Origin: Pseudomonadales bacterium
GTDB taxonomy: Bacteria; Pseudomonadota; Gammaproteobacteria; Pseudomonadales; Azotimanducaceae
Length of the DNA stretch: 64,000 bases
Assembly: GCA_028285415.1 (NCBI GenBank)
Contig: JANQPF010000010.1
Span: forward strand, 186,001 to 250,000
Direction: 5' to 3'
The notes below the pieces were generated by a model, which saw nothing but the letters and a program-made list of their open reading frames with translations, was not told where the DNA came from and searched no databases. Below, in pieces: positions 1 through 64,000 of this stretch (positions are counted from its first letter, which is position 1; each line of letters begins with the position of its first letter). The position numbers and the translations under genes were made by a program.

Positions 1-810
1 ATCGGCAGCGCCCTGGGGGTTGTGACAGTGGCCGCAGTTGATGTCGAGGTAGGAACGGGCCCGATGTTCCAGGCTCGCTTCGGCATTTCCCCATAGCGCG
101 TTGGCAGAAATGTCGGCCAGGGCGGGTGCCCCTGTCAGCTGGCCGCGCGCCTCCCACAAAGTGATCTGATTCTCACCCGTTACCGGGTGTGCGCGATGCA
201 GGTGACGGGCTTTGATACCGACCGGTTGAATGGCGCCGCTCGTATGGTTGGTGGCGTGACAGCTTGCGCACTCGTTTTTACTCGGCACCAGATAGTTGAG
301 ATCCCCGGTTGTCGTTGGCAGCGTCATGAGGTCGCCGGTGATGCTCAAATAGGCATCGTCTCCTCTCCAGACGTAAGGCAGCGCGTCCCAGCCCTCCGCC
401 TGGCGTACCAGGAGGCGCGTCTCGATGACTTCCGTTTTCCCGAGCGTGGCCGGATTGCCATCCCAGCTCGCATCCAGCAGGGCACGGCCCTTGTCGTCGA
501 CCGCATACATGAACGTTTTGGAGACGATGCTGCCAACGGGAAACTCGAACGCCTCATAGTCCACGTAGCTCGCCCGGGAATCGGGCGGGATGTAGATGGT
601 GCGCAGCTTCAGCGCATAGTCGGTAAAAAGCGCGGTGTTGAGGTCGTAAACGAAGCTTTGCGGTGCAAGCTCGAGCGCGCCGTCTTCCTTCCAGACGATA
701 CCCCACGCGGACAGCCGTTCGGGATAGGCGTCAGCCGCAAACGTGCCAACCGCTGGCGAGCCGCCGCACCCGGTCAGCAGCAGGAGTGCGGCCAGCGCGA
801 AGCGCCTCAC
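1..810 (-). CDS. Diheme c-type cytochrome lipoprotein (SO2930/TIGR03806-like), C-terminal part outside the window
   Basis: The first 270 codons are present; the 3-prime end lies beyond base 1. The GTG start at 810 overlaps the stop of the upstream gene (GTGA). The protein opens with a lipoprotein signal (MRRFALAALLLLTGC, Cys15), so it is probably membrane-anchored in the periplasm. Two covalent heme motifs are in frame: CASCH at about residues 181-185 (bases 256-270) and CGHCH at about 259-263 (bases 22-36). Coupling to a parallel beta-helix lipoprotein immediately upstream is the hallmark of the TIGR03805/TIGR03806 pair, known only by co-occurrence; its substrate is not established. Electron transfer in the periplasm is inferred. 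The family call is by motif and neighbour. Confidence 0.82.
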   Translation of the reverse strand, partial: MRRFALAALLLLTGCGGSPAVGTFAADAYPERLSAWGIVWKEDGALELAPQSFVYDLNTALFTDYALKLRTIYIPPDSRASYVDYEAFEFPVGSIVSKTFMYAVDDKGRALLDASWDGNPATLGKTEVIETRLLVRQAEGWDALPYVWRGDDAYLSITGDLMTLPTTTGDLNYLVPSKNECASCHATNHTSGAIQPVGIKARHLHRAHPVTGENQITLWEARGQLTGAPALADISANALWGNAEASLEHRARSYLDINCGHCHNPQGAAD

Positions 811-2036
811 TCGGCGCCGGCGGCCTCGAGCTCAATCGCCGCGAGCTTGGGAACGTCACAGTCGTGGGTGGCCATGTCGACGCTGGGGTTGGCAAATCCG
901 TTGCCGGTGTTGAGAAGCTCCGCTTCGCCATTCTGAACGCAGATGACGTTCAGCTCCACCGGCTTCTCCGGGCTGACAATGCCGTCCCAGATGATGTCGG
1001 GGAAGGCGCCTTCGGGGCCGTACACGGCGTCGCGTACCTGTACCAGATAGTCTGAGCCGGGCGCGTTACCGCCGCCGCTGAAGGTGTTGTCGTAGATGTA
1101 AATCTCTTCGGGGTAAGGGTCGAAGCTTTCCGCAAGTTCCCGCTGCCCGGCGTAGTTGGCGCTGAAGTAGCTCGAGATCAATACGTTTGCCGTCTCGTTA
1201 TCGGAAACTTCGTTCGCGAAGATCTCTACGCGATCGTTGGAATTGATGATGATGCCGGATCCTTTCGGCACCCCCGAGACGGCGGTACCCGGGGCGGCGA
1301 AGTTTTCGGTGTTATTGGCGATGACCTTGTTGTTGTAGACCCGCGTGCTGTGTCCGCGCTGCGGAATCTGCGGCATGTTGAAAACCAGAATGCCGCCGGT
1401 GTTGTTTTCGGCGAGGTTCTCGTAGACGTCGGCACCGATGGTGTTTTCGATTTCGATGCCGGCAACGTTGTCCCGTGCTTCGTTGTTGCGAACGATCACG
1501 TCCCTGGACTGCCCCACATAGATGCCGGCATCGGATGCGGCAATGGCGATGGAGCCTTCTACCAGCACGTTGGTGGTCTGTACAGGGTAAATACCGTACG
1601 CGCCGTTGTTGACGTCGGGGCCGTTGGTCCATTCGGTGCGCACTCGGCGGATGACGATGTTGTTGCCTTCGTTGACCTTGAGGGCATCGCCGACGGTATC
1701 TTCGATGGCGAGGTCTTCAATGAGAAAGTCGGAGCCGGAGACGCTCAAACCTTCCGCGCCGGCAATCTGACCGGCAAAGCTCAGGACCGACTTGTCCATA
1801 CCCTGGCCGCGGATGGTCACACCGTCGGACTTCAGCACCAGGCTGCGTTTGAATTCGTAGCGCCCTTCGGGGATATCGATGACGTCGCCCGGCTTGGCCG
1901 TCTCGAGCGCGGTTCTGAGCGTGGTGGTGAAGTCTTCTGCCGGTGCTGATTCGCTCGATGCTGCGGGCGGTGTCTGCTCGGAACAGCCTGCGACGGCGAG
2001 CAGCGCAATACAGATGGCGTATGGGCGAATGGTCAT
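807..2036 (-). CDS. Parallel beta-helix repeat lipoprotein (TIGR03805-like)
   Basis: A 409-residue protein with a lipoprotein signal ending at Cys18 (LLAVAGCSEQ), then a low-complexity linker and a right-handed beta-helix. The helix shows as repeated short strands with N, V, I and G at turn positions (NNIVIRRVRTEW, NVLVEGSIAIAASDAGIYVG, DVIVRNNEARDNVAGIEIEN, DVYENLAENNTGGILVFN). Such folds usually bind or cleave polysaccharides, but no catalytic set is visible. It lies directly upstream of, and overlaps by 4 nt, the diheme cytochrome, so the two are almost certainly co-translated and may work as one periplasmic unit. The biochemical role is unknown. Confidence 0.85.
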   Translation of the reverse strand: MTIRPYAICIALLAVAGCSEQTPPAASSESAPAEDFTTTLRTALETAKPGDVIDIPEGRYEFKRSLVLKSDGVTIRGQGMDKSVLSFAGQIAGAEGLSVSGSDFLIEDLAIEDTVGDALKVNEGNNIVIRRVRTEWTNGPDVNNGAYGIYPVQTTNVLVEGSIAIAASDAGIYVGQSRDVIVRNNEARDNVAGIEIENTIGADVYENLAENNTGGILVFNMPQIPQRGHSTRVYNNKVIANNTENFAAPGTAVSGVPKGSGIIINSNDRVEIFANEVSDNETANVLISSYFSANYAGQRELAESFDPYPEEIYIYDNTFSGGGNAPGSDYLVQVRDAVYGPEGAFPDIIWDGIVSPEKPVELNVICVQNGEAELLNTGNGFANPSVDMATHDCDVPKLAAIELEAAGAE

Positions 2037-2073
2037 GAAGTCTCCTGACGTTCGAGGGGCTGAGGCAGCAAAG

Positions 2074-3054
2074 TTACAGCAGCAAAAGCGTACGGTCTAT
2101 GGTCCAGAAGGCGGCCATGGCGCCCATGGCGTAGGCGCCGATCCGCGCCGTCTGAGTGAGGGTCGTGAACTTTGCTCCCAGCCGCAGGAGCACGAGCACC
2201 ACGGCAATGATCGCAATCTGGCCGAGCTCAATCCCCACGTTGAAGAGCAGCAGAGACAGCCAGAGGGAGTCTTCCGGCAGTCCAATGTCGCTGAGCGCGC
2301 CGGCAAACCCGAGGCCGTGCAGGAGGCCAAACACAAACGCCATGATCCACGGCGAGCCGAGCGTGAGCCGGGACCGCTTCTCTTCGCCCTGGGCAAGCTC
2401 CCGGGCCAGGAAGAGTATCGATAGCGCGATGACGGCTTCCACCGGTCCCTGCTCGAGCTGCACGAGCTGCAGCACGGACAGCGCCAGAGTGATGCTGTGC
2501 GCCACCGTAAACGCGGTGATGGTTTTCAGGAGCATCCATGGGTCGCGGATGAAGAGCACAAGGCCAATGACAAAAAGGACGTGATCGATGCCGAACACGA
2601 GGTGCTCTATGCCGATGATCAGGTAGCTGAGCGCCGGCGCCGTATCGGACGAGAGATCGAGGGTCGGGTCTTCCGGACGCAGGAGGTAGTTGCGACTCGC
2701 CCCGTCCGCATCGTCGACTTGCACCAGCACGTCGGTCAGGGTCAGGGATAGACCGCTGATGTGTATCGTTGCCTGACTGAGGTCACAGTCGGTCAGCCAC
2801 CGGTGCAGAAGGGCGCTTGCGGTAACCTCAGGCGGCGCTGCGTCCTGGAGCTCACAGCCTTTGGGGAATACGGGATCAATCGGCAGGCGTCCGTTCTGCA
2901 CGATGGGCTGTTTCCACAGCACTTCAAACAGGGTGTCGCCATCGATCTGGTGTTCGATGATGTGCAGGAAAGCGGGGCGCACCTCGTGTCCCCAGGCCGT
3001 GGCGCCGGACATCAAGAAGAGCGCCAGTACAATCCGCAGCAGGTGCGTTCTCAT
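2074..3054 (-). CDS. HupE/UreJ-like membrane protein
   Basis: This 326-residue protein has a cleavable signal peptide (MRTHLLRIVLALFLMSGATAWG) followed by a periplasmic domain of about 140 residues. The C-terminal half holds about six membrane helices, with HupE/UreJ_2-type histidine motifs: GIEHLVFGIDHVLFVIG, FTVAHSITL and FGLLHGLGFAG. Relatives are proposed metal (nickel/cobalt) permeases, but many members of this two-domain branch have no tested substrate. The ATG overlaps the stop of the upstream isomerase by 4 nt (ATGA), so the two are translationally coupled. A 37-nt gap separates it from the beta-helix gene downstream. Transport is inferred from the family. Confidence 0.85.
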   Translation of the reverse strand: MRTHLLRIVLALFLMSGATAWGHEVRPAFLHIIEHQIDGDTLFEVLWKQPIVQNGRLPIDPVFPKGCELQDAAPPEVTASALLHRWLTDCDLSQATIHISGLSLTLTDVLVQVDDADGASRNYLLRPEDPTLDLSSDTAPALSYLIIGIEHLVFGIDHVLFVIGLVLFIRDPWMLLKTITAFTVAHSITLALSVLQLVQLEQGPVEAVIALSILFLARELAQGEEKRSRLTLGSPWIMAFVFGLLHGLGFAGALSDIGLPEDSLWLSLLLFNVGIELGQIAIIAVVLVLLRLGAKFTTLTQTARIGAYAMGAMAAFWTIDRTLLLL

Positions 3055-3851
3055 GAAGGACTGGGATAGCGGATGTCGTAGCGTGCCCTCAGGTCCGCGT
3101 AGTAGCGTTCGTTCGCCGCTCTACGGGCAGCCTGCTGCGCATCTACCCGCACCCGCTCGCGCACGGTTTCGAACGGCTCGGTGGTCGCTGCTGTCACCTG
3201 GCTCAGGCGCACCGTGTGCCAGCCGTATGCCGATCGCAGCGGTCCCTGCCATGTATCAGCGGCTTCGAGTTGTGTCAGCGCTGCCGCGAAATCGCGACCG
3301 AAGAGATCACCAATCTCCCGTTCGGAGCGCAGCGCATAGTCGCGCTGCAGCATGAAGGGATCACCCTCGATGCTCGCATCGGTCAGCGCAGCGGTTGCGT
3401 CCTCCATGGCCGTTGCCCTGCGGTCTACGGAAAAATAGCGATGGGTGAAGCTGAAGCGCTGCGGCAGGCGATATGTGTCAATGTGCTCGTCATAGAAGGC
3501 GCGCAGGGCTGCATCGTCCTGCGGGACCACAGTGGCGATGTCTTCCGTCAAAAAAGTCAGCTTCTGCACCATCCGGCGTCGGACAATGGTGTCGTTGGCG
3601 TCCAGGCCCAGGCGCTGTGCTTCGCGATAGTAAATCTCTTCCTTGATGAACTGTTCCATGAGCCCCGCGAGCTCCTGCTCGTTGGGTGGCCGGCGCATCT
3701 GCATGCTCCACTGATCGTTCAGCCGCTGGATGTCCTGCTCGCGGACGTCGATGGTATAGGGGATGTCCTCTTCCCCGAACCACTCGGCCACGCCGAAGAT
3801 GGCGATGCCGGCAATGAGAAAAACGACGAGCGGGTCGCGTAGCCAACTCAT
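3051..3851 (-). CDS. Membrane-anchored parvulin-type peptidyl-prolyl isomerase
   Basis: A 266-residue protein. The start at 3851 (MSWLRDPLVVFLIAGIAIFG) is chosen because it places a membrane anchor at residues 7-21 and overlaps the upstream SDR stop by one base (TGATG). The middle is SurA/PpiC-like helical chaperone sequence (NEQELAGLMEQFIKEEIYYR). A degenerate parvulin domain follows, ending in GPLRSAYGWHTVRL, the conserved last strand of PpiC domains. It would fold or escort envelope proteins in the periplasm. It is coupled to the HupE/UreJ-like gene, an arrangement seen in other genomes, so that membrane protein may be its client. Confidence 0.82.
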   Translation of the reverse strand: MSWLRDPLVVFLIAGIAIFGVAEWFGEEDIPYTIDVREQDIQRLNDQWSMQMRRPPNEQELAGLMEQFIKEEIYYREAQRLGLDANDTIVRRRMVQKLTFLTEDIATVVPQDDAALRAFYDEHIDTYRLPQRFSFTHRYFSVDRRATAMEDATAALTDASIEGDPFMLQRDYALRSEREIGDLFGRDFAAALTQLEAADTWQGPLRSAYGWHTVRLSQVTAATTEPFETVRERVRVDAQQAARRAANERYYADLRARYDIRYPSPS

Positions 3852-4663
3852 CAGTTCATCTCGAAGCCGCCGGCCACGGCAAGCGATACGCCGCTGACGT
3901 TTGGCGCGCTGACAAGATAAAGAACGGCGTCTCCCATGTCCTCGGCCGTCTGCGGACGGCCGAGTGGGATGGTGGTCTGCATGGCCGCGGTGAATTCTTC
4001 TTCGCGCTGCTCGGTAGAGGTGGCGTTCGAGGGCAGCAGGTGGTCGAGCCACATGGCCGTGCCCACCATGCCGGGGCAGATAGCGTTGACGCGGATGTTT
4101 TCAGGAGCAAGCTCCGCAGCCAGCGACTGGGTGATGCCAATGGCGGCAAACTTGGAGCCGCAGTACGCGGACATATTGGGGTAACCCTTTTTACCTGCAA
4201 TCGATGCCGTGTTGACGATGCAGGGGTTCGTCCCCTCACGCAGTGCCGGAAGCGCGGCACGGGTCATGAGAAAGAGGCCTTTGCTGTTGACGGCGAATAT
4301 TCTGTCCCAGGCGTCTTCGTCGAAATGCTCGACGGGACCGCTGTCCACGACGCCCGCGTTATTGATGAGAATGTCGAGGCTGCCGAACGCGTCCAGCGTT
4401 TCCCGCACGGCCGCCGCGCAGGCGTCCGCGTTGGTCACGTCGAGCGCGGTTGCCCGGATGTTGTCACCCTGGGCGAGCGTGCGTTCGAGATCTGCGGCAT
4501 CTGCCAGTTGATAACGCCAGGATTCATCGCCGTCGTTGCCGACGCCAATGTCACCAATCATCACGCTGGCACCGGCTTTGGCGAGCGTGCCCGCAATGCC
4601 CGCACCGATGCCCCGCGCGCCGCCGGTGACGAGCGCGGTTTTGCCTGCTATGGACAGTGTCAT
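3851..4663 (-). CDS. SDR family NAD(P)-dependent oxidoreductase
   Basis: A 270-residue classical short-chain dehydrogenase. It has the Rossmann motif TGGARGIGAGIA near residue 14, NNAGVV in the middle, the catalytic Ser in VNTASIAGKKG and the YCGSK active-site Tyr/Lys. A strong ribosome site (agaggggg) precedes the ATG at 4663. It oxidises or reduces a hydroxyl/keto group; the substrate cannot be read. It heads the run into the isomerase/HupE genes but may belong functionally with the acyl-CoA dehydrogenases that lie 83 nt upstream on the same strand. Confidence 0.9.
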   Translation of the reverse strand: MTLSIAGKTALVTGGARGIGAGIAGTLAKAGASVMIGDIGVGNDGDESWRYQLADAADLERTLAQGDNIRATALDVTNADACAAAVRETLDAFGSLDILINNAGVVDSGPVEHFDEDAWDRIFAVNSKGLFLMTRAALPALREGTNPCIVNTASIAGKKGYPNMSAYCGSKFAAIGITQSLAAELAPENIRVNAICPGMVGTAMWLDHLLPSNATSTEQREEEFTAAMQTTIPLGRPQTAEDMGDAVLYLVSAPNVSGVSLAVAGGFEMN

Positions 4664-4746
4664 ATTCCCCCTCTCCCGCTGCTCGATTGCAGCGAGCCCC
4701 TCTACTTGTGTGGCAGCTATGCGCCCTTTGTGTGTATCCGCCGTAG

Positions 4747-5871
4747 TCAGGCGGCAAACTTCTCCAGATGGTAATCAGAATTACCAAATTGCGCATCTAT
4801 GACCAGGAGGCGTTTGAAAAAGTGTCCAATCCTGAGCTCTTCGGTCACACCCATGCCGCCGTGTGACTGCACAGCATTCTCGCCGATCATGACGCCTGCT
4901 TTGCCGACGTAGTGTTTGAGGGCGTGCACCGTACGCATGGCCTCGGTGCCGCCCTGCACGGCCTCCAGCGTCGCACGATAGAGCAGAGACTTGCACTGTT
5001 CGTACTCCATGAACATGTCCACCATGCGGTGCTGCAACACTTGAAAGTCGGACAGCGGGTGGTCGAACTGCTCGCGCTCCGAGATGTACTCGACGGTATC
5101 TTTGTAGAGCATTTCCATCGCGCCGACCGCTTCCGCGCTGACGGCCAGAATGCCGTCCATGGCAACGGCTTCGAGGATGGCGTAACCCTGGTCGAGCTCG
5201 CCAATCAGACGATCCGCAGGCACGGCAACGTCGGTCAGCTTCACCTCAGCCGACTGCAGTCCGTCGACCGTGGGGAAGCCTGTCACTTGGACACCGTCCG
5301 CGCTAGCGTCGACGACAAAAAGACTGATACCGCCGCGGTCGGTTTGACCACCGCTCGTGCGCGCGCTGACGATGATCTGATCGGCGGTTGCGGCGCTCTG
5401 CACCATGCACTTGGTCCCGTTGATGACAAAATCGCTGCCGTCGACTTTCGCGTGGGTGACAACGTCGTCGAGGTCGAACCGTGACTGCTCTTCCGCGTAA
5501 GCCAGCGCCAGCTGCCGGCTGCCGTCGATGATGCCGGGCATGAGCTCCGCGCGCAGCGCCTCGCTGCCGCCGAGGCCAAGCGCTCGTGCACCCAGCACAA
5601 TGCTGGCGAAAAAGGGTTCCAGCACCAGGCCTTTGCCGAACTGCTCCATCACGAGCATGGTGTCGATCTGATTGCCGCCGAAACCGCCGTCCGCCTCATT
5701 GACGGTAAGACCAAGCCAGCCGAGCTCAGCCATGGTCGACCAGTGCTCGGCACTGAAACCGGTTTTACCGGCAACGAGTTTCTGCCGCTCTTCCAGGGCG
5801 TAGTTGTCCTGCACGAACTTGGCGACGCTGTCCTGGATGAGCTGCTGTTCTTCACTGAGTTCAAAATTCAT
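4747..5871 (-). CDS. Acyl-CoA dehydrogenase, subunit of a tandem pair
   Basis: 374 residues from the ATG at 5871 (MNFELSEEQQLIQDSVAKFV), the typical opening of acyl-CoA dehydrogenases; a longer upstream reading has no family support. The order is alpha-helical N-domain, beta-domain and C-terminal FAD domain with QSHGGMGVTEELRIGHFFKRL. It starts one base after the stop of the neighbouring acyl-CoA dehydrogenase. Such side-by-side, unequal ACADs often form alpha2beta2 heterotetramers in which only one subunit carries the catalytic Glu, as in steroid side-chain degradation. It would introduce a double bond into an acyl-CoA using FAD. Heteromer formation is inferred. Confidence 0.9.
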   Translation of the reverse strand: MNFELSEEQQLIQDSVAKFVQDNYALEERQKLVAGKTGFSAEHWSTMAELGWLGLTVNEADGGFGGNQIDTMLVMEQFGKGLVLEPFFASIVLGARALGLGGSEALRAELMPGIIDGSRQLALAYAEEQSRFDLDDVVTHAKVDGSDFVINGTKCMVQSAATADQIIVSARTSGGQTDRGGISLFVVDASADGVQVTGFPTVDGLQSAEVKLTDVAVPADRLIGELDQGYAILEAVAMDGILAVSAEAVGAMEMLYKDTVEYISEREQFDHPLSDFQVLQHRMVDMFMEYEQCKSLLYRATLEAVQGGTEAMRTVHALKHYVGKAGVMIGENAVQSHGGMGVTEELRIGHFFKRLLVIDAQFGNSDYHLEKFAA

Positions 5872-5872
5872 A

Positions 5873-7054
5873 TCAACTTCCCGACTTTTTGATGCCCAGC
5901 ACGTTCTTGGCAATGACGTCTTTCTGTACTTCGCTGGCGCCGCCGTAGATGGTGTACGCGCGGCTGGCGAGGTACCCCGACATGCCGGCGCGGGCAAACC
6001 CCGGTCCCACCGGCAGCGCGCCCCAGGCGGAGGAGAAAAGGCCGCCGGCTTCAACGGTCAGCTTCTGGATACGCTGCTGAATCTCGGTGCCTTTGAGCTT
6101 CAGGATCGAAGACTCGGGGCCTGGATCGGAACCCGCCGCGGCGCTCGCGAGCGACCGGAGCTCGGTGAACTCGGAGGCAAGCAGGTCCACTTCGAGCTCG
6201 GCAACTTTGGTGCGGAAGCTCGGCTCGTCGAGGAGCGTGCCGTTGCCGCGTTTGACGCTGCGAGCCTGCTCCTTGAGCTTTTCCAACGCCACCAGCGACT
6301 TGGAAATACCGGCAAGACCGGTGCGCTCGTGCTGCAGCAGGCCCTTGGCGTAGGTCCAGCCTTTGTTTTCTTCGCCAACCCGGTTTTCCACCGGTACTTT
6401 GACGTCGGTGAAATGCACCATGTTGACGCTGTGCGAGCCGCCGAGCGTGATGATGGGTTTCACCTCCACACCTTCCTGCTTCATCGGGAAGAGCAGAAAC
6501 GTGATGCCTTCCTGCTTGATGCCGCTGTCGTCGGTCCGGGTGAGACAGAAAATCCAGTCGGCGATGTGCGCGAGCGTCGTCCAGATTTTGGTGCCGTTGA
6601 CCGTGTAATGGGTGCCATCGTCCGCGAGGACTGCCTTGGTTTTGAGGTTGGCAAGATCGGAGCCCGCGCCCGGCTCGGAGTATCCCTGACACCAGTTCAC
6701 TTTGCGGTCGCGGATGTCGGGCAGAAAGCGGTCCTGCTGTTCTTTGTTGCCATAGTTCATGAGTACCGGCGCCAGCATGGAAAGGCCAAAGGGCAGGTCC
6801 CACGGTATATTGGCGGCAGCGGTCTCTTTCTCCCAGATGTAGTGCTGGGTCGGGGTCCAGCCCGGCCCGCCAAACTCGACAGGCCACTTGGGGATGTCCC
6901 AGCCGCCTTTCTCGCGCGCGAGCTTGAACCATTTCATGCGCCACGCGTTGTAGTCCTCTCCATGCGCGTAGGCGTTGTCGGTCAGAAACGCCTGCACTTC
7001 TTCCTGAAACTGCAGATCTTCAGGACTCAGATCGATATCCACGATATGTCTCAT
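5873..7054 (-). CDS. Acyl-CoA dehydrogenase, partner subunit
   Basis: A 393-residue flavoprotein with an acyl-CoA dehydrogenase N-domain (LQFEEEVQAFLTDNAYAHG-like helices) and the CoA/flavin-binding loop GYSEPGAGSDLANLKTKA. The C-terminal motif is IYGGASEVQ at residues 369-377. It is the first gene of the minus-strand ACAD operon, with the second ACAD one base downstream. It faces a divergent enoyl-CoA hydratase/dehalogenase operon across a 188-nt gap that contains a REP-like inverted repeat. It would catalyse the first oxidation of a beta-oxidation cycle; the acyl substrate is unknown. Confidence 0.92.
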   Translation of the reverse strand: MRHIVDIDLSPEDLQFQEEVQAFLTDNAYAHGEDYNAWRMKWFKLAREKGGWDIPKWPVEFGGPGWTPTQHYIWEKETAAANIPWDLPFGLSMLAPVLMNYGNKEQQDRFLPDIRDRKVNWCQGYSEPGAGSDLANLKTKAVLADDGTHYTVNGTKIWTTLAHIADWIFCLTRTDDSGIKQEGITFLLFPMKQEGVEVKPIITLGGSHSVNMVHFTDVKVPVENRVGEENKGWTYAKGLLQHERTGLAGISKSLVALEKLKEQARSVKRGNGTLLDEPSFRTKVAELEVDLLASEFTELRSLASAAAGSDPGPESSILKLKGTEIQQRIQKLTVEAGGLFSSAWGALPVGPGFARAGMSGYLASRAYTIYGGASEVQKDVIAKNVLGIKKSGS

Positions 7055-7139
7055 CTCATCGTTTTGACGGCGCGGGAGCTTAAAGCTTTCCTGCGGTGAA
7101 GTTAAGGCGCTGAATCACATCAGATGTAAGACAAATAGC

Positions 7140-7190
7140 GGGGTCAGAGCAAAGTGCCAGAGCACTGCGCTGGCACTTTACTCTGACCCC
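7140..7190. repeat. REP-like imperfect inverted repeat
   Basis: Two 20-nt arms (7140-7159 and 7171-7190) are reverse complements with one mismatch, around an 11-nt loop that can pair further. The arm starts GGGGTCAGAG and ends AAGTGCCA. GGGGTCAGAGTAAA-type sequence is a recurrent terminus of gammaproteobacterial REP/BIME elements mobilised by REP-associated tyrosine transposases (from memory of the family). It sits between the divergent ACAD and enoyl-CoA hydratase operons. No transposase is in the window and I noticed no second copy. Confidence 0.7.
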
Positions 7191-7242
7191 GTGGCTTTCT
7201 ACTCTGTCGGACGATTTTCAGGGGGATATTGGAGACCCGTTC

Positions 7243-8031
7243 ATGAGCTACGAAACACTGCTTTACGACGTCGCCGACGGCGTTGCCACCATTACCTTCA
7301 ACCGGCCGGATGCGGCCAATGCCATGTCGCCGCTGTGCGCGCGGGAAATCAATCTGGTGTCCCTGGAAGTTGAGGCTGATCCGGACGTCCGCGCCGTGGT
7401 GATCACCGGCAACGGTAAGATGTTCTGCGCCGGTGGGGACCTGGGTGCATTTCATGCGGCCGGCGCAAACGCCCGCACGCTGATGCTGGAGATGACAGGC
7501 GACCTGCACGTTGGCATCTCACGCCTGACGCGCAACGACGCGCCGGTTATCGGGGCGATCAACGGCACCGCCGCCGGCGCCGGTTTTTCAATGGTCATGC
7601 TCTGCGACCTGGCAATCTCCGCCGCGAGCGCGGTCTATACCATGGCATATACCAACGCCGGTCTGTCACCGGATGGCAGCTCCACGTACTTCATGCCGCG
7701 CAAGATCGGCGATCGACGCGCTCGTGAGCTGATGTTGACCAACCGTGTGCTGCAAGCTGAGGAAGCCCTCGACTGGGGTATTGTCAATCAGGTGGTACCG
7801 GATGATCAGCTCATGGATGAAACCATGAAGCTCGCCCGCAAGATTGCGAACGGTCCGACGCTGGCGTTCGGCCAGGTCAAGGCACTCCTCAACTCGAGCT
7901 TCGACCAGAGCCTCGAGACCCAGATGGAGCTCGAAGCGCGCGCCATATCCGGCCTGGTCGGCTCGGCGGACGGTCAGGAAGGCCTGGAGGCGTTCCTCAA
8001 CAAACGCAAGCCTGAATTCAAAGGGGTATGA
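7243..8031 (+). CDS. Enoyl-CoA hydratase/isomerase family protein
   Basis: A 262-residue crotonase. The oxyanion-hole loops are visible: [13 protein letters not shown] near residues 64-76 and [20 protein letters not shown] near 105-124. [11 protein letters not shown] occupies the region that often carries the second acid. The C-terminal helix region reads [20 protein letters not shown]. It hydrates or isomerises enoyl-CoA thioesters. The stop at 8031 is one base before the dehalogenase start, so the two form an operon, divergent from the acyl-CoA dehydrogenases; together they suggest one degradation route. Confidence 0.92.
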
Positions 8032-8032
8032 C

Positions 8033-8911
8033 ATGAACGCTGCGGAACACCCCAAAAAAACGATTGAGGTACTGGGCAAACGCATGAGTTACGTGGAAAT
8101 GGGGGAGGGTAATCCCATCGTTTTCCAGCATGGCAACCCGACCTCTTCCTACCTCTGGCGCAACATCATGCCCGCCGTCAAACACCTGGGCCGCTGCATT
8201 GCGCTCGATCTGATTGGCATGGGCGATTCGGAAAAGCTCGACGATTCGGGGCCGGAGCGCTACACCTTCGCGGAACATTATCAATACTTCGATGCCGCCA
8301 TGGCTGAGCTTGGCATTACGGAGAACGTCACTCTGGTCATTCACGACTGGGGCTCTGCTCTGGGTTTCCACTGGGCCAATCAGCATCGCAACGCCGTCGC
8401 TGGCATCTGCTACATGGAAGCGATCGTCTGTCCGATGCCAACCTGGGACGACTTCCCAGAGGCCGCCCGCGGCGTGTTTCAAGGCTTCCGTTCCCCGGCC
8501 GGCGAGGCCATGGTGCTCGAGAACAACGTCTTCGTCGAAAACGTCTTGCCGGGCTCGATACTGCGTGACATGACCGACGAGGAGATGGCGGTTTACCGCC
8601 GTCCTTTTACCGACCCGGGTGAGGGCCGGCGTCCCACGCTCACCTGGCCGAGACAGATCCCCATTGCCGGTGAGCCGCCTGAAGTGGTCGAGATTGCGGA
8701 AGCTTATGCAAGCTGGCTCGATGGCAGTGACATCAAGAAGCTCTTCATCAACGCGGAACCCGGCGCCATCCTCATTGGCGCTCAGCGGGAACGCTGCCGG
8801 GCCTGGCCGAATCAGACGGAGGTGACCGTCGCTGGATCACATTTCATTCAGGAAGACAGCCCGGACGAGATTGCCGCTGCCATCGTCGACTGGATGGGGC
8901 AGGCGGGCTAG
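8033..8911 (+). CDS. dhaA: Haloalkane dehalogenase (HLD-II, LinB/DhaA-type)
   Basis: A 292-residue alpha/beta-hydrolase that cleaves carbon-halogen bonds hydrolytically to give an alcohol and halide. All five active-site residues of subfamily II are present by motif alignment: Asn35 ([14 protein letters not shown]) and Trp106 for halide binding, nucleophile Asp105 ([13 protein letters not shown]), acid Glu129 (GICYMEA) and base His270 ([15 protein letters not shown]). [10 protein letters not shown] near 237-246 is strikingly LinB-like. The start at 8033 follows the upstream stop by one base; a longer reading runs into the crotonase gene. It ends overlapping a convergent transporter gene by 3 nt. 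The natural substrate is unknown. Confidence 0.94.
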
Positions 8912-9795
8912 GGGTCAGCCGCTGGCCGGGCGAGCTGCAGTCCGGCCACAATGACGGCAAGTCCGGCAACGGCGCCCCAGCCGATGGCTTCGCCAAGCAC
9001 CAGGTAGATGATGATCAGCGACAGGAACGGCGAAAGAAAAATGAGCTGCCCGATGCGGGCAGCGTTTGCCGTGCGTCGCAGAGCCTGCTGCCAGAGCACA
9101 AAGGTCACGCCCATCTCGATCAGCCCCACCCAGGCCCCGTAAAACAAGTTTTCGGACGACAGCGTCGGCCAACCGGGACCCAGCCAGCACACGAGCCCGA
9201 CAAACGGCGTGCCGATGCTGAAACTCCAGAACATGATGGCGGCAGCGGGGCTTTTGCAGCGGGTATTGAGCAACCAGTACGCCGCCCAGAGCACCGTGCT
9301 CGACAGAGCCAGGATGACGCCGAGCACGTCCCAGCCGCCACCCCCGTGCTCAGCCGTCAACAGCAGCAGCACCACACCGGCGTAGGAGACGAGGATGCCT
9401 GCCAGTGATCTACCGCTCAGCTTCTGCCCCAGGATTGGCACCGCCAGAAGCGCAAGCGTAATTGCCCAAGTGTAGTTTAGAGGCTGCGCGATATGCGCGG
9501 GCAGGCGGTCGTAGGCGCCGAAGAGGATGAGGTAGTAAACGAGCGGATTGATGAGACCGAGTGCAACTGCCAGCCACTTGTCTCCGGCGACCAGACGCAG
9601 CGAACCCGTTGCCAGAACGTAGACAAGAAAGACCACCCAGGAAAACAGGCTGCCGAGCCAGAGCAGCTGTTCCACCGCGAGAACCTGCAGGCCGAGCTTG
9701 AACCCGGTTGCCACCGTCGACCAGAGCAGCACGGCGGCAAGGCCGCAGAGCAGCGCAACCCTTTCGTCGCCTTGTTGTTGAGCCGGGGCTTCCAT
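8908..9795 (-). CDS. EamA/DMT-family transporter
   Basis: 295 residues from the ATG at 9795; a GTG at 9831 would add 12 residues but overlaps the divergent Nudix region. About ten hydrophobic helices form two EamA repeats, beginning [20 protein letters not shown] and ending [20 protein letters not shown]. It is an inner-membrane drug/metabolite superfamily exporter of unknown substrate. Its stop overlaps the dehalogenase stop, so transcription of the two converges with no room for a separate terminator. Confidence 0.87.
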
Positions 9796-9848
9796 GCCCG
9801 GACTATAACGACTAGATTGGCGTGTCGTCACAAATTACGGTCTCTGCC

Positions 9849-10508
9849 ATGCAGTGCAACGACGCGTTGCTTCAGACCATCAGCGCCAACATCAGCGAAT
9901 TCGAAGTGCGCCCCGCGGCTGATCCGGGGCTGCGCAGGGCCGCCGTTGCGATCACCGTGACGGACGTCGGTTTCGGCCCTGACCTCCCTGGATTCGAAAC
10001 CCCGGCGCAGTGGCTCTCCGATGCTGCGCTGCTCCTGACCCGCCGTTCCGCCAGGCTGCGTAATCATCCGGGGCAATGGGCGTTTCCGGGCGGTCGTGTC
10101 GACGAAGGTGAAACGCTCGTCCAAACGGCGCTGCGCGAAATGCACGAAGAAGTTGGTGTGGATCTCGGGGAAGATGCCGTGCTGGGTGTGCTCGATGATT
10201 TTGTCACCCGCTCCGGTTTTGCAATGACGCCGGTGATCGTCTGGGGAGGTGCAGGCCTCGATGCCATTCCCAACCCCGATGAAGTCGAGAGCGTGCACCG
10301 CATTCCCCTCAGCGAATTCATGCGTGGCGATGCGCCTCTGCTCGACGAAACGCATACCAGCGAACATCCGATCCTGCGTATGCCCGTCGGCGATGACTAC
10401 ATCGCGGCGCCAACGGCGGCGCTCATCTATCAGTTCAGGGAAGTGTGTCTGCAGGGACGCCACACCCGGGTGGCGCACTATGAACAGCCCGAGTTTGCCT
10501 GGAAGTAG
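9849..10508 (+). CDS. Nudix hydrolase, CoA pyrophosphatase type
   Basis: 219 residues from the ATG at 9849; an in-frame GTG at 9822 is an alternative, and neither has a clear ribosome site. The Nudix box is complete: GRVDEGE, seven residues, then REMHEEVGV. Just before it the NuCoA signature LLTRRSARLRNHPGQWAFPG is present, which marks CoA/acyl-CoA pyrophosphatases that yield phosphopantetheine and 3',5'-ADP. It needs Mg or Mn, bound by the EEVG glutamates. It may trim CoA thioesters in a cell with heavy acyl-CoA traffic. It is divergent from the DMT transporter. Confidence 0.9.
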   Translation: MQCNDALLQTISANISEFEVRPAADPGLRRAAVAITVTDVGFGPDLPGFETPAQWLSDAALLLTRRSARLRNHPGQWAFPGGRVDEGETLVQTALREMHEEVGVDLGEDAVLGVLDDFVTRSGFAMTPVIVWGGAGLDAIPNPDEVESVHRIPLSEFMRGDAPLLDETHTSEHPILRMPVGDDYIAAPTAALIYQFREVCLQGRHTRVAHYEQPEFAWK

Positions 10509-11942
10509 CTACTCCGACTCTTCGCTGCCCATGGATTCGGCGGCAGCAACGTCCATGCCGTCAGCATTGGAATGGAAGTGTTCCTGATCGCTGGCTTCCT
10601 CGATCTGCGCTTCGGTTGCCAGATGGAAAGTGGCGAAGCCCGGCATCACAAACTGATTCAGCGCCATGCCGATGACGCGACCGGGGTAGGGCGCTTCGAT
10701 CGGCACCTGTTCGTTCGAAATGGGATCGGTAACGGTGCCGAGGAGTTCGCCGGCTTTGACGCGGCGTCCGAGTTTGACTTCGGTAAGCAGGATACCGCCC
10801 TGATCGGCACGCACCCAGGCGGAGCTGTAGTAGGTGGGTTCCGGATTACCCCACAGGCTGCGCTTGTCGTACATGTGCATGGTGTCGAGGAGCGTAAAGA
10901 GCGCTTTGACCGTATGCTCAACGGCGTCCTCCTGCAGTCGTAGCGGTTCACCGGCTTCCAGCGTCACCGCCGGGATACCCGCGTCCGCCGCCGAGCGCCG
11001 GAGCGTCCCGTGGCCACCGGAGCTGTGCAGGATGACGGTAGCGCCGAAACCTTTGGTCAGTGCCAGCACGTCGGCGTTGTGCAGGTCAGCGCGCAGCTGC
11101 GGCAGGTTGGTGCGGTGGAAAGAGCCGGTATGCAGGTCAACCAGCCCGTCGCAGTGGACGATCACGTCGTTGAAGAAGCTGTAAGCCATCCGTGAGGCAA
11201 CGCTGCCCCGTGGATTGCCCGGGAAAAAGCGATTCAGGTCACGGCGATCCGACAGATAGCGCGAGTGGCGCTGGAATCCCTGCAGGTTGACGATGGGTAC
11301 GCCAATGACCGTGCCGGAGAGCTTGTCCGGTTTCAGCGAATACATCAGGCGGCGGACCGCCTCGATGCCGTTCAGCTCGTCGCCGTGGACCGCTGCGGTG
11401 ACGCACAGCGTTGGACCGTCTTCAATTCCGTTGGCAACCAGGACCGGCGTCGGAATGCTGGCGCCGTGCAGCGATTCACCGGCAGACCAGGTGGTCTGAA
11501 TGAGCTTACCCGGAGGCAGTTCGGCAGCGAGGAGTTCCCCCACCTGCTGACCGACAACTTCCGCGGGACCGGCGGGCGGCAGCACTGAGGTCGCCACAGA
11601 TCGTTCCACCACCTCAACTTCCGCAGGTTCCGCGGGCGTCTCTTCCAGCGTGGTTGCGGCGAGCGGCTCGGTTTCAAACTGCGGCTCGAGCACCGGCGCG
11701 GCGATGTCGATACCGAGGTCAATGTCGGGCGCCTCGACTGGCTGTAGATTGTGCCAATCGGCGTTGCGATCGACGCTGATGATGAAGGGCGGGCGGTGCG
11801 CGGTCAGGTTCAGCATCTCAGCTGTGGGCGTGGCCTTGGGCGGCACGGCAGTTGTTTCGGTGCCTTGTTGACACCCATACAAAGCTGCCAGGCCCAGAAT
11901 GCCTGCAGCGGTGAATGCTGTGGTTATTGTCCGCAAGTCCAT
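10509..11942 (-). CDS. Lipoprotein with succinylglutamate desuccinylase/aspartoacylase domain
   Basis: 477 residues from the ATG at 11942. The signal ends in the lipobox-like ALYGC (Cys24), followed by a Pro/Glu/Ala-rich segment to about residue 140. A zinc carboxypeptidase-like AstE/AspA domain follows: zinc ligands by motif His186 and Glu189 (AVHGDE) and His271 (DLHTGS), RDLNRFFPG at 234-242, and the catalytic Glu in TLEAGEP (329). The last 90 residues resemble a biotinyl/lipoyl-type barrel (GILLTEVKLGRRVKAGELLG). The start is chosen for the signal. Cytosolic relatives deacylate amino acids; a secreted form suggests an envelope substrate, which is unknown. Confidence 0.82.
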   Translation of the reverse strand: MDLRTITTAFTAAGILGLAALYGCQQGTETTAVPPKATPTAEMLNLTAHRPPFIISVDRNADWHNLQPVEAPDIDLGIDIAAPVLEPQFETEPLAATTLEETPAEPAEVEVVERSVATSVLPPAGPAEVVGQQVGELLAAELPPGKLIQTTWSAGESLHGASIPTPVLVANGIEDGPTLCVTAAVHGDELNGIEAVRRLMYSLKPDKLSGTVIGVPIVNLQGFQRHSRYLSDRRDLNRFFPGNPRGSVASRMAYSFFNDVIVHCDGLVDLHTGSFHRTNLPQLRADLHNADVLALTKGFGATVILHSSGGHGTLRRSAADAGIPAVTLEAGEPLRLQEDAVEHTVKALFTLLDTMHMYDKRSLWGNPEPTYYSSAWVRADQGGILLTEVKLGRRVKAGELLGTVTDPISNEQVPIEAPYPGRVIGMALNQFVMPGFATFHLATEAQIEEASDQEHFHSNADGMDVAAAESMGSEESE

Positions 11943-12256
11943 TGTGACGAATTGAGCGCCCTGCCAATCCCCAATCATAGTCCAGCCGCGATGCCCTGAC
12001 GTTGTCCTGTGTCCTGCTTTGACAACGCAACTGGTGATTTATTTGTGCCGTGGCGCACGATATTAAGGATTTGTTGGCCGGTTGGCCACTAAAATTGCTT
12101 TATTTTCAGTGGTATACAAATGATATACGCCAATACTTCTGAGATTCTGTGGATAACACTTGTCCGACGCGCGCGACGTTGACCGAACGCGGGCCAATCT
12201 CCACAATCGGCGGCTTGCAAAACGGACATTGAGCCAACCCAACAGGAGGAAGATAC
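11943..12256. promoter_or_regulatory. 314-nt non-coding gap upstream of peroxiredoxin and the lipoprotein deacylase
   Basis: This divergent intergenic stretch holds no convincing gene; short minus-strand readings here lack ribosome sites and family features. Its middle (about 12088-12130) is AT-rich compared with its flanks. It contains TTGGCC twice (12074-12079, 12082-12087), also readable as a TGGCC/GGCCA dyad, and a partly symmetric GTATAC/GATATAC segment near 12112-12128. I cannot assign a specific promoter or regulator. A strong ribosome site, AGGAGG, ends the region just before the peroxiredoxin ATG. Confidence 0.5.
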
Positions 12257-12736
12257 ATGGCCATCGAAGAAGGACAAAAACTACCCGAAGCCACATTGCA
12301 CATGATGCAGGAAGGACGCCCGGCAGCGGTTACTACAGACGATCTGTTTGCCGGTAAGAAGGTTGTTCTCTTTGCCGTACCAGGCGCGTTTACACCGACA
12401 TGTTCCCAGGCGCACCTGCCGGGCTATGTGGTCAACGCTGATGCCATCAAAGCAAAAGGCGTGGACAGCATTGTTTGTCTGTCGGTCAACGATGCGTTTG
12501 TCATGGACGCGTGGGGCCAGAACGCCAACGCGGAGGAGCTGCTGATGGTCGGCGACGGTAACGGTGATTTCACCTCGGCGCTCGGCCTTGAAATGGACGG
12601 CAGCGGCTTTGGGCTCGGTACCCGCTCGCAGCGCTACGCGATGATTGTCGACGACGGCACCGTCACCAAGCTTGCCGTGGAAGATCCCGGCCAGTTCGAA
12701 GTGAGCGCGGCCGAAGCGATCCTCGAAGCGCTTTAG
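12257..12736 (+). CDS. Peroxiredoxin, Prx5/redoxin type
   Basis: A 159-residue thiol peroxidase. The peroxidatic Cys49 sits in VPGAFTPTCSQAHLPG, the Prx5-type active-site loop, and a second Cys is at 74 (SIVCLSVND). GFGLGTRSQRYAMIVDDG matches the conserved Arg-containing region. There is no C-terminal glutaredoxin fusion, so reduction comes from a separate thiol donor. It detoxifies hydrogen peroxide and organic hydroperoxides in the cytosol. A near-perfect AGGAGG site 8 nt before the ATG suggests strong translation. Confidence 0.93.
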   Translation: MAIEEGQKLPEATLHMMQEGRPAAVTTDDLFAGKKVVLFAVPGAFTPTCSQAHLPGYVVNADAIKAKGVDSIVCLSVNDAFVMDAWGQNANAEELLMVGDGNGDFTSALGLEMDGSGFGLGTRSQRYAMIVDDGTVTKLAVEDPGQFEVSAAEAILEAL

Positions 12737-12746
12737 ACATCCGCCG

Positions 12747-12764
12747 GGCCGGCTGCTGCCGGCC
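12747..12764. other. Short GC-only hairpin after the peroxiredoxin
   Basis: Seven base pairs, GGCCGGC (12747-12753) and GCCGGCC (12758-12764), around a TGCT loop, ten bases after the peroxiredoxin stop. There is no following T-run, so it is a poor intrinsic terminator. It may protect the 3-prime end of the peroxiredoxin message or attenuate read-through into the membrane protein. Confidence 0.4.
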
Positions 12765-12772
12765 ACCTGATC

Positions 12773-13678
12773 GTGACACGCCTGTATCTCGGCCTGGGAC
12801 TGTTTGTCGTCCTGTACGGGTTTTTCCTGCTCGTCGGCACGATGTCCGGGCCGGCGGGATACGTGTCACCGTCGCGTTACGGCGACATGACGCTCCTCTA
12901 TGCCCTGGTACCCGCTTACTTTCTGGGCATCAGCGGTCTGGTCGATGCGCGCCGTGCGGAAGCGGTGCAGGCGCTTGTGAGGCTGGGAGCGGAAGCAGCC
13001 GACCCGGAACTGCTGATACCGAAGAGGCCCTGGCTGTGGCCGGTCATGCTCGGCGTTGCCGGGGCCGTGTTCGGACTCTTCGACTACCCGTGGTGGCAGG
13101 TGTCGGATGAGCAGCGGGTGATGGTCGTGGCGCTGGGTATCGGCAACGGCGTTGTGTGGCTTGCGGTAGGTTGGTTTCTCGGCCTTGCCATCACGAACGC
13201 GCGTTACCTGAGCCGCCTCGGCGCGCGCATAGATTTGAACCTGTTTGATCTGACGCCTCTAAAGCCGGTCGCGGGAGTTGCGAGTCTCAACGTCTTCGTG
13301 ACCATGGGGGCGTTGGCGCTCATGCCGATACAGAGCCTGAGCACGCCGTTTCACATCGAGTTTTACATCAACGGTTTTGTGGTCGGGATTCCCGCTGCCA
13401 TTGCCCTCTTTATCCTGCCGCAATGGGGGGTGCGCCGCGCGATGAGACGGATCAAAGAGCGGTATGGCGAGAACGTGAAGGAACGAATTGCGGCGCTTGG
13501 CAGCAGCGATCCCATGGCGTTGGAAACGCTGCTGGCCCACCGGGACAGGATTGCAGCCACGCGGGAGTGGCCGGTAGATCACCGGGTGTTCTCACGAGCC
13601 ATGCTGTATCTCGTTGTCCCGCCGCTGGCCTGGGTAGGTGCCGCCATTGTCGAACGCGGCGTGGATCAATTGTTTTGA
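12773..13678 (+). CDS. Multi-pass membrane protein of unknown function
   Basis: 301 residues from a GTG at 12773 without a good ribosome site. I do not recognise a family. Hydrophobic segments lie at about residues 4-24, 42-60, 80-98, 114-140, 165-185, 198-216 and 272-295, with a charged cytosolic-looking stretch at 217-270 (RRAMRRIKERYGENVKERIA). It follows the peroxiredoxin by 36 nt and precedes an SDR by 9 nt, so it could be co-transcribed with either. No catalytic or transport motif is visible. Confidence 0.7.
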   Translation: MTRLYLGLGLFVVLYGFFLLVGTMSGPAGYVSPSRYGDMTLLYALVPAYFLGISGLVDARRAEAVQALVRLGAEAADPELLIPKRPWLWPVMLGVAGAVFGLFDYPWWQVSDEQRVMVVALGIGNGVVWLAVGWFLGLAITNARYLSRLGARIDLNLFDLTPLKPVAGVASLNVFVTMGALALMPIQSLSTPFHIEFYINGFVVGIPAAIALFILPQWGVRRAMRRIKERYGENVKERIAALGSSDPMALETLLAHRDRIAATREWPVDHRVFSRAMLYLVVPPLAWVGAAIVERGVDQLF

Positions 13679-13687
13679 GGGAGAGCT

Positions 13688-14443
13688 ATGGATTTACAGG
13701 ACAAAGTGGCACTGGTGACCGGTGCCAGCGGCGACATTGGCAGCGCCATTGCCAAAGCGCTGGCGGCGGAAGGTTGCCAGGTTGTTGTGACCTACGTTGG
13801 TGCCGCGGAAGCTGCTGACGCAACCGTCGACGCGATTTCCCGAGCCGGCGGCCGCGCAGTCAAACAGCAGCTCGATCAGCGTGACCCCGATGCCATCGAG
13901 GCCGCTATCGATGCGGTCGCGCAGCTGCACGGGCGTCTCGATGTGCTGGTGAACAACGCCGCCTGGAACATCGGCATCCCGTTCCCGCAGCTCGAAGAGC
14001 TGACGCCGGAGATCTGGGACCGGGTGCTCGAAACGAATCTCCGCGCTCCGTTTCTGCTCGCCCGCGCGGCGTCCGATCTCCTGAAGGCAGATGGCGGGGG
14101 GCACATCGTCAATATCTCTTCCGCCGGTGGCATCAGCCCCGGCAGCTCGAGCATTGCCTATTCCTCCAGCAAAGCAGGTCTCAACCATCTGACCCGATGC
14201 CTGGCGGTTGCCATGGCCCCGGAAGTACAGGTCAACTGCGTGGCGCCGGGGCTGGTTGAGGAAACCCGCATGGCCAGGCGTCTGCCGGAGCAGGTTGCGG
14301 CGGGAGCGCGGGCGCAGGCGGTGCTGGGTAAGGTTGGCCAGGCCGAGGACATTGCCGGGCAGGTACTCACCTTCGTACGCTCCACGTCCATCAGCGGCCA
14401 GATCATGGTGGTTGACGGCGGCATGCCGGGCGCAATGCGCTGA
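13688..14443 (+). CDS. SDR family oxidoreductase
   Basis: A 251-residue classical SDR with TGASGDIGSAIAKAL near the N-terminus, NNAAW (NAG-motif variant), catalytic Ser in NISSAGG, YSSSK and the C-terminal ISGQIMVVDGGMPG. The sequence is 3-oxoacyl-ACP reductase-like, but the true substrate is unknown. GAGGGAGAG precedes the ATG. The stop overlaps the ATG of the LOG-family gene by one base (TGATG), so the two are translationally coupled. Confidence 0.9.
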   Translation: MDLQDKVALVTGASGDIGSAIAKALAAEGCQVVVTYVGAAEAADATVDAISRAGGRAVKQQLDQRDPDAIEAAIDAVAQLHGRLDVLVNNAAWNIGIPFPQLEELTPEIWDRVLETNLRAPFLLARAASDLLKADGGGHIVNISSAGGISPGSSSIAYSSSKAGLNHLTRCLAVAMAPEVQVNCVAPGLVEETRMARRLPEQVAAGARAQAVLGKVGQAEDIAGQVLTFVRSTSISGQIMVVDGGMPGAMR

Positions 14444-15018
14444 TGAACGTCTGCGTATTTGCCGGATCCAGCAGCGGCGCGCGAGCAAGTTATCGCGAAG
14501 CCGCCACGGCTCTCGGTACGGCCATTGCCGGCCGTGGCATGGGTCTGGTCTACGGTGGCGCCTCGGTGGGTCTCATGGGCGCGGCAGCAGACGCAGCGCT
14601 GGCTGCTGGTGGTCGCGTTGTTGGCGTACTGCCGAGCTGGCTCGATCGGCGCGAGATTGCGCACACCGGCCTTACGGAGCTGCGGGTTGTCAGCTCCATG
14701 CACGAGCGTAAGGCGCTGATGGCTGACATGGCGGACATGTTTGCGGTCCTGCCGGGTGGCATCGGCAGCCTCGAGGAGTGCTTCGAAGTGTGGACCTGGA
14801 CGCAGCTCGGGATACACAAAAAGCCGATCGGGCTCCTCAACGTCGAGGGATACTACGATGCGCTCGAGACGTTTCTCGATCAGGTGGTGACGGAGTCTTT
14901 CCTGCGCGCGGAGCATCGTGGACTTTTGTGCAGCGCACCGGCGGCAGACGAGCTGCTCGATCTCCTCAGCGCGGCAGAGCTGCCGGATCTGGAGAAGTGG
15001 CTGGACGATGTACGCTAG
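14443..15018 (+). CDS. LOG family protein (nucleotide 5'-monophosphate phosphoribohydrolase type)
   Basis: 191 residues. It has an N-terminal GSSSGA nucleotide-binding loop, LVYGGASVGLMGAAADAAL, and the family signature LPGGIGSLEECFEVWTW with its catalytic Glu. Members cleave the N-glycosidic bond of nucleoside monophosphates, including cytokinin precursors, releasing ribose-5-phosphate. In most bacteria the physiological role is nucleotide salvage or unknown. The length is normal for the family. It is coupled to the upstream SDR and converges on tesB with a 39-nt gap. Confidence 0.92.
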   Translation: MNVCVFAGSSSGARASYREAATALGTAIAGRGMGLVYGGASVGLMGAAADAALAAGGRVVGVLPSWLDRREIAHTGLTELRVVSSMHERKALMADMADMFAVLPGGIGSLEECFEVWTWTQLGIHKKPIGLLNVEGYYDALETFLDQVVTESFLRAEHRGLLCSAPAADELLDLLSAAELPDLEKWLDDVR

Positions 15019-15057
15019 TCGGCGAGCGTGTTTACCGCGGTCACGCCTTCCTGTTTG

Positions 15058-15942
15058 TTATGACAGGTTTGCCAACAGCTTGTCCCGGACCTTGCCGATG
15101 GGGCGGATCAGGCATTCCTGTGCTGCCGTAGCGACGAGCTCCCCGCTGCGGGTAAAAAAGTGGCCGCGCACGAATCCCCGTGCATTGTTCGCATTGGGGG
15201 ACTCCTTTGCGAAAAGCAGCCATTCGTCCGCGCGAAAGGGCCGGTGAAACCACAGGCTGTGGTCCAGGCTTGCACCCCGCACCGATTCGCGGATGGCGTT
15301 GCGGCCGTGGGGCAGCATGGACGTCGACATGAAGTCGAGGTCCGACATGTACGCCAGGAGCGCAATGTGTACCTCCGGATCGTCCGGTAGCGGGTCGCGG
15401 GCGCGCAGCCAGGTGTGCTTGAACGGTGGGTGCTCGGCGGTGTCCGTCATCAGGATGCGTTCCACCTGACGGGAATCGATGGCCTCGAAACGAAAGCTGA
15501 AGCGCGCGATGTCGGGCATTTCCCGTGCCAGCGCCTGATAGGCCTCCAGGTCACCGCGCAGGGATTCTGGCGGCGGCACGTCAGGCATGGGTTGAGAGTG
15601 GGTCATGCCTTCTTCGGCTTTCTGCCAGGAGCAGGACAGGCTGAAAATGGCTCTGCCGTGCTGGATGGCGGCCACCCTGCGGGTGCTGAAGGAGCGGCCG
15701 TCGCGGATACGGTCCACCTCGTAGAGGATCGGCACTTTCCAGTCACCGGCGCGCAGGAAGTACGCGTGCATCGAATGCAGCTGATGCGGCGCCTCAACTG
15801 TCCGGTAAGCCGACGCGAGCGCCTGCGCCAGCACCTGACCGCCGAACACGTGCTCGGTGTTGTGATTCTGTCCACGGTAGAGATTGCGTTCAATCTGCTC
15901 GACGTTCAGAAGGTCGAGGATTTCTTTCAAGACGGGATTCAA
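15058..15942 (-). CDS. tesB: Acyl-CoA thioesterase II
   Basis: A 294-residue tandem hot-dog thioesterase with the usual TesB length. The TTG start at 15942 is supported by GAGGA just upstream and the family-like opening NPVLKEILDLLNVEQIERN. GGQVLAQALASAYRTV is the first hot-dog helix, LHSMHAYFLRAGD follows, and LDHSLWFHRPFRADEWLLF lies in the second domain with the Asp of the catalytic triad. It hydrolyses medium- and long-chain acyl-CoAs to free acid and CoA in the cytosol. Confidence 0.94.
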   Translation of the reverse strand: MNPVLKEILDLLNVEQIERNLYRGQNHNTEHVFGGQVLAQALASAYRTVEAPHQLHSMHAYFLRAGDWKVPILYEVDRIRDGRSFSTRRVAAIQHGRAIFSLSCSWQKAEEGMTHSQPMPDVPPPESLRGDLEAYQALAREMPDIARFSFRFEAIDSRQVERILMTDTAEHPPFKHTWLRARDPLPDDPEVHIALLAYMSDLDFMSTSMLPHGRNAIRESVRGASLDHSLWFHRPFRADEWLLFAKESPNANNARGFVRGHFFTRSGELVATAAQECLIRPIGKVRDKLLANLS

Positions 15943-16106
15943 GGTTCCTCAGAGTCTGCGGCTGCGCCATATCCAGAGAAGCGCCAAGCATACACCGCCC
16001 GCAGGCATGAAGTGGAGCGAGAAACGCCGGCCATGAGCAGCGTCACGTGGCGGGTCGATTTTGGCACAATGGGTGCGTCACGAGCGAAGCAAGGCGGGAG
16101 GGTTCA

Positions 16107-16463
16107 GTGCAGATTGTCAGGGTTTACACGGGAGACGATGGGGAGAGTCACTTCGAAGATCTCGATATCGAACTCGAGGAGCAGGGTATGGCGGGTGCCA
16201 TCTCCGCGCTCTGGCCGGCCAAGGGCGTCATGTTCCGCACGGTCAGCGGCGACTACGATCTCGATTTCCATACCGCGCCGCGGCGCCAACTCGTGGTAAA
16301 TTTGCACGGATCAGTGGAAATTGAAGTCGGCGACGGCAGCGTGCGGCGTCTGGACGGCGGCGACATCCTGCTGGCGGAAGACACGACCGGTCGCGGACAC
16401 AAGAGCCGCAACGTCGATGGGCAGCCGCGCAGCTGCCTGTTCATTCCACTCGCCGATGATTGA
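16107..16463 (+). CDS. Small cupin-fold protein
   Basis: 118 residues from the GTG at 16107, preceded by GGGAGG; an in-frame GTG at 16047 would add a tail without family support. The sequence runs as beta strands with a cupin-like turn (VVNLHGSVEIEVGDGSVRRL, GGDILLAEDTTGRGHKSR, CLFIPL). It keeps one likely metal or substrate His but not the full two-motif metal set. Function is unknown. It precedes gloB by 59 nt with a perfect palindrome between. Confidence 0.78.
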   Translation: MQIVRVYTGDDGESHFEDLDIELEEQGMAGAISALWPAKGVMFRTVSGDYDLDFHTAPRRQLVVNLHGSVEIEVGDGSVRRLDGGDILLAEDTTGRGHKSRNVDGQPRSCLFIPLADD

Positions 16464-16473
16464 GAGGTTTGCT

Positions 16474-16501
16474 GCTGCAACACGCCCGGGCGTGTTGCAG
16501 C
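16474..16501. repeat. Perfect 28-bp palindrome before gloB
   Basis: GCTGCAACACGCCC (16474-16487) is followed without spacer by its exact reverse complement (16488-16501). It starts 11 nt after the cupin stop and ends 21 nt before the gloB ATG. No T-run follows. As DNA it could bind a dimeric regulator; as RNA it would fold a long hairpin between the two cistrons. Confidence 0.85.
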
Positions 16502-16522
16502 GCCGAGAAAGGAGAAATTGAT

Positions 16523-17290
16523 ATGGCCCTGGAAGTTCATCAGTTCCCATGCCTGAACGACAACTATGGTTATCTCATTCACGAACCGGTCACCGGACAG
16601 ACGGCAACCATCGACACGCCGGAGGTCGAGCCCATCAACGCGGCCCTCGCGCAGAAAGGCTGGCGTCTGACGCACATACTGAATACGCACCATCACTTTG
16701 ACCACGCCGGTGGCAACGAGGCACTCAAGAAGGAGTGGGGCTGCACGGTCGTCGGGGCGGCGAACGACGCTGCGCGCATTCCCGGAATTGACGAGCGGGT
16801 GAGCGATGGCGAAATCCTTGCGTTCGGCAACACCGAAGCGCGGGTGTTCGAGGTGCCGGGACATACAACCGGGCATATTGCGTTCTACTTCGCCGACGAG
16901 GGTATGGCGTTTGTCGGGGACACCATGTTTGCGCTCGGCTGCGGGCGGCTTTTTGAGGGCACCCCCCAGCAGATGTGGGACAGTCTGGAGAAACTGATGG
17001 CGCTGCCTGACGAAACGGTCGTGTATTGCGCGCACGAATACACCCAGGCGAACGCCGCTTTCGCTCTATCCGTTGAGCCGGACAATGCGGCGCTCGTCGA
17101 GCGGGCAAAAGAGATTGACGAGAAGCGAAGCCGGGGTGAGCCGACAGTGCCGACGACTATTGGACTCGAGCGGGCCACCAATCCGTTTGTGCGCGCGGGT
17201 AGCGAAGACCTGCAGCGCACTGTCGACATGCTCGGGGCCAACCTGGTTGACGTATTTGCCGAAACGCGCCGCCGCAAAGACAATTTCTGA
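16523..17290 (+). CDS. gloB: Hydroxyacylglutathione hydrolase (glyoxalase II)
   Basis: 255 residues from the ATG at 16523, with AAAGGAG upstream; a longer reading would cross the palindrome. It has the metallo-beta-lactamase signature THHHFDH at 55-61, the metal-binding GHTTGHI and GDTMFALGCGRLFEG, and AHEYT near residue 171. The C-terminal HAGH domain is present. It hydrolyses S-lactoylglutathione to D-lactate and glutathione, the second step of methylglyoxal detoxification. The two glutathione transferases elsewhere in the window fit a glutathione-using host. Confidence 0.94.
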   Translation: MALEVHQFPCLNDNYGYLIHEPVTGQTATIDTPEVEPINAALAQKGWRLTHILNTHHHFDHAGGNEALKKEWGCTVVGAANDAARIPGIDERVSDGEILAFGNTEARVFEVPGHTTGHIAFYFADEGMAFVGDTMFALGCGRLFEGTPQQMWDSLEKLMALPDETVVYCAHEYTQANAAFALSVEPDNAALVERAKEIDEKRSRGEPTVPTTIGLERATNPFVRAGSEDLQRTVDMLGANLVDVFAETRRRKDNF

Positions 17291-17303
17291 CGCTTAGCTC
17301 GAA

Positions 17304-18197
17304 GTGGCCGAGATCGAACAGCCGCGCGGCGTCCGCCGCGCCGGGGCCGCCTACGCCGTGGCGGCCTATACCTTCTGGGGGTTCGCCCCTGCCTACTTCG
17401 TCTGGATCAAGTTTGCCGCGCCGCTCGAGGTTGTTGCGCACCGTATCGTCTGGTCGCTGCCCCTGCTGGCGCTCCTGATCACGGCGGCGCGCCAGTGGGG
17501 CGGCTTACGTCTGCTGTCGGCCGCAGATTATCTCCGTCTTTTTATATGCGCAGTTCTGTTGAGCGCGAACTGGTTGACGTTCGTATACGCGATTCACACG
17601 GAGCGAATTGTCGAAACTGCGCTCGGTTACTACATAAACCCGCTGGTCAGTATTGTGCTCGGCTGGCTCGTGCTCGGTGAAAGCATGCGCGTACTGCAGT
17701 GGCTGGCGGCAGGGGTCGCCGCGCTGGCAGTAAGTTTTGAGGTGCTGATGCTCGGAGAAGTTCCGTGGCTTGGTTTGTTGCTCGCGTTCTCTTTTGGTTT
17801 CTACGGACTTCTGCGTAAACAGCTTGGCGTTGCCTCCAGTCTGGGGCTTGGCGTCGAAACCGTGATGCTGGCGCCGGTGGCTCTGGCCTTCATTGTCTTC
17901 TGGGAAACCCGCGCGGGCAGCGGGGGACATGATGTGCCGGACTATCTGCTGCTGGCCCTCGGTGGTGTCGTCACCATCACACCGCTCCTCTGGTTCGCGG
18001 CAGCCGCGGTCCGTCTGCCGCTGACCGTGCTCGGCTTCTTTCAATACATTGCGCCGTCGCTGTCGCTGCTTCTGGCGGTGGTTGTGTATGGTGAGCCGGT
18101 AGCGTTCAGTCGCTGGGTGTGCTTCGGATTGATCTGGCTGGCACTCGCCATCTTCACGATGGAAAGCGTTGTTCACAGCCGACGGGCGCGGGCCTGA
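17304..18197 (+). CDS. rarD: RarD-type EamA transporter
   Basis: 297 residues from a GTG at 17304, 13 nt after gloB. Ten predicted helices begin AAYAVAAYTFWGFAPAYFVW, and the RarD features HRIVWSLPLLALL, LGYYINPLVSIVLGWLVLGE and the late QYIAPSLSLLLAVVVYGE are present. RarD proteins are inner-membrane DMT exporters linked by name to chloramphenicol resistance, but their natural substrate is not established. Confidence 0.9.
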   Translation: MAEIEQPRGVRRAGAAYAVAAYTFWGFAPAYFVWIKFAAPLEVVAHRIVWSLPLLALLITAARQWGGLRLLSAADYLRLFICAVLLSANWLTFVYAIHTERIVETALGYYINPLVSIVLGWLVLGESMRVLQWLAAGVAALAVSFEVLMLGEVPWLGLLLAFSFGFYGLLRKQLGVASSLGLGVETVMLAPVALAFIVFWETRAGSGGHDVPDYLLLALGGVVTITPLLWFAAAAVRLPLTVLGFFQYIAPSLSLLLAVVVYGEPVAFSRWVCFGLIWLALAIFTMESVVHSRRARA

Positions 18198-18200
18198 ACG

Positions 18201-18887
18201 TTATGACGCCTCCGCGGCGACCTCGTCGGCGGCCATCATCGCACGCTGCAGCGAGCCGAGTGGGCGGATCCACGGTGCGTGTAGATTGAACGGCGGCGGT
18301 AGATCCGTGACCGCCTCTTCCGCAATGGCGCGGGTTTCATAAATACCGAGCAGAAGAATGTAGAAGAGCTGCTCGCCGTTCCAGATGCGCGCGGCTGACA
18401 TACCCCGCATCTTGTGACGTGCAACGTATTCCTCGAGCGCTTCGGGACTCGACAGCGCCACCAGCTGGACGGCCCAGAAATCTTGGGGGAGGTCGAGAAT
18501 CGACACCGGTCTGTCGGGCTTGTAGGACAGCCTGACATGTTTCGGTATGTCCGCGTCGCCTTCCCGGGGAAGTTCGTCGGGTACCAGCGCGGGCGTTTCC
18601 ACAGGCGTTTCTGTGGATGGTTCAACGGGTGCCGAGACGACAGGTTCCGGTCGCTCCGGGAGGGGCGGCGGGGGCGGCTCAGGCTGCGGCGGTTTACGCG
18701 TTGGCTGCGGATTTTCGGCCAGCGCTTCACTTTGCACGCACTCCCATCGTTCTGCGTCTGCGCCCGTCTGGCAGAACCAGGGTTCGCCCGCAGAAGGCGC
18801 TGCGTCATTGCTATCTGGTGTGCTCGTTGCGCTGCTCGAGCAGCCCGCCACGGCTGCCAACAGGACGCTGAAAACGGCGATTCGCAT
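18201..18887 (-). CDS. SPOR-domain lipoprotein
   Basis: 228 residues. The lipoprotein signal is MRIAVFSVLLAAVAGC (Cys16), followed by a short Cys/Trp-containing segment (EPWFCQTGADAERWECV) and a Pro/Glu-rich linker at about 59-100. The C-terminal SPOR-like domain begins QDFWAVQLVALSSPEALEEY and includes LFYILLLGIYETRAIAEEAV. SPOR domains bind denuded septal peptidoglycan, so a role at division sites is likely. It converges on rarD with three bases between stops. Confidence 0.85.
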   Translation of the reverse strand: MRIAVFSVLLAAVAGCSSSATSTPDSNDAAPSAGEPWFCQTGADAERWECVQSEALAENPQPTRKPPQPEPPPPPLPERPEPVVSAPVEPSTETPVETPALVPDELPREGDADIPKHVRLSYKPDRPVSILDLPQDFWAVQLVALSSPEALEEYVARHKMRGMSAARIWNGEQLFYILLLGIYETRAIAEEAVTDLPPPFNLHAPWIRPLGSLQRAMMAADEVAAEAS

Positions 18888-19063
18888 GGGGCCGGTACTT
18901 TGCCTGAAAGGTCATGAAAGTGTAAAGCTGCCCCCTGACAATGCCTTGCGTACGACAGGGAAATAACATATTTTCCGCCACGCGTTCACAAAGCCCACAT
19001 CTCATCGGGGTTTGGGAAGGACGCGGCAGTATCCGTTCAAGTGGTAACTAACAAAGGGCGCCA
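18888..19063. promoter_or_regulatory. Divergent promoter region of the SPOR lipoprotein and HNH nuclease
   Basis: 176 nt between divergent genes. It is locally AT-rich around 18958-18975 (gggaaataacatattttccg), which reads as promoter-like, with AACAAAGGGCG close to the HNH start as a weak ribosome site. I see no repeat or known operator. Confidence 0.35.
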
Positions 19064-19654
19064 ATGATCGCGACACTCTCAGAATTTGACCGTGTACCAC
19101 GTATCCTGCGCCTGAATCTCGCAGGACAGCCGGTTGACTGGGTCAGCTGGCAGGACGCGGTGTGTCTCTACGCAAGAGAAATTGTCGTGTGGACTATCGG
19201 CGATCCGGTGCTGCGGATACGTGGTGGCCATTGCCGCGCCGACAGCTCTACCAGCCTGGTCGACATTCACAGCATCATCGCCTGCGACGGACGCGTGTAT
19301 GCCAAAGATCAGAGCATCCCGCCGCTGACGAATCATGCCCTCTTCGGGCGTGATCGCAATACCTGCCTCTATTGCGGTAAGCACTTTGCTGATGGCGAGT
19401 TGACCAGAGATCACGTGGTACCGGTATCCCGCGGCGGTAAAGACGTCTGGGACAACGTGGTTGCGGCATGCAAGCGGTGCAATCATTTCAAAGGCAGTCG
19501 GCTGCTCGAAGATTGCAGCATGGAACTGCTTGCGCTGCCTTACGTGCCGAACTTTGCAGAGTATCTGGCGCTCATCAACTCAGGGCGGATCCTCGGCGAT
19601 CAGATGGACTTCCTGCGCAAAAGCTTCGGCGCACACAGTCGCCTCTTACACTGA
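19064..19654 (+). CDS. HNH endonuclease family protein
   Basis: 196 residues. The C-terminal half is a zinc-finger HNH domain: CLYC at 101-104, RDHVVPVSRGG with His117, Asn131 in DNVVAACKRCN, and CKRCNHFKGSRL with the second Cys pair at 136/139. The first 90 residues resemble the beta-rich N-domain of stand-alone chromosomal HNH proteins. It would nick or cut DNA with a divalent metal. No methylase, toxin or phage gene is adjacent, so it is not obviously a restriction or homing enzyme. Confidence 0.88.
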   Translation: MIATLSEFDRVPRILRLNLAGQPVDWVSWQDAVCLYAREIVVWTIGDPVLRIRGGHCRADSSTSLVDIHSIIACDGRVYAKDQSIPPLTNHALFGRDRNTCLYCGKHFADGELTRDHVVPVSRGGKDVWDNVVAACKRCNHFKGSRLLEDCSMELLALPYVPNFAEYLALINSGRILGDQMDFLRKSFGAHSRLLH

Positions 19655-19661
19655 ATCAGCT

Positions 19662-21095
19662 TCAGCTTTCGTATTCTACCGCCGCGGCGGCGAGCACCTC
19701 AGCGACGCAGCTCGTTAAACGGCGCGCCGTGTCGATGTGCAGAAATTCGTTCGGGCCATGGGCGTTGGACTTTGGACCAAGCACGCCGGTCACAAAAAAT
19801 TGTGTCTCCGGATAGGCATCACCCAACATTTTCATGAACGGAATGGTGCCGCCAATACCCGCGTGCATGACCGGTTTGCCGAAGTAGTCGTTCGAGGCAC
19901 GGGCCAGCGCGTCTGCCAGCCATGACTCCTCCTCAGGGGCCGACCACCCGGTTTGCGGTGACTCCAGCTCAAACTCGACCCGCGCGCCGTGCGGCGGATC
20001 GTCTTCGAGGGTTTCTTTGATCGATCTGGCCGCCTCTTCGGCGATGATGTCCGGTGGCAGCCGGAACACCAGCTTGACCGCGGTTCCCGGTCGCAGCGTA
20101 TTGCCGGCGTTTGCAATTGCAGGTGCGCCATCAACGCCAACGGTGGCAAGGCTCGGGTGCCAGGTGTTGCGCAATACGAGGTCGGGCAGGTCCGGATCTT
20201 CGGGATGGGCACCGTCAACCCAGGGAAAGCGGTCGATGATGCCCTCGCCGAGCACGTCGGCGACCTCCTGTGCGGCCAGTCGAATGTGGCGCGGAATGTC
20301 ACCGTACAAGCTGTGGTGCAGGTCGCCGGTGGCGCTATTCTCCACGCGTTCGAGCAGCCGTCTCACGATCCGGAATGACGACGGTACAATCCCGCCGGCG
20401 GCGCCGCTGTGCTGGCCCTCGCTCAAGATCTCCACCTTGAGCACGCCGGGCAGCATCCCGCGCAGCGAAGTGGTCACCCAGAGCTGCTCGTAGTTGCCAC
20501 ACTCGGCGTCGAGGCAGATGACAAGTCTCGTGTTGCCGATGCGTTCCCGCAGGTGTTCTACGTAAACCGGCAGGTCAAAGCTGCCGCTTTCCTCACAGCC
20601 TTCGATCAGAATGACGCAGCGCGGATGTGGGATGCCCTGCTGCTGGAGTGCTTCGATTGCCGTCAGGCTGCCGAAGAGCGCGTAGCCGTCGTCCGCACCG
20701 CCCCGGCCGTACAGCTTGCCATCGCGCTCGACGGGTATCCACGGTCCAAGGCCGTCTTCCCAGCCGTCGAATTCGGGCTGCTTGTCATAGTGGCCGTAGA
20801 GGAGCACCGTCGGTGCGTCTGGGTCGTCCGTGCCGCTGGTGGCGGCAACTTCGGCGAAGAGGACGGGCGTGCGCCCCGGCAGCGTGACAATCTCCTGGCT
20901 GAAACCTTTGAGCGGACTTGCCGCTGCCCACTCACTCAAGAGCTCCACGGCCATCTGCATGTGGCCAGCCGTTTCCCAATCCGGATCGAACGCGGGTGAT
21001 TTGTTGGGGATGCGGATGTAGTCCTTCAGCGCCGGTACGATGCTTTCCGACCAGCGCTGGTCGACATACGCCTGGATCTCGTTTGCTTCAGGCAT
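19662..21095 (-). CDS. M20 family metallopeptidase (dipeptidase-like)
   Basis: A 477-residue di-zinc peptidase. Metal and catalytic motifs by family are VLLYGHYDKQPE (His and Asp), GRGGADDGYALFG (bridging Asp), EGCEESGS (catalytic/ligand Glu pair), LDAECGNY and a C-terminal FLHIDTAR. The lid/dimerisation domain contains SLRGMLPGVLKVEI. It cleaves di- or small peptides in the cytosol. Its ATG shares one base with the stop of the next gene upstream, placing it last in a run of cysS and the flavoprotein-like gene. Confidence 0.91.
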   Translation of the reverse strand: MPEANEIQAYVDQRWSESIVPALKDYIRIPNKSPAFDPDWETAGHMQMAVELLSEWAAASPLKGFSQEIVTLPGRTPVLFAEVAATSGTDDPDAPTVLLYGHYDKQPEFDGWEDGLGPWIPVERDGKLYGRGGADDGYALFGSLTAIEALQQQGIPHPRCVILIEGCEESGSFDLPVYVEHLRERIGNTRLVICLDAECGNYEQLWVTTSLRGMLPGVLKVEILSEGQHSGAAGGIVPSSFRIVRRLLERVENSATGDLHHSLYGDIPRHIRLAAQEVADVLGEGIIDRFPWVDGAHPEDPDLPDLVLRNTWHPSLATVGVDGAPAIANAGNTLRPGTAVKLVFRLPPDIIAEEAARSIKETLEDDPPHGARVEFELESPQTGWSAPEEESWLADALARASNDYFGKPVMHAGIGGTIPFMKMLGDAYPETQFFVTGVLGPKSNAHGPNEFLHIDTARRLTSCVAEVLAAAAVEYES

Positions 21096-22114
21096 CAGCG
21101 GAACCCTCTTATGCAGTCGTAGTTATACAACCAGTCAACGCGCTGCATGGCAATCTCCGGCAGAAAGCGCGCGGCCACCGCAATGTTTACGTTGCGCAGG
21201 GCACGTGCCCACGCGCCGGAACGGTCGTATAGCGCAACTGCGGCAGCAGCCTGCCGTGCTACCCGGTTGAGGCGTGCGCGACGGTAGCGCTCGTACTCGG
21301 CAAAACCGTCGGCGAAGTCCTCTTCGTAGTTCTCCAGCATGCGGCTCAAGACCCAGGCATCTTCGAGACCCAAGTGATTGGCCTCGCGTCGGTAGGGATG
21401 TCCCTCGAAGCAGGCCGCACCGGCGTAAGCGCAGGCACCCGCATACCAATGCTCACGCACCGTTGGCGCTTCGTTTGCGACAAAATGATGGACGGGCTCC
21501 GCAGCAACTGACGCCGGCGTCAGGCTCGCGTGCCAGGGGTAGCTGTCCGGAGTGGCGTCGCGAGGCAGGCTGAATATGACGTGCGACAGGCTTCTGGTGC
21601 TGAACTGCCACGCGTGAGCCCCCGTGCCCAACCAGGTTACGTTGGCGTGCGCTGGCTGATCATGCTCTATACTCGCATGCCAGAGGGTATGCGTTGTCTC
21701 GCGGTCGGTTGGGGTCGGCGCCGTTTCCACGCTGACGGTTACCTGGCCGTGAGTCTGGGCCGGCAGCGCGCCAGGATCGAGCACCTCGTGCAATGAATTG
21801 TTGTCGATGTTGATGTGCGGCGCGCTGTAGCGATCGTGAATGAACCGACCGAGCGGCAGCTCCGCGAGGAGGAAACCGGACGTTGCGATTCGTACCTGTT
21901 CTCGATCTGGGACGTGCCCATGCTCGAGCAGGGCTTCACCGCGTCCGAGCGCGTTGACGACCCGCGTGAGATTGGCTGCGAGCGTTGCGGCGGGCGGCTG
22001 GTACTCTGGCTCGTCCCGGCCGCTCCAGCTCAGGTCGTTGAACCCGGCAACGCGGCAGGCCAGCAGCGTCGCGCGTGCGGTGATGCCGCCACCCGCCACG
22101 TTGATGGCGTACAT
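21095..22114 (-). CDS. Flavin monooxygenase-like protein with eroded FAD motifs
   Basis: A 339-residue protein shaped like class A FAD monooxygenases (UbiH/salicylate hydroxylase group). The C-terminal half is recognisable: REANHLGLEDAWVLSRMLE (243-261), EYERYRRARLNRVARQA (273-289) and a closing LRNVNIA...VDWLYNYD (307-333). But the dinucleotide loop reads VAGGGITA (6-13) rather than GxGxxG, and the GD motif that holds the flavin ribityl is replaced by AGACAYAG (225-232). It may not bind FAD normally. One-base stop/start overlaps couple it to cysS upstream and the M20 peptidase downstream. Function unknown. Confidence 0.75.
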   Translation of the reverse strand: MYAINVAGGGITARATLLACRVAGFNDLSWSGRDEPEYQPPAATLAANLTRVVNALGRGEALLEHGHVPDREQVRIATSGFLLAELPLGRFIHDRYSAPHINIDNNSLHEVLDPGALPAQTHGQVTVSVETAPTPTDRETTHTLWHASIEHDQPAHANVTWLGTGAHAWQFSTRSLSHVIFSLPRDATPDSYPWHASLTPASVAAEPVHHFVANEAPTVREHWYAGACAYAGAACFEGHPYRREANHLGLEDAWVLSRMLENYEEDFADGFAEYERYRRARLNRVARQAAAAVALYDRSGAWARALRNVNIAVAARFLPEIAMQRVDWLYNYDCIRGFR

Positions 22115-23511
22115 CAGGCGCGGCGCCAGCGGGTGCCGTCGCGCGTGTCCTCGAGCTCAATACCGGCAGCGGTAAGCTGGTCGCGAATCTCGTCTGCCCG
22201 GGCGAAGTTTCCATTCGTACGCGCTTCGTTGCGCTCGTTGATCAATGCGTCGATTTCGTCGTTTCCGAGCGCATTAGAACCGCCGGTGGTGAAGTGCGCC
22301 TCCGCGTTTTCGTTCAACAAGCCCAGGAGCCAGCCGCCAGCCAGGAGCGCGCGCCGCGCGTCCTCGCGCTCGGCGTCGCTGACGGCCTTCTGCAGCGTGG
22401 CCGCGAGCTCGTGCATCGCCGCCAGAGCCAGCGGCGTGTTCAGATCGTCGCAGAGCGCCTCCACGACAGACGGTGGGAACGCGTCGAGGGTCGCCTGTGA
22501 GAAGTCCGCCGCCGTTTCGTCTCCGGGATGGTCGCGTAATGCCTGATATAGAGTGTCGAGGCTCGCTTCCGCCTCGCCGATGAGATCCTCCGACCAGGCC
22601 AGTTGCGAACGGTACTGGCCGCGCAGCAGCGCGTAACGGAGCGCTTCGCCGGAATGGTGTTCAGCCAGCTCATGAATTGTGAGCACGTTGCCGACTGACT
22701 TGGACATCTTCTCCGCGCCCATGGTCAGCATGCCGTTGTGCAGCCAGTAGCGAACGTACTCCGGCGTCTGGTTTGCGCAACGGCTCTGCGCCGCTTCGTT
22801 CTCGTGGTGTGGAAAAGTCAGATCTGAGCCGCCGCCATGGATGTCGATGCTGCGACCGAGATGCTTGCGGATCATGGCGGAGCACTCGATGTGCCAGCCC
22901 GGTCGGCCGACACCCCAGGGGCTTTCCCAGCCGGGCTGCTCCGGCGTGGACGGCTTCCAGAGCACAAAGTCTTTGGGATCCTTTTTGTAAGGTGCCACTT
23001 CAACGCGGGCGCCGTCGAGCATGTCCTCGAGACTGCGCCGGGAGAGACTGCCGTATTCCGGGTCGGACGGCACGTTGAACAGCACATGTCCCTCGTTGGC
23101 GTACGCGTGCCCGGTTTCGATCAGCTCGTCGATCATGGTGATGATCTCGGCGATGTGATGCGTTGCCCGAGGCGTTACGTCCGGCTTGATGACGCCAAGC
23201 GTCAACATGTCGTTCTCGTAGGCTTCCGTGAAGCGGTCGGCAAGCGCCTGAATCGGTTCCCCGTTCTCGAGGGCCGCAGCGTTGATCTTATCGTCGATAT
23301 CGGTGACGTTGCGCGCGTAGTGCACCTCCGGGTATATGAGGCGCAGCAGCCGTGTAAGCACGTCGAAAACGACGGCGGGGCGACCGTTGCCGATGTGGAC
23401 GTAGTTGTACACCGTCGGTCCACACACGTAGACCGTTACCCGGTTGGGGTCCAACGGCGTGAACAGCTCCTTGCGTCCACTCAGCGTGTTATGGAAGTAC
23501 AGCTCCGGCAT
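22114..23511 (-). CDS. cysS: Cysteinyl-tRNA synthetase
   Basis: 465 residues from the ATG at 23511 ([20 protein letters not shown]), the standard CysRS opening. It is a class I synthetase with HIGN in [16 protein letters not shown] and KMSKS in [11 protein letters not shown]. Zinc ligands are Cys30, Cys in GWHIECSAM and the His/Glu of HHENEAAQS. The DALR-type C-domain is present. It charges tRNA-Cys. The stop overlaps the downstream flavoprotein-like ATG by one base. Confidence 0.97.
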
Positions 23512-23639
23512 GGTGAGATCGGCTCGTGTCGGGGCGCGAAAGTATAGGGCAGGCGGCACGAGATGCCCACCGGCCGGGTGTCCTCACATGAACGTACCGA
23601 CTTTCTGGAGATTGCCGTTCAGGCGCTCGCGGCATCCTG
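23512..23639. promoter_or_regulatory. Gap between hisI and cysS
   Basis: 128 nt upstream of cysS and downstream of hisI, both on the minus strand. It probably holds the cysS promoter. I looked for a tRNA or T-box-like leader and saw neither a T-arm consensus nor a terminator hairpin. Confidence 0.3.
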
Positions 23640-24056
23640 TCACTGAGCTACCTCCGGCGTCTGGCTGACGACAACTTCGTCACCGTCCACGGCAAGATAG
23701 AAGCAGGTGGGTCTGTTGGTGTGGCACGCGGGTCCCTCCTGCTCGACCGTCAGCAGTAACGCGTCGCCGTCGCAGTCGAAATGCATCGCCTTGACGGTCT
23801 GAGTGTGTCCGGAGGTTTCACCCTTGCGCCAGTAGGTCTGGCGGCTGCGGGAGAAGTAGACTGCCTGACCCTCGGCGAGGGTGCGTTCGATCGCCGTGCG
23901 GTCCATGTAGCCAAGCATGAGTACCTCGCGGCTGGTTGCATCCTGGGCAATGGCGGCAATCAGGCCCTGCTCGTTGTAAGGCAGCACGTCGAGGAGATCG
24001 TCCAGGGCCATTCGGGTGCCCGTTGCCGCGTTCTCCAGTGTCTTAAGCAGTGCCAT
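23640..24056 (-). CDS. hisI: Phosphoribosyl-AMP cyclohydrolase
   Basis: 138 residues from the ATG at 24056 (GGAAAAGG upstream); an ATG at 24011 (MALDDLLDVLPYNEQGL) is a plausible shorter start. Core motifs are MLGYMDR, YFSRSRQTYWRKGETSGHTQ, the Mg-binding DCDGDALLL and the zinc-binding GPACHTNRPTCFY. It opens the purine ring of PR-AMP in histidine biosynthesis. It lacks a fused HisE domain, unlike the HisIE of enteric bacteria, and no other his gene is nearby. Its 5-prime end overlaps the upstream aminopeptidase by 14 nt. Confidence 0.95.
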   Translation of the reverse strand: MALLKTLENAATGTRMALDDLLDVLPYNEQGLIAAIAQDATSREVLMLGYMDRTAIERTLAEGQAVYFSRSRQTYWRKGETSGHTQTVKAMHFDCDGDALLLTVEQEGPACHTNRPTCFYLAVDGDEVVVSQTPEVAQ

Positions 24057-25431
24057 AAGCCTTTTCCAGGTAGTCGTATACCGCCCGCAGCGCCATGGCT
24101 TCGCCACCCTCGGGGCGCGCGGGCCGGTTACGGGTGTTGAATGCCATGATGTCGAAGTGCACCCAGCTCGTATCGGTGATGAAACGCTGCAGAAAAAGTG
24201 CCGCGGTCACGGCGCCGGCGTAAGGAGACGCGGCTGAGTTCACGACGTCTGCGACTTTCGAGTCGATCATGTGGTTGTAGTCGTCGTGCAGCGGCATGCG
24301 CCAGACCGCGTCGTCAGCATGTGCCGCTGATTCCGCGAGCGATGCTGCCAGCGCGTCGTCGTTGCAGAACATGGCGGCAATCTCCGCTCCCACTGCGGAG
24401 CGGGCTGAGCCGGTCAGCGTGGCATAGTCGAATATCACGTCGGGGTTGTCCTCGCAGGCGATGGAGAGTGCATCGCACAACAGGAGCCGGCCTTCGGCAT
24501 CGGTATTATCGATCTCGACCGTCAGCCCCTTGTGCGTGTGCAGAACATCACCGGGGCGAAAAGCGTTGCCACTGATGGCGTTCTCCGCCGCCGGTACCAG
24601 CAGACGCAGGCGTACCGGTAGCTGGCGGGCCATGATGAGGTAGGCTAGTCCAATGACCGTCGCCGCGCCGCCCATGTCTTTTTTCATCAGCCGCATGCCG
24701 GATGCCGGTTTGATGTCGAGACCGCCGCTGTCGAAAGTGACGCCTTTGCCGACGAGGGTGACCTTGGGGTGGTTTTCGTCACCCCATACCAGATCAATGA
24801 GACGTGGCGCGTCGTCAGCGGCGCGGCCAACCGCGTGAATGGCGCCGCAATTGAGATCCAGGAGCGCGTCTCCTTCAACGACGTTGCAGCTCGCGTCGAA
24901 CGTGTCGGCAAGCGCGAGCACTTCCGCTGCCAGGTGAGACGGCGCCATGTCCTGCGCCGCGGTGTTGATCAGATCGCGGGTCAGCGCAACTGCGAGCGTT
25001 GTGTTGACTATCTTGTCTGCGTCAGCGTCGGCCGGAATTACGAGTCTGGCGGGTGTCCGTTTAGCGTCTCGGTAGCGCAGGAACTGATATCCGCCGAGCC
25101 CCCAGCCGAGCAGCTGGAGATCGGAAACCGGGGTTGTCACCGCATAGTCACCTTCAGGCAGGCTCATCGGCAGCCCGCCGAGGCTGGCCAGGTTGTCCTC
25201 GCCGTCCCAACCGCACACGACCCGCGCGTCTGCGCCGTCTTCCAGCCAGGCGAACTGGCCTCGCCTGGCGTTGAATCCCTGCCGGTCGAGCCAGGTACGC
25301 TGTGCGTCGCTCAAGCCTTCGAGGTAAGTATCGAAGTCCTCTGTTTTTACCAACTCGATGGGGGTAGGGTTGTCTGACGCGGCAACGTAGCAGGTTGCGG
25401 CGATGTCATCAGGGTCCATAGGCTCGTTCAT
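24043..25431 (-). CDS. Leucyl aminopeptidase family protein (M17)
   Basis: A 462-residue di-metal aminopeptidase. The M17 signature NTDAEGRLLLCDAL is intact, with metal-site LVGKGVTFDSGGLDIKP and KKDMGGAATVIG upstream. The N-terminal domain is short and PepB-like. It removes N-terminal residues from peptides in the cytosol. It is the first gene of the minus run hisI/cysS/peptidase and is divergent from the gamma-glutamyltransferase gene across only about 40 nt. Confidence 0.93.
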   Translation of the reverse strand: MNEPMDPDDIAATCYVAASDNPTPIELVKTEDFDTYLEGLSDAQRTWLDRQGFNARRGQFAWLEDGADARVVCGWDGEDNLASLGGLPMSLPEGDYAVTTPVSDLQLLGWGLGGYQFLRYRDAKRTPARLVIPADADADKIVNTTLAVALTRDLINTAAQDMAPSHLAAEVLALADTFDASCNVVEGDALLDLNCGAIHAVGRAADDAPRLIDLVWGDENHPKVTLVGKGVTFDSGGLDIKPASGMRLMKKDMGGAATVIGLAYLIMARQLPVRLRLLVPAAENAISGNAFRPGDVLHTHKGLTVEIDNTDAEGRLLLCDALSIACEDNPDVIFDYATLTGSARSAVGAEIAAMFCNDDALAASLAESAAHADDAVWRMPLHDDYNHMIDSKVADVVNSAASPYAGAVTAALFLQRFITDTSWVHFDIMAFNTRNRPARPEGGEAMALRAVYDYLEKAYGTA

Positions 25432-25472
25432 TCGTTTTGTTGTTAAAAGATTTTCAAAGTCGAGGTAGTGTA

Positions 25473-27374
25473 GTGCTAACCACCAGGTCCGTCGATTGGC
25501 GCCGTAGTGCGCCGGGCATCGTCACAGCGTGTCTCGCAGCTCTTGCTTTATTTGTGTCCGGACAGAGCGTCTGGGCAGCCAACAAACCCATTCTGCATGG
25601 TAAACACTGGATTGCGATCACCGGTAAACCGCTCGGGGCAACCGCCGGGGCGCGGATTTTCCATGCGGGTGGGAACGCGGTGGACGCCGCCTGCGCCATG
25701 CTCGCGGCAACGTCGACCATGTTCGACGTGCTGAGCTGGGGCGGGGAGACCCAGGCGCTCATATACCATCCCGGCGAGAAGCGGGTCATTGGCATCAACG
25801 CGCTCGGCGTTGCGCCGAGCGGTGCCACGCCCGAGTTCTTCAGCGAACAGGGCATGGCCCAGCCGCCGGAGTATGGGCCGCTGGCCGCGGTCACGCCGGG
25901 CACCCCCGGTGGCCTGATGGTCATGCTCGCCGAATATGGCTCGATGAGTCTTGCCGAGGTGCTCGCACCGGCGCTCGAGATGGCCGAGGGCTACCCGATG
26001 GAGGCGCAGACTGCTAACTCGATTGAGCGCATGAAGGAGACGATTCGCCAGTGGCCGGCGTCACGAGACTTGTTTCTCGTGCACGAGGGCGAAGCTCGGG
26101 AAGCCCCGCACCCGGGCGAGATCTTTCGCCAGCCGGACCTGCACCGCACGCTCATGAAGCTGGTGGAGACGGAGCGCGAAGCGCTGGCTGCCGGGCTGAC
26201 CCGCAAAGCCGCCATTTACGAAGCGTACAAGCGGTTCTACGAGGGTGATATTGCCGCTGACTTCGTTGCCGGCGCCCGGGCACTGGGTGGCCTGCACACT
26301 CGTGAAGACCTTGCGCAGTGGAAAGTGCACATCGAAGAACCGGTGAGCACGTCGTACAAAGGTATCGATGTCTACAAGCTCACCTCGTGGGTGCAGGGTC
26401 CGGTCATGTTGCAGGCGCTCAACCTGGCAGAGCGCGTCGACCTTGCGTCCATGGGGTTCAACAGCGCGCGCTACATTCACCATGTCTATCAGATCATGAA
26501 TCTGAGCTTTGCGGATCGGGATTTTTACTACGGCGATCCCTATTTTCCTCCGGAAGAGCCCATGATGGGGCTGCTTTCCAAAAAGTACGCCGCTGAAAGG
26601 CTCAAAGGCATGGACCGGGAAAGCAACGACCCCGGAGTCAAACCGGGAGATCCGTATCGGTTTCAACGCGGCAGCAACCCGTACCTCGAATACCTCGAGC
26701 AGTGGACCAACACGCCGCGCCCCGATGCCGGCGTCATGCCACCCTGGCAGCAGGCGTCATTCGATCCAGGTGATCACGAACGCCAATTCCTTGCGGGCAC
26801 CACGTCGATCCAGGCTGCAGACAAGGAGGGCTGGGTGGTGTCGGTCACCCCCTCGGGCGGTTGGATACCTGCCGCCATTGCCGGCAACACCGGTATCGGT
26901 ATGAGCCAGCGGATGCAGAGTTTTGTGCTCGATCCCGCGCAGAATCCGTACAACGTGGTCACTCCGGGCAAACGTCCGCGGGCGACGCTCACGCCGGGCA
27001 TGGCGTTGAAGGACGGCAAACCTTACCTCTCGTTTGCCGTGCAAGGCGGCGACATCCAGGATCAGGTGCTGCTGCAATTCTTCCTGGGTGTGGTTGAATT
27101 CGGGATGAATGTGCAGGAGGCGGTCGAAGCACCGTACTTCTGGAGCTATCAGATGCGCAACAGCTTCGGGGATCATCGTGCGGAGCCAGGCAAGATCCTG
27201 CTGAACGAACAGACGCCAGCCTGGGTTCGCAAAGAACTCGAAGGCATGGGTTATGTGCCAATCTATCGCGACAAGTCCTCGGGTCCGATCAACGCCATCG
27301 AATTCGATCACGAGCAGGGCACGTTCAAAGGCGGGGCGAGCGATTTCGGGGAGGACTATGGCCTGGCGTGGTAG
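25473..27374 (+). CDS. Exported gamma-glutamyltransferase family protein
   Basis: 633 residues from the GTG at 25473, chosen for the nearby GAGGT and because it opens a signal peptide ending VSGQSVWA-AN; a TTG at 25437 is an alternative. It is an Ntn-hydrolase of the GGT family: GGNAVDAACAMLAAT and LSWGGETQALIYHPG in the large subunit, then a self-cleavage/nucleophile Thr in FLAGTTSIQAADKEG and the small-subunit PGKRPRATLTPGMALKDGKP. Periplasmic members cleave glutathione and gamma-glutamyl amides. The long segment between the two parts (WTNTPRPDAG) is variable. The downstream SGNH gene follows by 15 nt. Confidence 0.9.
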   Translation: MLTTRSVDWRRSAPGIVTACLAALALFVSGQSVWAANKPILHGKHWIAITGKPLGATAGARIFHAGGNAVDAACAMLAATSTMFDVLSWGGETQALIYHPGEKRVIGINALGVAPSGATPEFFSEQGMAQPPEYGPLAAVTPGTPGGLMVMLAEYGSMSLAEVLAPALEMAEGYPMEAQTANSIERMKETIRQWPASRDLFLVHEGEAREAPHPGEIFRQPDLHRTLMKLVETEREALAAGLTRKAAIYEAYKRFYEGDIAADFVAGARALGGLHTREDLAQWKVHIEEPVSTSYKGIDVYKLTSWVQGPVMLQALNLAERVDLASMGFNSARYIHHVYQIMNLSFADRDFYYGDPYFPPEEPMMGLLSKKYAAERLKGMDRESNDPGVKPGDPYRFQRGSNPYLEYLEQWTNTPRPDAGVMPPWQQASFDPGDHERQFLAGTTSIQAADKEGWVVSVTPSGGWIPAAIAGNTGIGMSQRMQSFVLDPAQNPYNVVTPGKRPRATLTPGMALKDGKPYLSFAVQGGDIQDQVLLQFFLGVVEFGMNVQEAVEAPYFWSYQMRNSFGDHRAEPGKILLNEQTPAWVRKELEGMGYVPIYRDKSSGPINAIEFDHEQGTFKGGASDFGEDYGLAW

Positions 27375-27389
27375 CCGCGTCACCTCTCC

Positions 27390-28901
27390 GTGAGCGAAGC
27401 GTTCAGCACCGGTCGTAGCGTCGCGTACGGGACGCTCGTTACCGTCGTCTTTTTTGTCATCCTGGAGGTGGTTGCGCATTTCTGGGAATACGCGGACGTC
27501 GAGGCGGAAATGGCGCGCAAGGTCACCGGCGCGCAGGAACCGGACAGCTACCGGGTGTTTCTCTTTGGCGGATCCACCGTCGAAGGGGTACACGTGCCGG
27601 AGTACGGCTTTGCGCAGCAGCTCGAGTTCTGGCTGCGACGTCTGCATCCCGAAAAACGGCTCGAAATTTACAACTTCGGACGGGCCGGACGGAACTCGAG
27701 TTACGTGCGTCGCAAAGTCGAGACCACCGTTGGCCACGACCCCGACTTGATGATCGTCCTGAGCGGTCACAACGAATTCCTCTCCCGCCACGTCGAGATG
27801 TCGACGAACCGGCTGTTATCGCGCTTTGCCCTGACACGGTCGGTGATGCGTAAGCTCGAACGCTGGCGCTCGGCGGGGCAGGACAGCGTGTCCAATGAGC
27901 GCTACGAACCCTACGACCGCAGTGCGCCACTGTTTGCTGCGAAGCTCGACGCTTATGCCCGCAACATGCGCTACGTGGCGGAGCTGGCGCGGGCGGAAGG
28001 GGTGCCGCTTCTGCTCCTGACCGCACCGGCGAACGTTGCGGACTGGCCGCCGGTGCATCGCCGCTCCCGTGCGGCCACGGACGCTGCGACACGCTGGTTT
28101 GAAAACGCACGCAACGCGCTTGCGGATGGCCGTCTGCATGAGGTGGCTGCGGATATCGAAACCCGGACGTCTGAAACGGCCCTGGATTCTCATCTGGCGT
28201 TTCTCACCGGACGCCTCAGCGCGGTTCGTGGGGATACCGACGGTGCCTATCGAGCCCTGCAGCAGGCGCGCGAATGGGATCCGCTGCCCTGGCGCGTGCT
28301 CAGCAACATGAACGCTGAGGTGCGAGCCATTGCGGCCCAGCCTGGCGTTCACCTGGTCGACGTGGAACAGCGGTTTGAAGCGTTCAGTGGAGGTCTGGTT
28401 GGCCGCGATCTCGTGAGTGACAACTGTCATCCGGCGCCGCTCGGCAGCGCGTTGATTGTCAGTGAGCTCCTGCGGATCATGGCCGAGGCGGGGCTGTTCG
28501 TCGAAAAGATGCCGCCGACGGCTGAAGCGCAAGCGCTGCTGGATCTTTACCTCCAGCAGTTCGATGCGCCGACAGAGAAACGATTGAAGGTGCAGTACCT
28601 CCTCGCCAACGCCCTCTATGCGATGAAGCCGCCGTTTTTCAACGATCCGACGGCGCGGGAATTCCTCTACGCGGCGCGGGATCTCGAACCTCGCAACTGG
28701 CAGGTCTGGGCAAACCTGGCGTCAGTGTCGCTCTTCGCAGGTGATGTGGAGCGCGGCCGTGCCGAGCTTGCCAGAGCCTCTGAGCTTCGCGGTGAGCGGG
28801 TTGTGGCAACGAGCCCCGGCGTGCCCTTTCTTGGTGCGGCGCTGGCGTTCAGCGGTATCGCAGTGAGTGGCGACGACGCGGTTCCCGGGGGCGCTGAATA
28901 G
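27390..28901 (+). CDS. SGNH/GDSL hydrolase with C-terminal TPR-like region
   Basis: 503 residues from a GTG. A membrane anchor is at about 11-29. The SGNH blocks are FGGSTVEG (Ser62 nucleophile), NFGRAGRNSS, LSGHNEFLS (Asn) and DNCHPAPLG (Asp/His). Between blocks and at the C-terminus, helical repeats such as LTGRLSAVRGDTDGAYRALQQAREWDP and NLASVSLFAGDVERGRAELARAS look like TPRs. It is likely an envelope esterase or acyl-hydrolase; the substrate is unknown. It probably shares an operon with the preceding GGT-family gene. Confidence 0.83.
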   Translation: MSEAFSTGRSVAYGTLVTVVFFVILEVVAHFWEYADVEAEMARKVTGAQEPDSYRVFLFGGSTVEGVHVPEYGFAQQLEFWLRRLHPEKRLEIYNFGRAGRNSSYVRRKVETTVGHDPDLMIVLSGHNEFLSRHVEMSTNRLLSRFALTRSVMRKLERWRSAGQDSVSNERYEPYDRSAPLFAAKLDAYARNMRYVAELARAEGVPLLLLTAPANVADWPPVHRRSRAATDAATRWFENARNALADGRLHEVAADIETRTSETALDSHLAFLTGRLSAVRGDTDGAYRALQQAREWDPLPWRVLSNMNAEVRAIAAQPGVHLVDVEQRFEAFSGGLVGRDLVSDNCHPAPLGSALIVSELLRIMAEAGLFVEKMPPTAEAQALLDLYLQQFDAPTEKRLKVQYLLANALYAMKPPFFNDPTAREFLYAARDLEPRNWQVWANLASVSLFAGDVERGRAELARASELRGERVVATSPGVPFLGAALAFSGIAVSGDDAVPGGAE

Positions 28902-28914
28902 GCCCGGGTAACGG

Positions 28915-29910
28915 TCAGATCTGCTTGACGGGAATGGACTCGAGACCGAGGTTGTTCTGATCGAAGACACGATCGGCACGATAGCTCGATCGGACCAGCG
29001 GACCCGAGGCCACTTCCATGAAACCCATCTCGAGGCCCCACTCGCGATACTCGGCGAAACGCTCGGGCGTCACCCAGCGGTCAATCGGCAGGTGATTGGC
29101 GGTGGGCCGCAGATACTGCCCGAGCGTGAGGAGATCTACACCGTGGTTGCGAAGGTCCACCATCGTCTGACGGATTTCCTCGTCGGTTTCGCCGATTCCG
29201 ACCATGATGCTCGATTTGGTCAAGACGTCCGGATTGATCGTTTTGGCGGCTCGCAGCACGTCCAACGTCTGCTGATAACCCGCCCGGATGTCGCGCACCG
29301 TGTGCGTGAGACGCTCGACGGTTTCCACGTTCTGGGCAAAAACGTCGAGTCCCGAGTTGACGACCGCGGCTACCGCCGCCTCGCTGCCGGCAAAGTCCGG
29401 CGTCAGGGCCTCAACCCGGGTGTTGGGATTTGTGGCCTTGATGGCGCGCACGCAGGCTGCGTAGTGGGCGGCGCCGCCGTCAGACAGGTCGTCGCGATCC
29501 ACGGAAGTGAGGACCACGTAGCGTAGATCCATCAGCTCGACGGATCGGGCCGCGTTGGCAGGCTCGTTTGGATCGAGCCAGCCTTTCGGGTTGCCCGTAT
29601 CCACCGCGCAGAATTTGCACGCGCGCGTGCACACGCTGCCCATCAGCATGATCGTGGCAGTGCCGTGACTCCAGCACTCTCCCATGTTGGGACAGTGAGA
29701 CTCTTCGCAGACGGTGGCCAGCTGATGTTCGTGCACGGTTTTCTGCACGGCTTTGAACTTCTCGCCGCCGCCAACTCTTACCCTGAGCCACGGCGGCTTG
29801 CGGCCGGTTGGCGTTGCGGCGTGATCACTCGCTTTGACACCGTCCTTGATGGCCACCACGCCGTGTCGTGTGGTGAATTTCTGCCCGCTGATTTCCTTGG
29901 ATGAGCCCAT
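28915..29910 (-). CDS. lipA: Lipoyl synthase
   Basis: A 331-residue radical-SAM enzyme with both iron-sulfur sites: the auxiliary cluster motif C68-x4-C73-x5-C79 ([12 protein letters not shown]) and the radical SAM motif C94-x3-C98-x2-C101 (CTRACKFC). The C-terminal RSSYRAD Ser that binds the auxiliary cluster is present. It inserts two sulfurs into octanoyl groups on lipoyl domains. No lipB is next to it. It is separated from the ABC exporter genes upstream by 12 nt, so they may be co-transcribed. Confidence 0.97.
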
Positions 29911-29922
29911 GCGGGAAGTTTA

Positions 29923-31800
29923 TCACGGCTCGGTGAAAGCGCTGTCGTCCTGAAACTGCAGGCTGTGCAGCGTTGCGTACAGGCCGCCCGCGGCCAGGAG
30001 CTCTTCATGGCTGCCGAGCTCTTCGATGCGGCCGTGATTGAGAACGAGCACGCGATCGGCTTCTTGTATCGTCTGCAGGCGATGGGCAATCAGGATGGAG
30101 GTGCGGCCGGCGGTCAGGCGGCGCAGCGCATCCTGGATCAGAAGCTCCGTTTCGGTATCGATGTTGGCGGTTGCCTCGTCGAGAACCAGGATTTCCGGAT
30201 CGGCAGCCAGGACTCTGGCAAACGCCAGGAGCTGCCGCTGGCCCTGCGAAAGGTTCTGACCGCGCTCGGTCAGCGGCGTTTCGTAGCCGTCGGGTAGCGA
30301 CGCAATGAAATCGTGGGCGTTGACGGTCCTGGCCGCGGCGATCGCGCGCTCCATGGTGATCTCCGGATTCCCGAGCGCAATGTTGTCGTAGATGCTGCCG
30401 GAGAAGATGTGAAAATCCTGCAGCACAACCCCCACCCGGCGGCGGAGATCGCGGCTGTGAATGTGGTTCAGATCGACGCCGTCGAGATAGATCTGACCAT
30501 CGTCGAAATCGTAAAAACGGCCCAGCAGCCGGATGAGCGTGCTTTTGCCGGAGCCCGTGGGGCCGACGATTGCGAGCTTCTCTCCCGGCTGGATGGTGAA
30601 GGTGACGCCGTGCAGGACCGGTGGGCCCACGTCGTAGGCGAAATACACGTCGTTGAATTTGACTTCGCCTTCGAGCCGTCGTGGCAGCGCGACCGGCTGT
30701 TCGGGTTCGTGGATTTTCTCGTCCCAGTCGATGGCCTGGAAGATCCGTTCACCGCTCGCCATCGCGCGGAAGAGAATGTTCGTTTGCTCGCCGAGAACGA
30801 CAACCGGATGAAACAGCATGCCGATGAACTGAGTGAAGAGCACAACTTCCCCCAGCGTCATGTCGAGCGTGGCTACCTGGCTTGCGCCGTACCAGAGGAT
30901 CACGCCGATCGCGACATGCGCCAGGCTGTCGTTGAACGCGCCGTAGAGCGTCTCCACCCGGGCGGAGCGCAGCTCGTAGTCGCGGTTCTCTTCGTTGATG
31001 TCCGTGTAGCGTTTGAGGTTGTAGTCCTGCCGGTCGGAAAGCTGGACCACCTGCAGACCGGCCAGGTTTTCCTGCATGTTCTGGTTCAGCGCTGAAAGCG
31101 TCTGGCGCACCTTGCGGAAGAGCTCACGCGTGAGCCGGCGGAAGTAATACGTCACGAGGCCCAGGATCGGCAGCGCCAGGAGGAGCATCAGCGTCAGCTG
31201 TACGTCGATGGCGAGCATGACGGTCAACGCAACGAAGAACGGGACAAACTCGCCAATCAACGTGCCAAGGCCGCGCAGCAGTTCGTACAGTGCCTCGACG
31301 TCGTTTGTGACCCGCGTCATCACGCGCCCGACCGCAACGCGATCGTAGAACGACGAGGGCCGGGTTTCGAGATGCACGAAGAGGTCCCGGCGCAGATCGC
31401 GCAGGCCGTTGATGACCGCGCCGATGAGGGTCATGCGATGGGCGTGTCCGGTAAACGCCCAGGCAATTTGAATGACGCCGTACATGAGGCATGCCACGAT
31501 CAGCGGGTGCAGCCCACTCCCATCGGCGAGCCAGGAATTGAGCTCAATGAGGCCGAAGTCCGGCGTGTCGGCATCCGATTCGCCGCGGATGATGTGATCG
31601 ATCGCCACCAGCGAGATGATGATCGGCATCAGTATCTGCAAGGTGGACGTGATGAGCACGAGAATGCTCGACACGGTCAGCGACCAACGGTACGGCTTCA
31701 GCCAGCGCATCAGCCGGCCGAGCAGGTGCACGTTGAGCACGGCACCCGAGATGTCCGCTTCGAACATGGAGTAGTCGCGTTTTGGTGCCGACTCCGCCAT
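29923..31800 (-). CDS. ABC exporter half, catalytic NBD (heterodimeric, MdlB-like)
   Basis: 625 residues: six-helix transmembrane domain, then an NBD with Walker A GPTGSGKST, signature LSQGQRQLLAFAR, Walker B LVLDEATANID with its catalytic Glu, and the H-loop IAHRLQT. The start overlaps the stop of the other half-transporter by one base. Together they form a heterodimeric multidrug/lipid-type exporter in the inner membrane. The signature here is LSQGQ, not LSGGQ, which fits an asymmetric pair in which the partner supplies LSGGQ to this subunit's ATP site. Confidence 0.92.
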   Translation of the reverse strand: MAESAPKRDYSMFEADISGAVLNVHLLGRLMRWLKPYRWSLTVSSILVLITSTLQILMPIIISLVAIDHIIRGESDADTPDFGLIELNSWLADGSGLHPLIVACLMYGVIQIAWAFTGHAHRMTLIGAVINGLRDLRRDLFVHLETRPSSFYDRVAVGRVMTRVTNDVEALYELLRGLGTLIGEFVPFFVALTVMLAIDVQLTLMLLLALPILGLVTYYFRRLTRELFRKVRQTLSALNQNMQENLAGLQVVQLSDRQDYNLKRYTDINEENRDYELRSARVETLYGAFNDSLAHVAIGVILWYGASQVATLDMTLGEVVLFTQFIGMLFHPVVVLGEQTNILFRAMASGERIFQAIDWDEKIHEPEQPVALPRRLEGEVKFNDVYFAYDVGPPVLHGVTFTIQPGEKLAIVGPTGSGKSTLIRLLGRFYDFDDGQIYLDGVDLNHIHSRDLRRRVGVVLQDFHIFSGSIYDNIALGNPEITMERAIAAARTVNAHDFIASLPDGYETPLTERGQNLSQGQRQLLAFARVLAADPEILVLDEATANIDTETELLIQDALRRLTAGRTSILIAHRLQTIQEADRVLVLNHGRIEELGSHEELLAAGGLYATLHSLQFQDDSAFTEP

Positions 31801-33557
31801 CAGCTGACCCTCGCGGCTTCGAAGTTCTCGTCCTCGGCGCCTTCGCGCTGTACCCGCTCGAGTTCCGCGTAGTAACCGCCCGCTGCGATGAGGGATTCGT
31901 GCGTGCCGATCTCCATGATGCGACCGGCTTCAAGCACGATGATGCGGTCGGCGTGGCGCGCCGTGCTCACTCGGTGGGATACGAGCAGAGTAGTTTGCTC
32001 GCGACGCAGGCGTTTGAGCTCGGACAGAATGTGCTCTTCCGTTTCGGTATCCACTGCCGAAAAGCAGTCGTCGAGGATCAGTACGGGGGCATGGCGGATG
32101 AAGCCGCGGGCAAGGGTAGCACGCTGTTTCTGGCCGCCTGAGAGCGTCACCCCGCGTTCGCCCACCAGCGTCTCGAGCTTGTCGGGAAAGTCTTCGATGG
32201 TGTTCTTGAGGTCCGCCGAAGTAGCGGCGCTCCAGATGGCTTCGAGCGCCCGGTTCGGATCGTCGTAGGTGAGGTTGTCCTTGAGCGGCTCGCCGAAGAG
32301 GAACGGATCCTGCGGCACCATGGCGATCTGCGAGCGAATCTGCGCCAGCGGGAAGCTGCGCACGTCGTGACCGTCGATGAAGATCGTATCCGGGTCAGGG
32401 TCGATGAGACGCACAATCTGTTTCAAGAGCGTCGTCTTGCCGGTACCCACGCGTCCCATGATGGCGATCGTCTCACCCCGCTCGACGTGCAGGTTGATGT
32501 CATCGAGCACGGCGGTGGTGGTGCCGGGGTAGGTGTAGCTCAAGCCCGCGATGCGGATGTCACCCATGATGGTTGCAGGGGTCGCGCCGCTCGGCACATC
32601 CGCGATTTCCGGTTCGAGATCCATGACCTCGAAAAGGCGATCGCTGGCGACTGCCGCGCGTTGGAACAGATTGACAATGAAGCCGGCCACGCGAAACGGC
32701 TGTACAACCATGTTGACCAGCATGAAAAACGCGACGAAGTCTCCCACCGGCATGGTGCCGTTCAGTACCTGATAGCCGCCAACCCCCAGAATGGTCAGCG
32801 AACAGACCGCCGCGAGGCTCGGCATCCAGGCAGCCATGGCCGAGTTGATGCGACCCTGCTCGTAAAACGCGTTTGCGTAAGCCTGATTGGTACGCTGGAA
32901 ACGGCGGATCTCGTTCTCCTCCTGCACCATCGCCTGGATGGTGCGGATCCCCGACAGGTTCTCCTGCACGTGCGCGCCCAGATCGCTCAAACGTTCCTGC
33001 ACGTCGCGCGAGGCGATGCCCATCTGCCGCGAAGAACGTTGCGCGTACCAGAAGACAAACGGCATTGGCGGCAGCAGGAGCAACGTCAGGAGCGGTGAGT
33101 AGTAGAGCATCGCTGCGTAGCCGAAGACGGTGGCGTAAACGAGGATGACCAGGAGTATGGTCCCCATGGCGATCAGGCGCTGGATGAGCGCAATGTCCGC
33201 GACGGCGCGCGTCATCATGTCGCCGATGGTGTGTTTTGCAAAGAATTCGCCACCCTGGTCCTGCAGGCACGCGTAGAGCGACTGGCGCAGGTCGTACGCA
33301 ACATAGAGCCCCACGCGGCGGACCGCGAAGCGGGCAAAAGTCACGACCAGATATCGTGCGGTCACGGCGCCGATGATGCCGAGGACGGGCCACAGGATGT
33401 CGTAGTTTCCCTCGGTCATGCGGTTGATCGACTCGGCGGTCAGGATCGGCACCATGACCTCGAAAAACCGTGCCACCCCGAACGCCGCAATGCCCGCGAA
33501 CCAGCGGACGCGATAAGGGTGGATGAAGTGGCGTAGCCGCCACAGAGATTTGAGCAT
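31800..33557 (-). CDS. ABC exporter half, degenerate NBD (heterodimeric, MdlA-like)
   Basis: 585 residues from the ATG at 33557 ([19 protein letters not shown]), which overlaps the asnS stop. It has a transmembrane domain, then an NBD with Walker A GRVGTGKTT, intact LSGGQKQRATLAR, and Walker B LILDDCFSAVD where the catalytic Glu is Asp. This is the usual non-hydrolytic site of MdlA-type subunits. It pairs with the 625-residue half encoded directly downstream. The transported substrate is unknown. Confidence 0.92.
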   Translation of the reverse strand: MLKSLWRLRHFIHPYRVRWFAGIAAFGVARFFEVMVPILTAESINRMTEGNYDILWPVLGIIGAVTARYLVVTFARFAVRRVGLYVAYDLRQSLYACLQDQGGEFFAKHTIGDMMTRAVADIALIQRLIAMGTILLVILVYATVFGYAAMLYYSPLLTLLLLPPMPFVFWYAQRSSRQMGIASRDVQERLSDLGAHVQENLSGIRTIQAMVQEENEIRRFQRTNQAYANAFYEQGRINSAMAAWMPSLAAVCSLTILGVGGYQVLNGTMPVGDFVAFFMLVNMVVQPFRVAGFIVNLFQRAAVASDRLFEVMDLEPEIADVPSGATPATIMGDIRIAGLSYTYPGTTTAVLDDINLHVERGETIAIMGRVGTGKTTLLKQIVRLIDPDPDTIFIDGHDVRSFPLAQIRSQIAMVPQDPFLFGEPLKDNLTYDDPNRALEAIWSAATSADLKNTIEDFPDKLETLVGERGVTLSGGQKQRATLARGFIRHAPVLILDDCFSAVDTETEEHILSELKRLRREQTTLLVSHRVSTARHADRIIVLEAGRIMEIGTHESLIAAGGYYAELERVQREGAEDENFEAARVS

Positions 33558-34942
33558 CAGAAACTGGCGTTGTTGGGCACGCGTGGAAATGGAATGGCGT
33601 CGCGGATGTTTTCCATGCCGGTGAGATAAAGCACGAGACGTTCGAAACCAAGGCCGAAGCCTGCATGGGGTACCGTGCCGTAGCGTCGCAGGTCGCGATA
33701 CCACCAGAGCTCCTCTTTGAGGTGCTCGTCGATGCGTCGGTCGAGCACGTCCAGACGTTCCTCACGCTGGCTGCCGCCGATGATTTCGCCCACCCCCGGC
33801 ACGAGCACGTCCATCGCCGCGACGGTCTTCTCATCGTCGTTCAGACGCATGTAGAACGCTTTGATCTCCTGCGGATAGTCGGTGACGACAACGGGACCGC
33901 CAACCACCTCTTCGGTAATGAAGCGCTCGTGCTCGGACTGCAGGTCCAGACCCCACTCGACGGGAAACTCGAATGCCTTCTGTGCACCGGACAGCACGTT
34001 GACGGCTTCGGTGTACGTCATGACCTCAAACGGTTTTTCAACCACCTGGTCCAGGCGTTGGAGCACCCCTTCGTCGATGCGCTCGGCAAAAAACTGCATG
34101 TCGTCGTCACAGCGCTCGCGCACGTTGTTGATGACGGATTTGAGAAACGCTTCGGCAAGCGCCGCGTTGGCGGCAAGGTCGGCAAACGCCACTTCGGGCT
34201 CAATCATCCAGAATTCGGCCAGGTGACGGCTCGTGTTGGAGTTTTCCGCGCGGAACGTGGGCCCGAAGGTGTACACCCTGGACAGCGCACAGGCGTAGCT
34301 CTCGACGTTCAGCTGGCCGGACACGGTGAGAAACGTCTCGGTGCCGAAGAAGTCTTCTTCGTAGCTGCCGGGTTGGTTCAGCTGATCGAGCGTGGAGACG
34401 CGGAATAGCTCCCCCGCGCCTTCGCAGTCGCTGGCGGTGATGATGGGCGTATTGACCCAGAAGAATCCCGCTTCGTCGAAGTAGCGGTGCACCGCCTGAG
34501 CAATGGCGTGACGGACCCGCGCAATGGCGCCGAACGTATTGGTGCGCGGGCGCAGATGCGCCTGCGTGCGCAGGTATTCGAACGTGTGGCGTTTCTTGCT
34601 GATCGGGTAGGACTCGGGGTCGTCTACCCAGCCAATGACCTCCACCTCTGCAGCCTGAATTTCCCGGTCCTGGCCTTTACCCTGAGACTCGACGAGTTCA
34701 CCGCGCACGATCACGGAACAGCCTGTGGCGAGTTCCGCGATCTCGGCGTCGTAGTTTGGCAGGGCTCCGTCTGCCACGGCCTGGATGGTGTCGAAACTCG
34801 ATCCGTCGTGCAGGTGAATAAAAGAAAAACCGCCTTTGGACGTGCGGCGGGAGCGCACCCAACCGCGGACTTCAACGGCGCTGCCTGCCGCCACGTCGTG
34901 ATTCAGGAGGCTCTGGATCGGGGAGATTTCATAGTCGGACAT
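33557..34942 (-). CDS. asnS: Asparaginyl-tRNA synthetase
   Basis: A 461-residue class II synthetase: OB-fold anticodon domain ([20 protein letters not shown]), motif 2 region [26 protein letters not shown] and motif 3 [29 protein letters not shown] and AENS distinguish it from aspartyl-tRNA synthetase. It charges tRNA-Asn directly, so this route does not need transamidation. It is first of a tight run asnS/ABC/ABC/lipA. Confidence 0.96.
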
Positions 34943-35107
34943 GTTATACGAAGTGTTGAGACGCTAACGTCGCATGATAATTCAAACTGCGTGAAGATGC
35001 GTTCAATTGCCTTTCCCGGGACGGCGCGGGGAACTAATCTGCACGCTCGGCGACTATTGTTGCAGCGACGTCACTTTCTTCGACGCGGCAGAACAGGAGA
35101 TGTATAC

Positions 35108-35914
35108 ATGCGACTGGAATTCATTGTCGGCGGTATTGTCGTTGCGTTGTTGATCATCGCAGCCCTCACTTTCTGGCCGGCGGCCGAGGAAACGCCTGAT
35201 CCAGCCGATGCGCCGGCCACGGAAGAAGTCGACGTGCCGGACCCGGTGCCGCCCGCGGAACTGCCTGCGGCCGAGGAGACCGAGCCTGAAGGGCTGTCGG
35301 ATGCACCGGCCGCGAATGTCGAGGCAGCCGAGCCTGCGGAAGTCCTTCCCGCCCTGGCCATGAGCGATGACTGGGTGCGCGAAGCGGTAGGCACCTGGCC
35401 GGTGCCGGAGCGTTTGCTCGAGCGCGAAGCGTTGCTTGCGCGGCTGGTTGTCGTGCTCGTCAACGCCAGTGAAGGCGGTGTGCCGCATCGTGAAGTGGCG
35501 TCCCTGGTGCCGGCTCAGAGCTTCCGAGCGAGGGAGTATGATGACGACCGCTACGTGCTCGACCCGGCATCCTATCGACGATATGACGGGTACATGGACG
35601 CGCTCGAAGCGGTCCCGCCGGAGGCCCTGGCCGGCTTCATGCGCCGCGCAGAGCCACTCCTCGTCGCCGCGCTCACCCAGCTTGGTGACGAGCGCAAACC
35701 CGAAGTGCTGGTCCGTAGCGCGCTCGCGCGCATCGATGCGCTGCCCGAGCTGCCGTCGCGCATAGAGCTGTTGCGCCCCGAGGTGATGTATCTTTACGCG
35801 GATCCGGCGCTTGAAAGCCTGCCCGCGTTCGAGAAGCAGGTGCTCCGCATCGGGCCCGAAAATCTATCGAGATTAGAGCGCTATCTTATTGATTTTTCTC
35901 GCCATTATTTCTAG
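35108..35914 (+). CDS. DUF3014 domain protein
   Basis: 268 residues from the ATG at 35108 with AGGAGA eight bases upstream. A single membrane anchor (FIVGGIVVALLIIAALTFWP) is followed by an acidic Pro/Ala/Glu linker at 27-75. A folded DUF3014 domain then begins SDDWVREAVGTWPVPERLLER and includes YRRYDGYMDALEAVPPEALA. The domain is of unknown function and probably periplasmic. Its 3-prime end overlaps the convergent GNAT gene by 29 nt. Confidence 0.88.
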   Translation: MRLEFIVGGIVVALLIIAALTFWPAAEETPDPADAPATEEVDVPDPVPPAELPAAEETEPEGLSDAPAANVEAAEPAEVLPALAMSDDWVREAVGTWPVPERLLEREALLARLVVVLVNASEGGVPHREVASLVPAQSFRAREYDDDRYVLDPASYRRYDGYMDALEAVPPEALAGFMRRAEPLLVAALTQLGDERKPEVLVRSALARIDALPELPSRIELLRPEVMYLYADPALESLPAFEKQVLRIGPENLSRLERYLIDFSRHYF

Positions 35915-37106
35915 TCGAAACCTCAACTTCACGTAAAGTCTGAAGATCGGTTGAGGCTTTGAACGGGCTATTGGCCTCGACGTAGGCGATGTCCTGGGAG
36001 ACGTAGCTGCGTTCGTCGTCGACGAAGCGCGCGACCGCGTCACGGAAGTTTGGGTCGGCAATCCAGTGCGCGCTGTAGGTGGCCTCCGGCAGGTAACCCC
36101 TGGCTACCTTGTGCGCCCCCTGAGCGCCGGCTTCGACTTTTTTCAGTCCGTGGGTGATGGCGAATTCAATCGCCTGGTAATAGCACACTTCGAAATGCAG
36201 GAAACGATGATCCTCGATGCAGCCCCAGTTTCGGCCGAAGAGGGTGTCACCGCCGATGAAGTTGATCGCTCCGGCAATGTAGTGGCCGTCACGCTTGGCC
36301 ATGATGAGCAGCACATCCTCGGCCATGACCGTGCCGATCAGGGAGAAAAATTCCCGCGTGAGGTAGGGTGAGCCCCATTTGCGCGAGCCGGTGTCCATGT
36401 AGAAGCGGTAAAACGCATCCCAGTGTGCCTCGCTCAGATCAGCGCCGGTGATCCACTCGATGCTGATGTCATTAGCGAGGGCGTCGCGTCGCTCGCGGCG
36501 GATGTTCTTGCGTTTCTTCGATGCCAGATCCTCCAGAAAGGCGTCAAAGCTCTCGTAGCCGCCGTTGTGCCAGTGAAACTGCTGATCCATACGCTGGAGG
36601 AAGCCCACGTCGTGAGCGCTTTGCCACTGCTGCTCGGGCATGAAGGTGATGTGGATGGACGAGACTTTGATCTGCTGCGCAATCTGCATGCAGGCGCCCA
36701 GCAGGAGCTTTTCGTGCTCGACGTTGGCTGCGTCGACGGTGAGGAGCCGCGGTCCCGTGGCCGGAGTAAACGGCACGCTGATCTGCAGCTTGGGATAGTA
36801 GTCACCGCCCGCACGATGCCAGGCGTCAGCCCAGCCGTAGTCGAAGACGTACTCACCCTGGGAATGATTCTTCAGGTACATCGGCACCGCGCCGATCAAA
36901 TTGCCCTGGTCTTCGACCACAATGTGAAAGGGCTGCCAGCCCGTCTGTGCGGACACGCTGCCGCTTTCTTCCAGGGCGTGCAGGAATTTGTGTGTCAGAA
37001 ACGGGTTGTAGGTGCGTGCCGCGTTGCAGCGATCCCAGACGGCAGCATCGACTTCGCCCATGTTGTGCAGAATTCTGGCGGTGGTGGCTGCTTTGTCTTC
37101 GCTCAA
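35886..37106 (-). CDS. DUF482/GNAT family N-acyltransferase
   Basis: 406 residues from a TTG at 37106 with AGGAAA upstream. Typical DUF482 segments are present: TYNPFLTHKFLHALEESGSV, AVPMYLKNHSQGEYVFDYGWADAW, KKRKNIRRERRDAL and a late RNWGCIEDHRFLHFEVCYYQ. These proteins share the FemAB/GNAT fold and are loosely linked to peptidoglycan or lipid acyl transfer, but the reaction is not known. It converges on the DUF3014 gene with overlapping ends. Confidence 0.88.
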   Translation of the reverse strand: MSEDKAATTARILHNMGEVDAAVWDRCNAARTYNPFLTHKFLHALEESGSVSAQTGWQPFHIVVEDQGNLIGAVPMYLKNHSQGEYVFDYGWADAWHRAGGDYYPKLQISVPFTPATGPRLLTVDAANVEHEKLLLGACMQIAQQIKVSSIHITFMPEQQWQSAHDVGFLQRMDQQFHWHNGGYESFDAFLEDLASKKRKNIRRERRDALANDISIEWITGADLSEAHWDAFYRFYMDTGSRKWGSPYLTREFFSLIGTVMAEDVLLIMAKRDGHYIAGAINFIGGDTLFGRNWGCIEDHRFLHFEVCYYQAIEFAITHGLKKVEAGAQGAHKVARGYLPEATYSAHWIADPNFRDAVARFVDDERSYVSQDIAYVEANSPFKASTDLQTLREVEVSTRNNGEKNQ

Positions 37107-37167
37107 CGGTGTTTCCTGATAGTGAAGCCTGATTGTAGAGAGGCAAGTCGGCTGCCGCCAATCGGCG

Positions 37168-37629
37168 TCAGAACATGCCGAGCTCGATGCCGGCAGCCAG
37201 GGTCATGCCGAGCTCCAGGCAGCGCGCCAGCGTCTCCTCGTCCACCTCTCCCTGACAGATGATCGGCTCCTGTGCTTTCACGAACGGATAGCCGTTGGCG
37301 ATACGCTCGATGGCGCGCAGCGCGCCCGAGCCATCGTTACCTGCGCTGATCAGCACCGCATAGGGGAGCGGCTTCAGCTTGCCTTCCACCTCATAGAAGG
37401 TGCGGTCGAGAAAGTCCTTCAAAGCGCCGGACATGTAGCCGAAGTTTTCCGGCGTACCGAGCAGCAGCCCGTCCGCCCAGAGCAAATCGTCCGGCCCGGC
37501 GTCACGAGCTTCGAGATAACGTACGTCGACCCCGGTGATGTCTTCGTGAAGAGCTCCGGTGCGTGCCGCTTCCGCCATGCGGCGGGTGTTGCCGGTCTTG
37601 CTGTGGTAGACGATGAGCAGATGCTTCAC
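37168..37629 (-). CDS. Flavodoxin-like NAD(P)H-dependent oxidoreductase
   Basis: 153 residues from a GTG. The FMN phosphate loop is SKTGNTRRM at residues 10-18, followed by GLLLGTPENFGYMSGALKDFLDR, the second flavin-binding loop of the WrbA/flavodoxin fold. It could act as a small electron carrier or quinone/azo reductase. It is divergent from the threonine dehydratase across about 94 nt. Confidence 0.87.
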   Translation of the reverse strand: MKHLLIVYHSKTGNTRRMAEAARTGALHEDITGVDVRYLEARDAGPDDLLWADGLLLGTPENFGYMSGALKDFLDRTFYEVEGKLKPLPYAVLISAGNDGSGALRAIERIANGYPFVKAQEPIICQGEVDEETLARCLELGMTLAAGIELGMF

Positions 37630-37723
37630 AGTAAGTCTTTAGAACTTGCGGCGCTCGAGTATACTCGCCGCCCGCACAGGCGGCAGCACAACCCGTCCGC
37701 AGGAGGCGTCGCTGGAGGAGATC

Positions 37724-38932
37724 ATGAGCATCACACTTAAAGATGTAAAAGCAGCGCGTGAGCGCCTGGCCGGGCAGCTCGTGTTGACGCCCTGCGAGCA
37801 GTCGCAGACCCTCTCGGCGCAGCTCGGCTGCGAGCTGTTCATCAAGTTCGAGAATCAGCAGTTCACCGCCTCTTTCAAAGAGCGCGGCGCCCTGAACAGC
37901 CTGCTCAAACAGGCTGAGCTCGTGAGCCAGGGGGTGGTGGCGATGTCTGCCGGTAACCACGCGCAGGCGCTGGCTTATCACGGCACGCGACTGGGGATTC
38001 CAACCACCATCGTCATGCCGCGGATCACGCCGAACGCGAAAGTCGAGGCGACGCGCTTGCTCGGCGCCGAGGTGATTCTGCATGGCAGCCAGTTCGATGA
38101 AACGCTGCAGTTCACGAAGTCGCTGGCGCAGGAGAAGGGTCTCTTTCTCGTGCACCCTTTCGATGCCGTTGACGTAATCGAAGGGCAGGGCACCGTTGCC
38201 CTCGAAATTCTCGAGCAGGTGAGCGATCTCGACGCGGTGGTGGTGCCGATCGGCGGTGGCGGTTTGATCAGCGGCATCGCCTCCGTCGTCAAAGCGCTGA
38301 GTCCGCAAACCCAGGTCATCGGCGTGCAGATGGAGCGATTTCGCGGCGCACATGCGATGTACCACGAAACCGGCGAGGAGGCGGTGACCCACGGCTCGAC
38401 GGTTGCGGAGGGCATTGCGGTCAAGGCACCGGGAGAGATTACCGCCCGGCTCATCAAGCAGCTGGTGGACGATGTGGTGCTGGTGAGCGAAACGGAAGTT
38501 GAGCAGGCGATATTTGATCTCCTGGAGATCGAGAAAACCGTTGCGGAAGGTGCCGGTGCGGCCGGACTTGCGCTGGTGCGGAAAGAAAAGGCGCGCTTTG
38601 CGGGCAAGCGGGTTGCCATGGTCCTCTGCGGCGGCAATATCGACATGATGATCTTGAGCTCCGTGCTGCAGCGGGGCCTCGTGCGCTCCAACCGCCTGGT
38701 GCGCCTGCAGGTGGAAATCCCCGACACGCCGGGTGCGCTCGCAAACCTCACCACGCTGCTCGGGGATCTCGACAGCAACATCATGGACATCTATCACCAG
38801 CGCGCGTTTGGTGGCTCGTCTGTACGCGCCACGCTGGTGGAGCTGGTATTGCAGATGCGCGGTGAGGAGCAGCAGGACAACGTCACCCAGGCCCTGGAAG
38901 CCCGGGGATACGACGTCCGTCTGGTGGGTTAA
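37724..38932 (+). CDS. ilvA: Threonine ammonia-lyase with C-terminal ACT domain
   Basis: 402 residues from the ATG at 37724, preceded by GGAGGAG. It is PLP fold type II: Lys52 in FTASFKERGALN, SAGNHAQALAYH, and the phosphate-binding GGGGLISGIA. The last 75 residues (LVRLQVEIPDTPGALANLTT) form one ACT domain, as in the roughly 400-residue single-ACT branch. It deaminates threonine (or serine) to 2-oxobutyrate for isoleucine synthesis or catabolism, with ligand feedback through ACT. Its stop overlaps the convergent oxidoreductase by 4 nt. Confidence 0.94.
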   Translation: MSITLKDVKAARERLAGQLVLTPCEQSQTLSAQLGCELFIKFENQQFTASFKERGALNSLLKQAELVSQGVVAMSAGNHAQALAYHGTRLGIPTTIVMPRITPNAKVEATRLLGAEVILHGSQFDETLQFTKSLAQEKGLFLVHPFDAVDVIEGQGTVALEILEQVSDLDAVVVPIGGGGLISGIASVVKALSPQTQVIGVQMERFRGAHAMYHETGEEAVTHGSTVAEGIAVKAPGEITARLIKQLVDDVVLVSETEVEQAIFDLLEIEKTVAEGAGAAGLALVRKEKARFAGKRVAMVLCGGNIDMMILSSVLQRGLVRSNRLVRLQVEIPDTPGALANLTTLLGDLDSNIMDIYHQRAFGGSSVRATLVELVLQMRGEEQQDNVTQALEARGYDVRLVG

Positions 38933-39786
38933 CCCCTGATTGTCTGAGCGAGCTCGGCGTACTTGTCGAGCAGCGGCAGCACTTTGTCCTCGGCCGCCGG
39001 TGGCAGCGTGAAAATGAGGTGGTCGAAACCCTGCTCGATGCGACCCTTGAGCTGGTCGATGTCTCCCGGCGCGCCGAAGAGCGCCATGTCCAGATCTTCG
39101 ATCGTGCGGTCCTTCGCCGCGAGCGCTTCGCGCATGCGCTCGAGATTGCCTGAGCCGAGACCGCCGATGGGCATCCAGCCTTCAGCGTATTCGGCAACGC
39201 GATCGAAAACCCACTTCGAATTGGCGCCGATCCATACCGGCGGCCCGCCTGCCTGCACGGGTTTTGGATACGACCAGATTGGATCGAAGTCGACGTGCTC
39301 GCCGTGGAACTCGGGCTCGTCTTCGCGCCAGATCTTTTTCATAGCGAGCACTTTCTCGCGCACGACCGCCCAGCGCTGCGGGAAGTTTGCGCCGTGGTTT
39401 TCCATTTCTTCCCGGTTCCAGCCGGCGCCGATGCCAAGCACAAAGCGACCCTCGGAGATCATGTCGAGGGAGGCGCATTCTTTGGCGAGCGTAATCGGAT
39501 CGCGCTCGATGACGAGGCAGATGCCCGTGCCGAGACGGATGCGATTGGTGACGGCTGCTGCCGCGCCGAGCGCCACGAACGGATCATGGGTGTGCCAGTA
39601 CATCTCCGGGAGATCACCACCCCCCGGGAAAGGCGTGTCGCGTGAGACGGGGATGTGGGTGTGTTCCGGAAAGAAGAGGCTGTCGAGCCCGCGCTCTTCG
39701 ACCGCCTGGGCCAACGCCACGGGCTGGATCGAGTAGTCCGTGGGGAACATGGTGACGCCGAATTCCTGGGTGTCGCGGAATGCCAT
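38929..39786 (-). CDS. LLM-class oxidoreductase (TIGR03619, F420- or FMN-type)
   Basis: A 285-residue luciferase-like TIM barrel. It contains ALAQAVEERGLDSLFFPEHTHIP, RIRLGTGICLVIERDPITLAKE, GRFVLGIGAGWNREEMENHG and PVWIGANSKWVFDRVAEYAEG, the TIGR03619 pattern. Actinobacterial relatives use F420; in proteobacteria FMN or F420 is possible and no F420 synthesis gene is in the window. The enoyl-CoA hydratase gene lies 32 nt upstream on the same strand, suggesting a shared catabolic role. Confidence 0.9.
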   Translation of the reverse strand: MAFRDTQEFGVTMFPTDYSIQPVALAQAVEERGLDSLFFPEHTHIPVSRDTPFPGGGDLPEMYWHTHDPFVALGAAAAVTNRIRLGTGICLVIERDPITLAKECASLDMISEGRFVLGIGAGWNREEMENHGANFPQRWAVVREKVLAMKKIWREDEPEFHGEHVDFDPIWSYPKPVQAGGPPVWIGANSKWVFDRVAEYAEGWMPIGGLGSGNLERMREALAAKDRTIEDLDMALFGAPGDIDQLKGRIEQGFDHLIFTLPPAAEDKVLPLLDKYAELAQTIRG

Positions 39787-39818
39787 AACTAACCTCTCTG
39801 TTTGTCGTGTGTTTGTGC

Positions 39819-40589
39819 TTACAGGTCTTCAAAATTGCCGTGACGGCCCTTGCCGTCGGCGAATCGTGCGGCACCTTCGCGCGTCTCTCCGGAACGGATG
39901 ACCTCCAGACCGAGCTCGGTTTCCAGCAGCAGCGCTGCCGGTATGTCTTTGTCCCACTGCTGGTAAGCGGACATGCGGTCATTGCGCATGCAGAGCTGTG
40001 GGAACCGGCAGAGCTGCTCCGCCAGCTCGAGCGCGCCGTCCAGTGCCCCGCCGGGTGGCGTCAGCCGGTTGGCGAGCCCCATCATCCGCGCCTCAGCGCC
40101 GCTCACACCGCGGCCGGTGAGAATCAGATCCATGGCATGAGACATGCCGAGCAGGCGTGACAGGCGAACCGTGCCGCCATCGACGAGGGGGACGCCCCAG
40201 CGTCTGCAGTACACGCCGAAAACCGCGTCTTCGGCAGCGACGCGAAGGTCACACCAGACGGCAAGCTCCAGTCCGCCCGCTACCGCGTGACCTTCAACCG
40301 CAGCAATGACCGGCTTCGAAAGGAGCATGCGCGATGGGCCCATGGGTCCGTCACCGGTGCTGCTGATTCGATTGCCGTCACCGGTAGCAACCGCTTTGAG
40401 ATCCGCCCCCGCGCAGAAGGTGCCATCCGCGCCGGTCAGGATGGCCACGCGGCTCTCCTCATCGGCATCGAACGTGCGAAACGCCGCTGCCAGTGCTTCT
40501 GCGGTTGGCCCGTTGACCGCATTGCGCGCCTGGGGTCGATTGATGGTGACGATGGTCACCTGTCCATGCTGGCTGACGTCAACGCTCAC
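39819..40589 (-). CDS. Enoyl-CoA hydratase/isomerase
   Basis: A 256-residue crotonase from a GTG with GGGGAGAG upstream. The oxyanion loops are TFCAGADLKAVATG and VAAVEGHAVAGGLELAVWCDL, followed by VYCRRWGVPLVDGGTVRLSRL, where the Glu common at this site in other crotonases is not obvious. It hydrates or isomerises an enoyl-CoA. It is divergent from the carboxymuconolactone decarboxylase-family gene over 81 nt, which should hold both promoters. Confidence 0.9.
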   Translation of the reverse strand: MSVDVSQHGQVTIVTINRPQARNAVNGPTAEALAAAFRTFDADEESRVAILTGADGTFCAGADLKAVATGDGNRISSTGDGPMGPSRMLLSKPVIAAVEGHAVAGGLELAVWCDLRVAAEDAVFGVYCRRWGVPLVDGGTVRLSRLLGMSHAMDLILTGRGVSGAEARMMGLANRLTPPGGALDGALELAEQLCRFPQLCMRNDRMSAYQQWDKDIPAALLLETELGLEVIRSGETREGAARFADGKGRHGNFEDL

Positions 40590-40670
40590 CGTTCTCTCCC
40601 CATCTCTTTTTCTGGTTTAGCGGCCGGCAGTATATTACTTTGTCGATGAAGCGAAACATGGGAGGGGAGT

Positions 40671-41225
40671 ATGCGACTGGATCAGCCAAGAATTGCCGCG
40701 TTGGAACAGGACGAGTGGAGTGAAGCGGCACAAGACATCATGCAGCCGTTTGTTAACCAGGGCCGTATCTTCAACATCTTCAAGACTTTGACCAATCATC
40801 CGGATCTCGCGAAGCGTTGGATGGTGTTCGCTAACCACATTCTCGGTAAGTCGACGCTCAGCGCACGCGATCGTGAGCTCGTGATTCTGCGCATCGGCTA
40901 TCTTTGCCAGGCAGGTTATGAGTGGGGTCAGCACGTGCTGATAGCGCGAGAAGCCGGTATGTCCGACGAAGAGATCCGCTCCTGCAAAACAGGCCCGGAT
41001 ACGCAAGGATTGAGTGAGCTCGATCGCCTCCTGCTCACGGCAACCGACGAGCTGCACGCCGATGCGCATGTCAGCGATGCGACGTGGGCAGGCTTGTCGG
41101 AACACTATGATACGCAGCAGATGATGGATCTGGTGTTCACCATCGGGCAGTACAATCTCGTATCGATGGCGCTCAACAGCTTTGGAGTACAGCCGGATGA
41201 GGGTCTGCCCGGATGGGACGTCTAG
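40671..41225 (+). CDS. Carboxymuconolactone decarboxylase family protein
   Basis: 184 residues, with GGAGGGG before the ATG. The helical CMD core is visible: LSARDRELVILRIGYLCQAGYEWGQHVLIAREAGMSDEEI, where the YEWxxH pattern replaces the CxxC of AhpD peroxidases. The C-terminal half repeats the fold. A redox role through paired cysteines is therefore unlikely; decarboxylase or related activity on an aromatic or lipid intermediate is inferred. The downstream SDR starts within its last codons (13-nt overlap). Confidence 0.88.
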   Translation: MRLDQPRIAALEQDEWSEAAQDIMQPFVNQGRIFNIFKTLTNHPDLAKRWMVFANHILGKSTLSARDRELVILRIGYLCQAGYEWGQHVLIAREAGMSDEEIRSCKTGPDTQGLSELDRLLLTATDELHADAHVSDATWAGLSEHYDTQQMMDLVFTIGQYNLVSMALNSFGVQPDEGLPGWDV

Positions 41226-42010
41226 ATAACAAGGTTTCGGTTGTTGTTGGCGGCGGCCAGACACCGGGGAGCACCATAGGCAATGGACGCGCCACGGCGC
41301 TGCGATTTGCGCAGGAGGGGGCTGAAGTTGTCGTGCTCGACAAGCGCCTCGATTCCGCTCAGGAAACCGTGGACATGATTGCTGCGGAAGGCGGCGTGGG
41401 GCGTGCAAAGGCCCTCGATGTGACCGACGAGGCACAATGCCGCGACGTGGTAGCCGCTGTCATTGCGGAATCCGGGCGTATCGACGTGCTGCACAACAAC
41501 GTGGGTATCGGCACGGGTGACGCCAGCCCCGGTAAAATCGACAGCCACGTCTGGGATGCCATCTTCGATACGAACGCAAAATCGGTCATGTTCATGTGCA
41601 AAGCGGTTCTGCCCCATATGCGGGAAGCAGGCGGGGGCGTGATCACAACCATATCGTCCGTCGCGGCCATTGCCGCCGCCACCAACATCACCGCTTACAA
41701 GGCGTCAAAAGCAGCGCTCAACGCCTACACCCAGGCGTTGGCCATGAGCAACGCCAGGTACGGCATACGGGCCAACGTGATCATGCCGGGGCTCATGGAA
41801 ACGCCGATGGCCATCGAGGGATTTGTAGCTGCCGGGCAGGATCGTGAGGCGCTGATCGCACGGCGCAATGCCGCCGTGCCGCTGGGTGGCAAGATGGGGA
41901 GCGGCTGGGACATTGCCAATGCGGCTCTGTTTCTGGCCTCTGACGAAGCGCGTTTCATCACCGGTGTGCTGCTGCCGGTCGATGGCGGACAGTCGGCCAA
42001 AGTGGGTTGA
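41213..42010 (+). CDS. SDR family oxidoreductase
   Basis: A 265-residue classical SDR: an N-terminal VVVGGGQTPGSTIGNGRATAL loop (a longer, Gly-rich variant of TGxxxGIG), HNNVGIGTGDA, catalytic Ser in ISSVAAIAAATNITAYKASK and closing FITGVLLPVDGGQSAKVG. It overlaps the carboxymuconolactone decarboxylase-family gene and should be co-translated. The substrate is unknown; the context suggests a ring or side-chain degradation intermediate. Confidence 0.9.
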   Translation: MGRLDNKVSVVVGGGQTPGSTIGNGRATALRFAQEGAEVVVLDKRLDSAQETVDMIAAEGGVGRAKALDVTDEAQCRDVVAAVIAESGRIDVLHNNVGIGTGDASPGKIDSHVWDAIFDTNAKSVMFMCKAVLPHMREAGGGVITTISSVAAIAAATNITAYKASKAALNAYTQALAMSNARYGIRANVIMPGLMETPMAIEGFVAAGQDREALIARRNAAVPLGGKMGSGWDIANAALFLASDEARFITGVLLPVDGGQSAKVG

Positions 42011-42152
42011 GTGGGCGCAAAATCAGCTGACGAGCACAATCTAACGCGCGTGGGATTGCTTGTTAAACCATTTGTTGGATTGTTTGATCAGTAACCCCGG
42101 GATGTTGTCGGACAAAATTGATTTTCCCACTGGCTGCGGGATCGACGTTTTA

Positions 42153-42181
42153 TAAAAAAATGGGATAAAACACCGTTTTTT
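42153..42181. terminator. Weak AT-rich terminator-like hairpin
   Basis: A-rich arm AAAAAATGG and U-rich arm CCGTTTTTT pair around GATAAAACA with one G-U pair, about 145 nt after the SDR stop. The T-run forms part of the stem and ends the structure. Low GC in the stem makes termination uncertain; it could work in both directions. Confidence 0.35.
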
Positions 42182-42620
42182 CAGGACTTTTCGCTATGTA
42201 AAAATTACCAGAATCCCCAGATAACAATGTTTTTACAGGTTTTATGTCACTTTGTGTAACATTCGGGTTGACTCGCTGGCAGGGTTTGAAAAGAATTGGT
42301 GCGTGCATAAGGACATGCGTGATTTGCAGGAACGCCCGTATACAGCCTTCTCCGGTTGACGGGCGGCAAGAAGGCTTGCAAAGGCCAAATTGCAAAATAG
42401 AAGAACAACAAAAGCGCAGATGCGCCCTGCTGAACCTCTCAGAATGGAAGCTAAGTTGTCGTTGGAGTCGCTGACGTTCTGGAGTAGTGACTCTTGAAAT
42501 GCCGATGTGGCGTCGCAATCTAAATTGAGACATCGCGTCGATGAGAGTGCCAGTCCTGCGGTTGCAGCTGTGTCTACACTTCAGATACAGCCGATTCGCA
42601 GGAGCGGTGCGGGACGCGGG

Positions 42621-42648
42621 AATGATCAGCTGCGCGGCAGCGGTCATT
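42621..42648 (+). promoter_or_regulatory. 5'-UTR hairpin before the small membrane protein
   Basis: AATGATCAGCTGC (42621-42633) pairs with GCAGCGGTCATT (42637-42648) around GCG, with one bulge and one G-U pair. The ribosome site AAAGGAGG follows at once. A competing pairing, ATTGCAC (42646-42652) with GTGCAAT (42684-42690), would place that site and the start codon inside a loop. Regulation by this switch is only a hypothesis. Confidence 0.4.
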
Positions 42649-42670
42649 GCACAAAGGAGGAACGAGACAG

Positions 42671-43090
42671 ATGCGAATGATCAGTGCAATTATCGGCTGT
42701 ATCCTGTTGGCTTTTGCGGTCCTGCACGCGTTCCTCCCCTATAGCTCCTCCTTTATTTATATCTATGGCGCCGGCGCGCTGCTGGCTTTCATCACCGTCA
42801 AACCCGGCCGTCTGGGGATCAACACCGCAAGGTTCTTTGCGCTTTGTACAACCGCGGTGATGTTTTTCTACTTCGCCGGCTTTTTCAAAATGGCGCCGTA
42901 CTTCACGGAAACCTGGTACAAGACCGGTGCCGCCCTGGAAGGTGTGGGCATGCTCCTGTCCGCGTTTCTGATGATCCCGATTCTGTCCTGCTACAGCTGC
43001 CTGCTGAAAGCTGAAGGCTGTGAACACTTCAAGCAGAGCAAGCGCCCTGCCTTTTTCCGCGTTCCGGAAGACATTCAACAGAACCCCTGA
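42671..43090 (+). CDS. Small four-helix membrane protein, unknown function
   Basis: 139 residues from the ATG at 42671 with AAAGGAGG ten bases upstream; ATG 42677 is also possible. Four hydrophobic segments lie at about 4-20, 27-42, 53-72 and 90-113, ending with a charged Cys-containing tail (CYSCLLKAEGCEHFKQSK). I do not recognise a family. It stands alone between the long gap and the large lipoprotein gene. Confidence 0.72.
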   Translation: MRMISAIIGCILLAFAVLHAFLPYSSSFIYIYGAGALLAFITVKPGRLGINTARFFALCTTAVMFFYFAGFFKMAPYFTETWYKTGAALEGVGMLLSAFLMIPILSCYSCLLKAEGCEHFKQSKRPAFFRVPEDIQQNP

Positions 43091-43154
43091 TTGGCCGTTA
43101 CTTCCCGGCCTGGCCGTTTGGGCTGTCAACCGATAGCCGCCTGACTCGTTCTTA

Positions 43155-43176
43155 TTCCTACACCTTGATGTAGGAA
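43155..43176 (+). promoter_or_regulatory. Perfect hairpin covering the ribosome site of the 43184 lipoprotein gene
   Basis: TTCCTACA (43155-43162) pairs exactly with TGTAGGAA (43169-43176) around CCTTGA. The 3-prime arm contains the AGGAA ribosome site, and the ATG begins eight bases later at 43184. When folded, the site would be occluded, so translation control (thermal, protein- or small-RNA-mediated) or a DNA operator dyad are both possible. Confidence 0.6.
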
Positions 43177-43183
43177 CAGAACC

Positions 43184-45070
43184 ATGTACCAACCAAGCAG
43201 CCCCCTGCCGCTACCGCGGCGCGCTCGTGTTGTTGCGCAAAAGCGCGGCTGGCACGGTTTCAAAGATCTCGTTTGCGCCTTCAGCCTGCTCGCGCTTGTG
43301 CTCCTGGCACACGGTTGCGGGGGAGGCGGCGGCAGCTCTGCATCCGCGCCCGCGGCCGATGCGCCGCCCGAACTCGGTGAGCTCTTCATTGGGATCACGG
43401 ATGCGGAGGGAGATTTCCTGCGCTATGCGGTGGATGTAGAAGCGCTGACGCTCGAGCGCGCCAACGGCGACGTCGTCGAAGCCCTGCCGCTGACCACGCG
43501 TATCGATTTCACCGAGCTCACCGAAGTCACAGAATTCCTGAGCATTGCGACCGTGCCGGCTGGCGTTTACGAAAGCGTCACGCTGTCCATGGATTTTGGC
43601 GATGCTGACATCGTCGCGCAGGACGCAAACGGCGATGCGGTTGCCCTCGTTGCCCGCGATACAACGGGCGCGCCGCTGGGATTGACCAACGTGACGCTGA
43701 ACTTGAGCAGCGGTGACGTCGTGCGGGTGCGTGTCGGTATTCCCGCTGCCTTCAGTCTCGACTTCGACCTTGACGCATCCAACGAGATTGATCTTGCGAA
43801 TGCCGAAGTGATTGTTGAGCCCTTTCTGCTGGCCACACCGGAGTTGGAGGAAGATCGTGAGCACCGGGTGCGCGGTGTGCTCGAAGCGGTGGATACCGAT
43901 GCGTCTACCTTCGACCTTGCCGTTCGGCCTTTCCGTCATCGCACGGGACAGTTTGGCGAGTTCACCGTCAGCGTCGACGATGCCACCCGTTACGAGGTTG
44001 ATGGCGTTGGGTTCACGGGCGCAGCCGGACTTGAAGCCATGAGCCAATTGGATGCTCGTGCACCGGTGGTTGCCAACGGCGCCGTTGACGGCGTCGGCCT
44101 GCAGGCTGAGGTTGTTCTGGCTGGTTCCTCAGTGCCGTGGAGCGATGCGGATGTGGTCAAAGGCGTTGTTGCGGCACGCGCTGGCGATGAGCTGATCGTG
44201 CGCGGCGCGCGGATAGAGTTCAGCGACGGCACTGAAGCCTTTCGCGGTTCGTTTACCGTCAATCTATCCGACACTACCGGCGTATCTGCCCCAGGGGTCG
44301 ATAACACTCTCCTGTCCAAAGACAGCATCTCCGTAGGACAGCGCCTTGTCGCCTGGGGTGAATTTGTCGACGACGAAACGCTAGATGCCGCGCGTGTACG
44401 CATGCACATGAACCAGCTGACGGCAGAGGTTGTGGAGGCGGAACCGCTGGCGGTCAGCCTTTTCTACCTCAATGGCCGTCGCCCGGCGGCGTACGATTTC
44501 TCCGGTACGGGCGTTACCCCGGCTGATGACGCTGATCCCGCTTTCTACGAAATCGACACGGCCACGTTGCCGGGTGCGACGATAGAAGGCGGCGACCTGG
44601 TCCGCGTGCGTGGCCTCGTCAACGAGTTTGGTGCAGCTCCTGCCGACTTCAACGCCCGCACGGTCATCGATGTCGACACGGATATGCGCGGTGCGCTGCT
44701 GAAGATCAGCTGGGAATCGGGTACCAGCACGCCGTTCACGAACTTGTCCAGCGAACGGGTTGACGTTGATCTCACCGAAGCGCGCAAACTGTTGGCAGTA
44801 CGCGGCGTGCCGCGGGACTTCATCGAGCTGATGGACGAGGTAGGCCTCGTTGCCCCTGCCTCGGGTATGGGTGTCTACGCGGTCAAAGTCCGGGGTGCGG
44901 GTGAAGTGCACGTTTACCGCTCGTTTGCGGACCTGACGACAGAGCTCATGGCGCAGCTCGATGCCGGTCGCCTGTTGCATCGCATCAGCGCGCAGGGTCG
45001 GTACAATGTCGGCTCGGCCGAATTGACCACTGGACGCGCTGGCTTTGTTTTCAGCTCCACGGACGAGTAA
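43184..45070 (+). CDS. Large DUF4382-like lipoprotein
   Basis: 628 residues. After a long positive N-region, a hydrophobic stretch ends in LLAHGC (Cys45), followed by Gly/Ser. Residues about 65-215 match the DUF4382 pattern (GELFIGITDAEGDFLRYAVDVEALTLER, VPAGVYESVTLSMDFG, FDLDASNEIDLANAEVIVEP). The rest is repeated beta-barrel-like modules (VRGVLEAVDTDASTFDLAV, VKGVVAARAGDELIVRGA, LVRVRGLVNEFGAAP), DUF5666-like. It is probably an outer-membrane or surface lipoprotein of unknown role. A hairpin occludes its ribosome site and another follows its stop. Confidence 0.8.
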   Translation: MYQPSSPLPLPRRARVVAQKRGWHGFKDLVCAFSLLALVLLAHGCGGGGGSSASAPAADAPPELGELFIGITDAEGDFLRYAVDVEALTLERANGDVVEALPLTTRIDFTELTEVTEFLSIATVPAGVYESVTLSMDFGDADIVAQDANGDAVALVARDTTGAPLGLTNVTLNLSSGDVVRVRVGIPAAFSLDFDLDASNEIDLANAEVIVEPFLLATPELEEDREHRVRGVLEAVDTDASTFDLAVRPFRHRTGQFGEFTVSVDDATRYEVDGVGFTGAAGLEAMSQLDARAPVVANGAVDGVGLQAEVVLAGSSVPWSDADVVKGVVAARAGDELIVRGARIEFSDGTEAFRGSFTVNLSDTTGVSAPGVDNTLLSKDSISVGQRLVAWGEFVDDETLDAARVRMHMNQLTAEVVEAEPLAVSLFYLNGRRPAAYDFSGTGVTPADDADPAFYEIDTATLPGATIEGGDLVRVRGLVNEFGAAPADFNARTVIDVDTDMRGALLKISWESGTSTPFTNLSSERVDVDLTEARKLLAVRGVPRDFIELMDEVGLVAPASGMGVYAVKVRGAGEVHVYRSFADLTTELMAQLDAGRLLHRISAQGRYNVGSAELTTGRAGFVFSSTDE

Positions 45071-45094
45071 CTGCATTCGTGTACTTTCCCATTC

Positions 45095-45120
45095 GAGTGG
45101 GCACCAGAGCGTGCCCACTC
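45095..45120 (+). terminator. Strong hairpin between the lipoprotein and the sigma operon
   Basis: GAGTGGGCAC (45095-45104) pairs perfectly with GTGCCCACTC (45111-45120) around CAGAGC, 24 nt after the lipoprotein stop. Ten GC-rich pairs make a stable stem, but only TTG follows rather than a U-run. It probably terminates or stabilises the upstream message and favours the later sigma-factor start. Confidence 0.6.
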
Positions 45121-45139
45121 TTGCATGGGGTTCTTGAAG

Positions 45140-45679
45140 ATGGGTACACAGGCGGAGCTCAACGAGTTTCTGACAAGCGTCGAGAAGAGAGCATATTCGA
45201 TGGCAATGATGGCAGTTAAGAATCAGGATGACGCGCTCGACATCGTGCAGGACGTCATGATGATCCTTGCAAAGAAATACGCCGGGAAACCTGCTGGCGA
45301 GTGGCGGCCGCTGTTTTACCGCATCCTGCGCAACCGCATTACGGATTTCCATCGAGGAACGAGCGTAAGGCGTAGACTCTTCGGCTGGCTATCACCCAAC
45401 AGTGAACAACCTGACGAAAATCCGCTCGAACAGGTGCCTGGTCTGGAGCACCTGAATCCCGACCGTCAGGTCGAAATGGACGGCGCGCGTGACAAAATAG
45501 CGAACGCCGTGAGCCAGCTGCCGGAACGACAGCAGCAGGCTTTCATGCTGAGAGCCTGGGAAGGCTTTGATGTCAAAGCAACCGCCCGAGCCATGGGCTG
45601 TGGCGAAGGCAGCGTCAAAACCCACTACTCCCGAGCGGTGCATGCGCTGCGTAGCGCCCTGGAGGACTATCATGACTGA
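45140..45679 (+). CDS. ECF-type RNA polymerase sigma factor
   Basis: 179 residues from the ATG at 45140 (MGTQAELNEFLTSVEKRAY); ATG 45125 is possible but lies only 4 nt from the upstream hairpin. Region 2 is DDALDIVQDVMMILAKKYAG with the core-binding and -10 helix, and region 4 is LPERQQQAFMLRAWEGFDVKATARAMGCGEGSVKTHYSRAVHALR. The following overlapping genes (DUF3619-like, a small secreted protein, DUF3106) are the usual companions of this subgroup, so it probably controls an envelope response, perhaps with the DUF3619-like protein as a membrane regulator. Confidence 0.9.
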   Translation: MGTQAELNEFLTSVEKRAYSMAMMAVKNQDDALDIVQDVMMILAKKYAGKPAGEWRPLFYRILRNRITDFHRGTSVRRRLFGWLSPNSEQPDENPLEQVPGLEHLNPDRQVEMDGARDKIANAVSQLPERQQQAFMLRAWEGFDVKATARAMGCGEGSVKTHYSRAVHALRSALEDYHD

Positions 45680-46031
45680 GCAGAACGAAACCGATGATGC
45701 CTATGCCGAGCGTCTGGCCCGGACGCTGCGTGACGGTGAACAAGACTTACCGCCGGACGTCATCGAGCGTCTGACAGCCGCCCGCCGCGCGGCCGTAGAT
45801 GCCGCGGATGAGCCGGTGAAGCTGGTGTGGCCGCGCTATGCCGGTGCAGGGGCGCTGGCCACCGCCGCGGTCGTTGTTGTGCTCATGACGCAGCCCGAGG
45901 TGACACCGCTGCCGCCGCTCGATGCCGTCGAGCTTGCTGCGGCGCAGGATGCTGAGCTCCTCGAGGACCTGGAATTTGCCGCGTGGATGATTGCAATGGA
46001 AGAAGCGGATGAGCCGTCGAACTCGGGTTAG
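45672..46031 (+). CDS. DUF3619-like membrane protein, putative anti-sigma partner
   Basis: 119 residues from the ATG at 45672, overlapping the sigma stop by 8 nt. A cytosolic helical segment (DDAYAERLARTLRDGEQDLPPDVIERLTAARRAAV) precedes one membrane helix (GAGALATAAVVVVLM) and a short acidic tail (DAELLEDLEFAAWMIAMEE). This layout is that of DUF3619 proteins found beside sigma factors. Sequestering the sigma factor is inferred from position and topology. Confidence 0.8.
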   Translation: MTEQNETDDAYAERLARTLRDGEQDLPPDVIERLTAARRAAVDAADEPVKLVWPRYAGAGALATAAVVVVLMTQPEVTPLPPLDAVELAAAQDAELLEDLEFAAWMIAMEEADEPSNSG

Positions 46032-46293
46032 CTGGATCATGTTGTTGATTGGAACGAGCATATCGAGCATTCAAGCCGCACCACCGGCCACGGAGCTGAC
46101 GCTGTTCGATTTTCTGGGTGCCATGGTGGAAGACGAGGACGGCTGGGTGGACCCGCTGGATCTGCTGGACGAACCGGTGATTCAGGGGCTCGACAAAAAC
46201 GCTGGTAACGCTGGCGAAGAGGCGGCGGCGTCGACAACTAACACTCAGGCGCCGGATACGCCGCCTGTGAATGAAGAGGAGATGCAGCCATGA
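46009..46293 (+). CDS. Small acidic exported protein, unknown function
   Basis: 94 residues from the ATG at 46009 (MSRRTRVSWIMLLIGTSISS), giving a signal peptide that ends near IQA-AP; ATG 46039 is a shorter option. The mature part is acidic (LFDFLGAMVEDEDGWVDPLDLLDEP) with a Thr/Pro/Glu tail. It overlaps the DUF3619-like gene by 23 nt and the DUF3106 gene by 4 nt (ATGA), so it is a real cistron of the operon. I do not recognise a family. Confidence 0.75.
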   Translation: MSRRTRVSWIMLLIGTSISSIQAAPPATELTLFDFLGAMVEDEDGWVDPLDLLDEPVIQGLDKNAGNAGEEAAASTTNTQAPDTPPVNEEEMQP

Positions 46294-46796
46294 AGTATGC
46301 GAAGCTCCACAACCTGCTGCGCATTCTGCTGGTCACGGGATCGCTGCTGACGAGCCTCTCCGCCGCTGCGCTCGAGTGGTCTGATCTCGACGACACTCAG
46401 CGCAAAGTCCTGGCGCCATACGAAGAAGACTGGTCTTCGTTCGACGAAGCGCGCCAGGAGCAGCTGAGCCGCGGTGCCGCACGCTGGTTGAGCATGGATG
46501 AAGATGCGCAAGCTCAGGCCGTAGAGCGATTCGAGCGCTGGCAGCAGCTGAGTCCCGATAAGCGCGCCGAGCTCATGCAACGATGGCGAACGTTCCGCGA
46601 CCTCACGCCGCAGCAGCAACGTCGTCTGCGAGAGGGCATGCGGCGGTTCAGGCAGTTGCCCGCCGAGCAGCGCCAGCACCCCAGGCGCCAGTTCCGCAAC
46701 ATGAATGCCCAGGAGCGGGCGCGCGCCCTGCAGCGTATGCAGCGCCGGGCTGAACGGCTGCGTCGCGCCCAACCCGATCGTGTGCCCCGTCCCTGA
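46290..46796 (+). CDS. DUF3106 domain exported protein
   Basis: 168 residues with a signal peptide (LLRILLVTGSLLTSLSAAA) and the DUF3106 pattern: WSDLDDTQRKVLAPYEEDW, then helical repeats rich in Arg, Gln and Trp (ARWLSMDEDAQAQAVERFERW, LSPDKRAELMQRWRTFRDL, LTPQQQRRLREGMRRFRQL). The Arg/Gln-rich tail is basic. Periplasmic, probably a sensor or chaperone of the sigma system by analogy with Spy-like helical proteins; function unproven. Confidence 0.87.
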   Translation: MKYAKLHNLLRILLVTGSLLTSLSAAALEWSDLDDTQRKVLAPYEEDWSSFDEARQEQLSRGAARWLSMDEDAQAQAVERFERWQQLSPDKRAELMQRWRTFRDLTPQQQRRLREGMRRFRQLPAEQRQHPRRQFRNMNAQERARALQRMQRRAERLRRAQPDRVPRP

Positions 46797-46837
46797 TGGT
46801 GAGCGCCGCTGTGCGCCAAGAGGGACAACGGACTGTT

Positions 46838-46902
46838 ATCTTATGTGAACCAGTTCGCACCGCCCGAAGCCTTCATTTGCGGGCAACGGCGATCTTATGT
46901 GA
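46838..46902. repeat. Two 11-nt direct repeats upstream of the SleB-type gene
   Basis: ATCTTATGTGA occurs at 46838-46848 and 46892-46902, 54 nt apart, in the 177-nt gap after the sigma operon. The spacing is about five helical turns. They could be binding sites for a regulator of the hydrolase gene, or chance. Confidence 0.4.
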
Positions 46903-46973
46903 CTCGTCGCAGCGCAACGCGTGGCACATCGGAAATAGTATGGAGAAGCGTGAGTCGAACGAAGACGGAGAAG

Positions 46974-47501
46974 ATGCCGATCAAAAAGCTGCTGCTATCG
47001 ATGGCAAAACCCGGGATTGTCCTTGTGCTGGGCGTGCTGTCCGGCTGCGCGACGACGCCAACGGAGATCGTCGACAAGTCGGCCACTCGCGCCGACCCGC
47101 CGGCCCGCGCGACGGCACCGGTGGTCGCGGCTCAACAGCGCTGCCTGGCCCTCGCAATGTACTGGGAAGCTCGAGGTGAGGGCCGCCACGGGATGGTGGC
47201 GGTTGGCTCCGTCGTTTTGAATCGTGTGGCGGATCGTCGTTTTCCGAACACCGCATGCGACGTCGTCTTTCAAGGCGGCGAAACGCCGCCATGCCAGTTT
47301 TCCTGGTGGTGCGACGGGAAGAGCGATCGGCCTACGCACCAGGGGCTCTGGCGTACTTCGCTGACGCTGGCCAATGAACTCTTGACGGATCCGCCCGGGG
47401 ACCCGACTCAGGGTGCGCTGTTTTTCCACAGCACCTCAATCAAACCGCCCTGGAAGCGCACCAGAGTCGCGCATATCGGCAATCACGTCTTTTACCGCTA
47501 G
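46974..47501 (+). CDS. Cell wall hydrolase lipoprotein (SleB/CwlJ-type)
   Basis: 175 residues from the ATG at 46974 with GGAGAAG upstream, giving a lipoprotein signal ending LGVLSGC (Cys25). The Hydrolase_2 domain shows CLALAMYWEARGEGRHGMVAVGSVVLNRV with its catalytic Glu, then CDVVFQGGETPPCQFSWWCDG and the late GALFFHS and HIGNHVFYR. In spore-formers this domain digests cortex peptidoglycan; in Gram-negatives it acts in envelope remodelling. Its stop overlaps the convergent crotonase by 3 nt. Confidence 0.9.
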   Translation: MPIKKLLLSMAKPGIVLVLGVLSGCATTPTEIVDKSATRADPPARATAPVVAAQQRCLALAMYWEARGEGRHGMVAVGSVVLNRVADRRFPNTACDVVFQGGETPPCQFSWWCDGKSDRPTHQGLWRTSLTLANELLTDPPGDPTQGALFFHSTSIKPPWKRTRVAHIGNHVFYR

Positions 47502-48166
47502 CCGCCGTTCGGCAGGCTGTCGCGGATTGCTCGTATGAAGGGATCGCGATTGGCCAGCTTGTTTGCGGCGTAAGCTTCTCCGGGTAGCTCCGCCAGGCGC
47601 TGCGCCTCTTCGAGAGCGGAGCTTGTGAGCGACTCTGCATCGACGAGCCTGTCCAGGAAGCCTGCATCGCAGGCGTCTTCCGGTCCGAGCAGGTCGCCCT
47701 GGACGACGCAGCGGGTCTGCCAGCGCCGGGACAAACGCGCCGCTGCCAGCTGCAGGCCGAAAACGGGTAGCGACATGCCGATGGCCGTCTCGTTGAGCCC
47801 AATCTTGAAACTGCCGCGACAGCCAATGCGGGTGTCGGACGCCAGCATGGTGAATGCTCCGGCGGCTACCGCATGTCCGGTACAAGCTGCTACCACCGGC
47901 TGCGGGTGGGTAAATATTCTGAGCAGCATCTCCGCACCCTTGTTGACGAGTGCCGTGGTGGCGTCGGGTCCTTTCTGAAACTCTTTGAGATCAAAGCCGC
48001 CGGAAAAGACACCCTCGCGGCCGACCAGGAGCACCGCCTGCGCCTCGGACTGGGCTCGGTCGAGACCTTCGTTGACCGCGTCGATGAAAGCGTGGCCCAC
48101 CGCGTTGGCTTTGCCGTCGTCCAGACTGAGGACAGCAACCTGGTCGGTGACTGTGAATTCGAGCAC
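47498..48166 (-). CDS. Short crotonase-family protein
   Basis: 222 residues from a GTG, about 40 shorter than full enoyl-CoA hydratases, as in the compact ECH branch. The oxyanion loops are REGVFSGGFDLKEFQ and VAACTGHAVAAGAFTMLASDT, then KIGLNETAIGMSLPVFGLQLA, where the Glu can serve as catalytic acid. The C-terminal trimerisation region is short. It acts on an acyl-CoA; no pathway partner is adjacent. Confidence 0.9.
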   Translation of the reverse strand: MLEFTVTDQVAVLSLDDGKANAVGHAFIDAVNEGLDRAQSEAQAVLLVGREGVFSGGFDLKEFQKGPDATTALVNKGAEMLLRIFTHPQPVVAACTGHAVAAGAFTMLASDTRIGCRGSFKIGLNETAIGMSLPVFGLQLAAARLSRRWQTRCVVQGDLLGPEDACDAGFLDRLVDAESLTSSALEEAQRLAELPGEAYAANKLANRDPFIRAIRDSLPNGG

Positions 48167-48271
48167 GGGCGTTCTCTCCTTTGAAAAAGAACTAGGCTAC
48201 CACGATGCCTGAGGACGCCAACTGTCGGATCGTGTACATTGCTGGCTCAAATTTCGGGAAGGGGGATGCCC

Positions 48272-48880
48272 ATGCTGACACTACATTTTGCGCCCAACAG
48301 CCGCGCAAGCCGGATCTACTGGCTCCTGCGCGAACTCGACCTGCCGTTTGAGCTCAATCGTATGGATTTCAATCCCAAAGATCTGAAGTCCGACGAGCAC
48401 CGTGCCCGGCATCCGCTGGGCCGGGTGCCTGTGCTCGATGACGACGATGTGCGGATCTTCGAATCAGGCGCCATTGTCGAATACGTGCTGGCAAAGTATG
48501 GCAACGGACGCCTGAAGCCGGACGTCGACTCACCGGAGTTTCCGAACTATCTGCAGTGGTTTCACTACTGCGAGGGCATGGTCATGCCGCCCATCAACAC
48601 CATAGTCGTCCAGACCATACTGCTGCCGCCGGATCGCCGTGACGAAACTGCCCTGGGACAGGCGCAGCGGCTGCTCGGCAAAGCGCTGGGCCCTGTCAAT
48701 GACGCCCTCGAGGGCAGGGAATATCTGGCCGGAGAGTTTTCGGCTGCGGACGTCATGCTCGGCCACTCCTGCATCATGAGCGGCAGGCTTGGCGCCGTGA
48801 CGGACGACATGCCGCACCTCAAGGCCTACATTGAACGGCTGCAGGCGCGGCCGGCGTGTCAGGAGGCGTTTGCCGCCTGA
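48272..48880 (+). CDS. Glutathione S-transferase
   Basis: 202 residues from the ATG at 48272, six bases after GGGAAGGGGG; ATG 48266 adds two residues. The thioredoxin-like N-domain reads LTLHFAPNSRASRIYWLLREL with the cis-Pro region GRVPVLDDDDVRIFESGAIVEYVL, and the helical C-domain has LAGEFSAADVMLGH, where the Asp caps the folding motif. It conjugates glutathione to electrophiles. A convergent SnoaL-type gene follows. Confidence 0.9.
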   Translation: MLTLHFAPNSRASRIYWLLRELDLPFELNRMDFNPKDLKSDEHRARHPLGRVPVLDDDDVRIFESGAIVEYVLAKYGNGRLKPDVDSPEFPNYLQWFHYCEGMVMPPINTIVVQTILLPPDRRDETALGQAQRLLGKALGPVNDALEGREYLAGEFSAADVMLGHSCIMSGRLGAVTDDMPHLKAYIERLQARPACQEAFAA

Positions 48881-48885
48881 CCGCC

Positions 48886-49386
48886 TCAGGGTCCGAGCGA
48901 CCTGCTGGTAGACGGCCGGTCGAATGCGCCCTGCCGAAACTGAGATGCTGCGATGTCCATTGCGTTCACGGGTTGGGAATGTGTGCCCTCGTGCACGCAG
49001 ACCCGCTCGAGGATGCGCCACTCGTCCTCGCGTTTTTCGTACACGTCCAGGTAGCGTCCATGCCAGGTGTCGAGCACGTCCGCGGCGGCTTGAAACAGGT
49101 ACGTGACGTTGTAGATCTCACCCCGGGCTCGGCGGCCGCCCGTCTCGATCTCGATGCTGTGGTTGAAGATACAGTGGCTCGTCGAGCGCCACTTGAGATG
49201 GGCGATCATGCAGTGTTCTGCAAATTCGTGCGCGTTGCCTTTGAACGCACCATGGTCGTCGGTCGCGTCCGGCCAGTAGGCGGACTTCATGAGCGCTTCG
49301 TCCAGCCGGTCGACACCTCGACAATAACGCCGCGCGCACTCGCGTATGGCTTCCAGATCTCCCAGCTGGCCGGTGGTGTAGGTCAT
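48886..49386 (-). CDS. SnoaL-like/NTF2-fold protein
   Basis: 166 residues. It is an NTF2-fold cone: AIRECARRYCRGVDRLDEALMKSAYWPDATDDHG, where YWPDA and the Asp/His after it are typical of SnoaL_4 proteins, then STSHCIFNHSIEI and TYLFQAA...WHGRYLDVYEKREDEWRI. Some members are dehydratases or isomerases of small ring compounds, many uncharacterised. The start overlaps the upstream glutathione-transferase stop by 4 nt (ATGA). Confidence 0.85.
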   Translation of the reverse strand: MTYTTGQLGDLEAIRECARRYCRGVDRLDEALMKSAYWPDATDDHGAFKGNAHEFAEHCMIAHLKWRSTSHCIFNHSIEIETGGRRARGEIYNVTYLFQAAADVLDTWHGRYLDVYEKREDEWRILERVCVHEGTHSQPVNAMDIAASQFRQGAFDRPSTSRSLGP

Positions 49387-50123
49387 GACCCATCGCCCGC
49401 CTGTTCGCGTCCGTAAATCCCGGTAGTCGTCTGCACGCGTTCCGTATACGCCTTCAGAGAGGGGAAATCGTTGGCAACGTGGGTTATCCAGGTGGGCGGC
49501 TGCTGGTCGTAGATTCCGGCCATCAGACCGGCAATCGTGAAGTCGAAGATATTTGGCGTGGCGCCAAAGAGAAACCCTTCTTCCGGCACGGCATCGTTGA
49601 GCGCCTGGAGATCTCTGCGGGCAAAATCTTCTTGTTCCTTCAGAGTGTGGCGACCCAGCCCATGCAGGTTGTATGTCTGCTGGACCCGGCGCTGTGCCAA
49701 TTTAGCGACCAGCGGGCGCACGAGCGCCGGTGCAATGTGGAAAAAGCCGTCCACGACGTTTTTGAACCACGCGTCGTCGAGCCAGCGGCTGGCGACCATG
49801 ATCCAGTAGAGGTGGTCCTCCGACAGGCGGGTCAGCGCTGTGCCCTGGGCGCGCTCAGCCGCCGTCAGACCGGCGTAGACTTTGCCTTGAGTGAGTTCGT
49901 CCAGGTATTCGACGATGAGCTCCGAGTCGGGCAGCTTCTGTCCGTCGACGATGAGGTAGGGCAGCTTGCCCTTGGGCGCTTTGCGCGGGTCGGGTTCCTC
50001 CTCGAGCTGGTAGGGAATGTCCAGCGTTTCGAGCAGCATTTCAATTTTCAGGCAGAACGGGCTTACGTTGCGTAAGCCGAATGCCCCGCCGAGCGTAACG
50101 AGCGTCAGGTCAGGTGTGGCCAC
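49383..50123 (-). CDS. Glutathione S-transferase family protein
   Basis: 246 residues from a GTG with GAGGAAA upstream. The N-domain has VTLGGAFGLRNVSPFCLKIEMLL, where SPFC gives the Ser/Cys-type active site, and GKLPYLIVDGQKLPDSELIVEYL with the cis-Pro and glutathione-binding Asp/Ser. The C-domain is longer than usual and contains PNIFDFTIAGLMAGI. It is coupled to the SnoaL-type gene downstream, suggesting a shared small-molecule pathway. Confidence 0.9.
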   Translation of the reverse strand: MATPDLTLVTLGGAFGLRNVSPFCLKIEMLLETLDIPYQLEEEPDPRKAPKGKLPYLIVDGQKLPDSELIVEYLDELTQGKVYAGLTAAERAQGTALTRLSEDHLYWIMVASRWLDDAWFKNVVDGFFHIAPALVRPLVAKLAQRRVQQTYNLHGLGRHTLKEQEDFARRDLQALNDAVPEEGFLFGATPNIFDFTIAGLMAGIYDQQPPTWITHVANDFPSLKAYTERVQTTTGIYGREQAGDGS

Positions 50124-50184
50124 GTGATTTCCTCAGTGATTCGTCTTGTTTCCTATCTGCCGGTGCGGGCCGTAAACTAGATGG

Positions 50185-50721
50185 ATGCACGTGCTCTTTT
50201 TACACGGACCCGCGGCAGTGGGGAAGCATACGATCGGTAGTCTCTTGAGCCCGCTGGTTGATATGCCGCTGTTCCACAATCACCTGGTGGTGGACGTTGT
50301 GCGGACTTTGTTCGACTTCGGTTCGGTGCCATTCGTGAAGCTGCGCGAAGAGCTCTGGCTTGCCACATTCAACGCGGCGGCGCAGGCCGGCCAGTCGTTC
50401 ATCTTCACCTTCAATCCGGAACGGACGGTCGAGCCGGAACTGATCGAGCGGTTGCAGGCGGCTGTCGAAGATCATGGCGGTCGTGTGCATTATGTGGCGC
50501 TCACCTGCAGCGACGAGACGGTGCTGCACCGCCTGGACAGCCCGAGCCGTGCGCAGTTCGGCAAGCTACGCGATAGAGCCGTCTACGAATCTTTCAAAGC
50601 GGATGGCGGTTTTGATTTTCCGGCGTTGCCGGAAGCCCTGGTTGAGGTCGACACCGATGTTGCCTCACCCGCGGAAGCTGCTCGCATGATTGCCGAGGCG
50701 TTTGCAGGCGCCAGCTCCTGA
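50185..50721 (+). CDS. P-loop kinase-like ATPase
   Basis: 178 residues. Walker A GPAAVGKHT at 8-16 follows a hydrophobic strand (HVLFLHG), and the rest resembles small nucleoside or shikimate kinase-like proteins (FHNHLVVDVVRTLF, VHYVALTCSDETVLHRL, SRAQFGKLRD). The Walker-B position is weak. The phosphate acceptor is unknown. It precedes a methyltransferase by 19 nt. Confidence 0.83.
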   Translation: MHVLFLHGPAAVGKHTIGSLLSPLVDMPLFHNHLVVDVVRTLFDFGSVPFVKLREELWLATFNAAAQAGQSFIFTFNPERTVEPELIERLQAAVEDHGGRVHYVALTCSDETVLHRLDSPSRAQFGKLRDRAVYESFKADGGFDFPALPEALVEVDTDVASPAEAARMIAEAFAGASS

Positions 50722-50740
50722 ACCAACCTGGGATACTCCG

Positions 50741-51358
50741 ATGGCCAACTGGTATGAGAAATACGTGTTACCCAAGCTGATCGACGCGGCCTGCAGTCAG
50801 CCGCCGATGACGGCGCTGCGCGCCCGCTATGTCAGCCAGGCCGAAGGTGAGGTGCTGGAAATTGGCATCGGCAGCGGTCTCAATCTTGCCCATTACGGCG
50901 ACGCTGTGAAGTCGGTGACAGGCGTTGATCCTGCGGCAGAGCTGACCGAAAAGGCGCAGGAGCGAGCCGAGGCCATCAAGGCGGACGTAAGCGTATTGGG
51001 CATTTCGGGTGAGGAGCTGCCGATAGAGAATAATCAGTTCGACACCGTCGTCTGCACGTGGACGATGTGCAGCATTCCCAATCCATATCGGGCGGTTGAA
51101 GAAATGCGCAGGGTGCTGAAACCCGGCGGAAAGCTCATCTTCGTTGAGCATGGCCGGTCTGATGACCCGAAGATTGCCAGGTGGCAGCGTCGCATCGAAC
51201 CGGTCTGGAAGGTCATTGGTGGGGGCTGTCACCTGACGCGGCGTGCGGATGAGCTGGTTGAGGGGGCGGGCTTCCGTCTGACCAGCTGGGAGTCTGGCTA
51301 TGAGCCGGGTCCGAAAGTGGCCGCTTTCATGATGCACGGGATTGCGGCCAAAGCCTGA
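50741..51358 (+). CDS. Class I SAM-dependent methyltransferase (METTL7-like)
   Basis: 205 residues from the ATG at 50741. It contains the SAM motif VLEIGIGSGLNLAHY, the acidic GVDPAAEL, motif IV FDTVVCTWTMCSIPNP and KPGGKLIFVEHG. The pattern WYEKYVLPKLIDAACSQPP and the late GGCHLTRRADEL match bacterial METTL7-type proteins, which methylate small thiols or phospholipids. The substrate here is unknown. The desaturase follows after 110 nt with a repeat array between. Confidence 0.9.
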   Translation: MANWYEKYVLPKLIDAACSQPPMTALRARYVSQAEGEVLEIGIGSGLNLAHYGDAVKSVTGVDPAAELTEKAQERAEAIKADVSVLGISGEELPIENNQFDTVVCTWTMCSIPNPYRAVEEMRRVLKPGGKLIFVEHGRSDDPKIARWQRRIEPVWKVIGGGCHLTRRADELVEGAGFRLTSWESGYEPGPKVAAFMMHGIAAKA

Positions 51359-51368
51359 TCTCCATCCT

Positions 51369-51433
51369 GATATCCGTTTGGGGCCTACGGGGATATCCGC
51401 ATGGCAGTCTTCGGGGATTCCGGATAGTATCCG
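51369..51433. promoter_or_regulatory. Four-copy iteron-like array before the desaturase
   Basis: GATATCCG occurs at 51369-51376 and 51392-51399, with degenerate forms GATTCCGG at 51416 and GTATCCG at 51427. Three units are spaced 23-24 nt apart (about two turns). The array sits between the methyltransferase stop and the desaturase ATG and looks like an operator, possibly for a fatty-acid-sensing repressor. No candidate regulator can be tied to it from sequence. Confidence 0.5.
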
Positions 51434-51468
51434 CGCAACTTGTTTGCCTGGAGGCAATTGCTCCGCAG

Positions 51469-52347
51469 ATGGCTGAAGCGACACAGAACGTGCCCCGCGC
51501 ACGTCCGCAGGTCTGGAGCGTCATCATTGGGATGACGGTGTTCCATCTGGCCTGCCTCGGCGCCTTTTATACCGGCGTCAGCACCGCGGCGATTGTTGCC
51601 GCGATCTTCATGTACGTGTTTCGCGGCATAGGCGTCACTGCGGGATTCCACCGCCTCCTGGCACACCGGTCCTTCAAGACGAACCGGGTGGTACAGTTCA
51701 TTCTGGCCCTCATGGGCAGCCTTGCGGTGCAGGGCGGACCCCTCTGGTGGGTGGCACATCACCGGCACCATCACGCGGCCACGGAGACTGAAGAGGACAT
51801 TCACTCGCCGGTGACTCACGGCATGTGGCAGGCCCACATGGGTTGGATGATGACCGATGCGGCTTTCAACGAAAAAGGCACCAACTCCCGCGACCTTCAC
51901 AAGTTCCCAGAGATCAAATTCCTGCAGCGTTACTACGTCTGGCTGGTGATCGCCCAACCGCTGATTCTTTACGGTGTTGGTGAGTGGCTGGGAGCGGCCT
52001 ACAACACGTCGGGACTGCAGCTGGTCGTCTGGGGCTTTTTCATCAGCACGGTCTTTACCTGGCACGTGACGTTCTGCGTGAACTCCGTCTGCCATCGCTG
52101 GGGCGCGCAGCCCTACGACGCTGACGACGCCAGCACCAACAACGTGTTCATCGGCTATCTCGGATTTGGCGAGGGCTGGCATAACAATCATCACAAGTTC
52201 CCAAGCTCCGCCCGTCACGGTCTGGAGTGGTGGCAGCTCGACCTGACCTGGTGGCTCGTGCGGCTGATGATGCTGGTGGGCCTCGCGTCGGAGCCGAAGA
52301 TCCCGAAGCAATTTCGCAAGGACGGCGACGCCGCGGCGGGGGCCTGA
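51469..52347 (+). CDS. Acyl-CoA delta-9-type fatty acid desaturase
   Basis: 292 residues with the three histidine boxes of membrane di-iron desaturases: HRLLAH at 61-66, HHRHHH at 97-102 and WHNNHHKFP in the C-terminal third. Four or more hydrophobic segments flank them. It introduces a double bond into saturated acyl-CoA in the inner membrane, using oxygen and electrons from a ferredoxin- or cytochrome-type donor. It may be controlled by the repeat array upstream. Confidence 0.94.
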   Translation: MAEATQNVPRARPQVWSVIIGMTVFHLACLGAFYTGVSTAAIVAAIFMYVFRGIGVTAGFHRLLAHRSFKTNRVVQFILALMGSLAVQGGPLWWVAHHRHHHAATETEEDIHSPVTHGMWQAHMGWMMTDAAFNEKGTNSRDLHKFPEIKFLQRYYVWLVIAQPLILYGVGEWLGAAYNTSGLQLVVWGFFISTVFTWHVTFCVNSVCHRWGAQPYDADDASTNNVFIGYLGFGEGWHNNHHKFPSSARHGLEWWQLDLTWWLVRLMMLVGLASEPKIPKQFRKDGDAAAGA

Positions 52348-52356
52348 TTACGGTTC

Positions 52357-53184
52357 ATGACCAACCACGTCAGCGACAAAGTCATTGTCATCACGGGCGC
52401 GGCAAGTGGCTTCGGGCAGCTCGTCAGCCAGAAAACTGCCGCGCTCGGCGCTAAAGTCGTCTGCGCGGACATCAACGCGGATGCGCTGGAGGCGGTAGTC
52501 GCTGAGATCGGTGAGGCGGCAATCGCAGTGCCAACCGACGTGACCGATTTGACGGCGATGCAAGCGCTCGCGCAAGCTGCCGTAGAGGCTCACGGCCGCA
52601 TCGACGTGATGGTCAACAACGCCGGTATCATGCCGCTTGCTTTCTACGCGGATCACGAGGCCGCGGCGGCAGCCTGGGACAAGTGCATCGACATCAATAT
52701 CAAAGGCGTTCTGCACGGCATCACCGCAGTCCACGATCAGATGCTGGAACAAGGTCGCGGACACGTGATCAACCTGTCTTCCATATACGGCAACTTTCCA
52801 GTGGTGGGCGCGGCGGTTTACGGTGCCACGAAGGCCGCTGTGAACTTTCTTTCGGAGTCGCTGCGCATGGAATCGCAGGGCAAGATCAAGGTGACCACCA
52901 TCAGGCCGACTGGCGTTCCTGCGACCGGTCTGTCAGGCGCGGTTGTCAATCCGGAGGCCGTTGTGGGTATTCTCGGCCACCATGCGGCGAGTTACGGTCA
53001 ACTCATGCAGGCGGGTCTCGCTGGCGAGCTCCCCGCCGAGTACACAGATGCCGGCCACATCGAATACTATGCCCTCGACCCTGAGCATCTAGCGGAGCAG
53101 ATTGTGTACGCAATCAATCAGCCCTGGGGAGTCTCGATCGGTGACATCACGGTGCGCGCGTCCGGAGACGGATACATTCTTTGA
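52357..53184 (+). CDS. SDR family oxidoreductase
   Basis: A 275-residue classical SDR: VIVITGAASGFGQLVSQKTA, NNAGIMPLAF, catalytic Ser in INLSSIYGNFPV and VYGATKAAVNFLSE. The C-terminus lacks the usual GGxxx ending. It follows the desaturase by 9 nt and precedes an AraC regulator by 15 nt, so it may be co-transcribed with either. The substrate is unknown. Confidence 0.9.
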   Translation: MTNHVSDKVIVITGAASGFGQLVSQKTAALGAKVVCADINADALEAVVAEIGEAAIAVPTDVTDLTAMQALAQAAVEAHGRIDVMVNNAGIMPLAFYADHEAAAAAWDKCIDINIKGVLHGITAVHDQMLEQGRGHVINLSSIYGNFPVVGAAVYGATKAAVNFLSESLRMESQGKIKVTTIRPTGVPATGLSGAVVNPEAVVGILGHHAASYGQLMQAGLAGELPAEYTDAGHIEYYALDPEHLAEQIVYAINQPWGVSIGDITVRASGDGYIL

Positions 53185-53199
53185 ATCAGGGGCATCCTG

Positions 53200-53988
53200 A
53201 TGTTACATAGAATCCCCCGTCCAGAGCTTCAGCCTTACGTCAAATCCATGTGGGCCAGTGCCCGCCCGGTGGGTACGTGTGGCGGTCAAGAGTTGACGCT
53301 GCCAAACGAAAACGCCTGTATTGTGGTGCGCCTGGACGGCAGCTCTCTGGACCTCGTTCAAGACGACGGCACGGTACGTTCGGTTGGACAGGCTGTGATC
53401 GAGGGGGTGCAAACGCGCGCGTTTGTGAAACAGCGTAATTGTTCCAGCGCGGTTGGGGCCGTTCTGATGCCGGGCGCTCTGCCATCCCTCGCTCGTGCCA
53501 ATGCCACCGATTTTACCAGCGCTCACGCGCCGCTGGATGATGTCGTTGATACCCGGGGGCTCATCGAGACGCTGACGCAGGAAGCGGATCTGGAGCGTCG
53601 GCTGCGCATCTTTGAAGCGTTTCTGCTGACGCTCGTGTCGCCGCAAATTGTTGCTCATCCGGTAGTTCTCGGCGCGCTGCGACGGTTGAACCATGAGGTT
53701 CGAATCCGCGACATTGTCGAAGCCGCAGGCATGAGCCACCGTCACTTCAATCACCTGTTCACGCTGAGCGTCGGGGTATCCCCGAAGTACTACCAGCGGC
53801 TTTTGCGAATGCACAGGGGGCTATCGAGGCTGGCGCGCGAGGGAGACGCAACGTGGTCTGACCTGGCGCTCAGTTCTGGATATGCCGACCAGCCGCATTT
53901 CAATCGCGAATTCAAGGCGCTCACCGGGCTGACGCCTTCTACCTACGCCCGCAGCGCTCGCAGGGGGCCGTTGCACGTCATTTGCTGA
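53200..53988 (+). CDS. AraC family transcriptional regulator
   Basis: 262 residues. The C-terminal double helix-turn-helix runs from IRDIVEAAGMSHRHFNHLFTLSVGVSPKYYQRLLRMHRG to WSDLALSSGYADQPHFNREFKALTGLTPSTYARS, both halves intact. The N-terminal half is an effector domain of the kind that starts with LQPYVKSMWASARPVG. It could regulate the adjacent SDR, VOC or desaturase genes. It reads in the same direction as the SDR upstream. Confidence 0.92.
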   Translation: MLHRIPRPELQPYVKSMWASARPVGTCGGQELTLPNENACIVVRLDGSSLDLVQDDGTVRSVGQAVIEGVQTRAFVKQRNCSSAVGAVLMPGALPSLARANATDFTSAHAPLDDVVDTRGLIETLTQEADLERRLRIFEAFLLTLVSPQIVAHPVVLGALRRLNHEVRIRDIVEAAGMSHRHFNHLFTLSVGVSPKYYQRLLRMHRGLSRLAREGDATWSDLALSSGYADQPHFNREFKALTGLTPSTYARSARRGPLHVIC

Positions 53989-54071
53989 GGTCCGCTGAGG
54001 TCAATTTTTTTCAAGACGAGCGTGCAACTCTGGGTGATCATTCGCAGGTCACACGAAAACGGGAGCGTCTT

Positions 54072-54509
54072 TTGAAAATCCACGAACTCATCGTATACCT
54101 GCGCGCAACGGACGCTGCCCAGGCAATCCAATTCTACGAGGCGGCGTTTGGTGCGAAAGAACGGTACCGACTGGTGGAGCCGAGTGGTCGAATTGGGCAC
54201 GCGGAGCTGGAGATCGGCGAGGCGGAGTTTTATATCTCGGATGAGTTTCCGGAAATGGACGTCTGCGCGCCGGATCCGGCAAACCCCGGCACTTTCGTCA
54301 TCCATCTCCACGTCGACAACGCGGATGAATGCATCGAATCAGCGGTGGCGGCTGGCGCCAGTGTCGTTCGCGAGCCGCAGGATCAGTTTTATGGCGAGCG
54401 TTCCGGCACGATCCGGGATCCGTTCGGCTACGACTGGTTGATCGGACATTCCACGGAAGATGTATCTCAGGAAGAAATGCAGCGGCGCTATACGGCCCTC
54501 TTCGACTGA
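54072..54509 (+). CDS. VOC family protein (glyoxalase/bleomycin-resistance type)
   Basis: 145 residues from the TTG at 54072, which follows GGGAG by six bases; upstream in-frame starts run into the AraC gene. It has one betaalphabetabetabeta pair of the PhnB-like branch: LIVYLRATDAAQAIQFYEAAFGAKE, GRIGHAELEIGEAEFYISDE, HLHVDNADECIESAVAAGASVVREP and GTIRDPFGYDWLIG. Metal-binding His and Glu positions are plausible but not complete enough to name a reaction. Confidence 0.88.
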   Translation: MKIHELIVYLRATDAAQAIQFYEAAFGAKERYRLVEPSGRIGHAELEIGEAEFYISDEFPEMDVCAPDPANPGTFVIHLHVDNADECIESAVAAGASVVREPQDQFYGERSGTIRDPFGYDWLIGHSTEDVSQEEMQRRYTALFD

Positions 54510-54526
54510 TATCACGTGAATCGACG

Positions 54527-55579
54527 TCAGCGGTTCGGTCCGCGGTTCATTGGATAAGGCTGCCACCGCTCCAGGGCGACCTTGGGCAGCACCGTCGGAT
54601 TGACGCAGCTCATCGGCCAGCGTCCGCGTAGCACCAGCGCAACTTCCCGACCGACGCGACGTCTGGTTTCGGGGCGCATGCGGGTGGTTGCGGAGGCAAC
54701 GTGTGGCGTGATGACCACGTTTTCCATGCTGAACAATGGGTTGTCGAGCTCCGGCGGTTCCTGCTCCAGTACGTCGAGGCCCGCGCCGGCAATCTGCCGC
54801 TCCTGAAGCGCCGAGATCAGCGCAGCTTCGTCGATGATGGGGCCACGGGCCGTGTTCACGATGACGGCGGTTTCTTTCATCTGAGCAAACGCATCGCTCG
54901 AGAAGGCGTGGTCGGTTTCTTCGTTGTGCGGGGCGTGCACGGAGATGTAGTCGCTGCGCTCGAGGAGCTCTGGAAAGCTCACCGGTTCAACGCCCGCGCC
55001 GGTGATCTCGAGCTCGCTGACATACGGATCATAGGCGATGACGTGCATACCAAAAGCTTTGGCCCGCCGTGCCATGCAGTGGGCAACGTTGCCGAATGCG
55101 AAAAGGCCAAGCGTTTGGCCGAGCAGGCGTGGGATTTTCGAAAGAATCGGCCGGGCCTGATACCAGTCGCCTTCTCTGGCCATGCGCACCATGGTGGGCG
55201 TCCGCCGGGCCAGATCGAGCAAAAGCCCCATCGCATGGTCGGCAACCTCCTCGATGAACACGTCCGGCACGTTTGTGACAACTAGACCGGCCGCGGTGGC
55301 AGCTTCGATGTCGACCATGTCTACGCCCACGCTGCCAACGCCTATCACCACGCACTTGTCCAGGTTGTCGATGACCGCTTTGTCGATCCGCAGTCCCCAC
55401 GAAGTGATGATGGCGTCCATATCCCGTACGCCTTCGGCAAACTCCGCCGGTGTGTCGGCGCGTATGTCTATGATGTCCGCGATGGGGGCGAGCGCCTCGA
55501 GCTCGAGTGAATATCGTTCTTCGACGGTCTGATTGCGCGCCTGCTTCGGCAGCTGAATGCCAACTCTCTTCTTCGCCAT
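54527..55579 (-). CDS. D-2-hydroxyacid dehydrogenase (CtBP-like)
   Basis: 350 residues from the ATG at 55579 (GGGAGG upstream); a longer reading has no support. Catalytic Arg245 (NTARGP), Glu274 (DVLEQEP) and His293 (TPHVASA) are present. The nucleotide loop reads LGLFAFGNVA (157-166), i.e. A-x-G-x-x-A where most relatives have G-x-G-x-x-G/A. The substrate-domain motif is GVGSVGVDMVD. It would interconvert a 2-hydroxy and 2-oxo acid with NAD(P). It is divergent from the CoA-transferase pair. Confidence 0.9.
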   Translation of the reverse strand: MAKKRVGIQLPKQARNQTVEERYSLELEALAPIADIIDIRADTPAEFAEGVRDMDAIITSWGLRIDKAVIDNLDKCVVIGVGSVGVDMVDIEAATAAGLVVTNVPDVFIEEVADHAMGLLLDLARRTPTMVRMAREGDWYQARPILSKIPRLLGQTLGLFAFGNVAHCMARRAKAFGMHVIAYDPYVSELEITGAGVEPVSFPELLERSDYISVHAPHNEETDHAFSSDAFAQMKETAVIVNTARGPIIDEAALISALQERQIAGAGLDVLEQEPPELDNPLFSMENVVITPHVASATTRMRPETRRRVGREVALVLRGRWPMSCVNPTVLPKVALERWQPYPMNRGPNR

Positions 55580-55689
55580 GATCCTCCCCTGCTTGCGCCC
55601 GCAGTGTAAGAAAAAAGGCAGGGCACGGCGAGAGGTGCGCTTTGGTTGCTCGCCCCTGGTTGGTAGAGTAGCGGCGGGGAGGCCCGTCA

Positions 55690-56724
55690 ATGGATCGTGT
55701 TCTCGAAATCGGTGGATTTGCCGCGGGTTACTGCGGACGGCAGTTCGTGCGCCAGGGCGCGGACGTGGTGCGCGTGGATGGGCACGAAACCTGGCCGGGT
55801 TGGAGCAGCACTGCGGCAAGCGACGCGTTCCTCCACGCAGGCAAGCGTCGGGTAGCAGACCTCGCCGACGAAACGCTTGCTGAGCTTGCCGGACGTGCCG
55901 ACGTGGTCGTCTGTGAAGCAGCGATTGCTGATGCGCTTGCCCAGCTCGGATTTGATGCCTGGACCACATCCGTCAAGATTGCGATCACGCCCTTCGGTCT
56001 GACCGGGCCAAAACGCAACTGGCAGGCCACGCCTCATACGCTTCTTGCCATGGGTGGCTACACCTATCTGATTGGTGACGAAGGCCGCGCCCCGCTCTCC
56101 CTGCCCGGACACTATGTCGAGTATCAATCCGGGGCGCTGGCGCACGCCGCCGCTAATGCCTGCCTGCTCGCGGAACGTGCGGACAGCGTCGACATCAGCA
56201 TGCTCGAAACGGTGATGTCACTTTCACAGTTCACCACCGTGCGCTGGCACTGTGCCGGTGAGATTCGCGGCCGCCACGGCAGCGATTTCTGGTTTGTCGT
56301 GCCGAGCGAGCTCTTCCGCTGCGCAGACGGATGGGCATATGTGAACATCGTTCCCTCCTTCTGGGATGCGTTTACCGTGTTCCTCGACAAACCTGAACTG
56401 CTGGTGGACGAACGTTTCACAACGAACGATTTGCGCATGCTCAATCGTGATGCGTTGCACGCCCTGACGGCTGACGTCCTGGCGGGGCTCTCGAAAGCAG
56501 AACTCCTTGACCGTGCGGAAAGCTGTCGGATTCCCCTCGGCGTTGTCTTGACGCTCGATGAGGTTCTCGACGATCCGCATCTCAACGCGCGCCAGAGCTG
56601 GGAGACCGTGCAGATGATTGACGGTCGTCTGATCAAAGTGCCCCGGCAGCCGGCTCGCCCGCCTCAGTCCCCGGCGCCAGAGCCGTTAGTCATGGGCTGC
56701 ACTGAGGACGACTCGGGATGGTAA
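55690..56724 (+). CDS. CaiB/BaiF family III CoA-transferase, short member
   Basis: A 344-residue family III CoA-transferase, shorter than the usual 390-430, mainly because the N-terminal DLTxxxAGP block is reduced to EIGGFAAGYCGRQFV. The likely catalytic Asp168 is in SVDISMLETVMSL, aligning with Asp169 of formyl-CoA transferase. Later motifs include RCADGWAYVNIVPSFWDAF. It moves CoA between carboxylic acids. It overlaps the next CoA-transferase by 7 nt, suggesting a heteromeric enzyme. Confidence 0.88.
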   Translation: MDRVLEIGGFAAGYCGRQFVRQGADVVRVDGHETWPGWSSTAASDAFLHAGKRRVADLADETLAELAGRADVVVCEAAIADALAQLGFDAWTTSVKIAITPFGLTGPKRNWQATPHTLLAMGGYTYLIGDEGRAPLSLPGHYVEYQSGALAHAAANACLLAERADSVDISMLETVMSLSQFTTVRWHCAGEIRGRHGSDFWFVVPSELFRCADGWAYVNIVPSFWDAFTVFLDKPELLVDERFTTNDLRMLNRDALHALTADVLAGLSKAELLDRAESCRIPLGVVLTLDEVLDDPHLNARQSWETVQMIDGRLIKVPRQPARPPQSPAPEPLVMGCTEDDSGW

Positions 56725-57899
56725 GCGGGCCGCTTGCCGGCGTTCGCATACTCGATCTGACCCACGTCTGGGCGGGGCCGCTGGCGGTGCGTATGCTGGC
56801 GGATCTCGGTGCCGAAGCAGTCATGGTGGAGGCGCCATACGGGCGAGGTCCCAGATTTTACCCGGCCGAACCGATCGGCGGCTGGATGGGCGGCGCGCCG
56901 GGGGAGGAGCCCTGGAACGTCAACGCGCTTTTCACCAAGCTGCATCGCAACCGCAAAAGCCTTTGTCTGGATCTGAAGACGGAGGCAGGCAGAGAGACAT
57001 TCCTGGCGCTGGTCGCGGTAGCTGACGTTGTCATAGAGAATTTCTCCGCGCGAGCAATGCCGGGCATGGGGCTGGATTTTGCAACGCTTTGTGAAGCGAA
57101 TCCGCGCATCGTTTACGTGTCGATGCCGGGCTACGGCGCCCACGGCCCTTACAAAGATCGGGTCGCGTTTGGCCCCGTCATCGAGCCCATGTGCGGTTTC
57201 ACGAACATGTTGGGCTACGACGCGAATTCTCCGCGCAACTCCGCCATCGCGCTCATGGATCCCTTTGCGGCGACGCATGCCGTTGGCGCGGTTTGCGCCG
57301 CGCTGCGCGAGAGGAATGAGACGGATTCGAGCGTGCGCATAGAGATTTCTCTGCATGACGGGGGCGTGACGCTGTGTGGCCCCTGGCTGGTAGAGCAGCA
57401 GCTTGGGGGTGAAGTGGCCTGTCATGGCAATGACCATCCGGGCATGGCGCCGCATGGCGTGTTTGCCTGCCTGGGCGAGGATGAGTGGCTGGCACTGGGT
57501 TGTTATGACGAGACACAGCGTCGGTCTCTGGCGCAGATCATCGGCAATTCGGCTTCCGCGGAGGCCATTGCGGCGTGGTGCAGGCAGCGGCGCAAGGAAG
57601 AAGCGGCAGCGCTGCTGCAGGCGGCGGGTGTCCCGGCGGGTCCGGTCAACACGACGCCCGACATGCTCGCGGACCCGCAGGTTCAGGCGCGCGGCTTTTT
57701 CGTCAGCTACGAGAGATACGATGTGCCCATGCCGGGAAATCCCATCACGATGTCGGAGCTCGACAGCGCCGAGTGGCGGCCGTGCCCGCGGCTCGGGGAG
57801 GACAACGCCGCAGTCCTCGAAGACTGGTTGAGCTACGACACGGCGCGTATCGAGTCGCTGCAATCCCGGGGAGTGATTGCCGACAAGCCGCCCGGCTGA
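56718..57899 (+). CDS. CaiB/BaiF family III CoA-transferase, full-length member
   Basis: 393 residues starting MVSGPLAGVRILDLTHVWAGP, the standard family opening, with HRNRKSLCLDLKTEAGRE and VSMPGYGAHGP. At the position of the catalytic Asp (Asp168 in the upstream neighbour), this protein has Glu209 in VRIEISLHDGG. It may still be active with Glu, or be a structural partner of the shorter protein. The CoA acceptor is unknown. A convergent SMP-30 gene follows after 9 nt. Confidence 0.9.
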   Translation: MVSGPLAGVRILDLTHVWAGPLAVRMLADLGAEAVMVEAPYGRGPRFYPAEPIGGWMGGAPGEEPWNVNALFTKLHRNRKSLCLDLKTEAGRETFLALVAVADVVIENFSARAMPGMGLDFATLCEANPRIVYVSMPGYGAHGPYKDRVAFGPVIEPMCGFTNMLGYDANSPRNSAIALMDPFAATHAVGAVCAALRERNETDSSVRIEISLHDGGVTLCGPWLVEQQLGGEVACHGNDHPGMAPHGVFACLGEDEWLALGCYDETQRRSLAQIIGNSASAEAIAAWCRQRRKEEAAALLQAAGVPAGPVNTTPDMLADPQVQARGFFVSYERYDVPMPGNPITMSELDSAEWRPCPRLGEDNAAVLEDWLSYDTARIESLQSRGVIADKPPG

Positions 57900-57908
57900 C
57901 CGGCCGGG

Positions 57909-58880
57909 TCAGGCGTACGGCATGCCCTGAGTTTCGACGTACAGGCTGTACACCGATTGGGAAGCCGTAATGAAGAGCCGGTTTCTCTTCACCCCTCCGA
58001 AGCAGAGGTTCGACGCGCCTTCTGGAAGGTAGATGGCGCCGATTTTGTCTCCATCCGGAGCATATACCCAGACGCCATCCTGCTCGGGGCCACCCCAGCC
58101 GGCGGCTGCCCAGACGTTGCCGTCTATGTCTACGCGAAAGCCGTCCGGACTTGCCGTAGCAAGATCACAGAACTGACGGGCGTTCGTCAGCTGCGTGTCG
58201 TCGACGACGTCAAACGCATGGATGGCTCGGGGATGCCCGCGCACGTGGGACGCGCCGGTATCGGCAATGTAAAGCACGCTGAAGTCCGGTGAGAAAGCGA
58301 GCCCGTTGGGTTTTTCCAGCGTCTCGTCGACAACCGTCGCGGCGCCCGTCTCGGGGTCGAGCCGGTACGTACGCGTTGGCAGCTCAAAAGGTGCTTTGTG
58401 GCCTTCGTAGTTCCAGTGGATGCCGTAGCCTGGATCGGTAAACCAGATACCCCCGTCGGGGTGCACAACGACGTCGTTGGGGGCGTTCAGCCGATTGCCT
58501 TCGAAGCCGTCGATCAGCACGGTCACGGTGCCGTCGATTTCGGTGCGCGTCACGCGGCGGGTACCGTGCTCGCAGGTGATCAGCCGGCCCTGCCGGTCGC
58601 GGGTGTTGCCGTTTGCGTTCGACGCGGGGTGTCTGTAGATCGACACCGCCTCGGTCTCCTCATGCCACTGCAGCATGCGGTCATTGGGGATGTCACTCCA
58701 GATCAGCGTGCGTGCGTCACCGAACCAAACGGGCCCTTCGGTCCAGCGACCACCCGTCCACAAACGTTCGATGGCGGCGCTGCCGAGAATGTACTGTTGA
58801 AAGCGCGAATCGATGATCTCGATCGCGGGCTCGGGGTAACGGACGGGCTGGTCCCAGCTTCTATCCAACAAGCGATCCAT
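57909..58880 (-). CDS. SMP-30/gluconolactonase-like lactonase
   Basis: A 323-residue six-bladed propeller of the SGL family: ERLWTGGRWTEGPVWFGDARTLIWSD with the metal Glu, RLNAPNDVVVHPDGGIWFTDPGYG with the metal Asn, and FSPDFSVLYIADTGASH with the Asp. The final blade returns GGVKRNRLFITASQSVYSL. It hydrolyses lactones such as sugar lactones with a divalent metal. It ends beside the CoA-transferase pair, so the locus may process a hydroxy-acid or sugar-acid derivative. Confidence 0.9.
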   Translation of the reverse strand: MDRLLDRSWDQPVRYPEPAIEIIDSRFQQYILGSAAIERLWTGGRWTEGPVWFGDARTLIWSDIPNDRMLQWHEETEAVSIYRHPASNANGNTRDRQGRLITCEHGTRRVTRTEIDGTVTVLIDGFEGNRLNAPNDVVVHPDGGIWFTDPGYGIHWNYEGHKAPFELPTRTYRLDPETGAATVVDETLEKPNGLAFSPDFSVLYIADTGASHVRGHPRAIHAFDVVDDTQLTNARQFCDLATASPDGFRVDIDGNVWAAAGWGGPEQDGVWVYAPDGDKIGAIYLPEGASNLCFGGVKRNRLFITASQSVYSLYVETQGMPYA

Positions 58881-58946
58881 AAACGTGCTCGTGTGTTTCT
58901 TGTCATTATGACGCGCGTTGGATGAAAAGGGAGTAGGGGTGTTGGC

Positions 58947-60299
<1,353 letters not shown>

Positions 60300-60420
60300 T
60301 GCTGTTTTTCCCTGATCGAGGACGTGATTCCGTAAACTGAATCATAGGTCAGGATTTGGCGAGTGCCAGCCTGTTGGGTTGAGGATTGCAAAGTTTGTTT
60401 GCAAATGGAGTCGTGTATTG

Positions 60421-61290
60421 ATGACGGAACGGATCGTGATCACAAACGCCGACACCGAAGTAGAGTTGCTGCCGGATCGGGGTGGTGCCATCTCACGCTA
60501 CACAACCCGCGCGGGTGGGCGAATGCATGGCTGGTTTGCACCTATGCCTGATGGCGTTGCGTGCTTTCCCATGGTGCCGTTCTGCAGCCGCATCGCGGAT
60601 GCAAGCTTCCACTTCGAAGGGCGGCGCGTGAATTTGACGCGGAACAATCCTCCGGAACCCCATGCCATTCACGGCCACGGTTTTCAGCGCGCCTGGGAAG
60701 TTCTCGAAGTAGCCCACGGTCGCGCCGTGCTGGGCTTTTCTCACGCGGTTGCCGCCTGGCCTTGGCAGTACTCAGCCGTGATGAGCGTGGAGCTGGATGG
60801 GATGGATCTCTGCGTTACGCTCACCATAACCAATCTCGAACAGTATGCGATGCCATACGGCCTGGGTTTGCACCCCTACCTGCCGCTGACGGAAACGACG
60901 TTCGTGTCCGCAGCGGTCGGTGGGATATGGGCGCTGGACGAGGAGCTGATAGGGCAAGGCAGGGTAGCACTCAATGTGGATGACGATCCTGCGTCAGGGC
61001 TGCAGCCGTCCAGCGGGAGCCTCGATGTGGCGTATTCGGGATGGTCTGGTACGGCCGAGGTGGTCTGGCCGGAGGAGGGTGCATCGCTCATTCTGACCGC
61101 ATCTACCGCTGACACGCTTGTTCTCTATTCACCGCCCGGCGCCAACTTCGTGTGCGTGGAGCCGCTGTCTAACTCTCCCAACGGATTCAATCTTCCGGAC
61201 GACGAGCCGGGTAATTTCCGCGTTCTGGCGCCTGGTGCAAGCGTGGCGGAAAGCTGGAGGTTCGAACCGCGAATAGCCAATCGCTCGTGA
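60421..61290 (+). CDS. Aldose 1-epimerase family protein
   Basis: 289 residues from the ATG at 60421. It is a galactose mutarotase-like beta-sandwich: PMVPFCSRIADASFHFEGRRV, catalytic His in HAIHGHGFQRAW, second His in LGLHPYLPL and catalytic Glu in VCVEPLSNSPNGFN. It interconverts sugar anomers, or acts on phosphosugars in the YeaD branch; the exact sugar is unknown. It reads away from gdhA. Confidence 0.9.
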   Translation: MTERIVITNADTEVELLPDRGGAISRYTTRAGGRMHGWFAPMPDGVACFPMVPFCSRIADASFHFEGRRVNLTRNNPPEPHAIHGHGFQRAWEVLEVAHGRAVLGFSHAVAAWPWQYSAVMSVELDGMDLCVTLTITNLEQYAMPYGLGLHPYLPLTETTFVSAAVGGIWALDEELIGQGRVALNVDDDPASGLQPSSGSLDVAYSGWSGTAEVVWPEEGASLILTASTADTLVLYSPPGANFVCVEPLSNSPNGFNLPDDEPGNFRVLAPGASVAESWRFEPRIANRS

Positions 61291-61379
61291 CATGCGCGCG
61301 CAGCGCAACACAACCATGTTGCCGAACTGCGCTGAGATCATATACTGCCAGGCATCAAGGAGCTGATAGAGAGAGGGGT

Positions 61380-62138
61380 ATGTACCAACGACCTGAATCA
61401 CCACTATCCATAGGCGGTGTGTTGGACGACGGATTTCAGCTGGCGAGAGCGTGTTTTCCTGTTGTATTTCCTGTTGCTCTCGTCGGCGCCATCATCGGCC
61501 AGATTCCCAACACGATGATTTCGGATACGCAAACCGAGCTACCCGGCGCCGGTTTCTGGCTTGCGCTGCTGCTGAGCTTCGTCGTCTCCATATTTGTCTT
61601 CATAGCGATGGTGCGCATGGTCTCAACGATATCCGAAGGCCGCGAGATGACCGCGGGAGAGGCGCTCGGCGGTGCCGCGGGTTATCTCCTGGCCACGATC
61701 GTCTGCGGCATCATGTATGGCCTCATTTTCATGCTCGGCCTGGTGCTTCTTATCGTCCCGGGTGTGCTCTTCGGCCTGAGCCTTGCTTTTGCACCGTACC
61801 TCGTGATCACCGACGACGCGGGGCCGATGGAGGCCCTGGGGCGCAGTCACCGGCTGGTCTGGGGTAATTGGTGGCGGACGGCCGCGGTGGCTTCGGTCGT
61901 CTTGTTCATTGCCATTGTGCTTTACGTGCTGGTGATTGTTGTGATGGGAGCATCGCTCATATTTGCGGACGAAGGCAGCGCCGTCGTGCGGATTGTCGAG
62001 TTTGTTCTCACGGCCGCTGTCACCGCCGTGCTTTCGCCGGTGATGTACTCCTTTTTCATCTCCATTCTCAACGACCTCAAGCTGCGTAGCGAAGGCGAAG
62101 ATCTGGCAGCGCGTATCGGGGCGATCGGCAACGAGTGA
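61380..62138 (+). CDS. Multi-pass membrane protein, first of the DUF4129/DUF4350 operon
   Basis: 252 residues from the ATG at 61380 with GAGAGAGGGG upstream. About six helices, with a cytosolic N-terminus LSIGGVLDDGFQLARACFPVV, the glycine-rich GLIFMLGLVLLIVPGVLFGLS and ALGRSHRLVWGNWWRTAAV. It resembles glycerophosphoryl diester phosphodiesterase membrane-domain proteins that open a MoxR/DUF58 type gene set. Its stop overlaps the next GTG (GTGA). Function unknown. Confidence 0.85.
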   Translation: MYQRPESPLSIGGVLDDGFQLARACFPVVFPVALVGAIIGQIPNTMISDTQTELPGAGFWLALLLSFVVSIFVFIAMVRMVSTISEGREMTAGEALGGAAGYLLATIVCGIMYGLIFMLGLVLLIVPGVLFGLSLAFAPYLVITDDAGPMEALGRSHRLVWGNWWRTAAVASVVLFIAIVLYVLVIVVMGASLIFADEGSAVVRIVEFVLTAAVTAVLSPVMYSFFISILNDLKLRSEGEDLAARIGAIGNE

Positions 62139-63100
62139 GAAGTGCCGTTCGCCTTATCGCGAGGATAGTTCTTCCCTTACTCCTGCTGTCAGTGCCCGGG
62201 CCCCTGTCGGCAGCTGATTCCGATTGGCGAGGTCAGATTGCTGCCTGCGCCGCCGAGTTCGAGGCGCAAATCGAGCAAATGCAGGAATCCACGGAGCCCG
62301 GGGAAGCGCCGTACCTCGACGTGTCGGTGCTCGAAGCCATTTGTCCCGGACTAGCCGTCAGTCTCGAGGAGCATCCCTGGCGCAGCCTGCTCGAGCGGTC
62401 CCCGGGTAACTGGACCGTCGGTGACGCCCAGGGGTTGCTGGGTGTACAAGAGGCGTACGAGGAACTCAACGCGGTGACCTCGCTACGTCCCGAAAACGTC
62501 GACGCGATCCTCGCCGATCTACCCTTATTTGAGGAAGACAAGCTAACCCTATGGGACCGGCTGATGAGCTGGCTGAGTGAGAAGTTAGGCGATGAGGAGG
62601 GTGGTTTACCCGATTGGTGGCCTGACGTGAACGTTGCCAGCTGGGTTTTCGACTGGATTCTCTACGTCTGCATCGCACTGGTCGTGCTGCTGGCCGTGGG
62701 CGTAGTCGTCAACGAAGTAATCCAGCATCGGAAAGGTCGGCGCCGGGCGGCTGATCCCGCCGCCTGGCAGACCTTCGATTATGGCGCTGAAACCGGTCTT
62801 ACGTTTGCCGACGTTCAGCGCGCGCCGCTCTGGGAGCAGCCGGGTATGCTCCTGGAGCTTCTGGTGCGCGCGCTACAGAAGCAGGATCGCCAGCGTCATC
62901 CGTTCTTGTTCAGACCGGGAATGACGCCGCGTAAAATCGTTGCGGTCACCCGGAATCTGCCGCAGACCGAAGTCATCGGTGAGCTGGCGGCTGCTGCCGA
63001 GCGCGCTACCTACGGCGGCTGGAAGCCGGAACCCGACGACATGGAAACGCTGCGTCAGCATGGTGAGGCAGCGTTGCACGATATCGAGAAAGGCGCGTGA
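62135..63100 (+). CDS. DUF4129 domain protein
   Basis: 321 residues from a GTG overlapping the upstream stop. A signal peptide ends near PLSAADSDW, followed by a helical periplasmic region, one membrane helix (VFDWILYVCIALVVLLAVGVVV) at about 173-194 and the cytosolic DUF4129 tail (AAAERATYGGWKPEPDDMETL). Such proteins accompany transglutaminase or MoxR/DUF58 systems. The next gene overlaps by 4 nt (GTGA). Function is not established. Confidence 0.87.
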   Translation: MRSAVRLIARIVLPLLLLSVPGPLSAADSDWRGQIAACAAEFEAQIEQMQESTEPGEAPYLDVSVLEAICPGLAVSLEEHPWRSLLERSPGNWTVGDAQGLLGVQEAYEELNAVTSLRPENVDAILADLPLFEEDKLTLWDRLMSWLSEKLGDEEGGLPDWWPDVNVASWVFDWILYVCIALVVLLAVGVVVNEVIQHRKGRRRAADPAAWQTFDYGAETGLTFADVQRAPLWEQPGMLLELLVRALQKQDRQRHPFLFRPGMTPRKIVAVTRNLPQTEVIGELAAAAERATYGGWKPEPDDMETLRQHGEAALHDIEKGA

Positions 63101-64000
63101 ACGATCGGCTGGTTACCCTGCTCGGCGCGTTGGGGGCACTCGCGTTATTCATTGCGCTTGTCATGCCGCCTGGCGCTGAACCGGACATTTCCCGACCGGT
63201 ATCTCCAGCGACCGGCGCCAACGGCTATCGGGGACTGGAACTCTGGATGGCCGATAGCGGTGTGGTCAGTCATTCGCTGAAACGGCGGCTGACGGAGATT
63301 GACAGCCTGGGTTTCCCCGCGACTGGAAATCTTCTCATCACGACCATGCCGCATGAGCAGGCGATGCGCAGCGACGAGGTGCAGATGCTGAAACGCTGGG
63401 TGGCAGAGGGGAATACGCTCCTGGTCATGGCTGCTCTGGACGATACGCCCGACTGGACGCTCAGCACCGAGTCAGACAACTTCCTCGCCGGCCTCGAACG
63501 GTTGACGGGCATGTCGTTCACGGCACTCCTTGACGACGATGATGAAGTGCTCGTAGTTGGCGACTTTTTGAACGAATCGGCCATGAACTTCGTTGCCGAT
63601 CCGGTGCATCCTATGATGAGCGGTGTGACCAGACTGCAGGGAGTAACAGATGCACCAACGTCTATCTGGCAGCCCGATTTTTCTCTGCAGTTTTACCTCA
63701 CGCTGGTTGCCGAGGAAGAGACGGGAACGGCTGCGCTCTGGGAAATCCCCTGGCAGGACGGCCGCATGATTGTCAGTGCCAGCGCCAGCCTGTTTACCAA
63801 TCGTGCCCTCGGCGAGGCGGATAACGCGCAGCTTTTTGCCAACATTGTGGCTTTCCATCTCGCTCCCGGAGGCGTTGTCATTTTTGACGACATGCACCAG
63901 GGCCTCAGCGAGCTCTACGATCCGGAGGCGTTTTTCAGCGACGCCCGCCTCGGGGCCTCGGTGCTCTTTGTGCTGGCGTTCTGGCTCGTCTACGTCGTCG
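63097..64000 (+). CDS. DUF4350 domain protein, C-terminal part outside the window
   Basis: The first 301 codons are present, from a GTG at 63097 overlapping the DUF4129 stop. An N-terminal helix (TLLGALGALALFIALVMPPG) precedes the DUF4350 region: NGYRGLELWMADSG, LLITTMPHEQ, LKRWVAEGNTLLVMAALDD and GGVVIFDDMHQGLSELYD. A second helix begins at the window edge (LGASVLFVLAFWLVYVV). By analogy with other genomes a MoxR ATPase and DUF58 protein should follow beyond base 64000; this is an expectation, not seen. Confidence 0.86.
   Translation, partial: MNDRLVTLLGALGALALFIALVMPPGAEPDISRPVSPATGANGYRGLELWMADSGVVSHSLKRRLTEIDSLGFPATGNLLITTMPHEQAMRSDEVQMLKRWVAEGNTLLVMAALDDTPDWTLSTESDNFLAGLERLTGMSFTALLDDDDEVLVVGDFLNESAMNFVADPVHPMMSGVTRLQGVTDAPTSIWQPDFSLQFYLTLVAEEETGTAALWEIPWQDGRMIVSASASLFTNRALGEADNAQLFANIVAFHLAPGGVVIFDDMHQGLSELYDPEAFFSDARLGASVLFVLAFWLVYVV

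Follow-up and report, generated by a model that had tools for sequence, protein, structure and literature searches.

A hairpin over the ribosome site of a DUF4382 lipoprotein gene as a possible 5'-terminal damper in the mRNA of an ECF sigma-factor operon

In the present study, we found that the ribosome site of a putative lipoprotein gene was enclosed in a hairpin behind a two-box promoter motif of fixed spacing, in a window of 64,000 nt (the whole stretch of DNA that was analysed). The motif co-occurred with the gene of an ECF sigma factor, and both arms of the hairpin were kept at variable spacing among relatives. The RNA start, the reading of the promoter by the sigma factor and the effect on translation are what we infer, and we consider the chances evenly balanced that the hairpin, as the 5'-terminal element of an ECF sigma operon mRNA, damps translation of the lipoprotein. 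The leader and the first gene comprised the following features:

43124..43131, + strand: predicted promoter -35 element, TGTCAACC, conserved upstream of homologues with a fixed 15-nt spacer
43147..43150, + strand: predicted promoter -10 element, CGTT, conserved upstream of homologues
43155..43162, + strand: hairpin 5' arm, TTCCTACA, read from the sequence, with a CCTRC core kept across the genus
43163..43168, + strand: hairpin loop, CCTTGA, with sequence and length varying among relatives
43169..43176, + strand: hairpin 3' arm, TGTAGGAA, holding the ribosome site AGGAA (43172-43176)
43184..45070, + strand: putative lipoprotein of 628 aa, DUF4382 (DUF5666 below cut-off), from profile matches

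The arms of the hairpin at 43155-43176 paired exactly over 8 bp, and AGGAA ended 7 nt 5' of the lipoprotein ATG (43184). Reading of the sequence thus confirmed the original prediction of an exact 8-bp stem containing AGGAA before the ATG of a large lipoprotein gene. The RNA fold of 43145-43200 had an energy of -14.0 kcal/mol, compared with -6.3 +/- 2.0 for shuffled sequences (z -3.94; 0/200); five of its pairs involved GTTCT at 43148-43152, which lies probably 5' of the RNA start. The 22-nt hairpin unit alone gave -8.6 kcal/mol with 7 pairs in its best fold, and the ribosome site was base-paired in the most stable fold of the window's leader. As a palindrome, the hairpin was ordinary, since perfect 8-bp arms with loops of 3-8 nt were matched 18 times in the window (a longer stem may be counted more than once) and 8-15 times in five Markov shuffles. 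The dyad itself, with up to 3 mismatches, occurred once in the window (0.04 expected). A repeat element was considered and rejected, the dyad being unique in the genome at 0 mismatches; the five other genomic sites all needed 3 mismatches, and the total of 6 compared with 4 for a reversed control. A stem of at least 8 bp covering the ribosome site was uncommon: among 316 gene starts taken from 395 kb of this genome, it was observed at 2, the lipoprotein gene included, and a stem of at least 7 bp at 8, rates that are approximate because the starts were crude predictions (long frames, best-scoring start). The cost of opening positions -15 to -6 of the window's leader was 9.4 kcal/mol, between the 90th (8.4) and 95th (10.0) percentiles of the 316 starts.

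By comparing the upstream regions of homologues, we found the two-box element TGTCAACC-N15-CGTT at 43124-43150, which was also present upstream of two other gene families and of homologues elsewhere in the Gammaproteobacteria. The form T(C/A)AAC(C/G)-N15-CGT stood before 34/34 tabulated leaders, which were picked for bearing the motif and include some near-duplicates: five lipoprotein leaders of the genus, seven others of the family, 11 from outside the family, five of repeat-protein genes and six of small-protein genes. The variants in L027, L091, L092 and L098 were initially spotted by eye. In L004 and L094, the motif preceded a repeat-protein gene that itself lay upstream of the lipoprotein gene, and in L005 and L031 the distance from the motif to the aligned part was 334 and 273 nt, upstream; these two were left out of further comparison. 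No motif was found upstream of homologues including L023 (contig end), L025, L028, L035, L036, L038, L039, L041, L043, L099 and L105, several of the motif-less homologues being partial or weak matches; L040, L042, L044, L045, L100-L103 and L106 lay outside the motif survey. In PMC8103513, ECFs are described as first defined by features including AAC and CGT boxes and positive autoregulation, with an autoregulated share of about 55%, and the two-box element fits this AAC/CGT pattern. A sigma-70 promoter was also tried and rejected: a scan of 42600-45300 gave two sites, each of them within the sigma gene, and returned nothing for the region ahead of the lipoprotein gene. In ECF promoters, the RNA starts some 6-9 nt past the -10 box. 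Because CCTRC begins close to where the RNA is expected to start, the mRNA 5' end is probably formed by the stem; on the sequence, the start would fall near TTCC. The simplest reading is that the operon's own sigma factor recognizes TGTCAACC-N15-CGTT, and operon autoregulation is likely because the operon encodes an ECF sigma factor.

The original prediction had placed the hairpin and lipoprotein gene immediately upstream of a sigma-factor operon. This was borne out by a profile match identifying the next gene downstream as an ECF sigma factor. The remaining features of the likely operon were as follows:

45095..45120, + strand: intercistronic hairpin, GAGTGGGCAC-CAGAGC-GTGCCCACTC, a 10-bp stem lacking a T-run, with its end 19 nt short of the likely sigma start
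45140..45679, + strand: ECF sigma factor, NF006550/PRK09047 above cut-off by profile match (listed frame from 45125)
45672..46031, + strand: DUF3619 protein with one hydrophobic stretch (by eye)
45991..46293, + strand: small protein, start codon uncertain
46290..46796, + strand: DUF3106 protein, last gene of the likely operon

The sigma gene product scored 223.5 bits against NF006550 (cut-off 173). Since relatives aligned to the listed frame from residue 3-9, with MGTQAELN beginning at residue 6, the start at 45140 is likelier than that at 45125. By eye, the sequence before the sigma gene (45121-45140) showed little recognisable ribosome site, as did the corresponding region in most relatives of the genus; this hints that translation is weak or coupled. 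The 628-aa DUF4382 protein carried a lipobox-like LLAHGC (by eye). The DUF3619 protein is a candidate anti-sigma factor, and the C-terminal 79 aa of the small protein had no Pfam or NCBIfam match. A search of plasmids for the sigma factor gave 36 records, every one below 60% identity, and searches of a limited literature collection, by DUF3619 with sigma and by DUF3106, found no paper. A protein resembling the 147-aa one encoded upstream of the lipoprotein gene (42647-43090) was also seen by eye upstream of the sigma gene in G049 (L068), a genome that yielded no lipoprotein match.

The exact N15 motif was present at three sites in the window's genome: ahead of the lipoprotein operon, ahead of a gene for a repeat protein and ahead of one for a small membrane protein. 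Across the genus (40 genomes, the window's included), it occurred at 13 sites in 8 genomes, and 10/13 preceded one of these three gene families. The count is uninformative by itself, because a reversed control pattern also gave 13 sites (in 11 of the 40 genomes), and the evidence lies in place and co-occurrence; with N14-16 spacing, the window's genome had 4 motif sites versus 2 for the reversed control. A sigma orthologue was present in 9/40 genus genomes, and the exact motif was found in 6/9 sigma-bearing genomes versus 2/31 of the others (Fisher p = 0.0005). As for the sigma-bearing genomes with no exact motif, the variants AGTCAACC and CGTCAACC preceded the same families in G008 and G046, and the G050 contig ended within the leader. 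The exact sites in sigma-less genomes (L046, L047) and L050 (G048) did not precede the three families: a 172-aa frame lay 22 nt downstream of the L046 site, no frame of at least 50 aa started within 200 nt of the L047 site, and frames of 158 and 79 aa lay further downstream of the L050 site. The looser pattern GTCAACC-N15-CGTT added three sites in the window's genome, two within long open frames and the third with no long frame over it.

The repeat protein of the window's genome has 126 aa, DRxxDRLD-like repeats and a signal-like N-terminus (L018, G000:C2:816812-816838), and its family stood behind the same promoter in the relatives L049, L052, L055 and L094, at about 107-126 aa. It was also seen that the repeat-protein gene precedes the lipoprotein gene in L004 and L094 and the sigma gene in G047 (L070). 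The small membrane protein is hydrophobic and has 74 aa in the window's genome (L020, L056; G000:C10:28970-29244), with its family behind the same motif in L051, L053 and L054. In 4/6 small-protein leaders, ACA-(A/G/T)GGAGA-TGT spanned the ribosome site, a sequence that we take to resemble a CsrA/RsmA site. As a separate observation, L056-L059 had AGCTCA right after CGTT, a hexamer exactly complementary to the TGAGCT that lies at the small membrane protein's start codon, and L060, with a long leader, had ACTCAA, with TTGAGT closer to the gene.

A lipoprotein orthologue was identified in 7/40 genus genomes (that of G046 split over two contigs), with a protein identity of only 58-64%; an eighth match, in G047, was weak (30%). 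Promoter and leader were fully visible in L001, L002, L003, L022 and L024 reversed, and L023 was visible from CCTGC onward. The results indicated that CCTRC and GTAGG were kept in 5/5 fully visible promoter-linked genus leaders (4 distinct) and in the partial L023, which supported the earlier claim of a stem over the ribosome site. In the five complete leaders, CCTRC began 5-6 nt past CGTT and the gap between the arms was 8, 14, 14, 8 and 12 nt. Only four leader sequences of the genus were distinct, so that the conservation is partly shared descent: past CGTT, L002 and L024 do not differ, and L022 and L006 are apparently one contig, judging from length and leader. In a four-sequence alignment, 5/8 columns of the 5' arm were invariant versus 11/93 background columns (Fisher p = 0.002), and CCTRC was absent at the same place in the genus repeat- and small-protein leaders on the same promoter.

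The variable gap also bears on whether the dyad could be a DNA operator, an inverted repeat over the transcription start bound by a repressor. A dyad of 8 perfect base pairs around a 6-bp centre, placed immediately 3' of the promoter, would suit such a site; however, half-site spacing was not fixed (8, 14, 8 and 12 nt in four lineages), and the L003 arms CCTGC/GTAGG, imperfect as a DNA dyad, form a G-U pair in RNA. Because the arm spacing varies, RNA pairing fits better, and we regard the operator as very unlikely.

The pairing was further compared between each leader's own arms and arms swapped among the four lineages, which gave a mean of 3.0 versus 2.5 extra pairs, with 7/24 permutations reaching the observed total. 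Since the leaders' own arms had no significant advantage, covariation was not significant and the stem is conserved mainly as sequence. The original prediction had named relatives that keep the gene with a broken stem as evidence against it, and this was borne out in part. L004 (G006, same genus), where the gene lies second after the repeat-protein gene, had no CCTRC/GTAGG stem, a different local fold covering part of the ribosome site and start, and L027 and L091, of the same family, retained both gene and promoter, closure of their ribosome site not exceeding that of shuffles. Because L004, L091 and L027 keep the gene and lack the pairing, the pairing belongs to the genus rather than to the gene family as a whole. 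These results leave room for chance complementarity fixed by ancestry, in which GTAGGAG is a plain ribosome site that an ancestral CCTRC matched by accident. The non-significant arm swap, the commonness of 8-bp stems in the window and the lack of the stem in L091 and L027 are consistent with it, but the 5' arm was constrained well above its surroundings despite the low protein identity, and the genus controls on the same promoter had no such sequence; we consider accident unlikely.

The cost of opening the ribosome site was compared with that of sequences shuffled 5' of the site. In the five genus lipoprotein leaders it was 6.2-8.5 kcal/mol, compared with shuffle averages of 1.1-3.8, with p-values of 0.005, 0.002, 0.005, 0.015 and 0.12 (combined 1.6e-6, related leaders being treated as independent). 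Only L022 was non-significant (p = 0.12), and its 52-nt fold preferred another structure. On the same promoter, the excess was absent from five repeat-protein leaders (p = 0.74) and six small-protein leaders (p = 0.79). The rest of the lipoprotein family showed a weak excess (seven leaders, p = 0.03; only L098 below 0.05), and 11 leaders outside the family showed none (p = 0.68). Different 5' stems lay beside or over the ribosome site in L104 (CTCTGTCA/TGACGGAG), L098 and L092. In the leaders of three distant relatives, L009, L010 and L011, we observed a TGATC-AGGA-GATCA hairpin with the ribosome site in its loop.

In the model that we prefer, polymerase carrying the ECF sigma factor presumably encoded by the operon's second gene would start at TGTCAACC-N15-CGTT, and the first RNA nucleotides, CCUAC, would pair back onto GUAGG(A) and bury the lipoprotein ribosome site. 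The amount of lipoprotein made per mRNA would then stay low, and the repeat- and small-protein genes of the regulon would keep more open ribosome sites. The stem would be closed at any ordinary growth temperature and would therefore act as a fixed damper unless it is opened, whether through ribosome standby, by a protein or an RNA, or because the RNA starts elsewhere.

Control of the stem by temperature or a small RNA had been suggested originally, and the modelled melting gave no support to temperature control. For RNA starts from CGTT+5 to CGTT+10, the modelled chance of an open site lay between 1e-6 and 2.4e-4 at 37 °C and stayed under 1% at 50 °C, so that the site was more than 99% closed at 50 °C for every start tried. 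With a start at CGTT+6, the modelled chance that AGGAA was free rose from 6.5e-8 at 25 °C to 2e-6 at 37 °C, reaching 1.6e-3 at 60 °C. Starts at CGTT+8 to +10 would remove most of the 5' arm, and the modelled opening was still only about 2e-4 at 37 °C, rising to 9-13% at 60 °C. Because the modelled opening stays so low, temperature control at ordinary growth temperatures is unlikely. An RNA thermometer, in which warming would melt the stem and turn on the lipoprotein, would fit a ribosome site held in a stem close to the start codon; however, opening of up to 13% was reached only at 60 °C with the later starts, and no Rfam match at gathering scores was found in the window. We regard this reading as extremely unlikely.

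The modelled opening differed about 90-fold between starts at CGTT+6 and CGTT+10, and the sequence TTCCTACA permits alternative starts that include or omit the 5' arm. The boldest reading left, which we hold to be quite improbable, is a pyrC-like start-site switch within an ECF stress regulon, with nucleotide pools setting the lipoprotein yield per stress transcript. A start on the pyrimidines of TTCCTACA would produce an RNA that carries the whole stem and keeps its ribosome site tightly shut, and a start on an A further along would give an RNA with no 5' arm.

The main rival to the translation damper is protection of the 5' end: the stem would mainly guard the operon mRNA against pyrophosphate removal and against 5'-end-dependent decay, and the cover of the ribosome site would be a side effect of the short leader. 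The pairing sits directly at the presumed 5' end. In the genus leaders, the first 4 nt were 86% paired with a start at +6 and 84% at +7 (shuffles 29% at +7), and in other family leaders 82% at +6 and 54% at +7 (shuffles 37%). However, this pairing depended on the start, falling one base later to 51% in the genus and 36% in the rest of the family, and it was only 34% at +7 in L022. Moreover, it was less in the repeat-protein leaders (51%, shuffles 33%) and the small-protein leaders (40%, shuffles 37%), and all genus leaders seen had their 3' arm at the ribosome site. Taken as the main role of the stem, 5'-end protection is possible but rather doubtful.

Besides the leader hairpin, the gap between the lipoprotein and sigma genes was analysed. 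Among 17 loci examined, 14 had the sigma gene, 13 of them distinct (L008 and L096 are apparently one record), and a strong stem was found in the gap at 11/13 distinct loci, including L002, L003, L004, L006, L023 and L091-L095, the exceptions being L008/L096 and L098. A stem of at least 9 bp with at most two G-U pairs was present in 10/12 gaps (L098 left out; exceptions L023, with a longer, mismatched stem, and L096), compared with 6 of the 56 gaps of 30-150 nt between same-strand genes that were taken from 395 kb of the window's genome. Alignment of the intercistronic region gave no invariant column; the stems were therefore compared one sequence at a time. The element resembles an RNA structure that was conserved while its sequence turned over. 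Because the stems differ by lineage and that of the window has no T-run, a role in mRNA decay or in uncoupling lipoprotein from sigma expression would be likelier than plain termination.

Collectively, these results give the PRK09047-type ECF sigma family, with DUF3619 and DUF3106, a defined promoter and a regulon of three parts that can be tested. They suggest that leader RNA as well as promoter may set the output of each gene within one sigma regulon. If the stem acts as a damper, a lipoprotein expressed from an autocatalytic stress promoter would be held down after transcription.

The arrangement was compared with known systems. As in autoregulated ECF operons with an AAC/CGT promoter, AAC lies in the -35 element, CGTT forms the -10 element and the promoter stands ahead of the sigma operon, whereas here the leader bears a hairpin over the ribosome site and the first gene encodes a DUF4382 lipoprotein. 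As in leader hairpins that sequester the ribosome site, including RNA thermometers, the ribosome site lies in the 3' arm; however, the present stem is too stable to melt at growth temperature, and it had no Rfam match at gathering scores. In the pyrC leader of E. coli and Salmonella, a stem formed from the first transcribed bases, with a pyrimidine-rich start, covers the ribosome site. Here too, the presumed first bases are pyrimidine-rich and form a stem over the ribosome site, but the promoter is of ECF type, there is no pyrimidine gene and start-site switching is only conjectured. In the ompA leader, a 5'-terminal stem protects the mRNA; the present stem likewise stands at the presumed mRNA 5' end, with the difference that it includes the ribosome site.
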